Shown here in pieces: positions 1 through 64,000 of a stretch of DNA of 64,000 nucleotides. The position numbers were made by a program, and so were the translations under genes. The stretch's first letter is position 1; each line of letters starts with the position of its first letter. The notes under the pieces are model-generated. The model saw only the letters and a program-made list of their open reading frames with translations, was not told where the DNA came from and searched no databases. The stretch comes from Helicostylum pulchrum (Eukaryota > Mucoromycota > Mucoromycetes > Mucorales > Mucoraceae), in assembly GCA_025677825.1 (NCBI GenBank), contig JAIXMO010000008.1:372001-436000 (forward strand). The letters run 5' to 3'.

Positions 1-1570
1 TGAGGATCGTTCCATGGAATCAACATACCCATAACAAACACAGAAAGAATATAGATAAAGATGATACGAATAAATACTGACTTGACAGCTTGAGGGATGG
101 CCTTATCGTCAAAATATACAAATATTAATAACCATAGAATTATATACTGCGTTTAATCAATTTACCTTTCTAGGATTTGCTGATTCACCAGCGGAAACAC
201 CAACGATATCTGTTCCGGTCATACTTAATGCAGCTAATACTAAAGCATTTACAACACCAAGAACGCCATTGGAAAATGCTCCCGGATCGTTCCAATACTT
301 AAAGCCGTATACTGTACCACTACCGAAAAAAAAAAATAACAGTCAGTATCTTGTAAAAAAAAAGTATCTGTTTATCGATATACATACCCGATGACACCAC
401 CCGAAGTTAAACAACCAACAATAACAAATATGACAACACAGATAATTTTAATTAAACTAAACCAGTATTCTGCCTCTCCCCAGCCTCTGGCACCATATAA
501 ATTCATACAGAACATAAGAACTAAAAAAATACCGGACCCTATTTTTTTTAAAAAAAAACCAAAATGTCAGTGATAAAACGAACAAACAAATAAAGCGGAA
601 ATACTTTACAAGCCCAATCTGGAACCACGTCAGTCCAAAACCTCATTACAAGCGGAATAGCTATAATACAGATAAGTAAGTGTTACTGAAGTTTGTTACA
701 CAGAGTTTATCTTTATCCAATTATGTATCACTTACCCACTAATTCTGTAAGACGAGAAGCAGTAGAAAGAGTATCATGTTAGCAACAAAGAATTTTTTTT
801 TTATAGAATCAATTGAGCGTTAAAGTAATTTACCAACAGCGACAATAATTGACCAGCATGCCTGCAAAAATAAAAATAAATAAAATAAAATTAAATTAAA
901 AGAAAGTTTTTGCATGAAAAAAAAACTTTACCCAGTAGTTATAACCAATGATAGTACCAAAAGATTTATCGACAAATCGACGACAGTATACCGTAAAGGA
1001 ACCAGAAATCTAAATCAATAATTAGAATAAGAAATGTAGCAAATACATGATACGTACAGGAATATATGCGGCCATTTCGCCTAGTTCTACAGCTACCCAA
1101 AACACAATAAAACCAATGATCGCATAAGCAACCAGCAGACCCGCGGGACCTATACTCTCAAATTTTGTTAGCAACTTTTTGTACAAATAATTCATGCCAA
1201 TTTTTTTTTTTTTTTTTTTTTTACCTGCTTTTGCTAGATTGGCACCAGAGGATAAAAATAAACCTAATATAGAATTGTCATGAATATGTATATAGGAGAA
1301 ATAAAATTTATGCATGCATACCTTGACCTACAACACCACCAATGGAGATCATCTATGCAATATTTACGTTTAGTATATAAATCAAAAAATAATATTAAAT
1401 AAAATTACAGTTAAATGTCTTGCTTTCAAAGTTCTCTTTAATCCTTTATCACCCTCATTAGGATTTAAGGAAGAAATGTCACTAGAAGAACCTGAAGATA
1501 CTTTGACACCGTCCACTTCTTCTTTTATGGACGTGACCTCTATTTTAGAAGTACTTGTTGATTTATACAT
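1..1570 (-). CDS. Amino-acid permease (YAT/APC family), 3' end cut by window edge
   Basis: Plasma-membrane amino-acid/H+ symporter by family. The ATG is at 1570 and opens a polar cytosolic N-terminus of about 50 residues, then exon by exon the hallmark first helices: LKARHLT / MISIGGVVGQG / LFLSSGANLAKAG / GPAGLLVAYAIIGFIVFW and VELGEMAAYIPV, then SGSFTVYCRRFVDKSFG. Near the left edge the usual helix 6–7 motif DIVGVSAGESANPR is followed by KAIPQAVKSVFIRIIF. At least six short introns interrupt it, one of them holding a 21-base poly(A) tract on the coding strand. Roughly the first half of a typical 500–600 residue permease is present; the rest lies outside the window. Family assignment is secure, substrate preference cannot be read from this part. 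Confidence 0.9.
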
Positions 1571-2237
1571 AATATAAGAAAAAAAATAGAAGAAAATAAA
1601 AAAAAAAATGGAAAAAAATAAAAATAAAAATCTGAAAGAATGACTTTTTATATAGTTATTTTAAATCGAAAAAAAAATAAACTTGATTATCCGCCCTTAG
1701 CTATTTAGGGTTTTGTGATGGTTTAGAATGTAATACAACGATCTCGTAGGTGTTTTTGGCCTACTCAACGTATTGCCTATTATAATATTTCTTTCCAATT
1801 ATTCTTTACAATTGCGAAAGTTATTATAAAACCAAAAAAGGTTTACATAAATAAAAAATAAAAAAATGGCGGCATTTTATTTTATTTTTCCTTTTCTCTT
1901 TTTATTACTTCAGCTTGTCAAAAGAGAAAAAAAAATATACCTCATATAATTTAAAAAGATACAGTTTATGTTAGTACGTAATACGTGATGTACTTTCAAC
2001 TTAAAGTTTATGCAATTAACACTTGGCTCTCATATTCGTCATTCGCGATTCATTGACGTGCTCTGGTTGGGTAACACACAAGAAAGATATGAGAAAACAA
2101 TTTTTAGGTATTGCGTCTTTCAGGTAACACCGTAATATTAAGGCTTGGGAGTTTAATATTTACCAGATAATAAAAAATCTAGTTTTATGAAGATCTTAAT
2201 TGATTAAATTAACGCTATCTTTATAAACAATAGATTC

Positions 2238-2280
<43 letters not shown>

Positions 2281-3503
2281 AGTAGCTATTTGGCAGCTTT
2301 TTATATAATTCTATGTTACACTCATATTTTACTGCGGGTGCTTTTATATAAAAGTACTGACGAAAGCTTGTTTATAGGGAGTATTGAGTAATATGTCTTT
2401 AGTCATAGGCAACTTTAAGTAATGACGCATGATTAGAGCGAGGTGTTACAGGGAAATAGATAACGCAGCATAATCCTCGAAAACCAGTGTTATTATTTAT
2501 CGTTTAAATCGATGCACATTGATCTTGAAAAAAGAAAAAAAAGTGCAGCTATTGTTTTAGACTATCTGTATTAAATTATGAGATGTATTGTTTTATCTCG
2601 TTTTGAGCCATCGCAAATAATGCAAGATGAAAGCATTTGGCATAATTGTCATTTTGCTTCCAGTGTTACAATCATTTGATGACCTTTGAAACACTTTTTT
2701 TTTATTATGCTTAAAACTTGATCATTTTTAAGCGACTGAGAAAGAACCAATTACTGCATGTCATTTATTGCGTATATTAGTGTAAGATTCGTTACCCAAT
2801 GTACTAATATTTGAAACAAGGCCTTCCGTCTGCATAAGTTTGAGCTTTTTGATAATACCTTTTTTCCCTAGTAACCTTGATTCAAGATGTACACTTTTCT
2901 TATAAATCATGAATTAATACGTCAAAAAAAAATAGAGTCATTTTTACATTTGCTCTAATGGTTTTAATGTTTAGCGTAACTATTTTATCTCTTGTTATTT
3001 CGATATCTCTTCCTCCGATCACCACCAAATAAATAAGGGTTCTGGTGTAACAATTTGACTTTTTAGATCATTTAAACAAAACCATGGGGACATTTAATAG
3101 ATCGCGTTTCTGTTACGTTTGTATTTTAAAACTTTTTATTTTATTTTACAGAATTCAAAATAATAGATTAGATACAAGTATGGGAGTGAAGAGACCAATA
3201 GGTGATAGACCCCTTTTAGGGATATCCGCAGTTTATACACTTACTCTGATAGTGGTGACACAATGTCAGTTGATAACAGATGATTTTTTAAATACTTATA
3301 TTATAAACTACAATTAGAAACGATAATACTTTGTCAATTTCATCTCAGGTTTGCGACACTCTTTTCCAAAAGTATGCGACATCACTTTGGAAAAAAGGTC
3401 TATTCGTATTCGAATGACAATTTGTTTAGCATTAACCGACAATATCCACCAGTCTGACTGTATTAAAAATACACACTTCTATTTTATTAATCAAGTAGGA
3501 CCA
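1571..3503. other. Gene-free region between permease and carrier
   Basis: No supported gene. A short open frame on + at 3084–3317 has no recognisable domain and low-complexity composition, and I do not call it. A stretch near 3440–3465 (TCCACCAGTCTGACTGTATT) resembles one at 11097–11117 inside an open frame on the minus strand, which suggests a small dispersed-repeat remnant. The 5' flank of the permease must lie at 1571 onwards; no clear TATA box stands out. Confidence 0.5.
2239..2278. repeat. 40-base poly(T) tract
   Basis: An uninterrupted run of T. It could be the poly(A) end of an old minus-strand retrocopy, but no coding remnant is visible beside it, so it is best treated as a simple repeat. 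Confidence 0.9.
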
Positions 3504-4803
3504 TTAATCTATTTCTAATAGTCTCTTCATACGTTCATATACAGCAAAACTGACAGCTACCATCGGCACAACTTTAACATATCCAATACTCAAACCAACA
3601 TAAAATCCCTTGAATCCTTTCACACGGTAAATATCTTTAGCTGTTTCCAAAAGTCCAGTAAATTTGTGTGGATCTAATAATCCTCCTACTTGCATACGTC
3701 TGCGAGTAACTTCCAGAGGGTAGCTACTTGTCTGTGCGACTAAACCAGCAACGCCACCGCATAATAATTCTGCCCATGTTTTGAGCGGAGGTTTATCCAA
3801 CAGCTTTCGTTCACTTGCAGTTATAATCACATCAATATCATCGTCAATTGGGTCGAAATCAAAACTTAGAGGTGCTCTTGTGTATTGGGATATAATAGGA
3901 TCAAATCTACATAATTGTGTCACAACGTGATATGTCCAAAAGGATACACCAGCATAGGGGATCATACCAGCTATAGTGGCGACGAACCCTCGGTAGAAAT
4001 TCAGTGCCTGAAATCTGAAATATTTTCTATCAAGTGCCGCTGGCTCATTGTAAATGTGTTTCATAGTTCCTGATAACGTAGGTCGTCCTTTTCCTTTTTC
4101 ATTTACGTCATAAGCTAATCTGACTCGAACGAGATCTAAAGGGTATGTAAAGAGTACAGAAGTCACGCCTGGAAAAAAAAAAAATGAAAGTATACTTTTT
4201 TAGTCTCCAAAACTTTCCAATTCTTCAAAATATGCTTTACCTGCTAATGATCCTGCAACGAATTGCTTTGATGAAGTCTCTTCTGCTCTTGTCGGCATTA
4301 ATATCTATAAAAATTTCGATTGTGAGCTTTCTTTACGTATTCACGTGAACATTACTATTCTTACGGCGCGGTATTGTTCATATGCTACAAATTTAATTGA
4401 TGCGTAGGGAAATATACGAAGTAAAGTAACTGAATGTCCCTGAAATAACCCTAATAATCCAGAGCTTTGATATATAGCTTGACCAGCTCTAAGCGCGCCT
4501 ACCATAGATCCTACACGATAATTGTTAGCTATCATATAATCCCCCCCTGTATGTATCATTCTTTTATTACCAGTATACTTGTCGAAAATGGGGTTTCTAG
4601 ATTGAAATAGGATCTTTATTCTATCTAAAGGAGCTATAGTGGTTTTTGCCTAAGCAAAAAAAAAAAAAAAAAAAAAAAAGTTCAGCACATGCTAAAAGAG
4701 AAAAAGCCTAATCCGTTACCATACAGCCCGCTATACCACCAGCAAGTCCGGACTTTACAATATAGTCTAAACTCTGTGCTTTCTTCTTTTCACTATTTGC
4801 CAT
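3504..4803 (-). CDS. Mitochondrial carrier, Leu5/SLC25A16-42-like (CoA transport)
   Basis: Inner-membrane solute carrier. The first exon (ATG 4803) reads [19 protein letters not shown] then LAGGIAGCM; the second has the signature [14 protein letters not shown], followed by [20 protein letters not shown] and FVAYEQYRA. The third repeat contains [13 protein letters not shown], the second [14 protein letters not shown]; the protein ends in RMKRLLEID. These are the three P-x-[DE]-x-x-[RK] carrier repeats, and the [13 protein letters not shown] and VRLAYD-like stretches are what I know from yeast Leu5 and the Graves-disease carrier, which move coenzyme A. Four exons, short introns. An acidic insert (PIDDDIDVI) sits between repeats 2 and 3. 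Family assignment is strong; the CoA substrate is inferred from family. Confidence 0.88.
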
Positions 4804-6382
4804 ATTTTACAAAAAGAAAAAGAAACGGGAGAAAAGGAAGGAATAACTAGTTCTCACAAAAAAAAGAAAAGTACTTGAGGTTGAGATTAAAATATTTACC
4901 AGAATTGAAATTCAGATGACAAAGCAAGAACTGACCAATGATGTCGAATTCTTTCATTCTTTTTATCTGCTTAGCATTTCAAGGTAAAAGAAAAATTATT
5001 ATATCCTCTCGATTTACAAAGCATTATGATTATATTTAATAGCTTCAAAACATGGTATTATCTTGTATGATATTAGTAGGAATACCACTAAATAGAGCCA
5101 AAAATATGCCTTTTTTTTTGGAAATAACTTGAGACAGGGAAGTTAATTTGAATGTAACAATAGCACTATTACAATGATATAGACGGTGAACAAGGATAGG
5201 GATGGAGGACGATTACCGTAGAATAACAGGTTTGTGGGATAGTTTTATATGCATGTTTATTCATTTCATTGTGTAATAAAATTCAATGTGGATTAAATTG
5301 TGCTGAATACAATATCATTAATTTAATTTTTGTGGTATTGGTAGACCAGGTATTTTATAAATCTTTTAGTACACGCTTTACTCGTTTTCAAAAATACAAG
5401 CGTATAGTCCCTCTTTTTTTTATATAAGTCAAGTTATGCTACCTTACCTTAAATTCAAACTAAACAACTACCGATTGAAGAACACTCCTTTTCCCATTTC
5501 TAAATGTATAAGCCTTTGAGTAGCATCTAAAAATTCAACACGATTGTTGTATGGTATTGAACAATAAATCCATCCATTTTTATTAAGATGTATAATGTAC
5601 CATCATACCGTATTCCATTTTTATTATCCTCTACTTACGATCCTTAGTAACCCACTTGAGTAATTGCGATCATAACATTCGCATTCGAATAATTAATGTT
5701 ACCGATATTTTTGATGCAGGTTCTTCCATATCTACATGATTCCGACTATTCCTGTAAGTTATAAAAAAAAGGCAAATCTTCGTTCATACTTTACTTTATA
5801 TCAGCGGATTTAGCTGAAGCTAATTTCGATACTCTTTTATATAGCGTACACTACCTTTTTAGTAACTTGAGCACAACAGTTTTTTTTTTTTTTTTTTGTG
5901 CGAATGGTGCGATGAAGTACCACCTAGGGAATAGCTGTCAAACTAATGTATCAGATTATAGACAGTGTACATGATAAATCCCCATCATTCCTATGAACTA
6001 ATACTACAAATAACTCGGCCCGTTTGTTATTCACAACCTTGATTAAGATTAGAGCTCTCTTCCCGGGCTACAATTGTTTCGCAATATATAGTGATCTTTA
6101 ACATATCTGAAATAAAACAACTTTCTTTTCCCTTTCTGAAATTTTTATATGATCTTGTTTGTGAAGCTTTAGTTTTAAGCTATCATAATTTGTAGAGAAA
6201 TATAACTTTTAGAGTTGGAACCAGACGAAATACATTTTATTGATATAGCCATCCAATACAACTTTTAGTTCTGCTTATTTTATTACTTGAATCAATTTTG
6301 CTCCCTATTTTACTATCATCGAAATATTCTCTTTTATAGCTATTATTTTTCCATTCAATAATAAAATTACTTTATTGATTTA
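4804..6382. other. Gene-poor region with one coding relic
   Basis: No intact gene is supported. The only coding-like trace is the frame-broken minus-strand stretch at about 5468–5640, listed separately. The remainder is AT-rich, with a poly(T) tract at 5880–5897. Confidence 0.5.
5468..5640 (-). pseudogene. Frame-broken coding relic of unknown family
   Basis: Two overlapping minus-strand frames each give protein-like sequence: upstream EDNKNGIRYDGTLYIL, then shifted by one base HLNKNGWIYCSIPYNNR and VEFLDATQRLIHLEMGKG before a stop at 5468. The aromatic, strand-like pattern (DGTLYIL ... NGWIYC) would suit a β-propeller-type protein, but I do not recognise it. No ATG, no splice signals that rejoin the frames. 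Most likely a decayed gene fragment. Confidence 0.3.
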
Positions 6383-6790
6383 TTATAATATAGTAAGTAA
6401 TAAATCAATTCGAATAGTCTCTTGGATCCCGTAGCCTGGTTGTCCTCCTTGTCTTTCTGGCTCTGGCTCTGGATGTCTTTCTTGCCGTATTTGTTCCTCT
6501 AGCCATCTGTCTAGCCCCCTCTGCATTTCTTCCTCTCGTTGTCTTGCTTGCTCTGGCTCGTTTTGCTCTCGCTCTCTTCGTCCTGCTCGAAACATTTCTC
6601 TCATTCGCTCTCTTTGTAGTCGTTGAAGACAATTAGGACCAGAAGCTTGATGTCTACGGAGACCTAGCATGCCTACATAGTATTGTTCACATCTGCCACA
6701 CATAGCTTACACACAAACGGTTAGACCCTGATAAATAAAACAATGTAAAAATTCAAAAAACTTACTATCTTTTCTCTTTTTCATTTTCAT
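6383..6790 (-). CDS. Small C2HC zinc-finger protein with Arg/Glu-rich tail (copy A)
   Basis: The long open frame starts at the ATG at 6703, but a short first exon (6766–6790, MKMKKRKD) joins it through an intron with donor GTAAG, a CTAAC branch-like site and acceptor TGTAAG; the same structure is kept in the second copy at 50.9 kb, which supports it. Residues after the join read CGRCEQYYVGMLGLRRH-x6-C. This has exact classical finger spacing up to the histidine (C-x2-C-x3-Y-x5-L-x2-H) with Cys as fourth ligand. The rest is a highly charged RE/EQ-rich helix, then a hydrophobic end (IRIDLLLTIL). About 115 residues. The family is unknown to me; nucleic-acid binding through the finger is inference. 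Its neighbourhood is repeat-rich. Confidence 0.6.
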
Positions 6791-7139
6791 TTTAATAAAT
6801 TGTATTTGTATAAAATAAAAGCAATGGATGAAAGAAAGAAAAAAGGGGAAAGAGAAGACATGTGTATATAGTTTTATATATCAAACAAAGGATAATTATA
6901 AGATTGTTTTTACTGTACTGTTTAAGGTATTGTAGTTTGTAGTAAATTTACTGAAATAACTGTTTCTTTGTCGCTAATGAAATCTACCCAAATATGCAAG
7001 AAACCAAAATAATCGTAAACAATCCCCCCCCCCCCAAAAAAATGAGCTTTTCTCAAATCACATGCTTCCTGTCGAGAGAAATAAAGCAACCATGTACATG
7101 CTCAGAAAAAAAAGTGCTAGATATTACTTTTTCACATAC
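6791..7139. repeat. 5' flank of copy A, homologous to 51317–51553
   Basis: The upstream DNA of this gene matches that of the copy at 50.9 kb with small indels: shared stretches include GGATAATTATAAGATTGTTT, CTGAAATAACTGTTTCTTTG and TAATGAAATCTACCCAAATA. Homology continues to a shared AAAGCAACCATGTAC near 7085 and 51543. So the two genes come from one duplicated segment of roughly 0.7 kb including the promoter. Confidence 0.75.
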
Positions 7140-7239
7140 CTTCTTGATATTCATCTTCAATCGTCCAGCAGCTAGGAATTACCGCCTGTATACCTTTATG
7201 GAAGGCAGTTGCTCTAAGAGGAGCCGTACCAGTTTGAAC
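7140..7239 (-). other. Isolated exon-like open stretch
   Basis: On the minus strand an open stretch gives VQTGTAPLRATAFHKGIQAV then IPSCWTIEDEYQE and ends at a good donor, G|GTATGT. It reads like a real exon but no partner exon can be joined on either side. It may be a stranded fragment of a decayed gene. Family not recognised. Confidence 0.25.
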
Positions 7240-7690
7240 GAAAAACAAAAATAAAAAAATAAGAATAAAGAAAAAAAAAATATGGCAATTTCTCCTAAAG
7301 AAATTTCAAGGTATTTTATTACATCAGTTCAATAAATTCAGAGTATTTTTTTTTTTTTTTTTTTTTTTGTATTAAGTATAAACTTTATTGATTCATTAAA
7401 TGAGGGGAGAATTAAATAAAAAGACTAGTTGGACAAGAAAAGTTGGATAATTGAGCTCCATTTTTCGGTAGTGGTATGATTTGACTTAAAATTTAGGCCG
7501 TAGCCCCTAAGAAAAACGTTTTTACTTTTACTATCAATGGATCGAAAATTTGAAATCAAAAATTTGGATAATGTATTTCATATCCTGCGATTTTCTATCT
7601 CGACCAATGAAGACATACAACTCCTATTCCTGACACCCCTCCAGTTAAATATTTGAAATCACAACAATCAAATCTAACCACACGTAACGA

Positions 7691-7970
7691 TTATAGTTAA
7701 TTAATTTCGAAGCATAGCTGACGAACCAAACTTATTACCCGAAAGGGAGGAGACTCTTGTTGTCCCATCCTTTTTTTATATTATTTATTTTATTTTATTT
7801 CTTTACTTTTTGTATGGATAAGGTTCTAAATTATCTCAAGTAACATTTTATAATTATATTTATCATTTTTTTTCGAATTAATAAAGAAAAGATAGTAACA
7901 AAACAAGAGTCTCCTCCCTTTTGGGTAATAAGTGGTTCGTCAGCTATGCTTCGAAATTAATTAACTATTA
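7691..7970. mobile_element. MITE-like element with ~65-base terminal inverted repeats
   Basis: Left arm 7694–7762 and right arm 7902–7967 are inverted copies with very few differences: left starts TAGTTAATTAATTTCGAAGC, right ends with its complement. The arms enclose about 140 AT-rich bases with no open frame. TTA lies directly outside both ends (7691–7693 and 7968–7970) and may be a target-site duplication. A third copy of the arm motif GGAGACTCTTGTTG stands just outside at 7985–7998, next to the recombinase relic, so the arms may derive from the ends of a larger element. Confidence 0.65.
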
Positions 7971-8024
7971 TCCTTCATTGGGCCGGAGACTCTTGTTGTG
8001 TATTCAGAGTAAAGTGACGGTACT

Positions 8025-8199
8025 TCATAGAACAAGATCGGTAAAATTGGTGATGGAAGCCCGATTCAAACGATAATAAATGTCGCAAATCGGCGAAGAG
8101 GCCCAAGAACCGTGAGTGAAAACATCCTCTAGTTTAGCACCCGCGAGAATGGCACGAGTGGATCCAACAGCTCGAGCCTTAATTGCCTTTCGACGGGAT
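8025..8199 (-). pseudogene. C-terminal fragment of a tyrosine-recombinase transposon
   Basis: The minus frame reads SRRKAIKARAVGSTRAI then LAGAKLEDVFTHGSWASS and ICDIYYRLNRASITNF before a stop. The pattern 'R-x-G-x-(T/S)-R ... AGA-LEDV-x-x-GSWAS-S ... -YYR' is the catalytic C-terminus of tyrosine recombinases of the Crypton/Ngaro/DIRS kind: the H/W region followed by the nucleophilic Tyr. About 57 residues remain. The frame is closed upstream by TAA, so the N-terminal core and any reverse transcriptase are gone. The class of the parent element cannot be told from this piece. Confidence 0.6.
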
Positions 8200-8405
8200 A
8201 CTTATTTATTTGAAAATATGATCTTTTTATGACACTTAGTGGCCGTCGGTATCTCCAATAATGGGTGATTTTTCATTTCGTTTTCGTTAATATCGTTTTC
8301 TGATAGTAGGAAACATTTTTTCGCCCAAAATGTACATTGTATTTCTCTCAGGAATGAATTTAAAGAATCTGAGCGCTAACAAGTTTAATATTATTCAGAG
8401 AGAAG

Positions 8406-8427
8406 AAAACACTGAATTCAGTGTTTT
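8406..8427. repeat. 22-base perfect palindrome
   Basis: The half-site AAAACACTGAA is followed directly by its reverse complement. It lies between two decayed coding pieces of the same strand and might be a transposon end or merely chance; related half-sites (ATTCAGCGTTTTT, 8459 on) occur nearby. Confidence 0.6.
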
Positions 8428-8469
8428 TTTAATGTAATTCAGATCCGATACTAATGTGATTCAGCGTTT

Positions 8470-8722
8470 TTATTCACTGCATTTAATGTCATTCGGGACA
8501 GGAATAACACGCAAATTAGTGCTGGAAGCATCTGTACTATTAGCAATAATAACTCCCTGCCCCTTTAAAACGCCTATCATCTCAAATCGATTTCTCTTAG
8601 TTGTTCTGCTCGATTAGCAAACGCAACTCTCCCATTATTACATCTGCAGATTCGGGTTTTTCCAAAACTCTTTGTAAAAGGTTAGTCGTATATTTTTGGA
8701 AATTGTTAGTTTTAGGTGGCAT
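8470..8722 (-). pseudogene. Decayed ORF beside the recombinase relic
   Basis: From an ATG at 8722 the minus strand reads MPPKTNNFQKYTTNLLQRV, LEKPESADVIMGELRLLIEQ, NN and a stop at 8597. In another frame a coherent continuation follows: IGVLKGQGVIIANSTDASS and TNLRVIPVPNDIKCSE. A nonsense codon plus a frameshift in otherwise protein-like sequence is what a dying gene looks like. It may be the N-terminal part of the same element as the recombinase fragment at 8025–8199 (same strand, 270 bases apart), which is inference. Confidence 0.4.
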
Positions 8723-8954
8723 GGTATTCCAGTAAAAATGCTTTAAAAAGAAAAAACTTCTATTATACGATGGTGGTTATTAAGTAAAGGTAAGATCCAG
8801 GATAATAACATGACGATAATGTTGGATTGGTAATTTTTATGGCTGTTTTAATGAATTTTTTATTTCAGTTAAATTCCAGCATTTTCTTTTTTTGCCGTGA
8901 TTCGTTCTTTATTCTCTTTTATCTCATATTTGAATATTCTATTTTATTTTAAAT

Positions 8955-10547
8955 ATGAAGAGTTTGATTGATTATACCGTGGTAAACACGGACATAGCCT
9001 TTTTACTTGGTGTCGCTATTTACTATTACTTTTTTATGTTTGGTAAAGTAGATCTATTTTTTTTATTTTATTTTTATTTATTTTTTTCCTTTTTTTTTCC
9101 TTTTTTTTTCCTTTTTTTTTTTCTTTTTTTTTTAAGACATAATGGCATAGTTGTACTAATTCAGAGTGCTATAGGTAAAACTACACCTATACTTATACCT
9201 ACTATTAAAGTTGAAACCCAAAACAGGGAAATTAAAAATACTACTGGTAAGTAAAAAAGCGTATATATATTTTTTTGGAAGAAGAAGACTGGTTCTGCTT
9301 CTGCTATCAAAAGGATATTATGGTTAACGCGTTTGCCCTCTAACAGAACTTACTGTAACCAAAGAAACTAAGAATGAAATAAAAAAAACGGATCCTGCCG
9401 CAGTCAAGGTAACATCAAGTTATTTTTTTTACTTTATTTTGAAACAGGTTATCCTGACTATTAGTATTTTTGTTGTAGGTGGCGCCAAACAATACATCAT
9501 TACTAGCTAAAAATGATGTCACTCCCGCACCTAGTTCTGTAACAGCAACTCCTGAAGCAATTAAAAAAGTTGTTGGATCACCCAAGCCCGCTGTTTTTAA
9601 TGCTACAAAGGCACTTATTTTACCCAAAGCACCCAAGCCTGTTCTCGCTGCGCATAATACTACTACAGCTTCTATTACTTTGAAGGAACGTGAGTATATC
9701 AACTCGTTGCCCAAGGCCCCTAAACTTACTCCCGTTGATGCTAATGTCGCCCGCGCTGTCGCCAACGCTGTTTCTAAGTCTGTATCTGAGTCTCCCAAAC
9801 CATCTCTTGCAGCTTGCAATTCTACAGTCGCTTCTCAATTATCACAATCTGAACAAAGCTGTCAACAAGATAAGGCTGGTTCAAATATCGAAGATAATTC
9901 TTCTCCATCGTCTACAGCCCCCACCAGTAGTAGCTCAGTACACTCTGGAACCAACACATTCGCTGATACTGCTGCCGCATCTGTTACTGCTTCTCCCGCC
10001 GCTTCCGCTTCTGCTTCGAATGAACAACAGAGCAATAGCAACTTTTATGGCACTACTTGGGATAAGTTGTTCGGTGAAAGTATAACAAACAATAAACCAT
10101 TAAGCTTGAACAATACGACTGTATTCAACTTAAACAACGCCAAAAATAAAGAGTGGTCAAGAGAAGAAAAGATTCACAAACAATCTCAATCGCATTTATC
10201 AAAGATGAGAAACAGATGTGATTACTGGCCTGCTTGTACCAACAAGAACTGTAAGTTCTCTCATCCAACAGCACCATGCAGGTAATATATAAGAGGAGTT
10301 ACCAAAAAAAAAAAGTGTACTAATAGTTTTTTTTGTTTGTAATATTAGAGCTGGAGATAAATGTACATTCGGTAAGAGATGTTCATATATTCATCCTAAA
10401 GATTTAGCTGAGCCACCTAAAAAGCGTAGTAACTCAACTGGAACTCCAAATCATAACTCGACAACAGGACCTCCTAAACGTATTGCGTCCTCTGGTGGAA
10501 ACACCCGCAATAACAATCGTTACAGTGCTATGTCACTTAAAAAATAA
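8955..10547 (+). CDS. Nab2/ZC3H14-like CCCH zinc-finger protein
   Basis: The C-terminus carries two Nab2-type fingers across an intron: RCDYWPACTNKNCKFSHPTA then PCRAGDKCTFGKRCSYIHPK, ending in a basic Ser/Asn-rich tail and SLKK. 'C-x-YWPAC' followed by 'F-HP' is the signature of Nab2/ZC3H14, nuclear poly(A)-binding proteins in mRNA export and tail-length control. The middle (from 9480) is a Ser/Ala/Thr-rich linker. Exons 9136–9246, 9347–9407, 9480–10281 and 10349–10547 keep frame by good GT–AG junctions. The start is uncertain: the open frame from ATG 8955 (MKSLIDYTVVNTDIAFLLGV) does not join the next exon by a strong donor. Two fingers are fewer than the five to seven of known Nab2. Confidence 0.65.
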
Positions 10548-10911
10548 CTTATGCACATACATATTTAAAAAAAAAAAAGACAAATACCTTATTATACCAA
10601 TTGTCTATGTTAGATAATAAAGTTTTTTTTTTATATAAATTCCTGCAGCTGGTAAATATTGGCAAATGGTTGTCGTTTTCAAAAATTTAGTTTGTCTGTT
10701 TGGGATAGGCCAAATTGGCGTTACTGAGTGAAGGCTTTAATTCTTTCTTTTCGCTTTTAAAACTAAGTGTGCAAAAAACCATAAACCTTTTTAAGTCTGA
10801 TAAGTTCTTGCTATTGATGTATCTACGTATTATATTGCAGAAATACTAATTTGTACAATCTTATACAAGTGTCATACTCCTGAGTTCCTTCGTCGTCGTT
10901 AGTCGTCTCAG

Positions 10912-11229
10912 CTACACCCCCCTTTTCTTTCCACCGTTGCCCTTTCTCTTCTTTTTTGCAACAGTGTCTAATTCAGGTTTGGGAGGGGGCTTTTTGAAAA
11001 CGACATGAAGCACTGCAGATGAGCGAATGGCTCCAATAACCGAGTGAGAGGTTACTCTTGTTTTTGCAGTTTTACTTTTTTTGTAACCGACAAATATCCA
11101 CCAGCCTGACTGTATCCCGTTTTTAAGTGCACCTAACTCATTTATGGTAGCGAAAAAAAAAAGCAGGGCACATTTCCTTGTTACATACTCATTGTTTAAG
11201 AAAAAATGTCGTGAATTCCGAAGATACAT
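10912..11229 (-). pseudogene. Open frame in dispersed-repeat DNA, unknown
   Basis: An ATG-started minus frame (MYLRNSRHFFLNNEYVTRKC) of 105 residues with NGIQSGWWIFVGYKK and a very basic C-terminus, KKKRKGNGGKKRG. The part coding for QSGWWIFVG recurs on the same strand near 3440–3465, where the frame is not kept, so the sequence belongs to a repeat. No domain recognised; possibly a fragment of a transposable element. Confidence 0.3.
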
Positions 11230-12256
11230 TAAGTTTATTTAGTAGGTAGTAGGAACATTCTGAAGTGAGACGACAATGTCCAGGAACAAAATGTAGAGTT
11301 TTTCACTTGTTTTAACGACCAAAATCATGTCACGATAACTTAATATAGTATGCCCCGCTATCTTGTACAATGATTCACTGGCACGTAGCTTGTTACATTA
11401 CAACACAAATAGGAGACCATTAAGAATAACTTGAATAATATAATTTTGAACTACCAGTGTAACGGTGTTATATCGAAATCATTACGAAAAGAAAAAGTAA
11501 GAAAATCGTTGAACGTAAAACTGTCAGTTAAGAAGATTTTGCATCTACATTCTAGGATACTCCAGATATACCCATCTCGCAAAGACCATCACTTTGCTCG
11601 ATACAATCACTTACTTCTGCCGAAAGACACTTAACCGGCAATGGAGAAACGTCAAGTAGCCTTGGCCTACCAGTGGTCGATGATAAAACCACAACACATA
11701 GAATGTAATGTTAAAGAAAATGGGAAAATTTTGATACAGTTTTTATTGACGGATGTAAGCATAAAAACAGGTTAGCGGGATTTAAACGTTTTAATTGAAT
11801 GAAGTTGCTCTGCAGTCGTATACGATAACAAGAGCTTTAAATACAAAATGGTTAGTTGCAATAAAACTTGCAGATAAATGTTTTATACTCACGTTCAAAA
11901 GTAGCTAAATTATTGTGCAAATGTTTGATGAAGGTAGTTACAAGTGATGCGATTCCGATAGAATTATTAACAACTGACAAGAGACATAGCGTTATTACTT
12001 GACATTGTTAAAAATAAGATATTTGATATTTATTTGTAAAAAGTCTTTGTAACTAAATATCAAAATAGAAAGACTTATAATTTTCAAAGAAAAATACGCA
12101 TCATAACGACGGCTGATGTTATTTCAGATTCGATGTGATAGTTAAAGTAGGTAAATCCATATATTTATTTATTTTTTGCGTGAGAAGACATACTAGTTGA
12201 GGTTATCTTTTTTTTTCAACCAATAAACGAGATATGACAGTTTCCCAATACCCCGT

Positions 12257-12522
12257 TTATTTATCTGGCATCCTACTGTTCGTCTCTAATAGTGATGAAT
12301 TACACATACCATTTCTAAAGTAATACTTCATAACTTTCGAATGCTGGTTACGACCAATATCTAAAATCTCGATATAAATATTATTTAATTCGGGTAATAA
12401 ACTTCGACTCTGTACCAAATGCTCCGAAGATCCTCCAAGTTGAGTATAATCCTCGTGATCGTTTACTTCAAACACCAATTCCTATTCAACTTTAAATAAC
12501 TCCATGATCATAAAAAAGGCAT
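12257..12522 (-). pseudogene. Gene relic with in-frame stop
   Basis: The minus frame reads MELFKVE, a TAG, then ELVFEVNDHEDYTQLGGSSE, HLVQSRSLLPELNNIYIEIL and KVMKYYFRNGMCNS, ending at 12257. The sequence on both sides of the TAG is protein-like, which suggests a single decayed gene. The family is not recognised. Confidence 0.35.
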
Positions 12523-13884
12523 CATCATGCAATACTACTTGCTACGTTCTGAGAAAATTCATTCCAAGGCCTTTGACCCAATCCAATTATTATACAACCA
12601 AAATGTTTTTAGCACCAATAGCTTGAAAAATATACCCAAAATTAAGTAGAGAAAATTCGATATCTTAAGAGACAGCAGTTTATTTAAGCAACTTTGCCTA
12701 ATTATTAACAGCAATATCATTACTTTTCCAAAACCATTTTTCTTTTTTATAATTTATTAAAGTACACAAACTTGTGCCAACTATTTTTTTATATCAAAAG
12801 TCACCGTAGCAGCACCTTCTGGAACTTCAAAAGGTATATGAAGTGGAACAAGCTTAAAAGCTTATTTTATTATTATTATTATTTTTAAAAAAAAGACTTA
12901 GTATACGTGGGAAACCTTAACCCAAGCATCGAAAATACAGTTGCCAACATGACACAGTAGCTGTATGAAAGAAGCCTACTGAGTGTTTTTACCCCCCCCC
13001 CCTTTTTTTTTAAAAAAAACCCTTATTTAGTTTTTGGACTGGTTACGTAAAGGCTCAGTGTTTTAATAGTGCAATAAATCGAAGTCTTTTCCTTCTTTAA
13101 GGCATTTAACTCAGTCCATAACAATTCCCTCGCCATTCCTCCTTTGCTTGTACTCGGCAACAAAAACCATAGTTTTCATTATTTTTATGAGCGGACGAGA
13201 ACTCAGAAGTAAACATTTATCGCCGTCTTTTCTTTTTACTGTGCCAATTCCTGACTTGGCTTTGTTGACTGTTTCTACGAATAGCGGTTGGCCAAGGCTA
13301 TTAGTCTATCATTCCATCATTTGAGTGTTAATTAATTTTGATGCAACTTTAAGATATACAGGTATTGAATTATTAGATTACTGGTACATAAGGGTTATTG
13401 TCAGGAACGAGGCTTGGTATATATTATATATTAAAATCAGAGGATACCAACTAGTTACGGGAAACGAGGTAAGAGATTTACTACGTACTTTTAATATGAT
13501 AAGTATCCAAGATAATCAATAATAGAGAATGGATACATCTTTTAATTTTATCAACTTGATTTAAAACAAAATAAGAGAAGTAGAATTTTTAAACTAGGAC
13601 GAAATTGAGCTATACACTATTCGGTCAAGATCTATAGTTAATTTATTTAATGATAGTTTCAGGAGCATCAAATAAAATATTGAGTCACGGACATCAGTAC
13701 AAAGAACGACTAAACTTCGCTAAAATGATGATGGGAATGAGCGTAAAGATTATGGAGGACTTGTATTACATAGTCATTGAAAAATTCAGTGGTTGGGAAG
13801 TAGTAGCTCAATGTCATCTTCTGTATCCACCTGAAATAAACGACATTAAAGACTGGTAGTTTTACCTATTTTCCATAGATGGAA

Positions 13885-15054
13885 TCATATTAATAAAACC
13901 CGATACCAATGTGAGCAAACTGGGAGTAAAATCGGTAGGCGTAAAAACTCGCTAAAAATATCACTATTATCACAATTAAGAGGTGCACGAAGTCTTTCCA
14001 ATGGTCGGTGAGCAACATACGACTTTTTACTTGCTAAAATTATCTCAACCAAATCACCTTTTATCCCACAAATCTGGACGCCAAGAACAGGGATACTTTT
14101 GGGATCGATAAATTTGAATTCTTTGATTATGTTGTTGATTATGGTTTTTCCTTCTAATAGAAGCTTGTGGTGATCATCACGTACTTTATCCAGTTCTACG
14201 AATTTACCAACTTCAATACAACTAATCGTAACGAATTTTTCTTTAACAAAACATCCAACCTTATGGTCAATTTTAAAGGTGGAGCTTTCAAGCTTTACTT
14301 CGCCAAATCTTATCTTCAAGTCCCCAGAGCCAGGAAACAAAAGAACAAAGACACGTCCCCAGAAGAACAAGTTCATATCCATTTCGGAAAACTGTTTGAG
14401 CTTGGATATAATAAATACATCTGGGTTGAGTATATGTGTTTCCACAAAATGAGTTAACAATTTGAAACAAACAGTTGCCTCGTATTCGCTCTCCATTTGC
14501 ATCTTTTTTGTGAGATTATCAAATTTGATTTCTAAACTAATATTCTTCGTAAAATTCTTGTTTATGCTGTCTTCTACAGCCGATGGTATCAGAGGGAGAG
14601 GTACTTTTACAGTCTTAGCCTCCTTTTTCAAAGAAGCGAGAGCGACAGTGCTTTGCCCAGAGGGCCCAGAGTTCGACAAATCCATAATTTTATTTCTTGT
14701 TGTATTAACAGCAATTCTTCTTTCTTTTGGACTTCTTACTGGAATTATTAAATTGTTGGAGAACGCTTCTTGTCTCTTTTTTACTACCACTTCTTCTCTT
14801 TCCGTTCTTTCTACAGACTTCCAGTATTCATTCAGCTCCAAGGTCTTGAACGCTTCTATGGACTCTGTCTCATAATACGGCTCTTTGATATAGGCTTTTT
14901 GGTCGTCTGTGACCGTATCTAAGCTGTATATTTTGGACAATGCTCTTTGGAAAGCATTTTCAGCGGTTTCTCTTTTCAAAAAACCAAACTTGATATAAAA
15001 ACCTTGTAGATTTATCTCTTTATAGGGTTCTTTTTCAGTCGGTAATGACTTCAA
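13885..15054 (-). pseudogene. Long open frame without ATG, lineage-restricted-type protein
   Basis: A minus-strand frame stays open for 389 codons from a TTG at 15054 (open further to about 15099, still without ATG, where TAA closes it). The first Met is far inside (IMDLSNSGPSGQS). Composition is that of a real globular protein: a variable N-terminal half, then FVTISCIEVGKFVELDKVR, DDHHKLLLEGKTIINNIIK, VLGVQICGIKGDLVEIILA and KKSYVAHRPLERLRAPLN, and an odd end, LPVCSHWYRVLLI. It reminds me of a large dispersed gene family of Mucorales of unknown function, often near transposons; that is memory, not proof. Either the first exon lies upstream or this is a 5'-truncated copy. Confidence 0.45.
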
Positions 15055-15099
15055 TAAAAACCTTTGATGAGCACTATGACGAGTCTTTAGTTTTATTGA

Positions 15100-18050
15100 T
15101 TACGATTATTACGTGTTATACCCAACTTACTACGTTAATAAGTCCATTTTTAAGGTAAAATATAAGGCGAAGATGAAAAATCTTGGCACATATACCACTT
15201 TTGGTGTACGTTTTATGCACGACGGTTGCTCTAAGAAAAACTATATCCGTTTGTAAGGACGTAAGAAAGCAAAGACCATAGAAGAAGAGTAGAACACTAA
15301 ATGACGGATGAAAATAAACATAAGCTATAAACTCTTTTAAGTGATGTGTAGAATGTACTTTAAAAAAGGGAAAATACAAATAACGCCTTCACTAAAAAAA
15401 TAAACAAGTCAATTAATCATGACGTGCTTATTACTTCAATGTGCATAAAAGCGGGATTTAATACCAATCTTCTGACTTGGTCAAAGAAAAATATTTTTCC
15501 TCCTCCAAGAGAAATCGCATTTTGGTTTTAGCACGATTGACCAATATTTTTATACTGATCGATAGAGAGCTTAATTTCACGTAAAAAAGTTATATCTTTT
15601 AAGGGACTATAAACCGCGAAACAAAAAAAGTCTACAGTTTCAGTGGTTTCTTCAAGATAAAACCTGATAACACCTGATAACACCTTCTGGCGACGGTTTA
15701 AATGATTTTCTATTTATTTATTTTTGGCTGACAAGGACGATCATAAATGAATTTTTTTGTAGTAAGCATTGACAATGATAAACAGGCTATGTCATGATCC
15801 ACACGGAGAACGGCCTTGTATATACGTTATTATAATTAAAATAAATTTCAATTTGTTTCATATAAAAAATTATACGATGGGGTGTGGAAGTTTAGCTAAA
15901 AGCGGCACTCTTTTTAAATGAATCTCCTACGAATAATCTATAGAGGCTACTTGACGTTTTTATGCGAGCATTTCTATTAGTGCAACGTCAAATCAAGTAG
16001 TTGAACAATACTCACAGTTGGAATAAAAATAGACGTTTTCTTTCTCTTTTGTTGCTGTAATAGCGCGCAATATAATATTTTTTTCTTACTGTAAAGATAT
16101 TCTTTTGCTGCCAAGTTCTGTTTCGAAACATATATATCATGAGTTTTTAAAAGATGACAAATAAATGCAAACGAAAGAATGTCTCAAAAAGAGAACCATT
16201 GTGAGAAATCAGTAGAGATCTACGGATACTAACTAAAGTCATACGTTGAAAAATTTAAAATTAAAAGGGACAGTTTATAAAACAAAAACGTGGTAGTTAA
16301 ACGGAGTTAGTCACTGATTAAAAAAAATGACTCGGCTTGCCAGAGAGACCAAACAAAAAAGACCGAAGTGAGGTTATAAAGTTTTTTTTTTAAATAAAAT
16401 TAAACACGCCAAGTACTTTCATTACGACAAGAAAAAAATTTGCAATTGGGTTTTGTTTGCAATATTAAAAGTTACAACATAACAGTTCACAGTTTATATA
16501 TGTTTTGACAGCATAAAAAAAACTGATTGATATTCCAATTAAATTTTACGTAAGAATAAATCGACAGTTCAGTCAATGATAGTTAGGTTTTCGCGCGTAG
16601 GTAACAATTGAGAAAATACACGAGCGAGCGCGCGCACTTCAAATTCGGATCTAGATTTTATCACTCTAAAAAAGGTTCTAGCCATGACTTGACATACGCT
16701 TTAAAAAAAAAGCTGGTCTGTTTATTTAGTACAAACCAAAATAATAATCTCTTATCCAGGTACTATAGTCTGACTCCAAATACGACCAAGTACTTGCAAT
16801 TTTATACTAAGCTACGAAAAATCTCAGTAAATACTAGTAGATTGATCAACCAAATGAAAAATGATCGGTTCTAAAGATTTTAAGGCTGTACGTTATCTTG
16901 GTAAAAAATACAAAAATAAATATGTTTGTTAAACCACAATAGGTGTAGCTTAATATAGAATTTTAGGTGACACGTATACTTCCTGGTCTTCTTTATACAA
17001 GTAATTGGGCTACAGATCACACCATTCTTTTTTCTTTTTCTTCCTAATTATGTACTGTAGAAAGTGTGTGTGGGAATATGTTTTGATAAGGATCGAAAGA
17101 GAAGCAAAGCAAAGCTAATCAAGATCTCTTAGGTAATTTTTTTTTTTTTTGTACGGGTTTCATTATGCTTTCTGAAAAAAAAAAGTAGTTTAAATAGGTA
17201 AAAATGTTTGGTAAACAGTTAGCGCGTTTAATGTGAGAAAGAAACTGTCTTTTTCATGTGAAATGGTTTCTCTTTTTTTATTGAGTGAAATTAAGGGCTA
17301 AGTAAAAAGAGAGTTTTAAAAGTTTAATTCTATCCCTCCTGATTTTCCCTCTCATAAATTTATGTTTCATATGCAAAAAAAAAACATATTGAAATGGTAT
17401 AGTGTAACTCCTAAGCTAATAGAAAACCAGGTTTCGTATAATTGTAATTGTCATCCTGTAGGCTCCTCTCAAAAAGGAGGGTTACAAGATATTGTACCTG
17501 AGTTTTTTGTTGGCCTTTGCTTTTTTTGAAACGGAGAAAAAAGTTAAATTTAATGTAACCATGATATACGAAACTCATATGATTTGGGGAAAAATGTAAA
17601 TTTGGGGAAACTACTCAATAAAGTAATTTAACTCATGAAAGAAATATCAATTTAGCGAAGGAGGAGAAGACGACGTATCTTTTAAAAAAGCTAAACAGGA
17701 GGAATTATATAATTATTAAACAAAGAAACGAAAGAAAAACATCTCTTTTTTTTGTTGTTGTCTGTTATTGTTGTCAAAAAGCAGCGAAAAAACCGCATGT
17801 TGATTTTGATCGATTGTTTTTTTTTGTAGCTTAACAAAAAAATCTGATTTAACTACCGCGCAGTAATCACAATATCCGTTGGGAAAAAAAACAAACTTCT
17901 TGTGTACCTTGTACCCTTTTTTGTACTTTATTCTATTTTTCTCCTCTTTCTGTCTTTCTTTTCACTCTTTCTTCTTTCCTTTTCTTTTTTTTTTTTGTAA
18001 ATACATATACTACTTAATTATTATTTTTTCTTCTTGAAAAAAAAAAAGAC
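15100..18050. other. Long gene-free region upstream of the ankyrin gene
   Basis: About 3 kb with no supported gene. Open frames at 15116–15379 (−) and 16608–16874 (+) begin with TTG and look random. The last 150 bases (17900–18050) are strongly pyrimidine-rich (runs of CTTTCTTTC), the usual look of a fungal core promoter and leader just before the ATG at 18051. A short inverted repeat (CTCCTCTCAAAAAGGAGGG, 17462–17480) is present. Confidence 0.5.
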
Positions 18051-19891
18051 ATGACAATGGAAGAACAACACCATCGCCTGCAACGAATGCAACTTCATGA
18101 TATATCAGAAGATGGCCCAGTATCAAAACGTATCAGTCCTAAAGAAACACTTAGCAGCTTGACACAGCATGTACCTAACGAAGAATTAAAGCAAGCTATT
18201 CGAGGCGAGATTAAAAAACTTGTTACTGATTACGATCGATTGATTTTAATGCTTCAACAACGTTCAGAGATATTAGAACAAGAATATGAAAATTTACAAA
18301 TGACAGAAGACAGCTATCAACGACGATACGAAAAGGCAGTACGAGAGATGCAATTTTATAAAAAGAAATACGATAAAATAGCAGAATTAAGTAAACCACA
18401 ACACGGTAGACCTAGAAGTCCATCTATGGAATCGAGTGGTTCATCTTTAATAGATAAATTACCTACTAGTCCACCACCTTCTTCTGTATCTGGATCAGAA
18501 GGAACACATCCATTGTATCAGTTACCTCCTCCTCCTCCATTACCCACTTCGCCTTTACCACAACTTGATAAGAATCGCCATCTATCTAGATCTTCTTCTT
18601 CTTCCACTAGTTCATCAAACGCGTCAGGCACACCTTATTGGTCAGGATTCAATTCAGAACTCTCACCTGCTCCACCTGTACCACGTCTTCGCCAAAACTC
18701 TAATAATGGCAACCCTACCAATAGTATTCATTCCTCAAGTACTGATGGTGATAAAAATTCTTTTTTGCAGGGCAGAAAAGGATCTTGGCAACAGTTGCAA
18801 GCTGGTCAGGTACCAGCTGTTACGCCTACTGTCACACGTTCAGCTACCACTACAACTCAACCAAATAATCAAGTTCAAGTCATTCAACAACGTAGAGTAG
18901 ACCCTATTGCATTCGGTGGATCTGATGCATTCTGGGAAACTATTGCTAAAAGTAAAACAAGTGATTCTACCATTGAAAAAATGATTAGGTAAAATAACTA
19001 TATTTTTTTATAGAAACAAAAGTTTACTAATTTAAAAAAATTTGTAGTAATTTCTTAAGACGCGGGGGATCGCCAAATACGGCTAAACAATCATCTAGTT
19101 ATAAATTAGTTAAATATGGTTATGGTATGCTTCACACATTAGTTGCTATTAAAGCATCTGCCTCAATGGACTTGTTACTCTCTCACGGCGCAAACCCAAA
19201 TGCAATGACATTGAGTCAAGTCGAAGAAGATAAAGTAACGCCAGGTTATTTGGCCGCAAGTATGGGCTGGCTCCCAGGACTTCAAACGTTGGTGGAAGCT
19301 GGTGCTGATATTTGTCAAGCCAGAGGTGCAGGATTAAAAAATAAAACTGCACTTCATGTTGCTGCTGAACATTGTCACGCACCTATTGTTGAATATATTG
19401 TATCTATTACACCACCTAAATATCATGCACAAGTAGATAGTATGGGTAAAGTAAAAAATTAATTTAATTAATTTATACACGTACTAAAATTATACATGTA
19501 TTTAGGCGCAAGTGCACTTCATTATGCCGCAACATCTGGTCATTCTGATCTTGTTTTATTCTTGATCCAAAATTGTCATTTAACCGTAGATTTAGTGGAT
19601 ATTCGAGCAGAGACACCGTTACATTGGGCCTCAAGGTATGGTCAACTTGAAGTAGCATCATTGTTGATTGAAAGATTTGGGTGCGATTATAATTCATATG
19701 TTCCACGTAAAGTTGGTACACCTTACGATTTAGCAAAAGCTGGAGGTCATAAAAGACTGATGGAATATTATAAGAAAATTGGTGCACTTACATCGAAAAA
19801 GATGGATAAAAAAAAGGAAGAAGAATTAACAAGAAATGTTCCTGTTCATTTAGAATCTGCATTATCAAAAAATGGTTTATTTGGATTTTAG
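18051..19891 (+). CDS. Coiled-coil plus ankyrin-repeat protein
   Basis: Three exons (18051–18988, 19048–19446, 19506–19891) join in frame. Residues 1–120 form a coiled coil (EELKQAIRGEIKKLVTDYDR ... LQQRSEILEQEYENLQM ... YQRRYEKAVREMQFYKKKY). A Ser/Pro-rich linker of about 190 residues with PPPPPLPTSPLP-type tracts follows, then about four ankyrin repeats: LVAIKASASMDLLLSHGANP, TPGYLAASMGWLPGLQTLVE, TALHVAAEHCHAPIVEYIV, SALHYAATSGHSDLVLFLIQ and TPLHWASRYGQLEVASLLIE. It ends with a Lys-rich tail and GLFGF. Likely a scaffold; the coiled coil suggests an oligomer and the proline tracts suggest SH3/WW partners (inference). I do not recognise a named orthologue. Confidence 0.8.
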
Positions 19892-20104
19892 TAAAAAAAA
19901 ATAAAAACGGGTCAAAAGCAAATTTGTTTCCGAATTGTCACACACTTTTCTTTTTTATAACACGCATACAAACGCTCTTACCTAAATTTAGCTGATAACG
20001 TTTCACCATAATTTATATATAATAATATTCTTTTTTTTTTTATTATCTTTTTTCCTTTTTTTCTTTTTTCGTTTTCTTTTATATACATATATAAAGTAAT
20101 TTTA

Positions 20105-22771
20105 ATGGTAAGTAACCCTTTCCGTTCAGCTAAATGGAGACATGTATCGACTACTACAGAATTAAAACCAATATCATCACCTCAAACAACAGTGATAGCA
20201 CCACCCTCTCCACCCGATTCAACCACAACCACTAAAAAAAAGAAGAATATACCATTTAATTCAGATACTTTATTAGATGGTATTGGAGATTATATATTTC
20301 AATCGCCTTTAGGCGGTGGTAAATTTAGTAAAGTAATGTTATGTTATCATTACCTGACAGGTTTAAAAGTAGCAATAAAGGTAAATGTTATTTGTTTTGA
20401 TAATTTATACATTTTTCTTACTTGAACCCTTTTATGGTAACTCGCATGATGAGAACAGATGATCAACAAAAAAGAGCATCCTTACCGTGTCATGTCACGA
20501 TTAGTACGAGAGATATCTATTATGGAAGTATTAGAACATCAAAATATAGTGAAGTTATATGAAACCTATGAAACCGCAGATACGTTATATATCGTTATGG
20601 AATATGTACCTGGATATAATTTGGAAGAGTATTTAAAATCAATTGATCAGAGCGCTATACCTGAGCATCACGCGCGTGATATATTTCGTCAGGTGGTAAA
20701 AGCTGTGGATCATTGCCATTCTAAATGGATTGTCCATAGAGACTTGAAGGTAAAAAGAATTTTATGTTGTGCACGTTTATATAAAAATGACCGTTTTTTG
20801 ATTTTGTATAGACTCCCAATATATTATTAACACCTGACCATCAAGTTAAAATAGCAGATTTTGGATTAGGGAATAGATTTGGTTTACAACGTTTAAGAAC
20901 TATTTGCGGTTCACTGTTATATTATAGTCCTGAAATAATGACTTCAAGGTCTTATATTGGACCAGAGGTAGACTCTTGGTGTTTAGGTATTATGTTGTAT
21001 AGAATGACAGCTGGTCTTGAGCTCTTTGCACACGCTAAAAGTAATAATACAGACATTTTTTTATTTATTTTTGCAAGTAAACTAACAACGTTTTTATACA
21101 CACATATATAAAAAAATAGCACAGCCTGAATTAAGAAAACTTGTTATTAGTCATCGATATAAATTTCCATCTCGTTTAACTCCTGAACTTCAAGAAACAA
21201 TTAAGAAATGTTTAGCGGTGGATAGATTCGATCGATTAAGCTTAAAATCTTTTTTAAGTAATGATGCATGGTTTAACGATTTCGGTAAATTACAAGATAT
21301 ATTTGAAGAACGTGTACCAGATACCTTGTATCACGCGAACCAGATTACGGAGGCTTATGCTCAATCGATTAGAGAAGAAGATAATACAAGAATTCAAGCC
21401 TGTTCACAAAACAGTAAAAGGTTACATCTGCAAGATTTACAGGATGAAAAAACTAGAGCTTTTAAAGTACCAAAGACTGTGATTTATCATATCACAAACG
21501 CATCGACTTATTTTACGGGTACAGCACCCCATCACTCACGTTTGCCAATTGATTTAGATGCGCAAAAGGTGGCTAAAGCAGAATTACACCAAAATATTCT
21601 AATGACACTAAAACAGGTTCGGTTACAGCAGGTAAACCATGTTGCCGATTTAGGGTCTCCGATAAGTCACCTCTTTCGAAAGTTTAAAAGGACCGAAGTG
21701 ATGAATCAAGAAAGGCAACTCCGGAAAGCCTCATCCGCATTGAATTTAACTCAATTATATCAAAGAGTAACAAAGGACCATATTAGTTATTATACTATTC
21801 AATGTCACATACATACTGGATCATCCACCACTTTTGTATCCGATTATTCTAATTCCACAGTTGGTTCATCTACCACTAATACCATGGATCAAAAACGTTC
21901 CTTACAACGTAATAAACTCACCAATCGACTTTCAATGGTATTCTTCTCAAATACTCAACCTGAATTTAACTTGTCGAATAATAAAGAAGATATGGATCCT
22001 GAACGAAATAAACGAAACCAAGCAGAAATGATTCGTATTGTTCGTATGGTGTGTGATATATTAGGAATTAGCTATTATCAATCTTCTGTTACTCAGTTGG
22101 TTTGTTTATTAACACTCAAAAATAGTAAAAAGCATACAGTTATACCAACAACAAATCAACAACAAAGACATTCTTTATTTCGATCCAGATTATTTACTTC
22201 TAATGATCGACTATCAGATTTAAACCGTAGTCATCAACAACAAAGACAACAACAATCCAATTCATTTATTAGCAATTCCTCTAATCATAGTGGAACCAAT
22301 CATCCTTCCGGTTGGTTCTCGCGACAGGTTCATAGACTCTCACAACAACTTAGTTTCTCAAATATGGATAACACAACTCAACTGTTTGGAGTGTCTTCTC
22401 ACGGTCACGATTTATTAAATATAGGTAGAACTGAACAAGAGCAACAAATTCAACAGAGAGATGAAGACACAGATGTAGAAGAAGAAGAAGACGGTTCATC
22501 CGACGGATTTGTTACTCTATCGATTGATGTTTCTTCTATAAGTTCAAATAAATATAATGACGATGGAACACCAGTACAAATCGTGTCATTACGTTACTCT
22601 AAACTGAAAGGATCTAGCAAAGTTTTTAAATTGGCTAAAGGGTGGATACAAGCCCTTTTATTTCAAAATAACAATGATACACAGCCTCGTATGATGAATA
22701 GGTCTGAATTAGACGCCTATATGAAATCCGTTGATTTAGATGCACATGAAAATGATATCATTAGACTTTAA
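20105..22771 (+). CDS. Serine/threonine protein kinase, SNF1/AMPK-like, with KA1-like C-terminus
   Basis: Four exons (20105–20381, 20460–20748, about 20812–21041, 21119–22771). The kinase domain shows all catalytic marks: Gly loop LGGGKFSKVMLC, VAIK lysine, hinge YIVMEYVPG, catalytic loop HRDLKTPNILL, IADFGLGNRFG, activation loop LRTICGSLLYYSPEI (Thr at the AMPK-activating position; SPE instead of APE) and VDSWCLGIMLYRMTAG. A long Ser/Gln-rich region follows, with a conserved-looking segment EMIRIVRMVCDILGISYYQ, and the last 80 residues (GTPVQIVSLRYSKLKGSS ... AKGWIQALLF) look like a KA1 membrane-binding domain. That architecture fits the CAMK-group kinases (Kin1/2, Kin4, Hsl1/Gin4) that act in polarity or cell-cycle control. 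The exact orthologue is uncertain. Confidence 0.85.
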
Positions 22772-23718
22772 ATATCATCCCCCACAACTACCATTCACTT
22801 TTTGTAACATATACCAACTATACATAATAACATATATACTATACACTCTTTTTTTACATATATCCTTAATATGGATTTTTTTCTTATAAACATACTTCTA
22901 AATAAAGAATTTTATGCATCAAAAAATAACATATATCTAATTACATCATTTATTGTAACACGAAAGAAAAAAAAAAAAAGTCTTGGTATCCCTTTGTTAA
23001 AGGCCGTGTCAGTTTAGCTGATATTTGTGTCCGAAGCATAAATGTAACTAGTTCGTGTTTCTAGTGTGTTATTTTATTAATTCAAAAAGAGCTATTATAG
23101 TGGTACTACTATTGGTTTTAACTCGTTGATTCTATCTGTCAGGACAGTAAACAATTGATGACTCTACTTTTCTTTTTTTTTAAAAAAAAAGCACTTGAAA
23201 CAAAAGATGTAGACTTATATCACACTTGAAACTAAATGTGCATTTCTTTTTCTACATATCACGCTTGAAACAAAATATGAGTTTATCGCGTTCGCTTATA
23301 CCAGTCTATAGTAATTGTATGCACTTTCAATGTAACCAATCAATAGACTAGAAAATGAGCAATACGCTTACCTCATTTTGTGCCTGTCACGTCTTATCCG
23401 TCTTTCTCTCCAATATTTACTTTTTTTTTCTTAGCAGTGATAATTTTATCTTAATGATTTTATCAAGCGCGAGTAAAAGTATATGTTCATCTAAAAGAGT
23501 GAGTATTTTAGCTTAAAAAAGAGACGGCAAAAGAGTAAGATAATCATCCAGCGAGGATAGCGGAGTCTTAACCATCTTATATCTTGGCTAGATGATAAAT
23601 GCATGCAAACTACCTTTGCTTACTAAACAGAGAATACCTTTATTTCACTTTATTCACACCATGTCTGGTAAAAAAAAAAAAAAAAGCTTCTTTATTCGCG
23701 TTAAATATTAAAAAAAAA
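22772..23718. other. Intergenic region between kinase and nucleotidase
   Basis: No gene seen. It holds the three-copy CTTGAAAC motif listed separately, and AT-rich promoter sequence for the nucleotidase gene. No clear TATA element was singled out. Confidence 0.5.
23191..23280. repeat. Three spaced copies of a CTTGAAAC motif
   Basis: GCACTTGAAACAAAAGATGT, CACTTGAAACTAAATGTG and ACGCTTGAAACAAAATATGA start at 23191, 23223 and 23261, i.e. 32 and 38 bases apart, about 450 bases before the nucleotidase ATG. They could be repeated transcription-factor sites; this is only a pattern seen by eye. Confidence 0.4.
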
Positions 23719-24908
23719 ATGACTTTATTAGACTATTCTAAAGAAAGAAGCGTTGCTGTTAAAGCCGTTTTATCTGCTAGCAAAGTTTGTCAATCAGTCT
23801 TTCAACATTTAGTTGCTAATGAGACCTTGACCAAAGATGACAAATCGCCAGTTACAGGTAAACTCTTGAAAGAAAGAAAAAAAAACTTCTTTTTATGATA
23901 CTAATAATAAAAAAATGTAGTTGCCGACTTTTCTGCTCAAGCTATTATCAATACGTGTCTTAAAGAACACTTTCCTGCTGATCCTATTGTCGGTGAAGAA
24001 GATTCCAAGGACTTGCAAGGTGAATCAGGAAAGGTATTGAGAGAAAAGGTTGTTTCTTTAACCAACGGCGTATTAAGTGAAAGTGAACAACTTAGCGAAC
24101 AACAAGTAAGTTTTAAAATATACAAAAAAAAAACTATATATACTGATTTATAATAGATTTTGGATGCTATTGATCGTGGTAATTATGTTGGTGGTGCTAA
24201 AGGTCGTCATTGGGCTTTAGACCCAATTGATGGCACTAAAGGATTTTTACGTGGTGGACAATATGCAGTTTGTTTAGCATTGATTGTTGATGGTATTGTT
24301 CAAGTTGGTGTAGTTGGATGTCCTAATTTACCAGTAAATTATAAAGAGCCCGAGGGAGAGAGAGGAACTTTGTTTATTGCAGTTCGTGGACAAGGAGCTT
24401 TCCAACGTAAATTTAGTGATGAAAAAGAAGAGCCTATTCAATTTGCAGATATTTCATCTACAGCTGAATCTACTTTTTGTGAGTCAGTTGAAGCAGGACA
24501 CTCCTCTCATGGTGATGCAGTTGAGATAGCTAAATTACTGGGCATTACGCGTGAATCTGTTCGTATGGATAGTCAAGCCAAATACTGTTCCATTGCTAGA
24601 GGTGATGCAGATATTTACTTGCGTCTTCCTACCAGTAAAACCTATGTTGAAAAGATTTGGGTAAGTAAATTATTACTATAATTTTTTAGTGTAAGGACTG
24701 AAATCGAATTTATATGTGTTATTTTTAGGATCATGCATCCGGTAATGTCCTTGTTACTGAAGCAGGAGGCAGAGTAACTGATGTTAATGGTAAAGACCTT
24801 GATTTTTCTATTGGTCGTACTTTAGAAAAGAATAAGGGTGTTATTGCTTCTAAAGCATCTATTCATGATCAAGTCTTGAAAGCAGTTCAACAAGTGTTGA
24901 ATAAATAA
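23719..24908 (+). CDS. MET22: 3'(2'),5'-bisphosphate nucleotidase (Met22/Hal2 type)
   Basis: Hydrolyses PAP/PAPS, the 3'-phosphoadenosine by-products of sulfate assimilation, and is the classical Li+/Na+-sensitive target of salt stress. Four exons from ATG 23719 (MTLLDYSKERSVAVKAVLSA) to 24908. The metal-binding signature of the inositol-monophosphatase superfamily is complete: PVTVADFSAQAII, the acidic pair in PIVGEEDS, WALDPIDGTKGFLRGGQYAV (D-P-I-D-G-T) and, in the last exon, WDHASGNVLVTEAGGRVTD. Length of about 350 residues matches the family. The symbol is given by family resemblance. Confidence 0.92.
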
Positions 24909-25188
24909 ATAAATAAAAAGTGTGATTTCATATGAAATTATTCTGACTTAAGAAATTCAACCCATGCTTAAATTTAATTCTCTCTCTTTCACTTCTTTAC
25001 TGTATAAAAGCTGGTAATAACATAAAGGTTTCAAAAATAAAAATAAAAATTAACAGATCAATGGTAATTATTTATTTTTTTATTTTTATTTTTATTTTTA
25101 TTGTGTACGCCTTTTTTTTTATTATACACATATAATAGGAAAGTTACATTACTTTTTATTAACTAATTTACAAAAAAAAAAAAAAGAC

Positions 25189-26946
25189 ATGAGCCCAACC
25201 ATTCCAGGCTCACCTCATCCATATTTTGATGAAAAAGCTGGAGAAAGAGAAGAAAGAATTAAGAGTTTATTTGAGGAATTAGATTGTAAAAAGAGAGGAT
25301 ATTTAGATGCAGAATCTATTCTCGGAGGCTTTCTCAAGTTGACTCATTTACCAGCACATACGCGTTATGCTACGGATTTATTAGCAAAATGTGATACAGC
25401 ACATGATGGAGTTATAGACTATCAAGAGTTTAGAACTTACGTATTAGATAAAGAAAAGGAACTTTGGCAGTTATTTGCTGAAATTAATAAATCGGATAAT
25501 CATTACCGATTACATCCAACTGATCTAGAAAATGCTTTAAAAGCTGCTGGTATTCATGTCACTAAAGATGATATATCCAATTTTATGCAAGTTATCGACA
25601 TTGGTAAGTCTTTATTTTATTTTTACTTTGGTTTTTTATATCGTGTATATTCATTCATGTATCTATTACGTTAGATGGTAACGGTTATATCGATTTTCAA
25701 GACTGGAGAGACTTTTTACTTGTAAACATCTTTTTCTAAAAAAAATCCCCCCTTTTATAAATAGCTATTAACCTCTTCTTCGTAGCTTTTACCTCGCGAA
25801 ACTACAATTATAGAAATATATCAATACTATCAAACTTCAACTCAACTTACACACGATGCTGAAGTAGTTATTCCCCATACAGATGAAACTGCTCATAACG
25901 CTTACAAGTATTTAGCTGCTGGTGGTATGGCTGGTGCTGTCTCTAGAACTTGTACTGCACCATTTGATAGACTTAAAGTATACCTTATTACCCAAACCAT
26001 ATCTTTTTCAAAACAAGCTGCCGCCGCTGCTGCCGCCGCACCTGCTAATTCAAAACCTCAATCCGCTATTTTAACTGGATTAAAAAACATTTATCATCAA
26101 GGTGGGTTTCGTGCCTTCTTTGTTGGTAACGGACTTAATGTGATCAAGATTGTACCTGAATCAGCCATCAAGTTTTATGTATTTGAAACTACTAAATCGA
26201 TTTTAGCAGAATTAACTCATTCTGAAGATAAAAATTCTATTCCTGTAGGTGCACGGTTTATTGCTGGTGGTGTGGCAGGTCTGTGTGCTCAGTTTTGTAT
26301 TTACCCCGTAGAGACCTTAAAGACTCGTATTATGTCTTCCATGATCATTGAAGCAAATAATGGAAAGTTGGATAAAGGAACAAGTGATGCGTTTAAATCA
26401 AAACAAAAGAATTTAATTATAAAGACCGCAAGATCGATGTATACTGCCGGTGGATTAAGAGGATTTTGGCCAGGTTTAACTGTAAGTTTATTGGGTGTGT
26501 TTCCGTATCAGGCTTTGGATATGGGTATCTATGAAACTTTAAAGGTCACCTATCTTCAGTATATGAATAATCAAAAAGATGAAAATGGAAAAGGTAAATC
26601 TCCTAATGTACTTGTACTTTGGGCTTGTGGTATGGTTAGTGGATCCATTGGTGCTACAAGTGTTTATCCGTTAAATATGCTTAGAACAAGGTAATTTTAT
26701 ATATGGAAAAGATAGAGAGGGAGAGAAACGTGAACTGATGTCTTGTATAGATTACAAGCACAAGGAACACTTGCACATCCATACACTTATACATCTGCTT
26801 GGGATGCCGCAAGAAAGACATTACGTGCTGATGGTATAGGTGGATTTTATAAAGGTCTGGGCCCTACATTATTCAAGGTTGTACCCTCTGTCAGTATTAG
26901 TTATGCTGTGTACGAGTTTAGTAAAAGATCACTTGGTATATCTTAA
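25189..26946 (+). CDS. SAL1: Ca2+-regulated mitochondrial ATP-Mg/Pi carrier (Sal1/SCaMC)
   Basis: N-terminal EF-hand part: ELDCKKRGYLDAESI, CDTAHDGVIDYQEF and, across an intron, VIDIDGNGYIDFQDWRDF, so at least two canonical Ca2+ loops facing the intermembrane space. Then three carrier repeats: RTCTAPFDRLKVYLITQ, CIYPVETLKTRIMSS and TSVYPLNMLRTRLQAQGT, with ending AVYEFSKRSLGIS. This is the layout of SCaMC/Sal1, which exchanges ATP-Mg for phosphate when cytosolic Ca2+ rises. Four exons; the last intron splits the LRTR|LQAQ motif. A short poly-Ala/Pro insert (KQAAAAAAAAPANSK) in repeat 1 is lineage-specific. Confidence 0.92.
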
Positions 26947-27075
26947 AGAGTTTTTTTTTTGTGTTAGAAACTATAATTATTTTCTTAGAGTTAGATGTAA
27001 ATAAAAACATTGTTTTTTTTCTTTGTGAAAAAATTTATTTATTATATTTAACAGGAGGTATCAATTATTGGAAAT

Positions 27076-27372
27076 TTAAGAGTTGAAAGCCTTTTGAGCT
27101 TCACCTTTCTTTTCTTGGGCCTTGTTACCAGCTTCACCAGTGTTGTTACCAGTAAGAGAGTTGACAGCACCCTTGACAGCGCCAGTTACTTGATCAGCGG
27201 CTCCTTGTACATAACCAGTGACATTGGCAGCAGTTTCTTGAGTGTTACCAGCAGCGTTTTGGGTCTTACCCTTTGATTGGAGAGATTCATTACCTACGGC
27301 ACTACCGACAGTATCTTTAGTGTTACCAACGAATTGGTCCTTCTTGGCTTCGGTTCTTGATGGGGCAGACAT
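27076..27372 (-). CDS. CsbD-like small stress protein
   Basis: 98 residues, intronless, ATG at 27372: MSAPSRTEAKKDQFVGNTKD, then repeated Gly/Ala/Asn/Gln-rich amphipathic stretches (TVGSAVGNESLQSKGKTQNA, QETAANVTGYVQGAADQVTG, AVKGAVNSLTGNN). This is the look of CsbD-like proteins such as the fungal cruciform-DNA-binding protein Hmp1 and bacterial CsbD: very soluble, LEA-like, stress-induced. It is tail-to-tail with the Sal1-type gene, 130 bases apart. The DNA-binding role is known for one relative only and is not evident from sequence. Confidence 0.8.
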   Translation of the reverse strand: MSAPSRTEAKKDQFVGNTKDTVGSAVGNESLQSKGKTQNAAGNTQETAANVTGYVQGAADQVTGAVKGAVNSLTGNNTGEAGNKAQEKKGEAQKAFNS

Positions 27373-27590
27373 ATTTGTTTTTATAAAATTATATTTTGAT
27401 AATAATAATTAGAAATCAACTTGAAAAACCAACTGCTATTTATACAAAAAAAAAGGCATTGAAAAAGTGATGTATTTATTTTAACCTGTTTTAGGCAAGA
27501 CTTCATTATTGCATTATCACAATAATCCGTCATAGTTTAGTAACAAAAAGTAATATTGACGTATTATATTTTTAAAACTCAATATTTTTT

Positions 27591-28655
27591 TTAACGTGTT
27601 GCACCCTCAGTTGTTAACAAATTACCAAACCCATACCCTTTAGGTCCAAATAATCTTGAATAGCATCCACGACAATAAAGATCAAAATCTCGATCAACCA
27701 TATTAGTTGAATCTAATCGCTTACCACAGTCACTACATTTTAAGCACATTTTATGATACTTGTTTCCTGCTCCCAGCACTAATTCCGCTGCATAAACTGC
27801 TTTTTTGCAACCTGTACAGATGTCGTTTTGAGCTTGGAAATTGAATTTACGTGGAACATAACCAGTTTTATGAGCGAGGTAGCTGGGCTTTGGTGAGGCC
27901 GCTGGTTTTTGTTGATCATGATGATGATGATCGACAGGTGTTTGTGTTACCTCAGTTTCGGCGACAGGTGGTTGTGGTGGACGTGTAGGTAAGGCAGGCA
28001 CTTCTCGGCGCACAGGTAATTCAGGTTTGCTTGGTACTTGACGAACATCAGGCACTTGTTGTACAGGCGAATTCAATTCGTTCTCTTTTAATATTTCACT
28101 AGGCATTTTACTTTCTGTACTTAAAAAAGCAGCACCTCCAGCTTAAAATACATTATATATTAACACAATTGTATACGCTAACAACAATAACAGTACCTTA
28201 CCAAATCCGTAACCTTTTGGTCCCCATCTACGGTTGTAACAGGTTCTGCAGTAAGCCTATATTAGAAATCAATTAGATGCGTCTTTTTTTTAGTGGATAT
28301 TTTCTCGTTTTTACTTCATTTTCTTTTTCAGTTAAAGTAGTTGAATCCAATCGCTTGTTACACTCCTATTATTTAAATATTTTAGTTATCTTGATATTTC
28401 TATTTATATATGATAGACCTACCTTACAGGTTAAACAGTAGTTGTGCCAAGGTCCACCGGGACCAAGAACCTAAAACTTGACTTTTTTAAAAAAAATGAA
28501 TCCTCTTTTTTTATTTTAGTGGCTTTACCTGTTCTGCCATATAAACAGCTAGTTTATATAGTTAGTATGCTAATTATTATTTTAACACTTTTTTTCATGT
28601 ACGTACATTTCTCGCAACGTGGGCATTTAGGTGCTCCTCCGAATCTAGGTGGCAT
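27591..28655 (-). CDS. Two-LIM-domain CRP-type protein
   Basis: Start at ATG 28655 is set by a first exon too short for simple ORF calling: MPPRFGGAPKCPRCEK. Small exons then give SVYMAEQ, VLGPGGPWHNYCLTCK, ECNKRLDSTTLTEKENE and AYCRTCYNRRWGPKGYGFG, a complete first LIM domain with eight zinc ligands in CRP spacing and the CRP-type glycine-rich end. A Pro-rich linker of about 90 residues (VRREVPALPTRPPQPPV) leads to a second LIM: CTGCKKAVYAAELVLGAGNK, YHKMCLKCSDCGKRLDSTNM and YCRGCYSRLFGPKGYGFG. CRP-family proteins bind actin/α-actinin or act as nuclear cofactors. Both LIMs share the GPKGYGFG end, so they arose by internal duplication. Confidence 0.9.
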
Positions 28656-29412
28656 GATGAAGTATAAAGAAGAAGAAAAAAAAGTACAATTGGTCTGAGT
28701 CTAAACACAACTGGTGAAAAAAAAACTATAACGTGTTACCAGTAAACTGCCATTCGGAATAAACAGATGATTTATTTAGTAATGATAGCTTTATAATAGC
28801 GTGATGGATGCTTCAGTTATGCATTACATCGTATAACGTTGTATAACATTGTTAAAGTCAACAATAATGTACTGCGGCCTTAACGACGCAGTACAAGTTG
28901 TAAGTAATACATAGATTTGTTTTGATTTTTAAACGCTTTAAAAAATACGAGCATCTAATTGAGAGCTACAGAGGGCAATATAACATATTCCTTGCGTATC
29001 CGAATCTATAATTAGAGTATTTGGTTTTTACATGTCACTATAATGGGGTATCAACTTACCAACACCTCTTTAATTAATTTTTTTTGGGGTATGGGGTCGC
29101 GGAGGGATGATATCATACACAAAGTCAACTCGATACTTTTTTCCCCCACGCAAGTTGACACATCTACTAAGATACTTTCTGAATATATCCCCAATTTTTT
29201 ATATTGTATGTTCTATACACATAATTTGCTGAATAATCATTAGTATCTGCACTTTAAAATATACAACAATGGTTACATTTGCCACGTAAACATCTGAATA
29301 AAGATTTTTTAAACATGTTAAACCTCCGGTTCCACTTTGAAAAAAAGTATAAAATATGTTTAATAATTAGCGCTTATACTCCTCTTTCGATACCTTATTA
29401 TATACCATAAAA
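28656..29412. other. Intergenic region between LIM gene and GST gene
   Basis: No gene supported. A short hairpin with 8-base stem (GTACTGCG at 28869–28876 with CGCAGTAC at 28887–28894, 10-base loop) is seen; its meaning is unknown. The + open frame at 29043–29243 shows no protein-like features. Confidence 0.5.
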
Positions 29413-30210
29413 ATGGAGAAGATCACACTTTATTATTTCCTTGTTAACAACAATGGTAAGTTTTAAATTTTATAGTGGTTGGGTCAATTGTTTTAATCAT
29501 TATTGAAATAGTCACTCTTGCTCGTGGCGAAAACATCAAGTTGTTACTTGAAGATGCTGGATTGGAGCATGAATATGTTCGATTAAGAATGGGTGAAGAT
29601 TGGAGTGACAGAAAGGTTCAAATTATTGAGGACGGATTGTATTCCGGCACACTTCCTTATATTGAAGTCGGTGGTAAGAAGTTCGGTAGAACTATTCCTA
29701 TTATGCGTTATATCTCTGTCAAGTTGGGTAACAAGTATCATGGTGCTAATGATGAAGAAAATCAACTTTTGGATTCTGTTGCCGATATTACTGATGATTG
29801 GTTTGAAAGCATGAAGAATGCTTTCTGGGGCTCCGACGTAAGTTTACGCCATATTGCGTCAAAAGTGTGGGGTTTATTTATATCGTTTAATTTTTACAGG
29901 AGGCTAAGACGAAGCATGTTAAGGATGGAACTCCCAAGTTCTTGAATATTTTTGAAAGATATTACTCTGCTCAAGAAGGTCCTTATATCCTTGGTGAAAA
30001 GGTACGAATATATTGTTAATACGAATGTTAAAATTTGAAACTTAAATGTGTCTTTTTTAGATTTCTTATTCCGATTTCTTGGTTTACCATCTTTTGGATG
30101 ATGATAAGGCTTTAAACCGTTTAGCTGAATACCCTAACCTTCAAAAACTTGTTCAATCTTTTGTAGAACGTCCCAACATCAAGAAATATCTTACCACTCT
30201 TTCCGAGTAA
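29413..30210 (+). CDS. Glutathione S-transferase, sigma-like
   Basis: Conjugates glutathione to electrophiles. Exon 1 is tiny (MEKITLYYFLVNNN, with the catalytic-type Tyr near residue 8) and joins at about 29512 to VTLARGENIKLLLEDAGLEH and EYVRLRMGEDW; the thioredoxin-fold motif with cis-Pro is GTLPYIEVGGKKFGRTIPIM, followed by RYISVKLGNKYHG. The helical C-terminal domain follows in exons 3–4 (FLNIFERYYSAQEGPYILGE, SYSDFLVYHLLDDDK) and ends RPNIKKYLTTLSE. About 210 residues, the usual size. The longer open frame that reads through intron 1 is not the real protein. Confidence 0.88.
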
Positions 30211-30307
30211 CTTTTATAATAAAATCGCTCTTTTTTAATTTTATTAAATATGTCTTTTCTGTAAACAATTACTTTCGAAGTCTAATACTAAGCTTCTTGT
30301 TCATTTA

Positions 30308-30565
30308 TCATCTGGTACTAACAACACAAACATTTTTTTTTTTTTTCATTTCTTGACTTAATCTATTTAATTTGATCGTCACTACATAAGCATAGCATAC
30401 CATATAACGTTCATCTTTGACTGCATCTCCTGCACATACATTATTCTTTTTCAAATCCGCAGTAAATTTAGGTAACTGCGGTTTCGTCAATAATTCTCTT
30501 GTTTTTTCAGCGGGTAGGAAATAAGGAGATAAAAGCATTTTTAGCTGCAGCACAATATAACAATA
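30308..30565 (-). pseudogene. C-terminal relic of the FUSC-like transporter found at 59.9–64 kb
   Basis: The minus strand reads LQLKMLLSPYFLPAEKTREL and LTKPQLPKFTADLKKNNV, then YMVCYAYVVTIKLNRLSQEM. The first part matches ALQLKTPLPPYLPPAEKTRE at the right-hand edge of this window. Just upstream TVLLY matches VLLYFY of the full gene, but about 17 bases are missing between them, which shifts the frame. Nothing further upstream matches. So this is a 5'-truncated, frame-broken copy of only the cytosolic tail. It lacks an ATG start. Confidence 0.7.
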
Positions 30566-31119
30566 CTGTCAGTAAGAAAGCATAACTTTTTGACTCATAC
30601 GAAAACATTTACTATACGCTAAAAATAGAAGTAATAATAATTACCGGTATCATTGTGTAGATAACAAGAGTTACACACTAGAGAAATGAAGTTTAGGTAC
30701 ACTGCAGGAATCACTCATATGTATTTTTTAAGAGCAAGATAATGACCAAATGAACTAAATACGAAAGAAAATGTACCCGCCAGGTGTAGAGTGCAGATAG
30801 AGTATATATAGTTTATAAAAAGTAAAAAAAAAAAGTAAAGATAATAATTGAAAAAGAAGTACATTTGACATTAAGTAGCTGATCACAGTTGCATCGTTTA
30901 TTTATTTGAAACTACATCATTTAAGTATTTGAGAGTTTACAGATCAAGCACCGTAGAGGATTAAAATAAAAGAAATAAAACCCTTGCGCTATTATTTTAG
31001 AGTACCAACAACGAGGTTAAAAATGTTTGTTCGTATTATTCGTTTGGTGATCCCACTCCCCCTTTTTTTTGTATGTGTGTGAAAGCATAGTCATTCCATA
31101 CAATTAGACACTTCTAAAA
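30566..31119. other. Intergenic sequence left of the inverted repeat
   Basis: No gene or clear repeat seen. AT-rich, with a poly(A) tract around 30823–30832 and a poly(T) tract at 31062–31070. Confidence 0.5.
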
Positions 31120-31163
31120 ACACACTTGAATCAAAGATAACGTAATATTTTATTTTTATATAT

Positions 31164-31415
31164 TTAAGTGTCATCGAAAAATGGCCCTCTCGCTCCAAAG
31201 CGACATGGCTGTTGACTTTCACACGGCCACCAGCCGGATTTGCAGGATCCGCTTCCATAATGAACATTGTTATAACTACCACAAATATCAGAAGCGACCT
31301 CCAAGCATATGGGACCGGAACATCCACAGCAATAGTATGAGCCTTCAACAGCGTAGCTTTGCAACATTACGAAAAATAACAAAATAGAAACAATAGACAA
31401 ATTCAGCCCTAACAT
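31164..31415 (-). CDS. Small secreted eight-cysteine protein (copy L)
   Basis: 83 residues, intronless, ATG at 31415 (the longer frame upstream opens at TTG inside the promoter). A signal peptide MLGLNLSIVSILLFFVMLQS-YA with a clear hydrophobic core and likely cut after YA precedes a mature part of about 60 residues with eight Cys: YYCCGCSGPICLEVASDIC, then GSCKSGWWPC and QPCRFGARGPFFDDT. Four disulfides are possible. Size, leader and cysteine density fit secreted effector/defence-type peptides, but the cysteine pattern matches no family I can name. Copy R in the other arm has the same leader and cysteines but different residues in the loops after Cys5 and Cys7. Function unknown. Confidence 0.75.
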   Translation of the reverse strand: MLGLNLSIVSILLFFVMLQSYAVEGSYYCCGCSGPICLEVASDICGSYNNVHYGSGSCKSGWWPCESQQPCRFGARGPFFDDT

Positions 31416-31479
31416 TTTTACCAATAATAAAAAAGAGATAATAAAAAAATAACAAAAAAAAGAGAAAGTAAGAAACAGC

Positions 31480-31488
31480 TTTTTTATA
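31480..31488 (-). promoter_or_regulatory. TATA box of copy L
   Basis: TATAAAAAA on the minus strand about 65 bases before the ATG, followed by a T/C-rich leader. The same site and leader are unchanged in the other arm. Confidence 0.6.
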
Positions 31489-31615
31489 CACAATTGAAAC
31501 CAGTGCTTTAATTTAGGTTTTTTTTTTGGCTTATACTATTTGATTGCAACCAACTGTTTGATATTGTTTACAATAAATACATGTAGCATTTTTACTTTAT
31601 ATTTATTGGCAGCTA

Positions 31616-31850
31616 CATAGAAATAAACTTTCGTTCTAGATGTGGGGCTTTTACTACTGTACTTTTAACAGAAGCCTTTCTTTGTGTCACTACAAAAAAT
31701 AATATTGTCGTTTTAGATGCTAAAAGAGCTTCGCCATTGCCTATTGCGACTATGTTTACTTATGAAGCTTCTGATATGTACCGCCGTATGTCATACACAA
31801 GCCAAAGCTACGATTTATTTGTGTATTTCTATAGTTTTTGTTTCTATTAG
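31616..31850 (+). pseudogene. Exon-like coding relic in left arm
   Basis: After an acceptor-like TTATTGGCAG the + strand stays open for about 78 codons: INFRSRCGAFTTVLLTEAF, LCVTTKNNIVVLDAKRASPL, PIATMFTYEASDMYRRMSYT, then a stop at 31850. It has the composition of a folded, β-rich domain but no start and no upstream exon. An identical copy is in the right arm. It points away from the cysteine-rich gene. Family not recognised. Confidence 0.35.
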
Positions 31851-32303
31851 TATTCATAGATAGTAAAATGAGTTACAACCTCCTCCTTTTGCATCGTTCT
31901 GTTTTAATTGTTTTACTTTTTCGAAATGTAAGACGGGTGGCAAAGTTTATCTGTAATAATAAAGAGAAATAAACATGGCCGTCTATTTTAATGCAAATAG
32001 CATTTGATTTCATTGTTTTTTTTCCCAAATAAACAAAGGAGTGATAGAGAGATGAGGCCGAGTTATATTTGATTAAAAAAAGAAAATTTAAATGGTTCTG
32101 TTATCTAAAACAAACAAAAACAAGTTTTACAATTCTTGTTTTAATTAAACGTTGTATCTTTATGCGGAATATTACCCCAAGTAGGAGTCTTTGATTTGAA
32201 TATCTTAAAGTAGCACTTACCTATTCTCATTCTATAAATATCTAAGACAATATTTTTGCTTAATTGATGCAGTTGCTATTGCATACAAACGTTTTATAGG
32301 TAA

Positions 32304-32495
32304 GCCGAACTGGCGAAATTAACTGAACGAAAAGTTAAGGTGCCGAAACGCACGCTCATCAGACACCAAACCACCAAAGGTATTACTTTATCTAGACAAA
32401 AGGACCGCGAACATGGAAGTCGGGATCTGCTAGTTTCGAAGCGCGTAGCGACTCTCCTACCAAATAAACTAAACCTGGAAATGAATGGCTCATAA
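32304..32495 (+). pseudogene. ATG-less coding relic, GC-richer than surroundings
   Basis: 63 sense codons with protein-like, very basic sequence: AELAKLTERKVKVPKRTLIR, HQTTKGITLSRQKDREHG and SKRVATLLPNKLNLEMNGS, closed upstream by TAA. Possibly a transposon or foreign fragment; unrecognised. Confidence 0.3.
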
Positions 32496-32599
32496 GTGTG
32501 TGTTATCCATACTTTATAGTTACTGAAAAACCAAAAAAATAAAATAAAGAGTAGCCATTTGTATATTTTATAATCTATTTGAGATATGAGACAACTTTG

Positions 32600-33080
32600 G
32601 ATTATGATGACATGTTTAGTAGCCTTAGAGATATTTATAAGTATGGATACAGCACAGATGTAGATTTAGAAAAAGCCTTCAAATGGTAAGTTAAATTTGT
32701 GAATTGCTTTCCCAAAGACAGTATGCTTAACTTCGGATTAATGTAAATGGAAGGCTCAGGAACTGAAGCTAATAAGGACCTGGTACTATATTGGTTTCGA
32801 ATGGAAGGTCTATCGAAAATGAAAATGCGAAAAGCTATATCAATTAAATCGATATAAATTCAACTCAGGTAACTAGCCCAGACTGTTTATAATAAAGAAG
32901 TTATGCAGCTGTTGATACAAGAAAAGCAGTTACAAGGTTTTCAATTAAAAAGTATGTCATTAAAGAAAGTTATTATGATGACAGAAGATAATTCATTAAA
33001 AAGGAATGCGATAAATAGTAGAATAAATGACAATGAGAAAGCCACGGTCGAAGAAAAGGCCAGGACTGACAAAGTTCTTT
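32600..33080 (+). pseudogene. Sel1-like-repeat protein relic
   Basis: FSSLRDIYKYGYSTDVDLEK-AFKW is a Sel1 repeat (Y-GYST-D-KAF-W). After a donor-like G|GTAAGT and a gap comes FGLM, a TAA stop, then EGSGTEANKDLVLYWFRM, a second Sel1 repeat with the usual Tyr codon replaced by the stop. Further on a Lys/Glu-rich frame (VMQLLIQEKQLQGFQLKSM) runs to a stop at about 33080. The repeats (about 36 residues, G-G-x2-D-KA-W) are diagnostic of Sel1-like adaptor proteins; the copy is dead. Confidence 0.55.
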
Positions 33081-33776
33081 AAGAAGAGAAAGAAGGGAAG
33101 AAAAAACCGGTAAAGCTGTTTCACGTTGAAGGAACCAAAGAATTGCAGAAAAAATTCGATTATCTTCTTTCAATTCCTTCGACCTGAAAGAAAGACAGAA
33201 CCGAAAAAAAATATTCCAACAAAGCAAATGAAAGCAAATATACATATTTCTGACACGAAGTTAATTTAATAATCTCCAACAAAAAAGATGATTAAAAGAG
33301 AAAAAAATTTAGTGGTTTTGTGAAATTGAATTTGACCCTTACATCGAATAGTGGTAATAGTGATATTAAAGCGGAGGACTGAAGACGCCCAGGAGAAATA
33401 TATCCTTAAATAAAGCCTATACCGTTAAATAGAGCCGCTACTATACTCGGGATAATATTCTGCGTAAAGATGAAAGCAGTCAATGCGTAATACAATGCTT
33501 AATTAAAACAAGAATTGAAAAACGTTTCTGTCTGTTTTTATTTCGTATGAGATAAAGGACGATTAGGTCTACTTTTTTTTAGTAAAACATAGCTTGGCCT
33601 CATCCCTTTGTTGGCTTGAAAAAATAAATCCCGTTTGTGTCGAGTAAAATAGACAGGTATGTTTATTTTATTACAAATAGGCTTCGCCACCCGTCTTACA
33701 TTTCGAAAAAGTAAAACAATTAAAACAGAACGATGCAAAAGGAGGAGGTTGTAACTCATTTTACTATCTATGAATA

Positions 33777-34011
33777 CTAATAGAAACAAAAACTATAGAA
33801 ATACACAAATAAATCGTAGCTTTGGCTTGTGTATGACATACGGCGGTACATATCAGAAGCTTCATAAGTAAACATAGTCGCAATAGGCAATGGCGAAGCT
33901 CTTTTAGCATCTAAAACGACAATATTATTTTTTGTAGTGACACAAAGAAAGGCTTCTGTTAAAAGTACAGTAGTAAAAGCCCCACATCTAGAACGAAAGT
34001 TTATTTCTATG
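33777..34011 (-). pseudogene. Exon-like coding relic in right arm
   Basis: Exact counterpart of the open stretch at 31616–31850, with the same stop codon. Preservation of the frame follows simply from identity of the arms and is not independent evidence for function. Confidence 0.35.
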
Positions 34012-34138
34012 TAGCTGCCAATAAATATAAAGTAAAAATGCTACATGTATTTATTGTAAACAATATCAAACAGTTGGTTGCAATCAAATAGTATAAGCCA
34101 AAAAAAAAACCTAAATTAAAGCACTGGTTTCAATTGTG

Positions 34139-34147
34139 TATAAAAAA
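34139..34147 (+). promoter_or_regulatory. TATA box of copy R
   Basis: TATAAAAAA, 65 bases before the ATG at 34212, with the same T/C-rich leader as the other arm. Confidence 0.6.
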
Positions 34148-34211
34148 GCTGTTTCTTACTTTCTCTTTTTTTTGTTATTTTTTTATTATCTCTTTTTTAT
34201 TATTGGTAAAA

Positions 34212-34463
34212 ATGTTAGGGCTGAATTTGTCTATTGTTTCTATTTTGTTATTTTTCGTAATGTTGCAAAGCTACGCTGTTGAAGGCTCATACTATTGCTG
34301 TGGATGTTCCGGTCCCATATGCATGGAGGTTGCTTCTAATATTTGTGCTGGTAATGACAATGTTCATTATGGAAGCGGATCCTGCAAATCCGGCTGGTGG
34401 CCGTGTGAAACTGACAGGGGATGTCGCTTTGGAGTGAGAGGACCATTTTTTGATGACACTTAA
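34212..34463 (+). CDS. Small secreted eight-cysteine protein (copy R)
   Basis: 83 residues, ATG at 34212. Leader identical to copy L down to the DNA level through CCGCSGPIC-coding sequence (about the first 110 bases). After that 17 bases differ; by my count 14 change amino acids and 3 are silent. Replacements cluster in MEVASNICAGNDN (copy L: LEVASDICGSYNN) and in PCETDRGCRFGV (copy L: PCESQQPCRFGA). All eight Cys and the GSCKSGWWPC core are kept. Both copies are open and have the same promoter, so both are probably expressed. Function unknown; a secreted, fast-changing cysteine-stabilised peptide is the best description. Confidence 0.75.
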   Translation: MLGLNLSIVSILLFFVMLQSYAVEGSYYCCGCSGPICMEVASNICAGNDNVHYGSGSCKSGWWPCETDRGCRFGVRGPFFDDT

Positions 34464-34507
34464 ATATATAAAAATAAAAATTACATTATTTTTGATTCAA
34501 GTGTGTT

Positions 34508-36247
34508 AAGCATTAATCGTATGAGTTACTCCTCTCTCAATAATATTTACTCACTTTTAATAAACTATACCCTATCTGCGATCCTTTTTTCCTTACTTCA
34601 AAATTAACAATTCGATTGGAAATTATCGAGGCAAATACGAAGCTTCTCTGCATGTCTAGCCAATCAACGGTCATACACGTGCTTATCACGTGCTTTTCCT
34701 AAAATTAATCAGGTGTTGTTACACGTAGCTAATTTAATCTCAGCAGAAAGTTTAATTGCTGGCTCCGTTACGCGCGTAAACAGCGTAGAGCTAGTCTGTG
34801 CTTTCGAGTCACCCTTTACGGGGTTGCTAAAAAGGAAAACGATGTAACCATCGTATTCTCTAATGATGATTGACGTTATCCCTGGCTGAACGGTGTGGCC
34901 TCCTCGGACGCTACTACCGCTGTTGAAAAGCTTGTACAATATTAATATCTGAAATTCTTTTTTTCTACTTTATTTTGGCTCAAATTAACGTTGCTTGGTT
35001 CATAGACGTAAGTTGTTGTTACACGTCAAACTACTATTTTTTCTTTGAGTTTGGATGGATTCATCCATCCTAATATCCATTAACTTTTCTTTTTTCTTTA
35101 AGAAACTGTCAGGTTCACTGACACAAGTGTAACCTCAAATTATATTATAAATATTAATTGTATACAAAATAAATAAAGATCATCTTTCATTCTCTTAAAC
35201 ATAACTATTGTATATTCAACTTCTATTATAAACCCTTTACCTATTAGCGAGAGCACGACAAAACATATAAATATCAGATATTAAATTCAATAATAAATAA
35301 AAATCAACTAACTATTTACTTAACTAAAATACGAAAAGGGCTTTCTCTTTGATTACTCTAAATCTTTTTACTACTATTTTACCCCTTCTGTCTATTTTAA
35401 CACATAGCTTGGTTCCCTTGGATTATTCAAATTCATTGTATCTTTTTTTTTACTTTTATTGAAACTTTACTACTACCTTTAAGTCGTTCTACTTATAAAA
35501 CAGGAACTGGTGCTCACTATATATACTACTTTATCTACACTACGTTACAACGACTTTCAAATTCCAGATTTCTAACATTGTCGCAATAAAAGATTTCTAT
35601 AAGTGCGCAAATAATATCTGAAAATAGTGTGACAAAGTATTATAATCCTGCGTTCAAAATGAATAAAAGATCGAATTTTATTCTATTAATCCAAACTACC
35701 GTATAGCGAAAGCACGACGGCATCAAACTTTCGGTTTTAAAACGTATATGTCTTTTCATTTCGTAGTAAAACAATCGTGAGACTAGTGGTGGAAAACATA
35801 TGGGGGGTTGAGAAGAGATAAATCTTTAGGATAGTGCGTTACGAGAGTTTCACTCGTATGATATCATCTCTGGATCCAAAGCCGCTTCAATGTAGATAAA
35901 GTTTTGATTACCAAATCATAAAAAAAAGATTATTCGATTTTTATTTTATTTTTATTTTTAACTGGTAGCGTTTCTGATACAGGATGACGGGAGGATTTTG
36001 CCAAGATATAATGCCTATAGGCTTATACTTTTTTCCAATCTAAACAAGGGACAAGTAAAACCTGGTATTTCATACAGTAAAACCTGATAAATGGTAATTC
36101 TAACGATCGTATGGTGTGCATTAAATGCAACCCAGAACTTTCTGTACAACTGAAACCAAAAAAAAAAGAATATATAAAAGACGCAATTTTTAAAGGTCAT
36201 TGAAATCACGTATATTAACTTTTGCTCTTTTTATAAAGTATAATTAA
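34508..36247. other. Gene-poor region right of the inverted repeat
   Basis: Apart from the open frame at 34709–34939 (−) nothing coding is seen. TTAGCGAGAGCACGAC (35243–35258) and TAGCGAAAGCACGAC (35704–35718) are similar and may be a small repeat. The last 70 bases before 36248 form the promoter of the FAS1 gene, including TTTATAAAG at 36230. Confidence 0.5.
34709..34939 (-). pseudogene. GC-richer open frame without ATG
   Basis: YKLFNSGSSVRGGHTVQPGI, TSIIIREYDGYIVFLFSNPV and STLFTRVTEPAIKLSAEIKL: coherent, protein-like, but begins at TTG with no ATG and ends after 76 codons. The base composition is higher in GC than the flanks, so it may be a fragment of a mobile or foreign gene. Not recognised. 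Confidence 0.3.
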
Positions 36248-37485
36248 ATGCAAATCGGTAAATATCTTTCTCTCGCTCTTCTTGGTGCCACGGCCGTTGC
36301 TGCTCAAACTCAAAACCAGACACAAACCGATAACAATAGCACAATCTATGATCTGTTATCTGCTCCCAACAATAACTTGAACGCAAGCAGATTTGTTGGT
36401 TTAGTTAACTCTGATCCTGGCTATCAACCTATTGTCAACTTATTGAAAAATCCCGGTAACTTGACATGCTTTGTTCCCAGCGATGGTGTCCTTAATAAAG
36501 TCTTGATGGTATGGAAGGCCTACGCTAAACAACATAAAATTAACGTCACCGGTGATTACCCTCCTGCCAATATGAGCTACAATAACTATACTGTTTCTGA
36601 TTTAATCACATATCACATTGTGGGTGATAGAGTCAATTTGACCAACTTGACTGAACATAATATCTCTGTTAGCGTTGTGCACTCTGTCTTAAACGATAGT
36701 AAAGTCGATCACCTTGGTACAGGCTTGCCTATCCTTATCGGAAATAACGCCTCTTATGCTGAATTCCATAATCAAACTTGGATGAAAGCTAACAGTAGCT
36801 ATCTCGAATATGAAGTTGGTAACGGTCACGATGATACTGATGTAGATATCAAGGATGTTAATGCTACAAATGGTCTTATCAATATCATTTCATCAGGTAA
36901 CGATACATTTCTTTATTATTATTATTTTACAAATAATAAGCTAATATGTATATATTTCTACTCTAGTTTTAATTCCTCCTATGTCACCTACTACTGTCAT
37001 TAAGGAAGTTGATGACATTGACGGTTTTGAAGAATTACTCAAGAAGTATCCTATTATTGGAAATACCTTGAATAGCACTACAAACGTAAGTTTATTTATT
37101 TATTTTTTAAAAAAGAACGCCAATTTACTAACATATATTTTGTCTGTAGTTTACACTCTTTGCTCCTGCATCTGACGCATTAAAGAAGGCCAACCTTACC
37201 GGAATGAACAACGATACTATTCAAGCTTTAGTTCGCAGCCACTTAGTCGAAGGTGTTTACTATACTCCCAACATCACTGCTAATGCTCTTACCAATGATG
37301 GTCAAACTAATTTCACTACCTTCAGTAATATCACCTTCCCTGCTTACTTTAATAGCACATCAGGCTACATTACCTTGAACAACACTGCTCGTATTGTTGA
37401 TTCCAATATTTTCTTCAACAATGGTGTTATGCATGTAGTTGATAGTATCATTACTAATGATACTGAACACGATCATGACGATTAA
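36248..37485 (+). CDS. Secreted fasciclin (FAS1) protein, two domains
   Basis: Signal peptide MQIGKYLSLALLGATAVAA, then two FAS1 domains over three exons (36248–36897, 36967–37086, 37150–37485). Domain 1: LLKNPGNLTCFVPSDGVLNK ... YTVSDLITYHIVGDRVNL ... GLINIISSVLIPP. Domain 2: IGNTLNSTTNFTLFAPASDA ... ALVRSHLVEGVYY ... GVMHVVDSIITN. The FAPSD-type and H1/H2 motifs are present. More than fifteen N-x-S/T sites predict heavy N-glycosylation. No GPI signal: it ends in an acidic His/Asp tail (TEHDHDD). FAS1 proteins mediate cell-surface adhesion; a cell-wall/adhesion role is inferred. Confidence 0.9.
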
Positions 37486-38804
37486 TTTTTCTTTTTTTAA
37501 TATTTTCTTACACATAATAAAAACTACATAGCTCATTTTTTCAAAAAAAAAAAAAAGGTTTCATACTTTCTGATGTCATGGTGTTAAATTATAATGCGAC
37601 CATTATTATAGGTTATAATTTTATTCGATTCATATGAAATAAAACTGACGAAATAGGTGGTATATGGATATAAGTTAAAGCGATGTTTGAATTACAATAC
37701 ATCATCTGGAAGAATACGGCCCATAAGTTTCTTTCTTTATCATAAAAGTGACACACAAAAAAAATAATATCAAAATGGTCCGGAATAAAAAAAAAACGCA
37801 ATTATATAGGATTACATGTATTGGTTACTTTTTTAAAGATGAATTTTAAAAAAATAATCGGTGTATTTATTTTTACCGTGAATAATGGAAAGGTTACAAA
37901 AAGCCAAGCATATCGTTATAGACTTTTTTTTAAAATGAGCGTGTGATAAAAAAAAAGATGTATACATATCGGAGCAAAAAAAAAAGAAGTTAAACTAATA
38001 CATAAACAGGGTTAATAAGAATCTGATATCCACTGTGAATTAAAACTATCAGTAAGGCAAAGGCATAGTATAACCAGGGTTTGTACAGAATTATTTCTTC
38101 AAGCGATAACAAAAGTTCTTTTAATTGCATTTATAAATTAAGGACGGGTGAAAAGGAAGTATATTACTTTTTTTTTTCATCCAGTGTAAAAAACCCCTCC
38201 CGAAAGTCGGATATTAACGAACGCAAAAGTATACCCGGTGTCAAATGACCAGTAAAAAGCAAAGCAGAAAAAAAATCTCCTTCATTATCAATCGATCCAA
38301 TCGGTCAAGTAAATCGGTTCGTCAGTGCGAAGAGATTAAGGAAAAAATACTTCCTTTTATAGCTCTTTATGTCAGGATTTTTTAAAAAAATTGGTTGCAC
38401 AGAAGGTCGTGAGAAACAAATTCGTAGACCTATTTCTATATTTAGGCAAAATAAAACTATTTATCCAATTTTAGCTCTTTTTCATTATAAAATAAAGTTT
38501 ACATGACCTAATGTTATAAAATTTCACAAAACTTTTTTGTTATTAAAACAGAACTATAAGGAACTATAAGGAACAAAGAAAGGCATAGAGAGAGAAATAC
38601 AACTGTCTTTTATATGTCGTTATCTTTTAGGCCATCATTATAATACAAAACGATATGAAACTTCTTTTATTTTCTAACGGAGACCTAATAAAATATCAAG
38701 CTGAAAACAAGTGTATAAAAAAGAGCTAAAAAAAATATTTTTTTTTCTTGTAACTGATTTAAAAAAAACCCTTTTTTTGCAATTAAAAAAAAAACTTTCC
38801 AATT
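37486..38804. other. Intergenic region between FAS1 and peptide-transporter genes
   Basis: No gene supported. Several A/T homopolymers and a short tandem GGAACTATAA (38558–38577). The minus-strand open frame at 37613–37801 starts with TTG and looks random. Confidence 0.5.
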
Positions 38805-40592
38805 ATGATACAAGAAGAAAAGAAGGCAGATATGATAGATAATACACGGTCATCGGTTGAATATAAAGATGAACCTGACCCACCTTCGTACACACAAGAT
38901 GGAACTTTAGAAGGTCCTGAACCAACCGAGCAAGATTGGAAAGAATTAGCTGAAGTATCCGATAAGATACCAAAGGCTGCATTTCTAGTTATTCTTATCG
39001 AATTTTGTGAACGTTTTACATATTATGGATTAAGTGGTCCTTTTCAAAATTATATTCAGCATGAAAACCCTCCTTCTTGTAAGTCAAAATTCTCTTTAAT
39101 ATATAGTTTGTATCTAACATTTACATAATATATAGATCCTGCCGATCAACCGGGTGCTATGGGCAAAGGTCAACAAGTAGCTACTTCTTTAACTACCTTT
39201 TTCCAATTCTGGTGCTATATCACACCCATCTTGGGAGCTATTGTAGCTGATCAATTCCTTGGTAAATATAAGACTATTCTTATATTTTCCATCATTTACT
39301 TTGTCGGTCTTATTATTCTTACTCTGACATCTATCCCTATGGCTATTGAATCAGGAGCCGCGTTTCCGGGATTTATTGTCGCAGTTATTATTATTGGTCT
39401 TGCTACAGGTGGCATCAAAGCCAACGTTTCCCCACTTGTTGCTGAACAGTACCGTAGTAAATCAGCTTACGTGAAGACCTTAAATAACGGCAATCGTGTT
39501 ATCGTTACTCCTCAAGCTACCTATCAAAAGATCTTTAACTACTTTTATTGGGGTATCAATATTGGTTCTCTGTCTGCTATTGCTACTACTGAATTAGAAA
39601 AGAATGTTGGTTTCTGGCCTGCTTATTTGTTACCAACACTCATGTTTATTCCTTGTATTATTGTTGTTATATTGGGTCGTAAACAGTATGTACTTAACCC
39701 ACCTCGTGGTTCCGTTTTTGTTGAAGCTGGCCGCTTATTTTATCTTAGCTGGAAGGTGAAAGGTGGTTTAGAAGCCTGTAAACCTTCTAATTTATCCCGT
39801 GAACGACCTGATCTGCTTGGAAGAGTAACCTGGGACGATATCTTCGTAGATGAATTAAAACGTACATTAAAAGCTTGTGTCGTATTTTGTTGGTTCCCTA
39901 TCTACTGGTTATGTTACTCGCAAATGACCAACAATCTAGTTTCTATGGCAGGTACCATGTTGACTGGTAATGTTCCCAACGATATTATGCAAAATATTGA
40001 TCCTATCGCTTTGATTATTTTGATTCCACTGATGGATAGTTTCGTTTACCCATTTTTACATCGTATTGGTTTGCCTATGCGTCCTATTACTCGTATCACC
40101 TGCGGGTTCTTTTTCGCTGCTGCTTCCATGGGATACACAGCCGGTATTCAATCCATGGTATACAATTCTCCTCCGTACTACGATCACCCTGATGGTAAAG
40201 AAAACTGGATCTCTGCTGCTTACTTGATTCCATCCTATGTATTGATTGCTATATCTGAAATCTTTGCTTCGATTACTGGTATGGAATACGCTTATAAAAA
40301 GGCACCGCAATCAATGAAATCTATTGTCATGGCGCTTTTCTTGCTTACCAACTGTTTTGCTTCGATTCTTGCTTTTGCTCTGGTTTCAGTTACAGTAGAT
40401 CCTAAATTGGTTTGGATGTATACTGGTATCTGTGTTTTTATGCTGTTATGTACAATTTTATTTTATATCTGTCATCATAAAGCAGACGTTACCGATGCAG
40501 AAGAAGATGCTATTATGCGTGATATAGAACGTAAAACAGTACATACAGATGAAGAAGATATTGTAGAATATGAAGCAAACAAAAACATTTAA
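38805..40592 (+). CDS. PTR2: POT/PTR2-family di-/tripeptide transporter
   Basis: Proton-coupled oligopeptide transporter of the plasma membrane. Exon 1 (38805–39079) holds an acidic cytosolic N-terminus and the POT signature on TM1, IEFCERFTYYGLSGPFQNYI; exon 2 (39136–40592) has QFWCYITPILGAIVADQFLG (second PTR2 signature), GLATGGIKANVSPLVAEQYR, FNYFYWGINIGSLSAI, the EFASITGMEYAYKKAPQSMK-like stretch EIFASITGMEYAYKKAPQSM and a C-terminal helix. The substrate-contact E-x-x-E-R/E of the family is represented by EFCER. Cytosolic tail ends with an acidic region. About 575 residues, the family norm. Symbol by family resemblance. Confidence 0.92.
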
Positions 40593-40620
40593 TTGATTGT
40601 AAATAGCATACACATACAAA

Positions 40621-40642
40621 CACACACACACACACACACACA
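40621..40642. repeat. (CA)n microsatellite in the 3' flank of PTR2
   Basis: Eleven CA units lie between the stop of the peptide transporter and the facing carrier gene. Confidence 0.9.
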
Positions 40643-40780
40643 TTATATTCCCCCTTTTTTTTTACTCTTTTTTTTTTTAATTAAATAAATAATAGATATT
40701 GCTATAAGGTGGTATATATACAAAAAAAAAAAAAAAGAAAAAAAAAGAGAGATTTTACTATTTAAACTATATAAACTTTT

Positions 40781-41944
40781 TTAAAGATTTTTCCAATCGT
40801 CTAATTTCTTTATAACTAATTCATACGTAAGAATCGTCATTGCTGAAGAAGGCACAGTTCTAACCAAGTTTGTTGATAAACCTTTATAAAAGCCACGTAT
40901 ACCTTCTTCCTTTGAGATGATTTTAATTGCATGAACAATACCTTGATACTTGTACGGCTTTCTAGTTTGGTTTTGTAACCTGGTTCGAATCACTTCGTGA
41001 GGATAAGTTGCAAGACTCGCTGCCATCTTTGAAAGTGAAGAAGCTAATAAAATAGACGAAGAACCTGAAACAATATCTCGATCGACGTCTTTTTTTTTTC
41101 AGACTAAATGTTAGTTGCCTTTTTTTTATATGGGTTAGGGATTATGTACTTGTAACACTTACGAAATACAACTTTTAATCTTTCGTATAATGGAAATTGT
41201 ACAGCAACATGACTGATGCCGATTAATGATGGTCCCAAACCTTTATAAAAACCTCGAAATCCTTCTTCCTTTGCAATTGTAATAAATGCGTGTAATGTAT
41301 TGTTGTATCTATACGCTGTTCTTTCGTTTTGAGTCTATATAAATTATTAGTACACAGTAAAAAAAAACTGATAAGATAACAAATTACCATTAGTCTAGTT
41401 TTGATAACCCATAACGGATTTGTCAACATGGTTGAGGCAACCCCAGCTGACATTGCCGAGGAAATATGTAGTAACCATTCTTTATCATGACCTAATTATG
41501 TATATATCTGTATTAGTCACATGCCTAGCGAAAAAAAATAATATCATAAAATACCTAATTCATCGGCCCAATGACTTTTACAATAATCATATGCAGTAAA
41601 ATAAATAGCCCAAGTGGGTAAGTAGCCTAATATGGTTGGACCCAAACCTCTATATAATCCACGAATACCTTCTTCCGTCCAAATTCTAGATAGAGTACCA
41701 ACTGTACCACTATATAATCTCTCTCCAGGTAAAGGAACTCCCTGGTTTTGTAATCTTGTCTTGGCTACATCTAATGGGCAAGTAACAATAGATGAAACAA
41801 TGCCAGCGCCTGCGCCCGCAATAGAGTGCTTTAAATTTTCATGATTTTGACTATTCTTTTCTTTTATTAATCCAATACAGATCCATTACTAGTAAAAAAA
41901 ACTTACGCGAATTCTTTCCACCAATTGACAGCTGCTGTGCCCAT
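40781..41944 (-). CDS. YIA6: Mitochondrial NAD+ carrier (Yia6/Ndt1 type)
   Basis: Five exons from ATG 41944 (MGTAAVNWWKEFA). Carrier repeats: SIVTCPLDVAKTRLQNQG then GYLPTWAIYFTAYDYCKSHW; MLTNPLWVIKTRLM then FRGFYKGLGPSLIGISHVAV and QFPLYERLK; LATYPHEVIRTRLQNQTR then VRTVPSSAMTILTYEL. The PTWAIYF-Y-D, NPLWVIKTRL and YPHEVIRTR triplet, with the tryptophan in NPxW, is what separates NAD+/pyrimidine-nucleotide carriers from others; the LGYLPTWAIYF stretch is Yia6-like. Supplies NAD+ to the mitochondrial matrix. Convergent with PTR2 (188 bases). Symbol by resemblance. Confidence 0.87.
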
Positions 41945-42236
41945 GGCTAATTTTTATATGTTTTACTTATTGTCCACCCCTTTTTTTTTTAAAAAAAAAA
42001 GGTAATATTTCTTCCTTCTACTCGTTCGTTATAATTTCTTCGTTTTTAGCAAGAAGAAGAAGAAAAAGAAAAGAGCTTTAATTATATGCGTATAAATAAA
42101 ATATAAAAAAAGTTCTGTGTGAAAAAAAAAAGAGAAAAAAAAAAGAGAAAAAGACAAAAAAGTGGCAGTGAAGTCATTATACCCAATGAAAACTGGGTTT
42201 TTCTAAAAAATCAACGTCACCTCGTTCAAAATAAAT

Positions 42237-43090
42237 TTACAATTCACGCTTCACATATTTCATGGTATCAATATCAACAATAATCCTATCATCCTCGTTG
42301 ACAAATTCAGGTACTTGTAATTTAGCACCGTTGGTTAAAGTAGCAGTCTTATAGACGGTACCTTTAGCAGCTTGTCCAGCACGGTTAACAACTGATTGGA
42401 CTGTATATATATAATTGGAAGGCAGTTTAAAAGTACAAGGTTGAGAACCGTGTTCAGGAGTAGTAAGGAAATTTACTGAAACAAGCATAGAATCTACGTT
42501 TATGAAAAAAAAAGAGGGGCGTTAGAATGAACTACACACACCCATAAATATATATAAACAAACCTTCCAACATATTGACTGATGCTTCACACTGACTAAC
42601 TGTCATTTCAATTTCTTCAAAACTTTCTAAGTTTAATAAATGAACTTTCTCGCCTTCTGTATACAAGTATTGATAAGGTTCATCTGTTAAATTCAAGACT
42701 ATAGAAAGCAGTTAGATTTCTGTGTTGTATAAAAAATCCCCTATTGTTTAATTTACTTTCTAAACTGTCACTTGATCTGAAACGTTCATTAATCTTATTA
42801 CTGGATAAAATATCTTGCAATTCCATCTAATAAATATTATTTGCTGTCAGAAAAAACACTTGTATTATAACACACTGTATTATCCAAAAACTTACTTTGA
42901 CAACAGCACCACCTCTACCAGTAGAAACATGGTCTCTAGTCAAAACTTTCCAAGCCTTGTCTTTTAATTGAACTACTTGGCCTTTTTTAATGGAACCTAC
43001 ACTCAACTTGTAGAAACGTTGACTAGCAGGTAATGTACGTGTCCATTTGAAGGAAGCTTGTCTTGTGAATGAAAATAAAATACTAGACAT
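42237..43090 (-). CDS. Mitochondrial elongation factor P-like protein
   Basis: Three EF-P/KOW-OB domains over four exons: SIKKGQVVQLKDKAWKVLTR (KOW-like domain 1), VSTGRGGAVVKVELQDI (where bacterial EF-P carries its modified residue, here GRGG without the Lys/Arg-P loop of KPGKG), YLYTEGEKVHLLNLESFEEI (OB domain 2) and the C-terminal PEFVNEDDRIIVDIDTMKYV domain. A basic N-terminus rich in Ser/Arg (MSSILFSFTRQASFKWTRTL) suggests a mitochondrial presequence. EF-P relieves ribosome stalling at proline runs; an organellar role is inferred. About 235 residues. Divergently paired with the tRNA-synthetase gene. Confidence 0.82.
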
Positions 43091-43248
43091 GGTTAAAAAG
43101 AAAAAGGAGTTTTTAATTTTTTCTTAAAAAACAAGCCACTACCCTAACAAAAATGCCAAAAGTTACTCATCAAACTGAGATCTAAAAACAAAAAAAAAGT
43201 TTATTTACCTTTTTCTCCCCTTTTAAAAACTTTTTTTTCTTTTCGAAA
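43091..43248. promoter_or_regulatory. Bidirectional promoter, mt-EF-P / tryptophanyl-tRNA synthetase
   Basis: Only 158 bases part two divergent ATGs. The sequence is T/C-rich towards the synthetase gene (TTTTTTCTTTTCG before the ATG) and A/T-rich in the middle; no TATA box stands out. Both genes serve translation, so co-expression would make sense (inference). Confidence 0.6.
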
Positions 43249-44662
43249 ATGGCAGAGTTAAATAACCAAGTTGAAGGCATGAAAATTGAAGTAGCAGCTT
43301 CTCAAAACGTTACACCTTGGGAAGTTGAAGGAGCTGTTGTTGATGGTGTTCAACAAGCCATTGACTATAACAAGTTGATGGACCAATTTGGTACCAGACC
43401 AATTGACGCCGCTTTATTAGAACGTTTCGAGACTTTGACTGGACGCCAACCTCATATCTTTTTAAGAAGAGGAACCTTCTTTTCTCACAGGTTAGTACCA
43501 CCACCAATTTTATGACATAATCAGTCCCTAATATTTATTTTTATTGTAGAGAGCTTGGTATCATTCTTGATCGTTTCGAGCAAAAGAAGCCCTTCTTTTT
43601 ATATACTGGACGTGGCCCTTCTTCTGCCTCTATGCATTTAGGACATATGGTTCCTTTTGTATTCTGCCAGTAAAGTATTAATACAAAGTAAAACATTGTA
43701 TACATTTATCTCTAACTTTTTTTTTTTTAATATATAGATGGCTTCAAGATGTCTTTGATGTTCCTATTGTAATTCAATTAACTGACGACGAAAAATTTTT
43801 ATTCAAGCCTAATTTGACAGTTGAAATGTGTCATCAATTTGCTTTTGATAATGCCAAAGACATTATTGCCTGTGGTTTCAAGGCTGAAAAGACATTTATC
43901 TTCTCTAACCTTGACTTTGTCGGTGGTGCATTTTATCACAATGTTGTTCGTATTGCCCGTTGTATTACGTTAAACCAATCTAAATCAACATTTGGTTTCA
44001 ATGATAGTGACAACATTGGTAAAGCTCACTTTGTAGCAGTACAAGCCGCACCATCCTTCTCCAACTCATTCCCTCAAATATTTGGTGACAAGAAAGATAT
44101 TCCTTGTTTGATTCCTTGTGCTATTGATCAAGATCCTTATTTCCGTTTAACTAGAGATGTAGCAAAGAGATTGAAATACCCCAAGCCTAGTCTTATTCAT
44201 GCTAAGTTTTTCCCTGCTTTGCAAGGACCTCAAACCAAGATGAGTGCTTCTATTGATACTTCTGCCATCTTTATGACAGATACTGCTAAGCAAATTAAGA
44301 ACAAGATTAACAAACATGCTTTCTCTGGTGGAGGAGCTACTGTTGAAGAACATAGAGCTAATGGTGGTAAGCCTGACGTTGATGTTGCTTATCAATACCT
44401 TTCCTTCTTCATGGAAGATGATGCAGAATTACAAAAGATCCACGACGTAAGTAGTACCTGCTTTTTTTTATTATTATTGTAAGATTTTAACTGACATATT
44501 ATATAGTCTTATAAAACTGGTGAATTAATGACTGGTGAATTAAAGAAGATTTGTATTGATGTCTTACAAAAATTCGTTACCGATTTCCAAGAAAGAAAGA
44601 GTAAGGTTACAGATGAACTTGTTTCTTATTATATGGACAAGAATAGAAAGATCGAAATTTAA
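43249..44662 (+). CDS. WRS1: Cytosolic tryptophanyl-tRNA synthetase
   Basis: Class-I aminoacyl-tRNA synthetase charging tRNA-Trp. Four exons. The eukaryotic/archaeal-type signature is clear: [17 protein letters not shown] (HIGH-equivalent), [36 protein letters not shown] (ATP/Trp pocket), [16 protein letters not shown] (KMSKS-equivalent KMSAS), and [14 protein letters not shown]. Ends in [16 protein letters not shown]. Length about 400 residues, as in yeast. Short N-terminal extension, no mitochondrial presequence. Symbol by resemblance. Confidence 0.95.
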
Positions 44663-44779
44663 AATAAAATATTTTTTTGTGTGTGTAACCTCTTTAATAT
44701 AAAAAGAGGGACGGGGGTGTAAGAAAATTTTCTCTTTTTGCTTTGCTTCTTCTTTTTTAAAAAAACTTGAAAAAAAAAA

Positions 44780-47013
44780 ATGTCTACTAAAAGAGCTAAT
44801 TCAAGGATTCCTGCAACCGCTTCTTTTCGTAATGATAACTCTTCTACAGTAGAATCTAGTGTTAACACTGGAAGTAGACAACGTCAATCAAAGAGAGATG
44901 AGGTACCTTTTTAAGAAAAGTTCCCTTTTTTTTTTTGCCCCTCACCCTTTTTCTGTAAATTATTTTTAGGCCATTAGAAAGAAGTTGGAATCTGAACTTT
45001 CAAAGAAAAAGACTGGCTCAAAGCGAGTACGTCAAACTCGTAAAATAGCCGGCACAGTATCTGCACTTCGTCCTTCTCAAGCTTTAACCGTCAAGGAAAA
45101 CATGTTGGTTATTGAAGCTTCACAATTAATGGCTGCAAAGAGAAGTGATTGTGTATTAGTTGTGGATGATGATGACCATTTATGTGGTATCTTTACCGCA
45201 AAAGATCTTGCTTATAGAGTTGTTGCTGAATCATTAGATGCTAGGTAAGAAAGAAAGAAAGAAAAAGAAAAAGAAAAGGGGTAGGGTTTATAACACTGAT
45301 CTAATATGATATATTTATAGAGATACTACAGTAGCAAAAATCATGACTAAAGGACCCATGTGTGTTACTTCTGATACATCTGCAACTGACGCGCTTAACC
45401 TAATGGTATCCCGTGGTTTCCGTCACTTGGTAATTACATATCTGTAATAGGAAATATTTAAAGTGCACTAAACAATTATTTAGCCTGTCTGTAACGAAGA
45501 AGGAGATATTTTTGGATTATTAGATATCACTAAATGTTTATATGAAGCGCTTGACAAGATGGAAAGAGCATTTGGATCATCTCGTAAATTATATGATGCG
45601 CTTGAAGGTGTAGAGAAAGAATGGAGTAACAGTCCAGTTCAATTAGTACAGTACATGGAAGCATTACGTGATAAAATGGAATGTCCTGATTTAAATTCAG
45701 TATTGGATGGAATGGCTCCTCCTGAAGTAAATGTAAAGACCAATGTTAGAGACGTAGCTCGTATGATGAAGGATTATCATACAACTGCTGTCTTGGTCAT
45801 GGATAGAGAAGGTTTAGCTGGTATCTTTACAACAAAAGATGTTGTATTACGTGTTATTGCTGCAGGTTTAAACCCTGACAACTGTTCTGTTGTACGTGTG
45901 ATGACACCTCATCCCGATACAGCTCATCCTCAATTATCCATCATGGACGCTTTAAAGAAAATGCATGATGGTCATTACCTTAATTTACCTGTAGTTGAAA
46001 ACGGTGATGTAGTTGGTATCGTCGATGTTTTAAAATTAACTTATGCAACCATGGAGCAAATCAACAGTATTCAAGGAAACGATGGTGAGGGCCCTATGTG
46101 GGGTAGATTTTGGGATAGCTTTGGTGCACAAGAGCAACACGATTCCGAGTCTCAATTATCTGATCCGCTATCTTCTCAGTTACTATCCGCTCATTCACAA
46201 AACCACTCCAACGCCATCTCTCGTGCCATCTCCCCAGAACCCTCTGCTTCATTCTCTCAGTTGCAAGGATTCTCTGAGATTACACCCAACGAATCCGCTA
46301 GCATGGTAGCCAACAACGACGAAGGCAGATCTTCCATGTCTGAAGATAGAAGTCATGGTCAACACATGCAAACCAAAGAAGATATGTTCTCTTTCAAGTT
46401 TACAACCAGTGGCGGTAAGACGCATCGTGTCGCTTCTGTCTACGATAGCTATCCTACACTTTTAGAATCTGTTCGTCAAAAGGTCATTGGAGAGCATTTA
46501 AGTCATCAAGGTACATCGACCGAAGATGCAACTGATTCATGGTTAAGTATTTCTTACTTGGATGATGAAGAAGATCAAGTTTTGATTACTTCGGATGCTG
46601 ATGTAGTCGATGCTGTTAAATTAGCTCGCAAGATGGGTCAAGATCGTGTCAAGTTATTTGTTCATGATGCTACATTTAAAGAAGAGGAAGAAGCTGTGGT
46701 GGCTGTTGAAGAAGCACCAGTGGTGGTTGAAGAAAAGAAAATTGAACCTGAGGTTGTTCATGTTCCTCCTCCCGTTATTGAAATTACTGAAGCTAAAGTA
46801 GAAAAGCCTAAAAAACGTAGTGTAAAGAAGGAAGTAGTTGTATCATCTTCTGATGAAGAGGAAGAAGAAGAAGTTGAAACATCAAAACCTGTTCCTGTTC
46901 CTGTTACTGTTGCAGGTATTCCTCAAGAATTAATATTGCCTGCTGCTATTGCTTTCTTGGGTATTGTTATTGTTGGTGTCTTTGCTATTTCTCGTGTAAG
47001 CTCCAAAAACTAG
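44780..47013 (+). CDS. CBS–PB1 protein with C-terminal membrane anchor (Mug70-like)
   Basis: Four exons from ATG 44780. Four CBS motifs (two Bateman modules): LTVKENMLVIEASQLMAAKR ... HLCGIFTAKDLAYRVV; MCVTSDTSATDALNLMVSRG ... DIFGLLDITKCLY; VNVKTNVRDVARMMKDYHTT ... GLAGIFTTKDVVLRV; and DALKKMHDGHYLNLPVV ... VVGIVDVLKLTY. After a Ser/Gln-rich linker comes a PB1 domain (SFKFTTSGGKTHRVAS ... ISYLDDEEDQVLITSDADV). An acidic/Val-Glu-rich stretch leads to a single C-terminal helix, ELILPAAIAFLGIVIVGVFA, then ISRVSSKN: a tail-anchor. CBS modules bind adenine nucleotides and PB1 binds PB1 partners. The CBS–PB1 fusion is known from fission-yeast Mug70; the molecular role is not established. Confidence 0.88.
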
Positions 47014-47152
47014 ATCAAAAAAACAATATGTTTTTTTGTAATATGTACTACCTTTTTTTTTATTCCTATATAACGCTATGATCTCCAAAAATAAATAAAT
47101 ATACAAATATATAAAAAATGGAAGAAAAAAATATATATACTTTTTTAATATT

Positions 47153-48043
47153 TTATGATTTATTATTATCAGCCGTCTTTTCAGTGTTTTCTTTTTTACT
47201 ACTACTACTACTACCACTACCGTCAGCCTTTTTCTTGGGTGGAGGAGGAGCCTTCTTCTTCTTCTTTTTCATAGCTAATGGGTTTACACCTTTAACCTTT
47301 CTCTTTTTTGGCTTAGGTTTAACTTCTTGGTGCTCTTTTTCATCCTCACTTGCATAAAGTGCTCTCTTCAATCTAGCTGTTTCCTTATCTAAAGGTTTGA
47401 TCTTTTCAATTTCATTTAATCTCATCATCTCCTTTGATCTCTCTGTCATAGCCTCCAAACTAAGACCGTTGCCTTTGACATTGACGTAGATAAGTGGTAC
47501 ACCCGGGATCTTTCTCATGCGATCTTTTAATTTAGGGTTTTGTGTAGCGACACAAAAATGTTGATTATTATCTTTAGCTACTAACTCTCTAATACATTCG
47601 TAGCTAGATACTGCCTTTTCTTTATGTGGGCAACGACGTGTTTCGAATCTCTTGGCTAAAATATAAGCACTGGTGTAATCGTGACCTCTTCCTTTAATAT
47701 CCTGCAAAATACAATCGGTAACAACTTTTTTTGACAGGTTGAAAAAAAAAATTTAATAATTTTATCTCTTTTTTTTTTTGAACAAGTTTATCAATAAGAC
47801 TGTACCTAAACGCGTTAAACCAGTCATCAAGACGGGAAGTTCATCTTTAATAAAAATATGCTTTTCTAATGCTGCTTTACAAAAATCACCATCCACTACA
47901 AATAGAAAAGTTAGTTTAATACCTTGAATGCATGTGTATATTAATATAAACTTACATAGGATTTGATAAGGAGGTCTAAAGCCAAAGCCTACTGTATAGG
48001 CATGTACTGTCTTTTTATTCGATCGATGAGATTTAGGACTCAT
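47153..48043 (-). CDS. UTP23: rRNA-processing protein Utp23
   Basis: Nucleolar PIN-domain protein of the small-subunit processome that helps release snR30. Start ATG 48043 (MSPKSHRSNKKTVHAYTVGF). Exons give FGFRPPYQIL, DGDFCKAALEKHIFIKDELP, VLMTGLTRL and, after a corrected junction (exon 3 starts at about 47737), VVTDCILQDIKGRGHDYTSA then YILAKRFETRRCPHKEKA, the zinc-binding C-H-C region and CVATQNPKLKDRMRKIPGVP, ending in a basic KKRKVKGVNPLAMKKKKKK tail. The RRCPHKE and PGVPLIYV motifs distinguish Utp23 from Fcf1. The open frame running straight on after exon 2 (VLLINLFKKKK) is intron. Confidence 0.88.
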
Positions 48044-48254
48044 GTTATAAAGCAACAATTCTCTTTAAACTTTTTGAGCGAGAAAAAAAACTTTGCCGCT
48101 TTGAAAATTCTTTTTTTGTGACTCTCTTATTTGTCTTGCGCGGGGGTGAAAAAAGCCAAAAAAGAGGGCCAATTGCCCTTTACAAAAAGTGTCAAGGGGC
48201 CTGTCCAAAAAAAAAACTGGCTCTCTTTTTTTTTATAGTTCTTTTTTAAAAGTC
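48044..48254. promoter_or_regulatory. Divergent promoter, Utp23 / mitochondrial uS9
   Basis: 211 bases between the two ATGs with several poly(T)/poly(A) blocks and a GC-rich patch (GCGCGGGGGTG at 48138–48148). Cytosolic rRNA processing and mitochondrial ribosome genes are placed head to head; shared control is inference. Confidence 0.5.
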
Positions 48255-49244
48255 ATGTCTAGTTTGTTAAAGCTTGCGCGTGTATTACCTGCTACCAGAG
48301 TTGGTATTCAGATTCCTGCACTCTCCATTACAAAGAGATTCGCAACCAACTTCCACCAACAACACACTGCCACTTCAGCTCAAGATGATATTCTTCAATA
48401 CAGAGAGAAACCCGAGTCATTATCTTATTTCACTGGTAACTTCAAGTACAATGATTTATTAATTGAGCTTGACGCCCTTCATAAACGTTTTGCTAACTAC
48501 AAGCCTACCGATACTATCACTACTCTCGATTTACCTTCTCAATTAATGACTTCCGAATCTGTCGAGGATAAAGTATATGCTTGGAAATTACGTGACAAGA
48601 TGTCAGAATTATTAAGTATTCCTTTAACCACATCGCAATGGAGAAAGATCACTAGTCATTTAACTGCTCTTGCATCTCTTCCTAAGCCTTTACCTGCTTC
48701 AGTTGTCGGTATTTTGGAACCTTATCAACGTTTCGATAACGAAAATCAACAACAAGTCAAGACACAAAGTTTGGATGAATATGGACGTGCCTATGCTGCT
48801 GGTCGCAGAAAGGAATCAAGTGCAAGATGTTATCTTGTACAAGGTGAAGGAAAGATTTTGGTCAACGGTATGGAATTGGATCAATATTTCCAACGTTCTG
48901 TAGATAGAAATGAAGTTACGTTACCACTTGATGTTACTGAAACCAAAGATAATTACAATGCTTGGATTATTGTAAAGGGTGGTGGAACTACTGGTAATTT
49001 TTTTTTTTATATAAAAAAAGGGAAGTTACATTTTTAGACTGACGGTTAATTTTTCTTTTTTTTTAAAAAAGGTCAAGCACAAGCTATCAAGCACGGTCTT
49101 GGTAAGGCTTTGTTGATTCATAACGAGGCATTAAAACCTACTTTACGTAAGGCTGGTTGTATCACTCGTGATCCTAGAGTTGTAGAAAGAAAGAAGGAAG
49201 GCCAAAAGGGTGCCAGAGCTAAATATACCTGGGTTAAACGTTAG
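48255..49244 (+). CDS. MRPS9: Mitochondrial ribosomal protein uS9m (MRPS9)
   Basis: Start ATG 48255; the longer frame begins with a GTG in the promoter and is rejected. A presequence-like N-terminus (MSSLLKLARVLPATRVGIQI) and a long N-terminal extension of about 180 residues, typical of the mitochondrial form, precede the uS9 domain: DEYGRAYAAGRRKESSARC, VLVQ-GEGKILVNGMELDQYF and, in exon 2, GQAQAIKHGLGKALL, CITRDPRVVERKKEGQKGA and the universal C-terminal RAKYTWVKR, whose Lys-Arg tail contacts P-site tRNA. One intron (48994–49070). Confidence 0.93.
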
Positions 49245-49347
49245 GACCTTGCTCTTTGTACATGTATATTTTAATAATAAAAACAAAAAAAAAGTAGATG
49301 CAAAAAAAAAAATTGAATTAATGCAATTCGAATATCTAATTTATTGT

Positions 49348-50635
49348 TTACACATTGGGAGATGGGCTTCTGTATCGTTTGTCGTAAGTAGGTCTACGTG
49401 GAGGTGATCTACTATCACTTCTTTTACGAGGAGGTGATCTACTGTCTCTTCTGCGAGGAGGTGGAGTTATGCTGTCATCTCGTCTGCGAGGAGGAGGTGA
49501 TCTGATTCTAACTCTTTTACGTGGAGATACACTTCTTCTACGTGGAGATCTGCTTCTACGTGGAGATCTGCTTCTACGTGGAGATCTGCTTCTACGTGGA
49601 GATCTGCTTCTACGTGGAGATACACTTCTTCTACGTGGAGATCTGCTTCTACGTGGAGATATGCTTCTTGTACGTGGAGATCTGCTTCTGCGTGGAGATA
49701 TACTTCTTTTGCGTGGGGATTTACCTCTTGTATGTGGAGATTTATCTCTTCTAGAAGACCTATGATGTCTATCACTTCTTTCGTCTTCATCATGACGACT
49801 CGATTTTGATTTACTGCTCTTATGATGTTTCTTTTCCTTTTTTTTCGATTTCTTTTCGGTTTTATCTCTGAAATAAGCTGCCATTGGATCCTCTTCATCT
49901 ACATCGACGGGTTTAGGCTTTGGCTTTTCCTTTTCACCAACTAAAAAAAATAAAAGAGAGAAAGAGTTGAATACATTACTCGAAAAAAAAAAAGGTTATT
50001 TAAAAAATCACCTTCAATCAATTCTGGAGCTACGTTCATTAAAGGTCCTTCTTCTTCCGATTCTTCTTCGTCGTCCTTCTTCTTGTGTTTTTTAGGTCCA
50101 TATGAATGGTCTACGCGTAACGTACGTCCTAAAACCTACCGGGAAAAAAAACAGACATTAGCAAAGAAAAATAAAAAGAGAGTATATAAAGTTGTATTTA
50201 CATCAGCACCGTTCAAGTTGTCAACAGCTAAAATAGTACTACGTTGATCTTCGTACTGAAGAAAAGCAAATCCTCTTGATTTACCGGTTTTTTGATCGCG
50301 AATAAGTTCAATATGAATAATTTCACCATACCTAATTACAGTTTTAAAAGGAATGTTTTCAGCAACAACAGCGACAACAAAGAATAAACTTACTGAGAAA
50401 AGATACAGACAATGTCACCTTCTGTTAAATCAAATGGAAGGTTACCAGCGAAAATCCATGCAGTATCTTTATATTGTACGTGCCATGAAGATGATTCTGA
50501 CCAAGTTCCACTTGTGATTTCCCTTTCGTTAATTCTTTGAATCTCTTTTACAACACTTGTTTAAAGGAATACTCGTAAGTTATAGATATTAAAGACTAGT
50601 TTTTATTTTTATTTTTTTTTATGTTCTTACTTCAT
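49348..50635 (-). CDS. IST3: RES-complex RRM protein Ist3/RBMX2 with long RS domain
   Basis: Splicing factor of the U2 snRNP/RES complex. Exon 1 is five coding bases (ATG 50635, MN), joined to [13 protein letters not shown] by an acceptor at about 50560, which reproduces the conserved Ist3/RBMX2 start. The RRM is complete: [59 protein letters not shown] and [14 protein letters not shown]. After an acidic stretch ([13 protein letters not shown]) come [17 protein letters not shown] and an extended RS domain of about 110 residues built of R-S-R-S-P-R-R units, ending RYRSPSPNV. Yeast Ist3 lacks an RS tail; animal RBMX2 has a longer one. Five exons. Confidence 0.9.
49496..49745. repeat. Tandem 18/21-base repeats coding for the RS domain
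   Basis: Repeats of TCTGCTTCTACGTGGAGA (complement strand codes SRSPRR) occur at least seven times in perfect register near 49545–49620, with longer variants around. Repeat number is probably variable between strains. Confidence 0.85.
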
Positions 50636-50857
50636 TTTATAATAAGGAAAAAAGAAAACATTTTTTTTTTTCAATGACTTTAAATAGCGATATAATGTTT
50701 GTGTAGTATGCGGAACCTAATAAAACGTTTCTACTCTTATGACTTCTTGACTATAATTACAAAACCCGATACTTCCGGATTATTGTGTCTATTCTTGAAT
50801 CTAAGGGGTTGAAAAGGCTTAATTTTATTTATAATAAACGTAATTTTAATTTATTTA

Positions 50858-51316
50858 TTATACTACAGTAACAAATAAATCAATTTGAATGGTCCCTTGG
50901 ATCCGGTAGCCTGGTTGCCCTCGTTGTCTTTCTTGATCTGGCTCTTGCTCTGGCTGTCTTTCTTGATCTGGCTCTGGATGCCTTTCTTGCGGTCTTTGTT
51001 CATCTAGTCGTCTATCTACCTCCTTCTGTATTTCTTCCTCACGCAGTCTTGCTTGCTCTGGCTCTCTTTGCTCTCGCTCTCTTTGCTCTCGCTCTCTTGC
51101 TAGCTCTAGAAACCTTTGTGGAGATCGCTCTTGCATCTCTCTTTCTAGTCGTGGAATACAATTAGTACCAACACGTTGATGAATACGGAGACCTCGAATG
51201 CCTACATAATATTGCTCGCATCTTTCACACATAGCTTACACACAAACAATTAGACCCTGATAAACAACACAATGTAAAAATTCAAAAAAAATCTTACTAT
51301 CTTTTCTATTATTCAT
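50858..51316 (-). CDS. Small C2HC zinc-finger protein with Arg/Glu-rich tail (copy B)
   Basis: Paralogue of the gene at 6383–6790. Exon 1 (51316 on, MNNRKD) joins exon 2 (from 51234) with the same intron; the finger reads CERCEQYYVGIRGLRIH-x6-C with identical spacing. The charged region is longer and itself repeats (DQERQPEQEPDQERQRG; EREQREREQREPEQARLREE). It ends IQIDLFVTVV where copy A has IRIDLLLTIL. The ordered parts (finger, PGYRIQGTIQIDL end) are kept while the RE/QE stretch varies in length, as expected for selection on two short conserved ends. About 130 residues. Function unknown. Confidence 0.6.
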
Positions 51317-52458
51317 TTCAATAAATTGTGTTTGTCAAATAAAATCAATGTATGTAAAAAAGAAAAAGAGAAGTCATGTTTATATAGTTTTTATAGATCA
51401 AACAAAGGATAATTATAAGATTGTTTTTAATGTATCTTTTAAGGTATTGTGGTTGGTAGTAAAGTCACTGAAATAACTGTTTCTTTGTCACTAATGAAAT
51501 CTACCCAAATATGCAAAGAGCCCAAAAAAAAATTGAGATAAAGCAACCATGTACTCCTTATTCCCCGCACTTTTTTTTTTTCCACAAAACGAAACTTTGG
51601 GCTGCATTACACTATAATAAAACATTATCACATTTAAATAATTAACTTACAACAATAATCATCAAGTATTAACAGTGGGTTTCGTACTGCTTGTGATACG
51701 ACAACTACTGTCCCATTGTTCGAATTTGAAACACGAGAAAAGCAAGGGCCGCCCAGCTAAAGTTTGTTTTTCTAAACCTACACAGTCGCAGCACACAGTA
51801 CCTTTAACCGATGGAGCGGAAGCGATGAGTTTTTTTTAAAATTCACTGAGTTACAGTGGCCAAGTGTGCAGTGATGACCTAACATTGGATTCAACAATTG
51901 AGTTATATCAGTCACCGATACTCAACACGGGCTAGCTGAAAAGGAAAGATTGGCTCTTTTGTTTGGCAATGAGGACATTGTTGCGTATACACAAATAATA
52001 TCTACAGCATACTAGTGTTGAGCCAATTAATTAAGCAGCCACAAGAAGAAATAGATAGGTTATCCACGATTTGAAATCATTTGGTTCATAAAGCAAACGG
52101 CGATTTCGAATTGGCTGCTATTGATGATAATATTTTAAAAGTGAAGATTTCGTCTCATTATAATCCAGACGCGCCCGGTTACCTTCTGGAAAAAAAGAGA
52201 CAAATGTGATGGTTAAAATGACCACAAGTGAGGCCCCCTTCGATTCATTTTTCTTTTGAAAGAGAGAACCTCTTGAAGCACGCCCTATTTACAAATTAAA
52301 CTCAGTCAATACGAAACTGAAGATTTTAAAAAACAAGTATCTATCCTTCTAACAGAAGAGGAGAATAGCCAGTTGCAATGCAACTGAGAAATAATTTGTA
52401 AGTACTTAGGGTTTTTTTTTTAGAACCTTGGCTAATTTTGTGACAATGAATTTATTAT
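51317..52458. other. Flank of copy B, then decayed coding DNA
   Basis: 51317–51553 is homologous to the flank of copy A. From about 51880 to 52390 coding-like scraps on + are broken by stops and frameshifts: AEKERLALLFGNEDIVAYTQ, QLIKQPQEEIDRLST, then NHLVHKANGDFELAAIDDNI and LKVKISSHYNPDAPGYLLEK. This looks like a dead gene of unknown family; I cannot define its ends. Confidence 0.4.
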
Positions 52459-53288
52459 TTAGATATATTGTTGTTTGTATGCATCCATGTCACGATTGTA
52501 TTGTTCACTAGCAGCCTTTGCCTTTTCAACATAAATCTAGTTTATGATCATAAAAAAAAAATTAGTAATGATTAATTTTTTTAGACGTATATAGTACTTG
52601 TATATATTACCTGAGCTTCAGTTGCATCAAGTGTCTTATATTTCTTTGCTGCTTCAGATAATTGTGTCTTGACATCAACACTTGACATAATTGGATCATT
52701 GGTGGAACGAAGGTGATCAAGATAGAACAAAAAATTGTTCTTGGGACGCTTAGGTTGTCTAGGATCCTTTACAAGCTCTAAATCGTACTTCTTTCTTAAG
52801 GCGTTTTCTGTCTTGAATTGTTTAGGTGTAGTATTACTTAATACTTCTTCCAATTTGGCTTTATGAAGTGCAACTTCCTTTTTATAAGTAGTGGCGTATT
52901 TCTACTTTTTTTTATGATTAGTAAACTCGGATCCTCTTTTTTTCTTTTTCTTTTTTTTTTATATGTTACCTCCTTTTCTGAGTCAGGTAAAGCTCTCCAT
53001 TTGTCACCAAATATTTTAGCTACAGATTTAAGATCAACTTTCTCTCCTCTTTCTTTATATCCCTTGATATTTTCGCGTAAAAAGATTTGCCAAGGGTTAC
53101 GTGGCTTGGTAGGAACACTATCCAAGACTATCGAAATACTTTGTCAGTATACCTATATACATTCAAATGTATAAAAATAAAAACCCGAATACAATATACT
53201 TACTACTGGTAAACCTTTTAGGGTGAAGGGACTTTGCAGTGAAAGAACGCTTAATGGTAAGACTACCAAATGCTTTAATAAACGACAT
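52459..53288 (-). CDS. Mitochondrial two-HMG-box DNA-packaging protein (Abf2/TFAM-like)
   Basis: Start ATG 53288 with a presequence-like first exon MSFIKAFGSLTIKRSFTAKS (Arg/Lys/Ser-rich, no acids). Box 1: KPRNPWQIFLRENIKGYKER, FGDKWRALPDSEKEKYA; box 2: DPRQPKRPKNNFLFYLDHLR, SEAAKKYKTLDATEAQIYVE, ending RDMDAYKQQYI. Two tandem HMG boxes with a short linker and import signal match the mtDNA-coating proteins Abf2/TFAM, which bend and compact mitochondrial DNA. Five exons. No C-terminal activation tail, so it is closer to yeast Abf2 in layout. Confidence 0.83.
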
Positions 53289-53598
53289 TTTTTAAGAAAA
53301 AAAAAGATTTGTAAGGAAACAAAAAGGAAATATATTCTATCAGAAAAAAAATTATAATATAAAACATGTGTAAACGTCATCATTGGAGTTTAAAGAGCTT
53401 CTTCTTTATAGCGCATCATTAAAGGTGCTAAATGACATCATTTTCGAAGTGGTGAAATGCTGTTAAAAATGCGTTTCACCAAACGGAATATAAGAAAAAA
53501 AAACTTACAGGTGACTCGAGACACATAAAAAAAATAGTGAAACAATATATTTCTTTTTTCTTCTTCTTTTTCCTTTTCCCCACCATTAAAAGAATAAC

Positions 53599-53729
53599 AT
53601 GGACAATAACCCATTTCGTAACCATCAAACCACTCCACCCATTGTAAATAATACTGGTTATGCTGGTCAAGTACCACAACCAGTAAACAATTTCGGTTAT
53701 ACTTCTCCTGCTACTGGTAACGCTTATCC

Positions 53730-53763
<34 letters not shown>

Positions 53764-54444
53764 GCTTGGCAAAATAATACACCTTACTCGCCTGCTCAAA
53801 GTACGACGTATCCATCTCTTCAAAGTACAACTTACTCTTCTCTTCAGACACCTACGCAAAGTACAGCTTATCCTTCTCTTCAGACGCCTGCTCAAAGTAC
53901 CACGTATCCCTCTCTTCAGACATCTGTTCAAACACCTGTTCAAACGACACCATATTCTAGTCAGAGTACATATACTCCCCCTTTTCAAACAAGCTCTCCT
54001 TATAATACATCATTGATGTCATCGAATCCTCCTACCAGCGGTGTTGTTGGTGGTGGTAACACGTACCAACCTTATCAGGCTGCTACGCCGTCGACACCCA
54101 ATTTTCAACCATCGCCATATCAACAAACGTATCCACAACAACAATCAACCTATCCGCCACCAATGTTTGGTAATCAACAACAACAATATGGTATGGGTGT
54201 CAATCAACCCAATAATAGCTTCTATATTCCTGATAGTTTTGGTCAATCAAATAACAATATGCCACCACCCAATAATAATAGTAATATGAATATGAATAAT
54301 ACTCAACCAAAACATGCTCCCGTTGATGCTACCGTCTTATTAAAAGGAACTCAAGTACGCCGTGTGGAATGTCCTGTTTGTCAAAAAATGATTGAAGGAG
54401 ATGATATGGCTGTCAATCATCATGTAAATGAACATTACTCTTAA
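53599..54444 (+). CDS. Q/P/S-rich protein with C-terminal UBZ-like zinc finger
   Basis: 281 residues, intronless, ATG 53599 (MDNNPFRNHQTTPPIVNN). Starts with an NPF-type motif (NPFRN) and is low-complexity: a 12-Gln run coded by CAA repeats, then five imperfect repeats of QSTTYPSLQTP-type sequence, and a tail of Asn/Met/Pro. The last 40 residues are the only folded part: VDATVLLKGTQVRRVECPVC, QKMIEGDDMAVNHHVNEHYS. The C-P-V-C ... N-H-H-V-x-x-H pattern is like UBZ ubiquitin-binding fingers. It may be an endocytosis/ubiquitin adaptor, but that is inference. Shares a 310-base divergent promoter with the HMG-box gene. Confidence 0.75.
53737..53762 (+). repeat. CAA trinucleotide repeat (poly-Gln)
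   Basis: An uninterrupted CAA run inside the Q-rich gene; pure codon repetition suggests it is length-variable. Confidence 0.85.
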
Positions 54445-54591
54445 AATAAAAATATATAATTGGTTAATTTCAATTCCGTACACGTGATTGGCTGAGCTTG
54501 TAATTAAAACTTTAAAAGAGAAAAAAGCATATTAAACCAAAAAATTTTCTTTTTTTTTATACTTATTATTGGGTATATTATTGGGGTAATA

Positions 54592-54891
54592 ATGATGAAC
54601 AATAATACATATGATGAGATGATGACTGTACCTCCTTCTTCACCGCAAGAGTCGATGGAAAGTGTATTTTCAAATAAATTATCGTTAAAGATGAATAGTA
54701 CAGTTAGTAGTAGTGGTTCGGAATTACACGCCAAAAAATTAAACGGGTTGTTATTACGTTACAAGAAAAGATCAAATCGTCCTTCTCGCATTCCTGTCTT
54801 ATCTTGTCGAATTATTAAAAAGAAGTCAATAATAAGCGACAAGAAATCTATTGAAAAAATCGTTCAAGAATTAAAAAAAATGGATCTTTAA
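54592..54891 (+). CDS. Small basic protein, unknown
   Basis: 99 residues from ATG 54592: MMNNNTYDEMMTVPPSSPQE, SMESVFSNKLSLKMN, a Ser-rich part, then strongly basic NGLLLRYKKRSNRPSRIPVL, CRIIKKKSIISDKKSIEK and IVQELKKMDL. Its last 18 codons recur as a broken copy at 57422–57478, so the 3' end took part in the tandem duplication. Convergent with the CYSTM-like gene, 37 bases apart. No domain recognised. The N-terminal SP/Ser motifs and basic C-terminus could suit a kinase-regulated nuclear protein, but there is no proof. Confidence 0.6.
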   Translation: MMNNNTYDEMMTVPPSSPQESMESVFSNKLSLKMNSTVSSSGSELHAKKLNGLLLRYKKRSNRPSRIPVLSCRIIKKKSIISDKKSIEKIVQELKKMDL

Positions 54892-55728
54892 AAAAAAAAA
54901 ACTTTATTATTTGTACATAAAATAAAATCTATTTGGGCGCATTTTTCCCTGCGTCTCCTTTTACGGCCAAGCAAAGAAAACATGCTAACAAACTATATAA
55001 TATCAGTATTATTTTTACAGTCAATAAAAATTGTACACTTACCACGAAAAACAGCAAGATTCATTCTTTGACACTCGCAAATTCTCGTTAACATAAACTG
55101 AATCTGGTCTTGGTGTAGGCTGATATGCTTTTATAAAGTAAGTTTGACTAGGTTTCACTTTTTTTTTTTTTTTTTTTTTTTTTCCTCTTTACCTTCCGCA
55201 TGATTTAGTTGCGGTTTTTTCGGTGGTTGAGGGGTAAAATATCGATCTGGTAGCGACTCCTTTGAACTCATTGATAAATAGATATATATAAAAAAACGAA
55301 AGAAAGAGAAAGAAAAAGAGAGAAAAGGTTCATTTTGAAACAATAATAAACCATTTATATTATACACAAGCTGGGGGTGGTTGTTTGTTTACGAAAAGAT
55401 CCATTTTAATAAAAAAATATGGAAGCAAGTAAAGTACAGGTAATAGTGGTCTTGTGGTTCATTAAGTGTATTACATGTACTACTACTAGATTCCTTTTTA
55501 CTGTTCATCATCAAACTTTGTTCCTCTAACATATAACTTACCTAAATTAAGTAACCAAGTTGAATACGCCCCTTTTTTACTTACCAATAACTTTGATATA
55601 AAATATTCTCTCGGTATCCAACATCAACTAATATTGGCCCCTAGAACTAACTGTTGATATTTTTTATCAGTATTAGTAAGATTATATCTATTTCCTGTAA
55701 ATGACACATTACTGCATATATATATATA
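54838..55728. repeat. Tandem duplication, unit 1
   Basis: Matches 57425–58362 in the same orientation with many substitutions and indels. It contains the end of the small basic gene, a whole CYSTM-like gene with promoter, and upstream DNA (shared stretches: GAAAAGGTTCATTTTGAAAC, CTGGGGGTGGTTGTTTGTTT-like, TTGGCCCCTAGAACTAAC-like). Units are 2.6 kb apart. Confidence 0.85.
54929..55271 (-). CDS. CYSTM-like small cysteine-rich membrane protein (copy 1)
   Basis: Three exons (55193–55271, 55043–55127, 54929–54992) joined by GT–AG introns give 75 residues: MSSKESLPDRYFTPQPPKKP, a tail AYQPTPRPDSVYVNENLRVS, then KNESCCFSCLLACFLCLAVK and GDAGKNAPK. A Pro/Tyr-rich soluble N-terminus followed by a Cys-studded hydrophobic segment (CCxxC-x4-C-x2-C) is the layout of CYSTM proteins, tail-anchored and linked to stress tolerance in plants and fungi. 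Intron 1 contains a 28-base poly(T) tract. The whole gene is duplicated at 57.5 kb with splice sites and frame kept, which argues that the model is right. Not visible as a simple ORF. Confidence 0.72.
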
Positions 55729-56260
55729 TAAATGCTTCTTCGCAGGCACATACTTTAACCTATGGAAGTTTGTACAACTATCATTATAAGCAACGAGTGC
55801 GGCGAGGGAAGTGATCAAGGACGAAGGCTATTTTCGTTCAAACCTGAACAAAATACAATGTAAATTAGTATCTCATCTGACGTACACGAAAAAACGTTTA
55901 GCCGAAAAATGATGGTTAATACTTGTTCATTTCGCGTTTGGCTGTTACTTGATAAAATTCTCGCTGCATGATTTATTCTCGCGTTCAACTTCGTTTTGTC
56001 TGCATAAAAAGGAAACTCGTTTGAATCAAATTGGGACAACAAGTATGCGTAAGTATTTTATCATCATTTTTTATCACATATAAAAAGTCTGTCTTTTCGT
56101 ATTTTTTCTTTTTCTTTTCTTTTACTTTTAAATATGTTTATTCTCACTTATACTGTTCTTCTTAGAGTACTGGCCATCTGTAAAGGCAAGTGAAAAGTAA
56201 CAGACTAAAGACTTGAAAAGGTATTTTTTTGGCTAAATATCTTTTCGTGTACCAGAAAAT
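55729..56260. other. Unassigned sequence inside the duplication spacer
   Basis: No gene called. A minus-strand stretch at about 55880–56040 gives LSQFDSNEFPFYADKTKLNA and RINHAARILSSNSQTRNEQV without ATG; this may be an exon or relic. A pyrimidine-rich stretch at 56100–56130 could belong to the promoter of the next gene. Confidence 0.4.
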
Positions 56261-56811
56261 ATGCAAAGACGTCTCAGACTTCAAAATAATCTGACAATAG
56301 AACGTCTCAATCAAATTACAAATAACAAAATAGTTAGACTTGCGGAAGAGGCAAGTGTTATTTTTATACTTTAATGAATGACAATCCCTAACAGCTAAAG
56401 TCATTGATTTATAAACTTCTTAGGCATGTATTTTGAGTAACGTTTCCAATCAAGTAGCGGAAGTGCATGATGAAGGTGATACGGAAAGCGGTATTGATAT
56501 TACTTTACGACAAGCAACAGATCTCGCCTCTTATTTGTAGGTACTTGTTAGTGATGCCATAACCGTCTATTCCAGAACTGATAAAGTAAACTTAATGTAG
56601 AATTGGAAAGCTAAATGTAGTGGATTTATTTTCAGTTACGGCTATAAAAATTTTGGCAGCAGAAACTGGCACAGAGAAGTTCACTGCCATAATCGAAGCA
56701 ACTAAGTCATTGTCTGAATACACTCATAGTTTTGGCAATGCACTTTATGAAACTCCTCGCAATGATTTCGATCTCATTACCCATAGTATTTTACAAATTG
56801 CTCGTACCTGA
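56261..56811 (+). CDS. Unrecognised small protein, three exons, GC–AG intron
   Basis: ATG 56261. Exon 1 MQRRLRLQNNLTIERLNQIT, NNKIVRLAEE ends at a GC donor (GAG|GCAAGT); exon 2 (from about 56425) ACILSNVSNQVAEVHDEGDT, ESGIDITLRQATDLASY; donor TT|GTAGGT; exon 3 (from about 56601) LIGKLNVVDLFSVTAIKILA, AETGTEKFTAIIEATKSLSE, YTHSFGNALYETPRNDFDLI, THSILQIART. About 139 residues, mostly helical and amphipathic. Frame is continuous over both junctions, which supports a real gene. I recognise no domain; a small subunit of a larger complex would fit the helical pattern but this is a guess. It lies between the two CYSTM units but is not itself duplicated. Confidence 0.55.
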
Positions 56812-56916
56812 ATAAAAATAATAGCGTGTAATAAACATAAAACTGATGCATATAAAGCCATATCAAATCTATTTTTTATTATCATTTTTGAACTAGTGGA
56901 TAATTTATTTTAAAAG

Positions 56917-57340
56917 TTGAGCAAAACTGGCTCCAAGGATTTGACCCCTAAACGTCCAAAACCATTCAAAAAAAGTGGGCGACATTGTTACGTCTGCAGT
57001 AAAGTGAGAATGGAAGTACTGTACTTAGATATTCGTCAAAGTCACTTCTCCTATTTCCAGGGGACTTTCGATCGGAAAATACCTCTCTGGTTTGGTCATT
57101 GTAGTCTTTGAAGATGTGACTTCCTGCAGATTTGATCACTTCTATAGTTTTTGTTACCATATCCTTTGTGATGATTCCTTTCTCTGTTGGTTTGAAACTC
57201 AAGTAGAATTTTCGGCTCGTAATGGTTTTTAATCAATACATTGAAATTAGCGATTTCAGTCAACACTCTTCTCAATGGATCAAAAACTCGCTCTCTATCC
57301 TTATCGTAGACATTCTCGTATCCATCTTATAAAAAAACTG
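56917..57340 (-). pseudogene. Frame-broken relic
   Basis: The minus strand gives YENVYDKDRERVFDPLRRVL and TEIANFNVLIKNHYEPKILL in one frame, then in the next frame FYLSFKPTEKGIITKDMVTK, TIEVIKSAGSHIFKDYNDQT. Each is protein-like, so a frameshift or lost intron splits one gene. The opposite strand also has an ATG-less frame (RPKPFKKSGRHCYVCSK). Possibly the gag-like part of a retroelement; not certain. Confidence 0.35.
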
Positions 57341-57421
57341 TGTTTTTAATTATACTATTTAGCTAAAGAGTAAAAGAAAGAAATAAGGCTTTTACATCAT
57401 GGTCAATAATTATCTTCAAGG

Positions 57422-57478
57422 AACGACAAGAAATCTATTAAAAAAATCATTCAAGAGTTAAAAAAAATGAATCTTTAA
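57422..57478 (+). pseudogene. 3' fragment of the small basic gene
   Basis: NDKKSIKKIIQELKKMNL and stop, matching SDKKSIEKIVQELKKMDL at the end of the gene at 54592–54891. The rest of that gene is absent here, so the fragment marks the left boundary of the second duplication unit. Confidence 0.75.
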
Positions 57479-58362
57479 AGTCTAAAAAAAATGCTTTATT
57501 ATTTGTACATAAATGAAATCTATTTCCTATTTTCTCCTTTTACAGCGAAGCAAAAAATACATGCCGTCAAACTACACATTCATATATAATATGAGTATTT
57601 TTATACACTGTACAGTATAAATAAAAATGCAGACTTACCATGAAAAACAACAAAAGTCATTATTTGACACTCGCAAATTTTCATCAATATAAACTGTATC
57701 TGGTTTTGGTGTAGGTTGATATGCTTTTTTATATATATATAGTAAATATTGACTGGATTTCACTTTCTATTTTTTTACCTTCCGAATGATCTACTACTGG
57801 TTTTTTTGGTAGCTGAGGGGTATAGTATCGGTCTGGTACCGTCGTCTTCGAACTCATTAATAAATAGATATAAAAAAAAAAGAGAAAAAGGAAGAGAAAA
57901 GGTTCATTTTGAAACAACAATAAACCATTTATATTATGTATTTTCGAAAAAAAGAATGTAATACACAAGTTGGGGGTGGTTGTTTGTTTATGTGAAGATC
58001 CATTTTAATAAAAAATATGGAAGCAAGTAATGTAGTTACAAGTAATGGTCTCATGGTTAATTAAGTGTATTACCCGAATTACAACTAGATTCCTTCTTAT
58101 GTAGCGATTACTGTTTACCGTCAAACTTTGTTCTCGCAATACATATAATCTACGTAAATTAAGCAAGTAAAATACGTGCCCCTTTAGTTGCCAATGACTT
58201 GGATGTTTGATATAAAACTATTATCTCAGTATCCGAGATCAACTGACAATGGCCCCTAGAACTAACATTTGATCAAGTAGATATTATCTCAATAAATAAA
58301 TACATATTGCTAGGACTATATATATTTACTGTGAATGACATATTACTGCATAAATTCTACTA
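57425..58362. repeat. Tandem duplication, unit 2
   Basis: Counterpart of 54838–55728. Homology fades near TGAATGACATATTACTGCAT (unit 1: TAAATGACACATTACTGCAT). Confidence 0.85.
57520..57857 (-). CDS. CYSTM-like small cysteine-rich membrane protein (copy 2)
   Basis: Exons 57779–57857, 57639–57723 and 57520–57571 give 71 residues: MSSKTTVPDRYYTPQLPKKP, AYQPTPKPDTVYIDENLRVS, NNDFCCFSCLTACIFCFAVK, GENRK. All Cys of the membrane segment, both intron positions and phases and the YQPTP/NENLRVS-like motifs are shared with copy 1. Substitutions are spread and mostly conservative, with a shorter C-terminal end, so both copies appear to be under purifying selection. Confidence 0.72.
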
Positions 58363-58813
58363 CATCTATAAAAAACTACCGATATTCTTTATTTACAATT
58401 AAACTTTTAATCATTCTACGTAAAAGAAATGCTTATACACGGACACATGTTCTACTTTTGAAACACTGCAACGGGCTTTTTACTTGATAACAATAGTAAT
58501 AGTTAGCCATCAAGTTATATAAAAAAAACAATATTCGAATTAATAAACTACATCTCTCTTTTATCATACTTGTGGTTTTAACCTCTAACTCAGAGCAATA
58601 AAAGAGTTTTGACCACCAGTAAAGACATGTGTCGTACTTTATTTTGTATTACTTTAAACTATATAAATTATCTTCCAAAACAATATTTTAATAAAGCATC
58701 TTTTATCTATCTTCTATACTTTAATATAAGACTATTTGTTAAGTCCGATCACGACACATGAAATGAGGATGAATTTAAACTCCGACATATAACCAAAAAT
58801 GGCAAAAATATAT
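58363..58813. other. Intergenic, no feature seen
   Basis: AT-rich sequence between the second duplication unit and the tRNA gene, with no open frame or repeat that I can support. Confidence 0.5.
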
Positions 58814-58897
58814 TAGTATCTGTGGGGTTTGAACCCACGCCCTCTATCGAGGAGGGGATCTTAAGTCCACCGCCTTAGACCACTCGGCCAAGATACT
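58814..58897 (-). tRNA. tRNA-Leu (anticodon UAA)
   Basis: 84 bases on the minus strand without intron. Acceptor AGTATCT pairs with AGATACT; D-arm GCCGAGTGGTCTAAGGC (box A) ; anticodon loop CTTAAGA gives UAA; long class-II variable arm with CCTC/GAGG stem; T-arm GTGGGTTCAAACCCCAC (box B). The anticodon stem (GTGGA/TCCCC) has one mismatch, T opposite C. A T-run follows 3' (TTAGTATT... on the complement side it is AATATATTTTTG), acting as Pol III stop. Confidence 0.9.
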
Positions 58898-59042
58898 ATT
58901 TTACGTTTTTTTAATTTTGTAATTATTATAAACTCATTATTTTAATGTTTGTCACGTGAATATCACATGTTTGTATTTTTATTGGCTAATATCACCGTCA
59001 TAGCATATATTTTAAACAAAGGCGTGAAGTCATGGTTTCATT

Positions 59043-59185
59043 TCTCACTGTAAAAACCAAAAAAAGTAGCACGGTATCTGTACCGAGTGGCGAACATTCG
59101 AGCGTTTCTTGAACGTATTGCACCACCCTATGATAATACCGTACAGGTACCGTGCTACTCTGTTTTTGATTTTAACACAGTGAGA
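59043..59185. mobile_element. 143-base palindromic element (MITE- or hairpin-like)
   Basis: Begins TCTCACTGT and ends ACAGTGAGA. Inside, GTAGCACGGTATCTGTACC at 59068–59086 is mirrored near 59139–59160 with two mismatches, and further inward GTGG.GAA / TTG.ACCAC also pair. The transcript would form one long imperfect hairpin. No open frame; no target duplication seen. It may be a MITE related to Tc1-like ends (CACTG) or a hairpin RNA source. Confidence 0.55.
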
Positions 59186-59621
59186 TCTTAAACATTGGAC
59201 AAAAAGCGTTTCTGGAAATACCAAAATATAGCATTATGATGTAACTGAAAATATTTAATTGTTACATTTGTTAGGTTTAAACCTTAGTTTGATGAGTACA
59301 AAACTTTAAATATGTTTCATAAATGTGCTTCAAAAAATATATTCTTGTGCCTTTTTTTTGAGATTTTATCCTGCGAAAATGAAATAAAATTAAAAAAAAC
59401 ACCTTTTAATCTAATTTATTAAGTGTTTGAAAGATTACGTTTTAGCGTTTAAAAGGAAAAAAAAAAAGAATGTATGGCAAGTAACGTCACTATAGTTTCA
59501 CCAAAAAATCAATATAATATTAAGTAAATAGATATCAGCTCATCCTTTTACTTTTTCAAAAATATCATACTGTTAAATTAAAAAAAAGAAAGCTACATCG
59601 TATGCTCTGCTAAAATATGTA

Positions 59622-59655
<34 letters not shown>

Positions 59656-59864
59656 TTCACTGCAGGTAATTTCGACTTGAAGCCTCAAATTCCTTATTTA
59701 GTAGCACTAACAGATCAAAAAGAAAAAAGAAGGAGATGTGTAACCGACGTATACGCCATTATACAAATATAAATAGCATTTTTTTTTTTTTTTTTACTTT
59801 TCCCTCCTTCTTTCTTTTACTTTATCGCGTAGTATTATAATATACGCAAATAGAAAAGAAAAAA
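59186..59864. other. Promoter region of the FUSC-like gene
   Basis: No gene. Contains a 29-base poly(A) run at 59625–59653, a poly(T) run at 59779–59795 and a pyrimidine-rich stretch just before the ATG at 59865 (CTTTTCCCTCCTTCTTTC). Confidence 0.5.
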
Positions 59865-62800
59865 ATGTTTAATAGACATTTGATACCAGATAGAAATAAA
59901 GTTTTATCAAATGAAAAAATATCTACACCAACGCCTACACCTTCACAAAGTAAAAATTCATTTATACGTCCTATCCCTTCAGTATCATGTACTAGTGCAT
60001 TCTCCGTACAATCGTTTCATACAGCAATAGGCAATTACGATGACGGCGATGACGACGACGAAGAAGGAGAAGAGAGAAACTTTAATAAAGACAATAAAAA
60101 ATTATTACCCACTATTACAAACCAACAAGAAGAATCCTCATCCTCAAGACCACCAAATAGTCTATTCCCAAGCCAATCCAGCTATTATAAATATCAAAAA
60201 CAACCAAATATACTATCCACGAGTTCTTCCAATACAGACATGTGTAATTACTTGGGTCCACCTACCAGTAGTATGATGATTCATCCCATGTCTCTTGTCA
60301 ATAGTCACACTAGTAATAGCATCCCTAGCAATTTTTACTATTACGGATCACTAGATAGCGGTATGCTTTCCAAATCACCGGCCGGATCATACTTTGGCGA
60401 TTACTACAACGAAGATTATGAGGTTGTGTTGGATGACGGTACGAGACAAAAGCGTTCTGTTTCACTATCCACTATGCCAATATCAACCCCGATAGAGCAC
60501 AATAAAAAAAAGTATAAAGCAAACTATAATCATCTTTATTATCAAAACAGTGAAGACGATTTTAATAAGCAGAATACAATTAGTCAGAGTCAAGCAAGCG
60601 AGTAAGTCCCCCCTCCCTTTTTTTCCCCCTTAATAATAATAATAGTTGTCATAGATTTTATCAACATTTATTACAAGAAGAAGAAAGAAGGGTGCTACTA
60701 TTTCCTACCTCTTCTTCTAACCCCAACATGATCATTAAAGACCTTCAACCAGACGAACCCGATATAAACAGCGACGATGGTCCATACACCTTTAAAAACA
60801 ACAAGAGGAAATATGAACATTACCAGGCAGAAGAGAATTGTTCCATTTTAATTTCTTTTTTCTCTTGGTTGAAACGTCATGTATTCAGCTTGTCATACAA
60901 TCAAAAGATGGTTTTGAAATGCAGCTTCGCGTACCTGTTGGGATCTCTTTTTACTTTTGTTCCAGTACTTAATCAAATGCTTGGTACTGCAAGATTATCA
61001 AGTCATGTTATAGCTACCGTTACCGTATTTTTCAACGCCTCAAAGTCTGTAGGAGGTATGGTAGAGGCAACTCTCTATGGTCTTTTATATACAGTATGTG
61101 CTCTGTTGCTGTCTTTATTAAGTATGGTCATTGCCATCTTTTTGAGATCCGAAGGTTATTACGTTACATCCTGTTGTGTCACACTTGGTTTTTGGTTAGC
61201 AGGTAGTACATTTATAATTTCGTTTATTAAGGCACATTATAATAAAGCTACCATTGGAACTGGTAAGTAGAAACAATATAAACTCAACAGGAACAAAAAC
61301 GATTAAATTTTTTTTTTCATTAGGGTGTGGGTTGTTTTTTATGGTGATTTTTCCTGTACTTGTAAGAGAAGGTTCAGTTATACCTTCCGACTTTGACCCA
61401 ACGTATATTGAAGAAATGTTTGCTATTGTCACTATTGGTACCGCAATATCCGCTTTTGTATGTTGGTTTGTTTGGCCCATGACCGCTACCAAAAAATTAA
61501 AGTAAATATTTCCCGTCACTATAGATTTCATCAATATTAATATTAATATTTGGTTTATTTTTATTTTTATAGATCTGATATCGACGATACTTTAATGGCT
61601 ATTCGTATACTATTAAAGTTACTTACAAAGACTTTTCTATTAGATACAGACTTACCAGAATTTACAGCGAATGAAAATTTACAAGCTGCGATTAACTCAC
61701 ATCGTACAAGTTTTACTTCTTTACAATCCTCTTTAGCGGACGCCAAACGAGAATATTATAATTTACATATATGGAAACATGCCGAAGGATACGATACAAT
61801 TGTTTCTAGTCTGCAAAGACTTGCTCAGCATGTAGGCGGTCTTCGTAGTAGTTGTGGTTTACAATTTGAAGTCAAGAAAGGCCCAGATAATAAAGGGTAC
61901 GGATCAATCCCCAAAGACGAACATCAAAAAACAGATATTTTCAAAAAGAAAAAAGTGTATCATGTCAAAGCAAACGATCAACGAAAGAAAATGGAATACG
62001 AGTTAAAGAAAGAGCATACACGTTCACAATCATTTCATGATTCTGAAGAAGAACAAGAACAAGAGGATACAAAACCAAAAGGAGGTTATTATCATATCGA
62101 ACAACCTAATCAAGAAGAGGAAAAAGACGGAGCTCTCGTACAGTTTATTAAAACAGTTAGACCACCAATGAAATCACTCGCTTACACATGTAAACAAACC
62201 ATCGTTCATCTCCAAAGCAGATTTACTTGCCAAACAACTGAACAGACTCCTTCTTTTAACTTGTTAAGACAGAACTTAGCAATGGCCATGTCACTCTTTG
62301 AAGAATCTCAACAACTTGCATTAACCCGTTTATATCGTCGCAAAATGAAAAATAACGATATGAAAAAGAAGAAATCAAATAATAAGGATACTATCGGACC
62401 GCAAGAATTACAATCTCATTTAATGAACCAATTCCCTGCCGAAGATGTGTTTCTAGTTTACTTTTTTGTATTTTGTCTATTGGAATTTGCAAAAGAATTG
62501 ATGATTTTAGTTGAATGTGTTCAGACTGTATACCAATACGATGAAGAACAACGAAGTAAAGGTGGGATATGGTCTTGGATCAAAATGTACTTGCTATCAC
62601 CATGTAAGTAAACACATAACTAAAATATTTTGTATGCAGACATTTAAATAATTAATATCTTTAAAATATAGTTTGGTGTCTCTGTTGTTGTTTTTTCTCA
62701 AAACCCAATTACCAAACCGACCAAGATACCCCTCCTAACGATCCCACAAAACCATCTACACCAATCATCACTAAAAAAAGTTCAATTGATTCTTTTGTCC

Positions 62801-64000
62801 CCAACAACAACAATACATTCAACACACTCCATACTCCTAAGCCCAAAACCAAACTACGGAAATTCTTTTTAAGTTTATGGGGATTCTTTTCGTGGTTTCG
62901 AAGACACACAGTTCGATACGCAGCAAAATCTACCTTGATTGCATTAGCCATTACCTCCATGGCATTTATACCGTCCACACGAGATTATTTCTTGGACTGG
63001 AAAATGGATTGGACATTAATTACTGTTATGGCTGTTATGTCACCTACAGTAGGAGGCACAAACCAAGTAGCTGTTTTACGAATTTTAGCTACAATGTTAG
63101 GATCTATCGTCGCTGTATTATTTTATTTGTTTTTACCTCATCGAGGTCCGTTGCTTTTGTTTATGTCGTGGGCGTTTTCTGTACCTTGCTTTTGGATGAT
63201 CTTAAACCATAAGCATGGTAGGTTTGGTATGTTCTCTCTGTTATCGTATAACTTGATTGTACCGTTTATGTACAACCATATTAATGAGGATGTTTCAATC
63301 GATGTAATCGAGCTAGCATTGATGCGATGTGGTACTGTATCTGCCGGTGTTCTCATCGGACTCATCGTTACTGCTTATATCTGGCCATTCGAAGCACGAA
63401 AAGAGATGCGAAAAGGATTATCCGATCTACTTATTCGATTATCATGGCTTTACAAGCAGCTGGTATCCGAATACTCTGAAGATAACACTGTGTCAAACCT
63501 TACTGTTGTGCCAGAAAATAATTATACTCATATGATAAAACAAGTCATTTCCGGTTCAAAAAGCGTAGAAGCTATCAATCGAACCGTTACTTCTCGCGAA
63601 GAACTAGAAGCATTAGCAAAGAGAAACGAAATTCGATCCATTCAATTCCAACATGTAGAACTTGAACTTCAAGTGAGTCTAGTAGAATTGCAAGGACTTT
63701 TAGCTTATGCTCCTGACGAACCACGACTAAAGGGACCTTTCCCAGTAAAGACCTACGAATCTATGTTAACATCATGTCAAAACATTCTAGATAAATTCTT
63801 GTCAATTCGTATCGTTATTTTAAAAGATGTTTGGGCAACTCAAGTAAGAAGAGATCTGATGTTACCCGCCAGTTTAGAATTAATGGAGATGGCTGGAAAT
63901 GTACTGCTTTATTTTTACTTGCTAGCCTCTGCTTTACAGTTAAAAACGCCTTTACCACCTTATTTACCACCTGCTGAAAAAACGCGAGAATTGTTGATGA
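59865..64000 (+). CDS. FUSC/ArAE-like membrane protein (Bre4-related), 3' end outside window
   Basis: ATG 59865. A disordered Ser/Asn-rich N-terminus of about 245 residues joins (60601/60656) to FYQHLLQEEERRVLLFPTSS and the first membrane module: MVLKCSFAYLLGSLFTFVPV, GLLYTVCALLLSLLSMVIAI, GCGLFFMVIFPVLVREGSVI, TAISAFVCWFVWPMTATKK. A long cytosolic part follows (IRILLKLLTKTFLLD ... PKGGYYHIEQPNQEEEKDG), then the second module: YAAKSTLIALAITSMAFIPS, TLITVMAVMSPTVGGTNQVA, LRILATMLGSIVAVLFYLFL, GTVSAGVLIGLIVTAYIWPF. The tail ends at the edge in LPPYLPPAEKTRELLM. Two six-helix modules with linker are the fusaric-acid-resistance/aromatic-acid-exporter arrangement of fungal Bre4. A 5'-truncated copy of its end lies at 30.3 kb. 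Substrate unknown. Confidence 0.85.

Follow-up and report, generated by a model that had tools for sequence, protein, structure and literature searches.

The window, a stretch of 64,000 nucleotides of Helicostylum pulchrum DNA, contains two genes that lie head to head in an inverted repeat, with about 2.8 kb from ATG to ATG. Gene A (31164..31415, minus strand) and gene B (34212..34463, plus strand) each consist of one open frame with no intron needed, and each encodes a predicted secreted cysteine-rich peptide of 83 amino acids with eight cysteines. Both frames were located as described in an earlier note on this DNA, which had placed two 83-residue proteins in opposite arms of an inverted duplication. 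The cysteines occupy residues 29, 30, 32, 37, 45, 58, 65 and 71 in A and B alike, corresponding to the spacing C-C-x-C-x4-C-x7-C-x12-C-x6-C-x5-C, and TATAAAAAAG starts 73 nt 5' of the ATG. In B, mean hydropathy is 1.83 over residues 1-22 versus -0.27 over residues 23-83, which indicates, by hydropathy alone, a hydrophobic N-terminal signal. A and B thus combine the features by which secreted cysteine-rich peptides are recognized, namely an N-terminal hydrophobic signal, an even number of cysteines and a short mature part, and their product is predicted to be a secreted, disulfide-rich peptide. The GC content of the window ranges from 29 to 38% in 2-kb steps, compared with 33.15% for the published genome of Thamnidium elegans (PMC7928374). 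For the product of a neighbouring CBS-PB1 gene, the best match among the 120 listed of 7,996 scored candidates is a T. elegans protein (98% identity over the whole 509-aa query), and the next named match, at 85%, is from Mucor saturninus.

Our searches agree with the suggestion of the earlier note that these peptides belong to no known family, since Pfam (A and B), PDB sequences (B) and the protein database returned no relatives beyond the family itself. In Pfam, A had no match and the best match of B, to DUF6299, was not significant (E 0.19), nor was the best match of B among PDB sequences (E 0.61). The protein database searched with B returned only B itself, and searched with a three-copy alignment it returned the family's own entry together with a protein identical to copy C (described below) from the source 'lgn'; no Thamnidium elegans protein of this family was among the matches listed. 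The sensitivity of this database search hinges on shared five-residue words, so that remote relatives may be missed. Short genes are frequently left out of annotation. In the open-licence literature, covered by titles and abstract openings, none of the papers listed dealt with such a secreted cysteine-rich peptide family. As far as searched, the family appears to be lineage-restricted. Sequence search and structure prediction had been proposed as checks; the former leaves it an orphan by sequence, but the AlphaFold2 model, built from three sequences only, was too poor to contribute (mean pLDDT 52.9, pTM 0.28).

Comparison of the two genes revealed a sharp boundary within the coding sequence. 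The 526 nt 5' of the ATG carry no difference, in pairwise comparison as well as in a whole-genome search, and neither do the initial 111 coding nucleotides. Downstream of this point, 17 nucleotides differ in 14 codons (38, 40, 43, 46-49, 67-70, 75, 77 and 80); 11 of these codons, comprising 14 nucleotides, are replacements and three (40, 77 and 80) are silent. These counts bear out the earlier estimates of about 525 bases of identical flank and of 17 differences past the first ~110 coding bases, about 14 of them replacing and three silent, all of which we place in codons 38-80. The eight cysteines and the GSCKSGWWPC core, also reported as unchanged, are indeed the same in A and B. Regarding the proposed clustering of changes in two loops, both loops are variable, with four differing codons directly after Cys5 and four between Cys7 and Cys8, but the changes spread slightly wider, with three further codons between Cys4 and Cys5 and three past Cys8. 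In place of seven substitutions, codons 67-70 can also be aligned by assuming a one-base deletion, a one-base insertion and four substitutions; such a hidden frame shift between Cys7 and Cys8, if real, would mean fewer independent replacements between A and B.

The genes are embedded in two arms (arm A, 31119..32183, minus strand; arm B, 33444..34507, plus strand) whose homology in a gapped comparison extends over ~1,065 nt. The ungapped inverted repeat within them measures 812 nt and is 97% complementary, with 1,708 nt between its halves; beyond it, gapped homology of lower identity reaches inward to ~32183/33444 and outward to 31119/34507. From the spacer side outward, the arms begin with a diverged inner flank (31942..32183, minus strand, in arm A; 33444..33685, plus strand, in arm B), which has 58 mismatches in 215 aligned bases and five gaps. 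There follow 637 nt without any difference, which span the promoter, the 5' leader and the first 111 coding nucleotides and constitute the proposed gene-conversion tract (33686..34322, plus strand, in arm B, from the gapped comparison and a whole-genome search; 31305..31941, minus strand, in arm A, mapped from the ungapped repeat). Outside this tract lie the mature-peptide coding parts of A (31164..31304, minus strand) and B (34323..34463, plus strand), with 17 differences in 141 nt, and past the coding end the 3' flanks have two mismatches in 45 aligned bases and one 1-base gap.

When the 84 difference events were shuffled 100,000 times across the 1,133 alignment columns, no permutation gave an identical run of 637 positions (the longest run was 64 on average and 168 at most); a 38-column 3' gap in the alignment, reflecting the unequal ends of the chosen stretches, was scored as one event. 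The same holds when the inner flank is omitted: with 862 columns and 21 events, a run of 637 was again seen in none of 100,000 permutations. The arms therefore share an island of identity that is longer than expected by chance and has diverged homologous sequence on both sides. As most of the 637 identical bases (526) lie upstream of the ATG and are noncoding, coding constraint does not account for the island.

In this respect, it matters whether the homology of the inner flanks derives from the same old duplication or from independent repeat insertions. A dispersed repeat of ~140 nt (33307..33448, no strand assigned) abuts arm B. It has at least 41 other matches in the genome (40 of 84 candidates scored) and none in Pfam, and among the matches listed it stops at 33445-33448, where arm B starts. 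Stronger repeat matches took up the list of this search, so that the partner arm does not appear in it, and weak matches to the flank of arm B may likewise have been passed over. When the arm A inner flank (31960-32200) was compared with the genome, it matched itself and the arm B flank only (two of two candidates scored). We therefore reject two independent insertions of the dispersed repeat as the origin of the inner flank, mainly because of the search with the arm A flank, and the flanking homology most simply traces to the duplication of the arms. The inverted duplication is old, as its inner flank has 27% mismatches as well as gaps, and the arms would most simply represent an old inverted duplication of a single locus. 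The spacer between them also holds the broken remnant of a Sel1-repeat-like gene (32601..33102, plus strand), with 70-74% DNA identity to other genomic sites, several of them in long open frames; the Sel1 match of the remnant is below the cut-off (E 0.16).

The earlier note had advised collecting all genomic copies, and further members were found. The family so far comprises three intact genes (A, B and C) and at least two relics (D and E), all located on contig C147 within ~240 kb. Copy C (C147:607584-607336) is intact and encodes 83 amino acids with seven cysteines, Cys4 being replaced; its protein is 57% identical to B and 59% to A. Relic D, which starts at 641871 on C147, is broken by stops and frame breaks. 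Relic E, also broken, lies at ~608392-608605 on the strand opposite to C and was detected with a profile, its first piece at E 1.4e-7; C and E are thus likewise head to head. Since the profile was run against 264 kb of the 32.19-Mb genome, namely the window plus positions 456001-656000 (200 kb) of contig C147, two relics are a minimum. The whole genome was searched with single proteins and with pieces of relics, and among the best candidates, which were scored, no family match lay on another contig. A and relic D share additional homology downstream (A +387 to +487, 75% over 101 columns, E 3e-14), and the same stretch has no match in B, which suggests that A retains the older surroundings. At the 17 sites where A and B differ, C agrees with A at seven, with B at five and with neither at five, indicating that both copies changed after the split.

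Old divergence in the flanks together with a young identical block between them is the classical picture of gene conversion. Very probably, A and B go back to an old inverted duplication, after which the promoters and leaders became identical again through gene conversion between the arms. The duplication, of ~1 kb, would have given rise to the two genes, and a recent conversion between the inverted arms would then have copied at least 637 nt from one arm to the other, including the promoter, the 5' leader, the signal peptide and the first 37 codons. The tract would have ended inside the coding sequence, leaving the mature parts outside it, so that these would retain their older divergence. 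We infer from the arrangement of the arms that the island was made by conversion rather than by another copying event; in one genome and one assembly, a single event and repeated events would look the same.

This explanation bears directly on how the variable mature parts are to be read, which the earlier note had attributed to diversifying selection. In pairwise Nei-Gojobori estimates, which rest on few sites, the mature parts of A and B (codons 38-83) have a dN of 0.134 and a dS of 0.136, a ratio of ~1.0. The ratios against copy C are lower still (0.44/1.21, or ~0.36-0.37, for A; 0.474/1.112, or ~0.43, for B), and the whole genes of A and B, leader included, give 1.03. Hence, mature dN/dS exceeds 1 in none of the three pairs, and adding a further copy, as had been recommended, did not raise it above 1. 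Moreover, replacement versus silent counts reveal constraint on the reading frame in the comparisons of C with A (Fisher p 0.0012) and with B (p 0.0023). The mature part is also not faster than the neutral flank; the difference runs the opposite way, with 17 of 141 positions changed in the mature part versus 58 of 215 in the noncoding flank (12% vs 27%, Fisher p 0.0008). When only the two variable blocks are considered, they are like the flank (17/75 vs 58/215, Fisher p 0.54), although the blocks were trimmed post hoc with the data already seen, a choice from which the comparison of all 141 nt is free. The mature part further holds a core of 54 nt without differences (chance probability 0.0026), which calls for strong constraint or else for a second, short conversion tract, and its dS of 0.136, below the divergence of the flank, hints at an earlier conversion. 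As the flank has diverged more than the mature part, whose dN/dS is not above 1, no acceleration is needed to explain the mature part, and the diversifying selection proposed earlier finds no support in these comparisons. The few sites leave room for weak positive selection on the mature part. As far as the sequence tells, the contrast between leader and mature part is one of recent homogenization of promoter and leader, not of a fast mature part.

It is conceivable, but in our judgment unlikely, that conversion between the arms is recurrent and that selection removes variants with a converted mature part, A and B being directed at different targets. Selection to keep the two genes different would fit a tract that ends inside the coding sequence 5' of the variable loops, the location of 14 of the 17 differing nucleotides in replacement codons, and the retention of the eight cysteines and the core in both copies. 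However, the mature dN/dS (~1.0 between A and B, below 0.5 against C) and loops that evolve no faster than the flanking noncoding DNA speak against such selection, and one tract with one random end fits the same data. We are more doubtful still of an extended version, in which the inverted pair would be a device that combines a shared and repeatedly homogenized promoter and leader with mature loops shielded by selection, a new fold, and a family found only in this mould lineage.

An artefact, by which one consensus was wrongly given to two diverged arms over 637 nt, has to be considered because there is a single assembly and assemblers err at repeats. Nevertheless, a single contig of 832,797 bases contains both arms, which are told apart to either side of the block, and we regard this explanation as very improbable. 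Copy C is present whole in the source 'lgn', while A and B have no outside source among the matches listed. We take 'lgn' to be a short-read collection; if so, a real repeat would break contigs there and the absence of A and B from it would be expected, although this is a weak inference.

The main reading of the earlier note, in which the genes duplicated recently and positive selection then rapidly changed their mature loops, draws on the identity of leader and promoter and on replacements clustered in cysteine-framed loops, yet we find it scarcely plausible, given that the 27% mismatches and indels of the inner flank make the duplication old and that no pair has a mature dN/dS exceeding 1. 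Its alternative, a recent near-perfect inverted duplication in which one mature part was then replaced by conversion from a third copy, could draw on other family members on the same contig, but it can be practically dismissed, since the inner flank is diverged too, C, D and E have diverged too far to have served as donors, genome searches found no donor of either mature part, and C is split among A, B and neither at the differing sites.

With conversion between old inverted arms as the preferred explanation, A and B can be compared with other secreted peptide families. Conotoxin and fungal-effector families have a conserved leader and a variable, cysteine-framed mature part. Like these and the defensins, A and B are short secreted precursors with conserved leader and cysteines and variable loops; in contrast to them, they have no detected sequence relationship to any family in Pfam, PDB sequences or the protein database, their mature dN/dS is not above 1, and the identity of their leaders would be explained by conversion. 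Fungi also have lineage-specific small secreted cysteine-rich proteins in birth-and-death families. The A/B family resembles these in being an orphan whose copies, as far as found, lie on one contig, with intact genes beside relics and no intron needed, and differs in its cysteine arrangement, given above, where the absence of matches in the libraries searched concerns the sequence and not the spacing itself.

A parallel for the conversion is found in Arabidopsis, where, in the portion of PMC5731061 considered here, the Geneconv logic (Sawyer) was applied to tracts between paralogues of defensin-like and NLR genes, and tracts in signal and mature parts were counted apart. As in the cases covered by that portion, A and B share a significantly long identical segment with diverged flanks; unlike them, their arms are inverted, with the ATGs about 2.8 kb apart, and the tract consists mostly of promoter and upstream noncoding DNA.

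Two paralogues that share an identical leader but vary in the mature part do not, on that ground alone, indicate diversifying selection, and the DNA directly beyond the identical block should be inspected before such selection is inferred. The analysis also adds a family of predicted secreted cysteine-rich peptides in this mould, which none of the papers listed describes. If secreted, the peptides would act outside the cell, a role that we propose with reserve, their targets most probably being other microbes, a substrate or an interaction partner.

The edge of arm B, one arm of the inverted duplication that carries the head-to-head peptide genes A and B, coincides with the point where a roughly 140-nt dispersed repeat ends (window 33307-33448). 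A genome search listed at least 41 other matches to this element, at 71-84% identity (84 candidates, 40 scored), and the 52-aa frame that crosses the repeat has no Pfam match. The listed matches include two pairs of copies on another contig, at C57:459750-460267 (+) and C57:477590-478127 (-). Since the positions of these pairs are mirrored and their identities are equal, the sequence suggests a further inverted duplication on C57, with arms about 17 kb apart.

The spacer between the arms contains a broken remnant of a Sel1-repeat-like gene (window 32601-33102; Pfam E only 0.16), and C147, the window's own contig, carries related open frames as long as 880 aa at 240-242 kb and others at 203 kb and 304 kb; C100 has some as well. 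Adjoining the A/B pair, the ORF list and Pfam place Fasciclin-domain protein ORFs at window 36248-37485, the first of which (36248-37003) has a Pfam E of 1.8e-5.

Part of the putatively converted upstream region (window 33870-34031) matches one other place in the genome, C84:312816-312983, at 75%. At C147:607336-608605, the third intact family copy, C, and the broken relic E face each other head to head with about 0.8 kb between them, an arrangement like that of A and B; inverted pairing may therefore recur in this peptide family.
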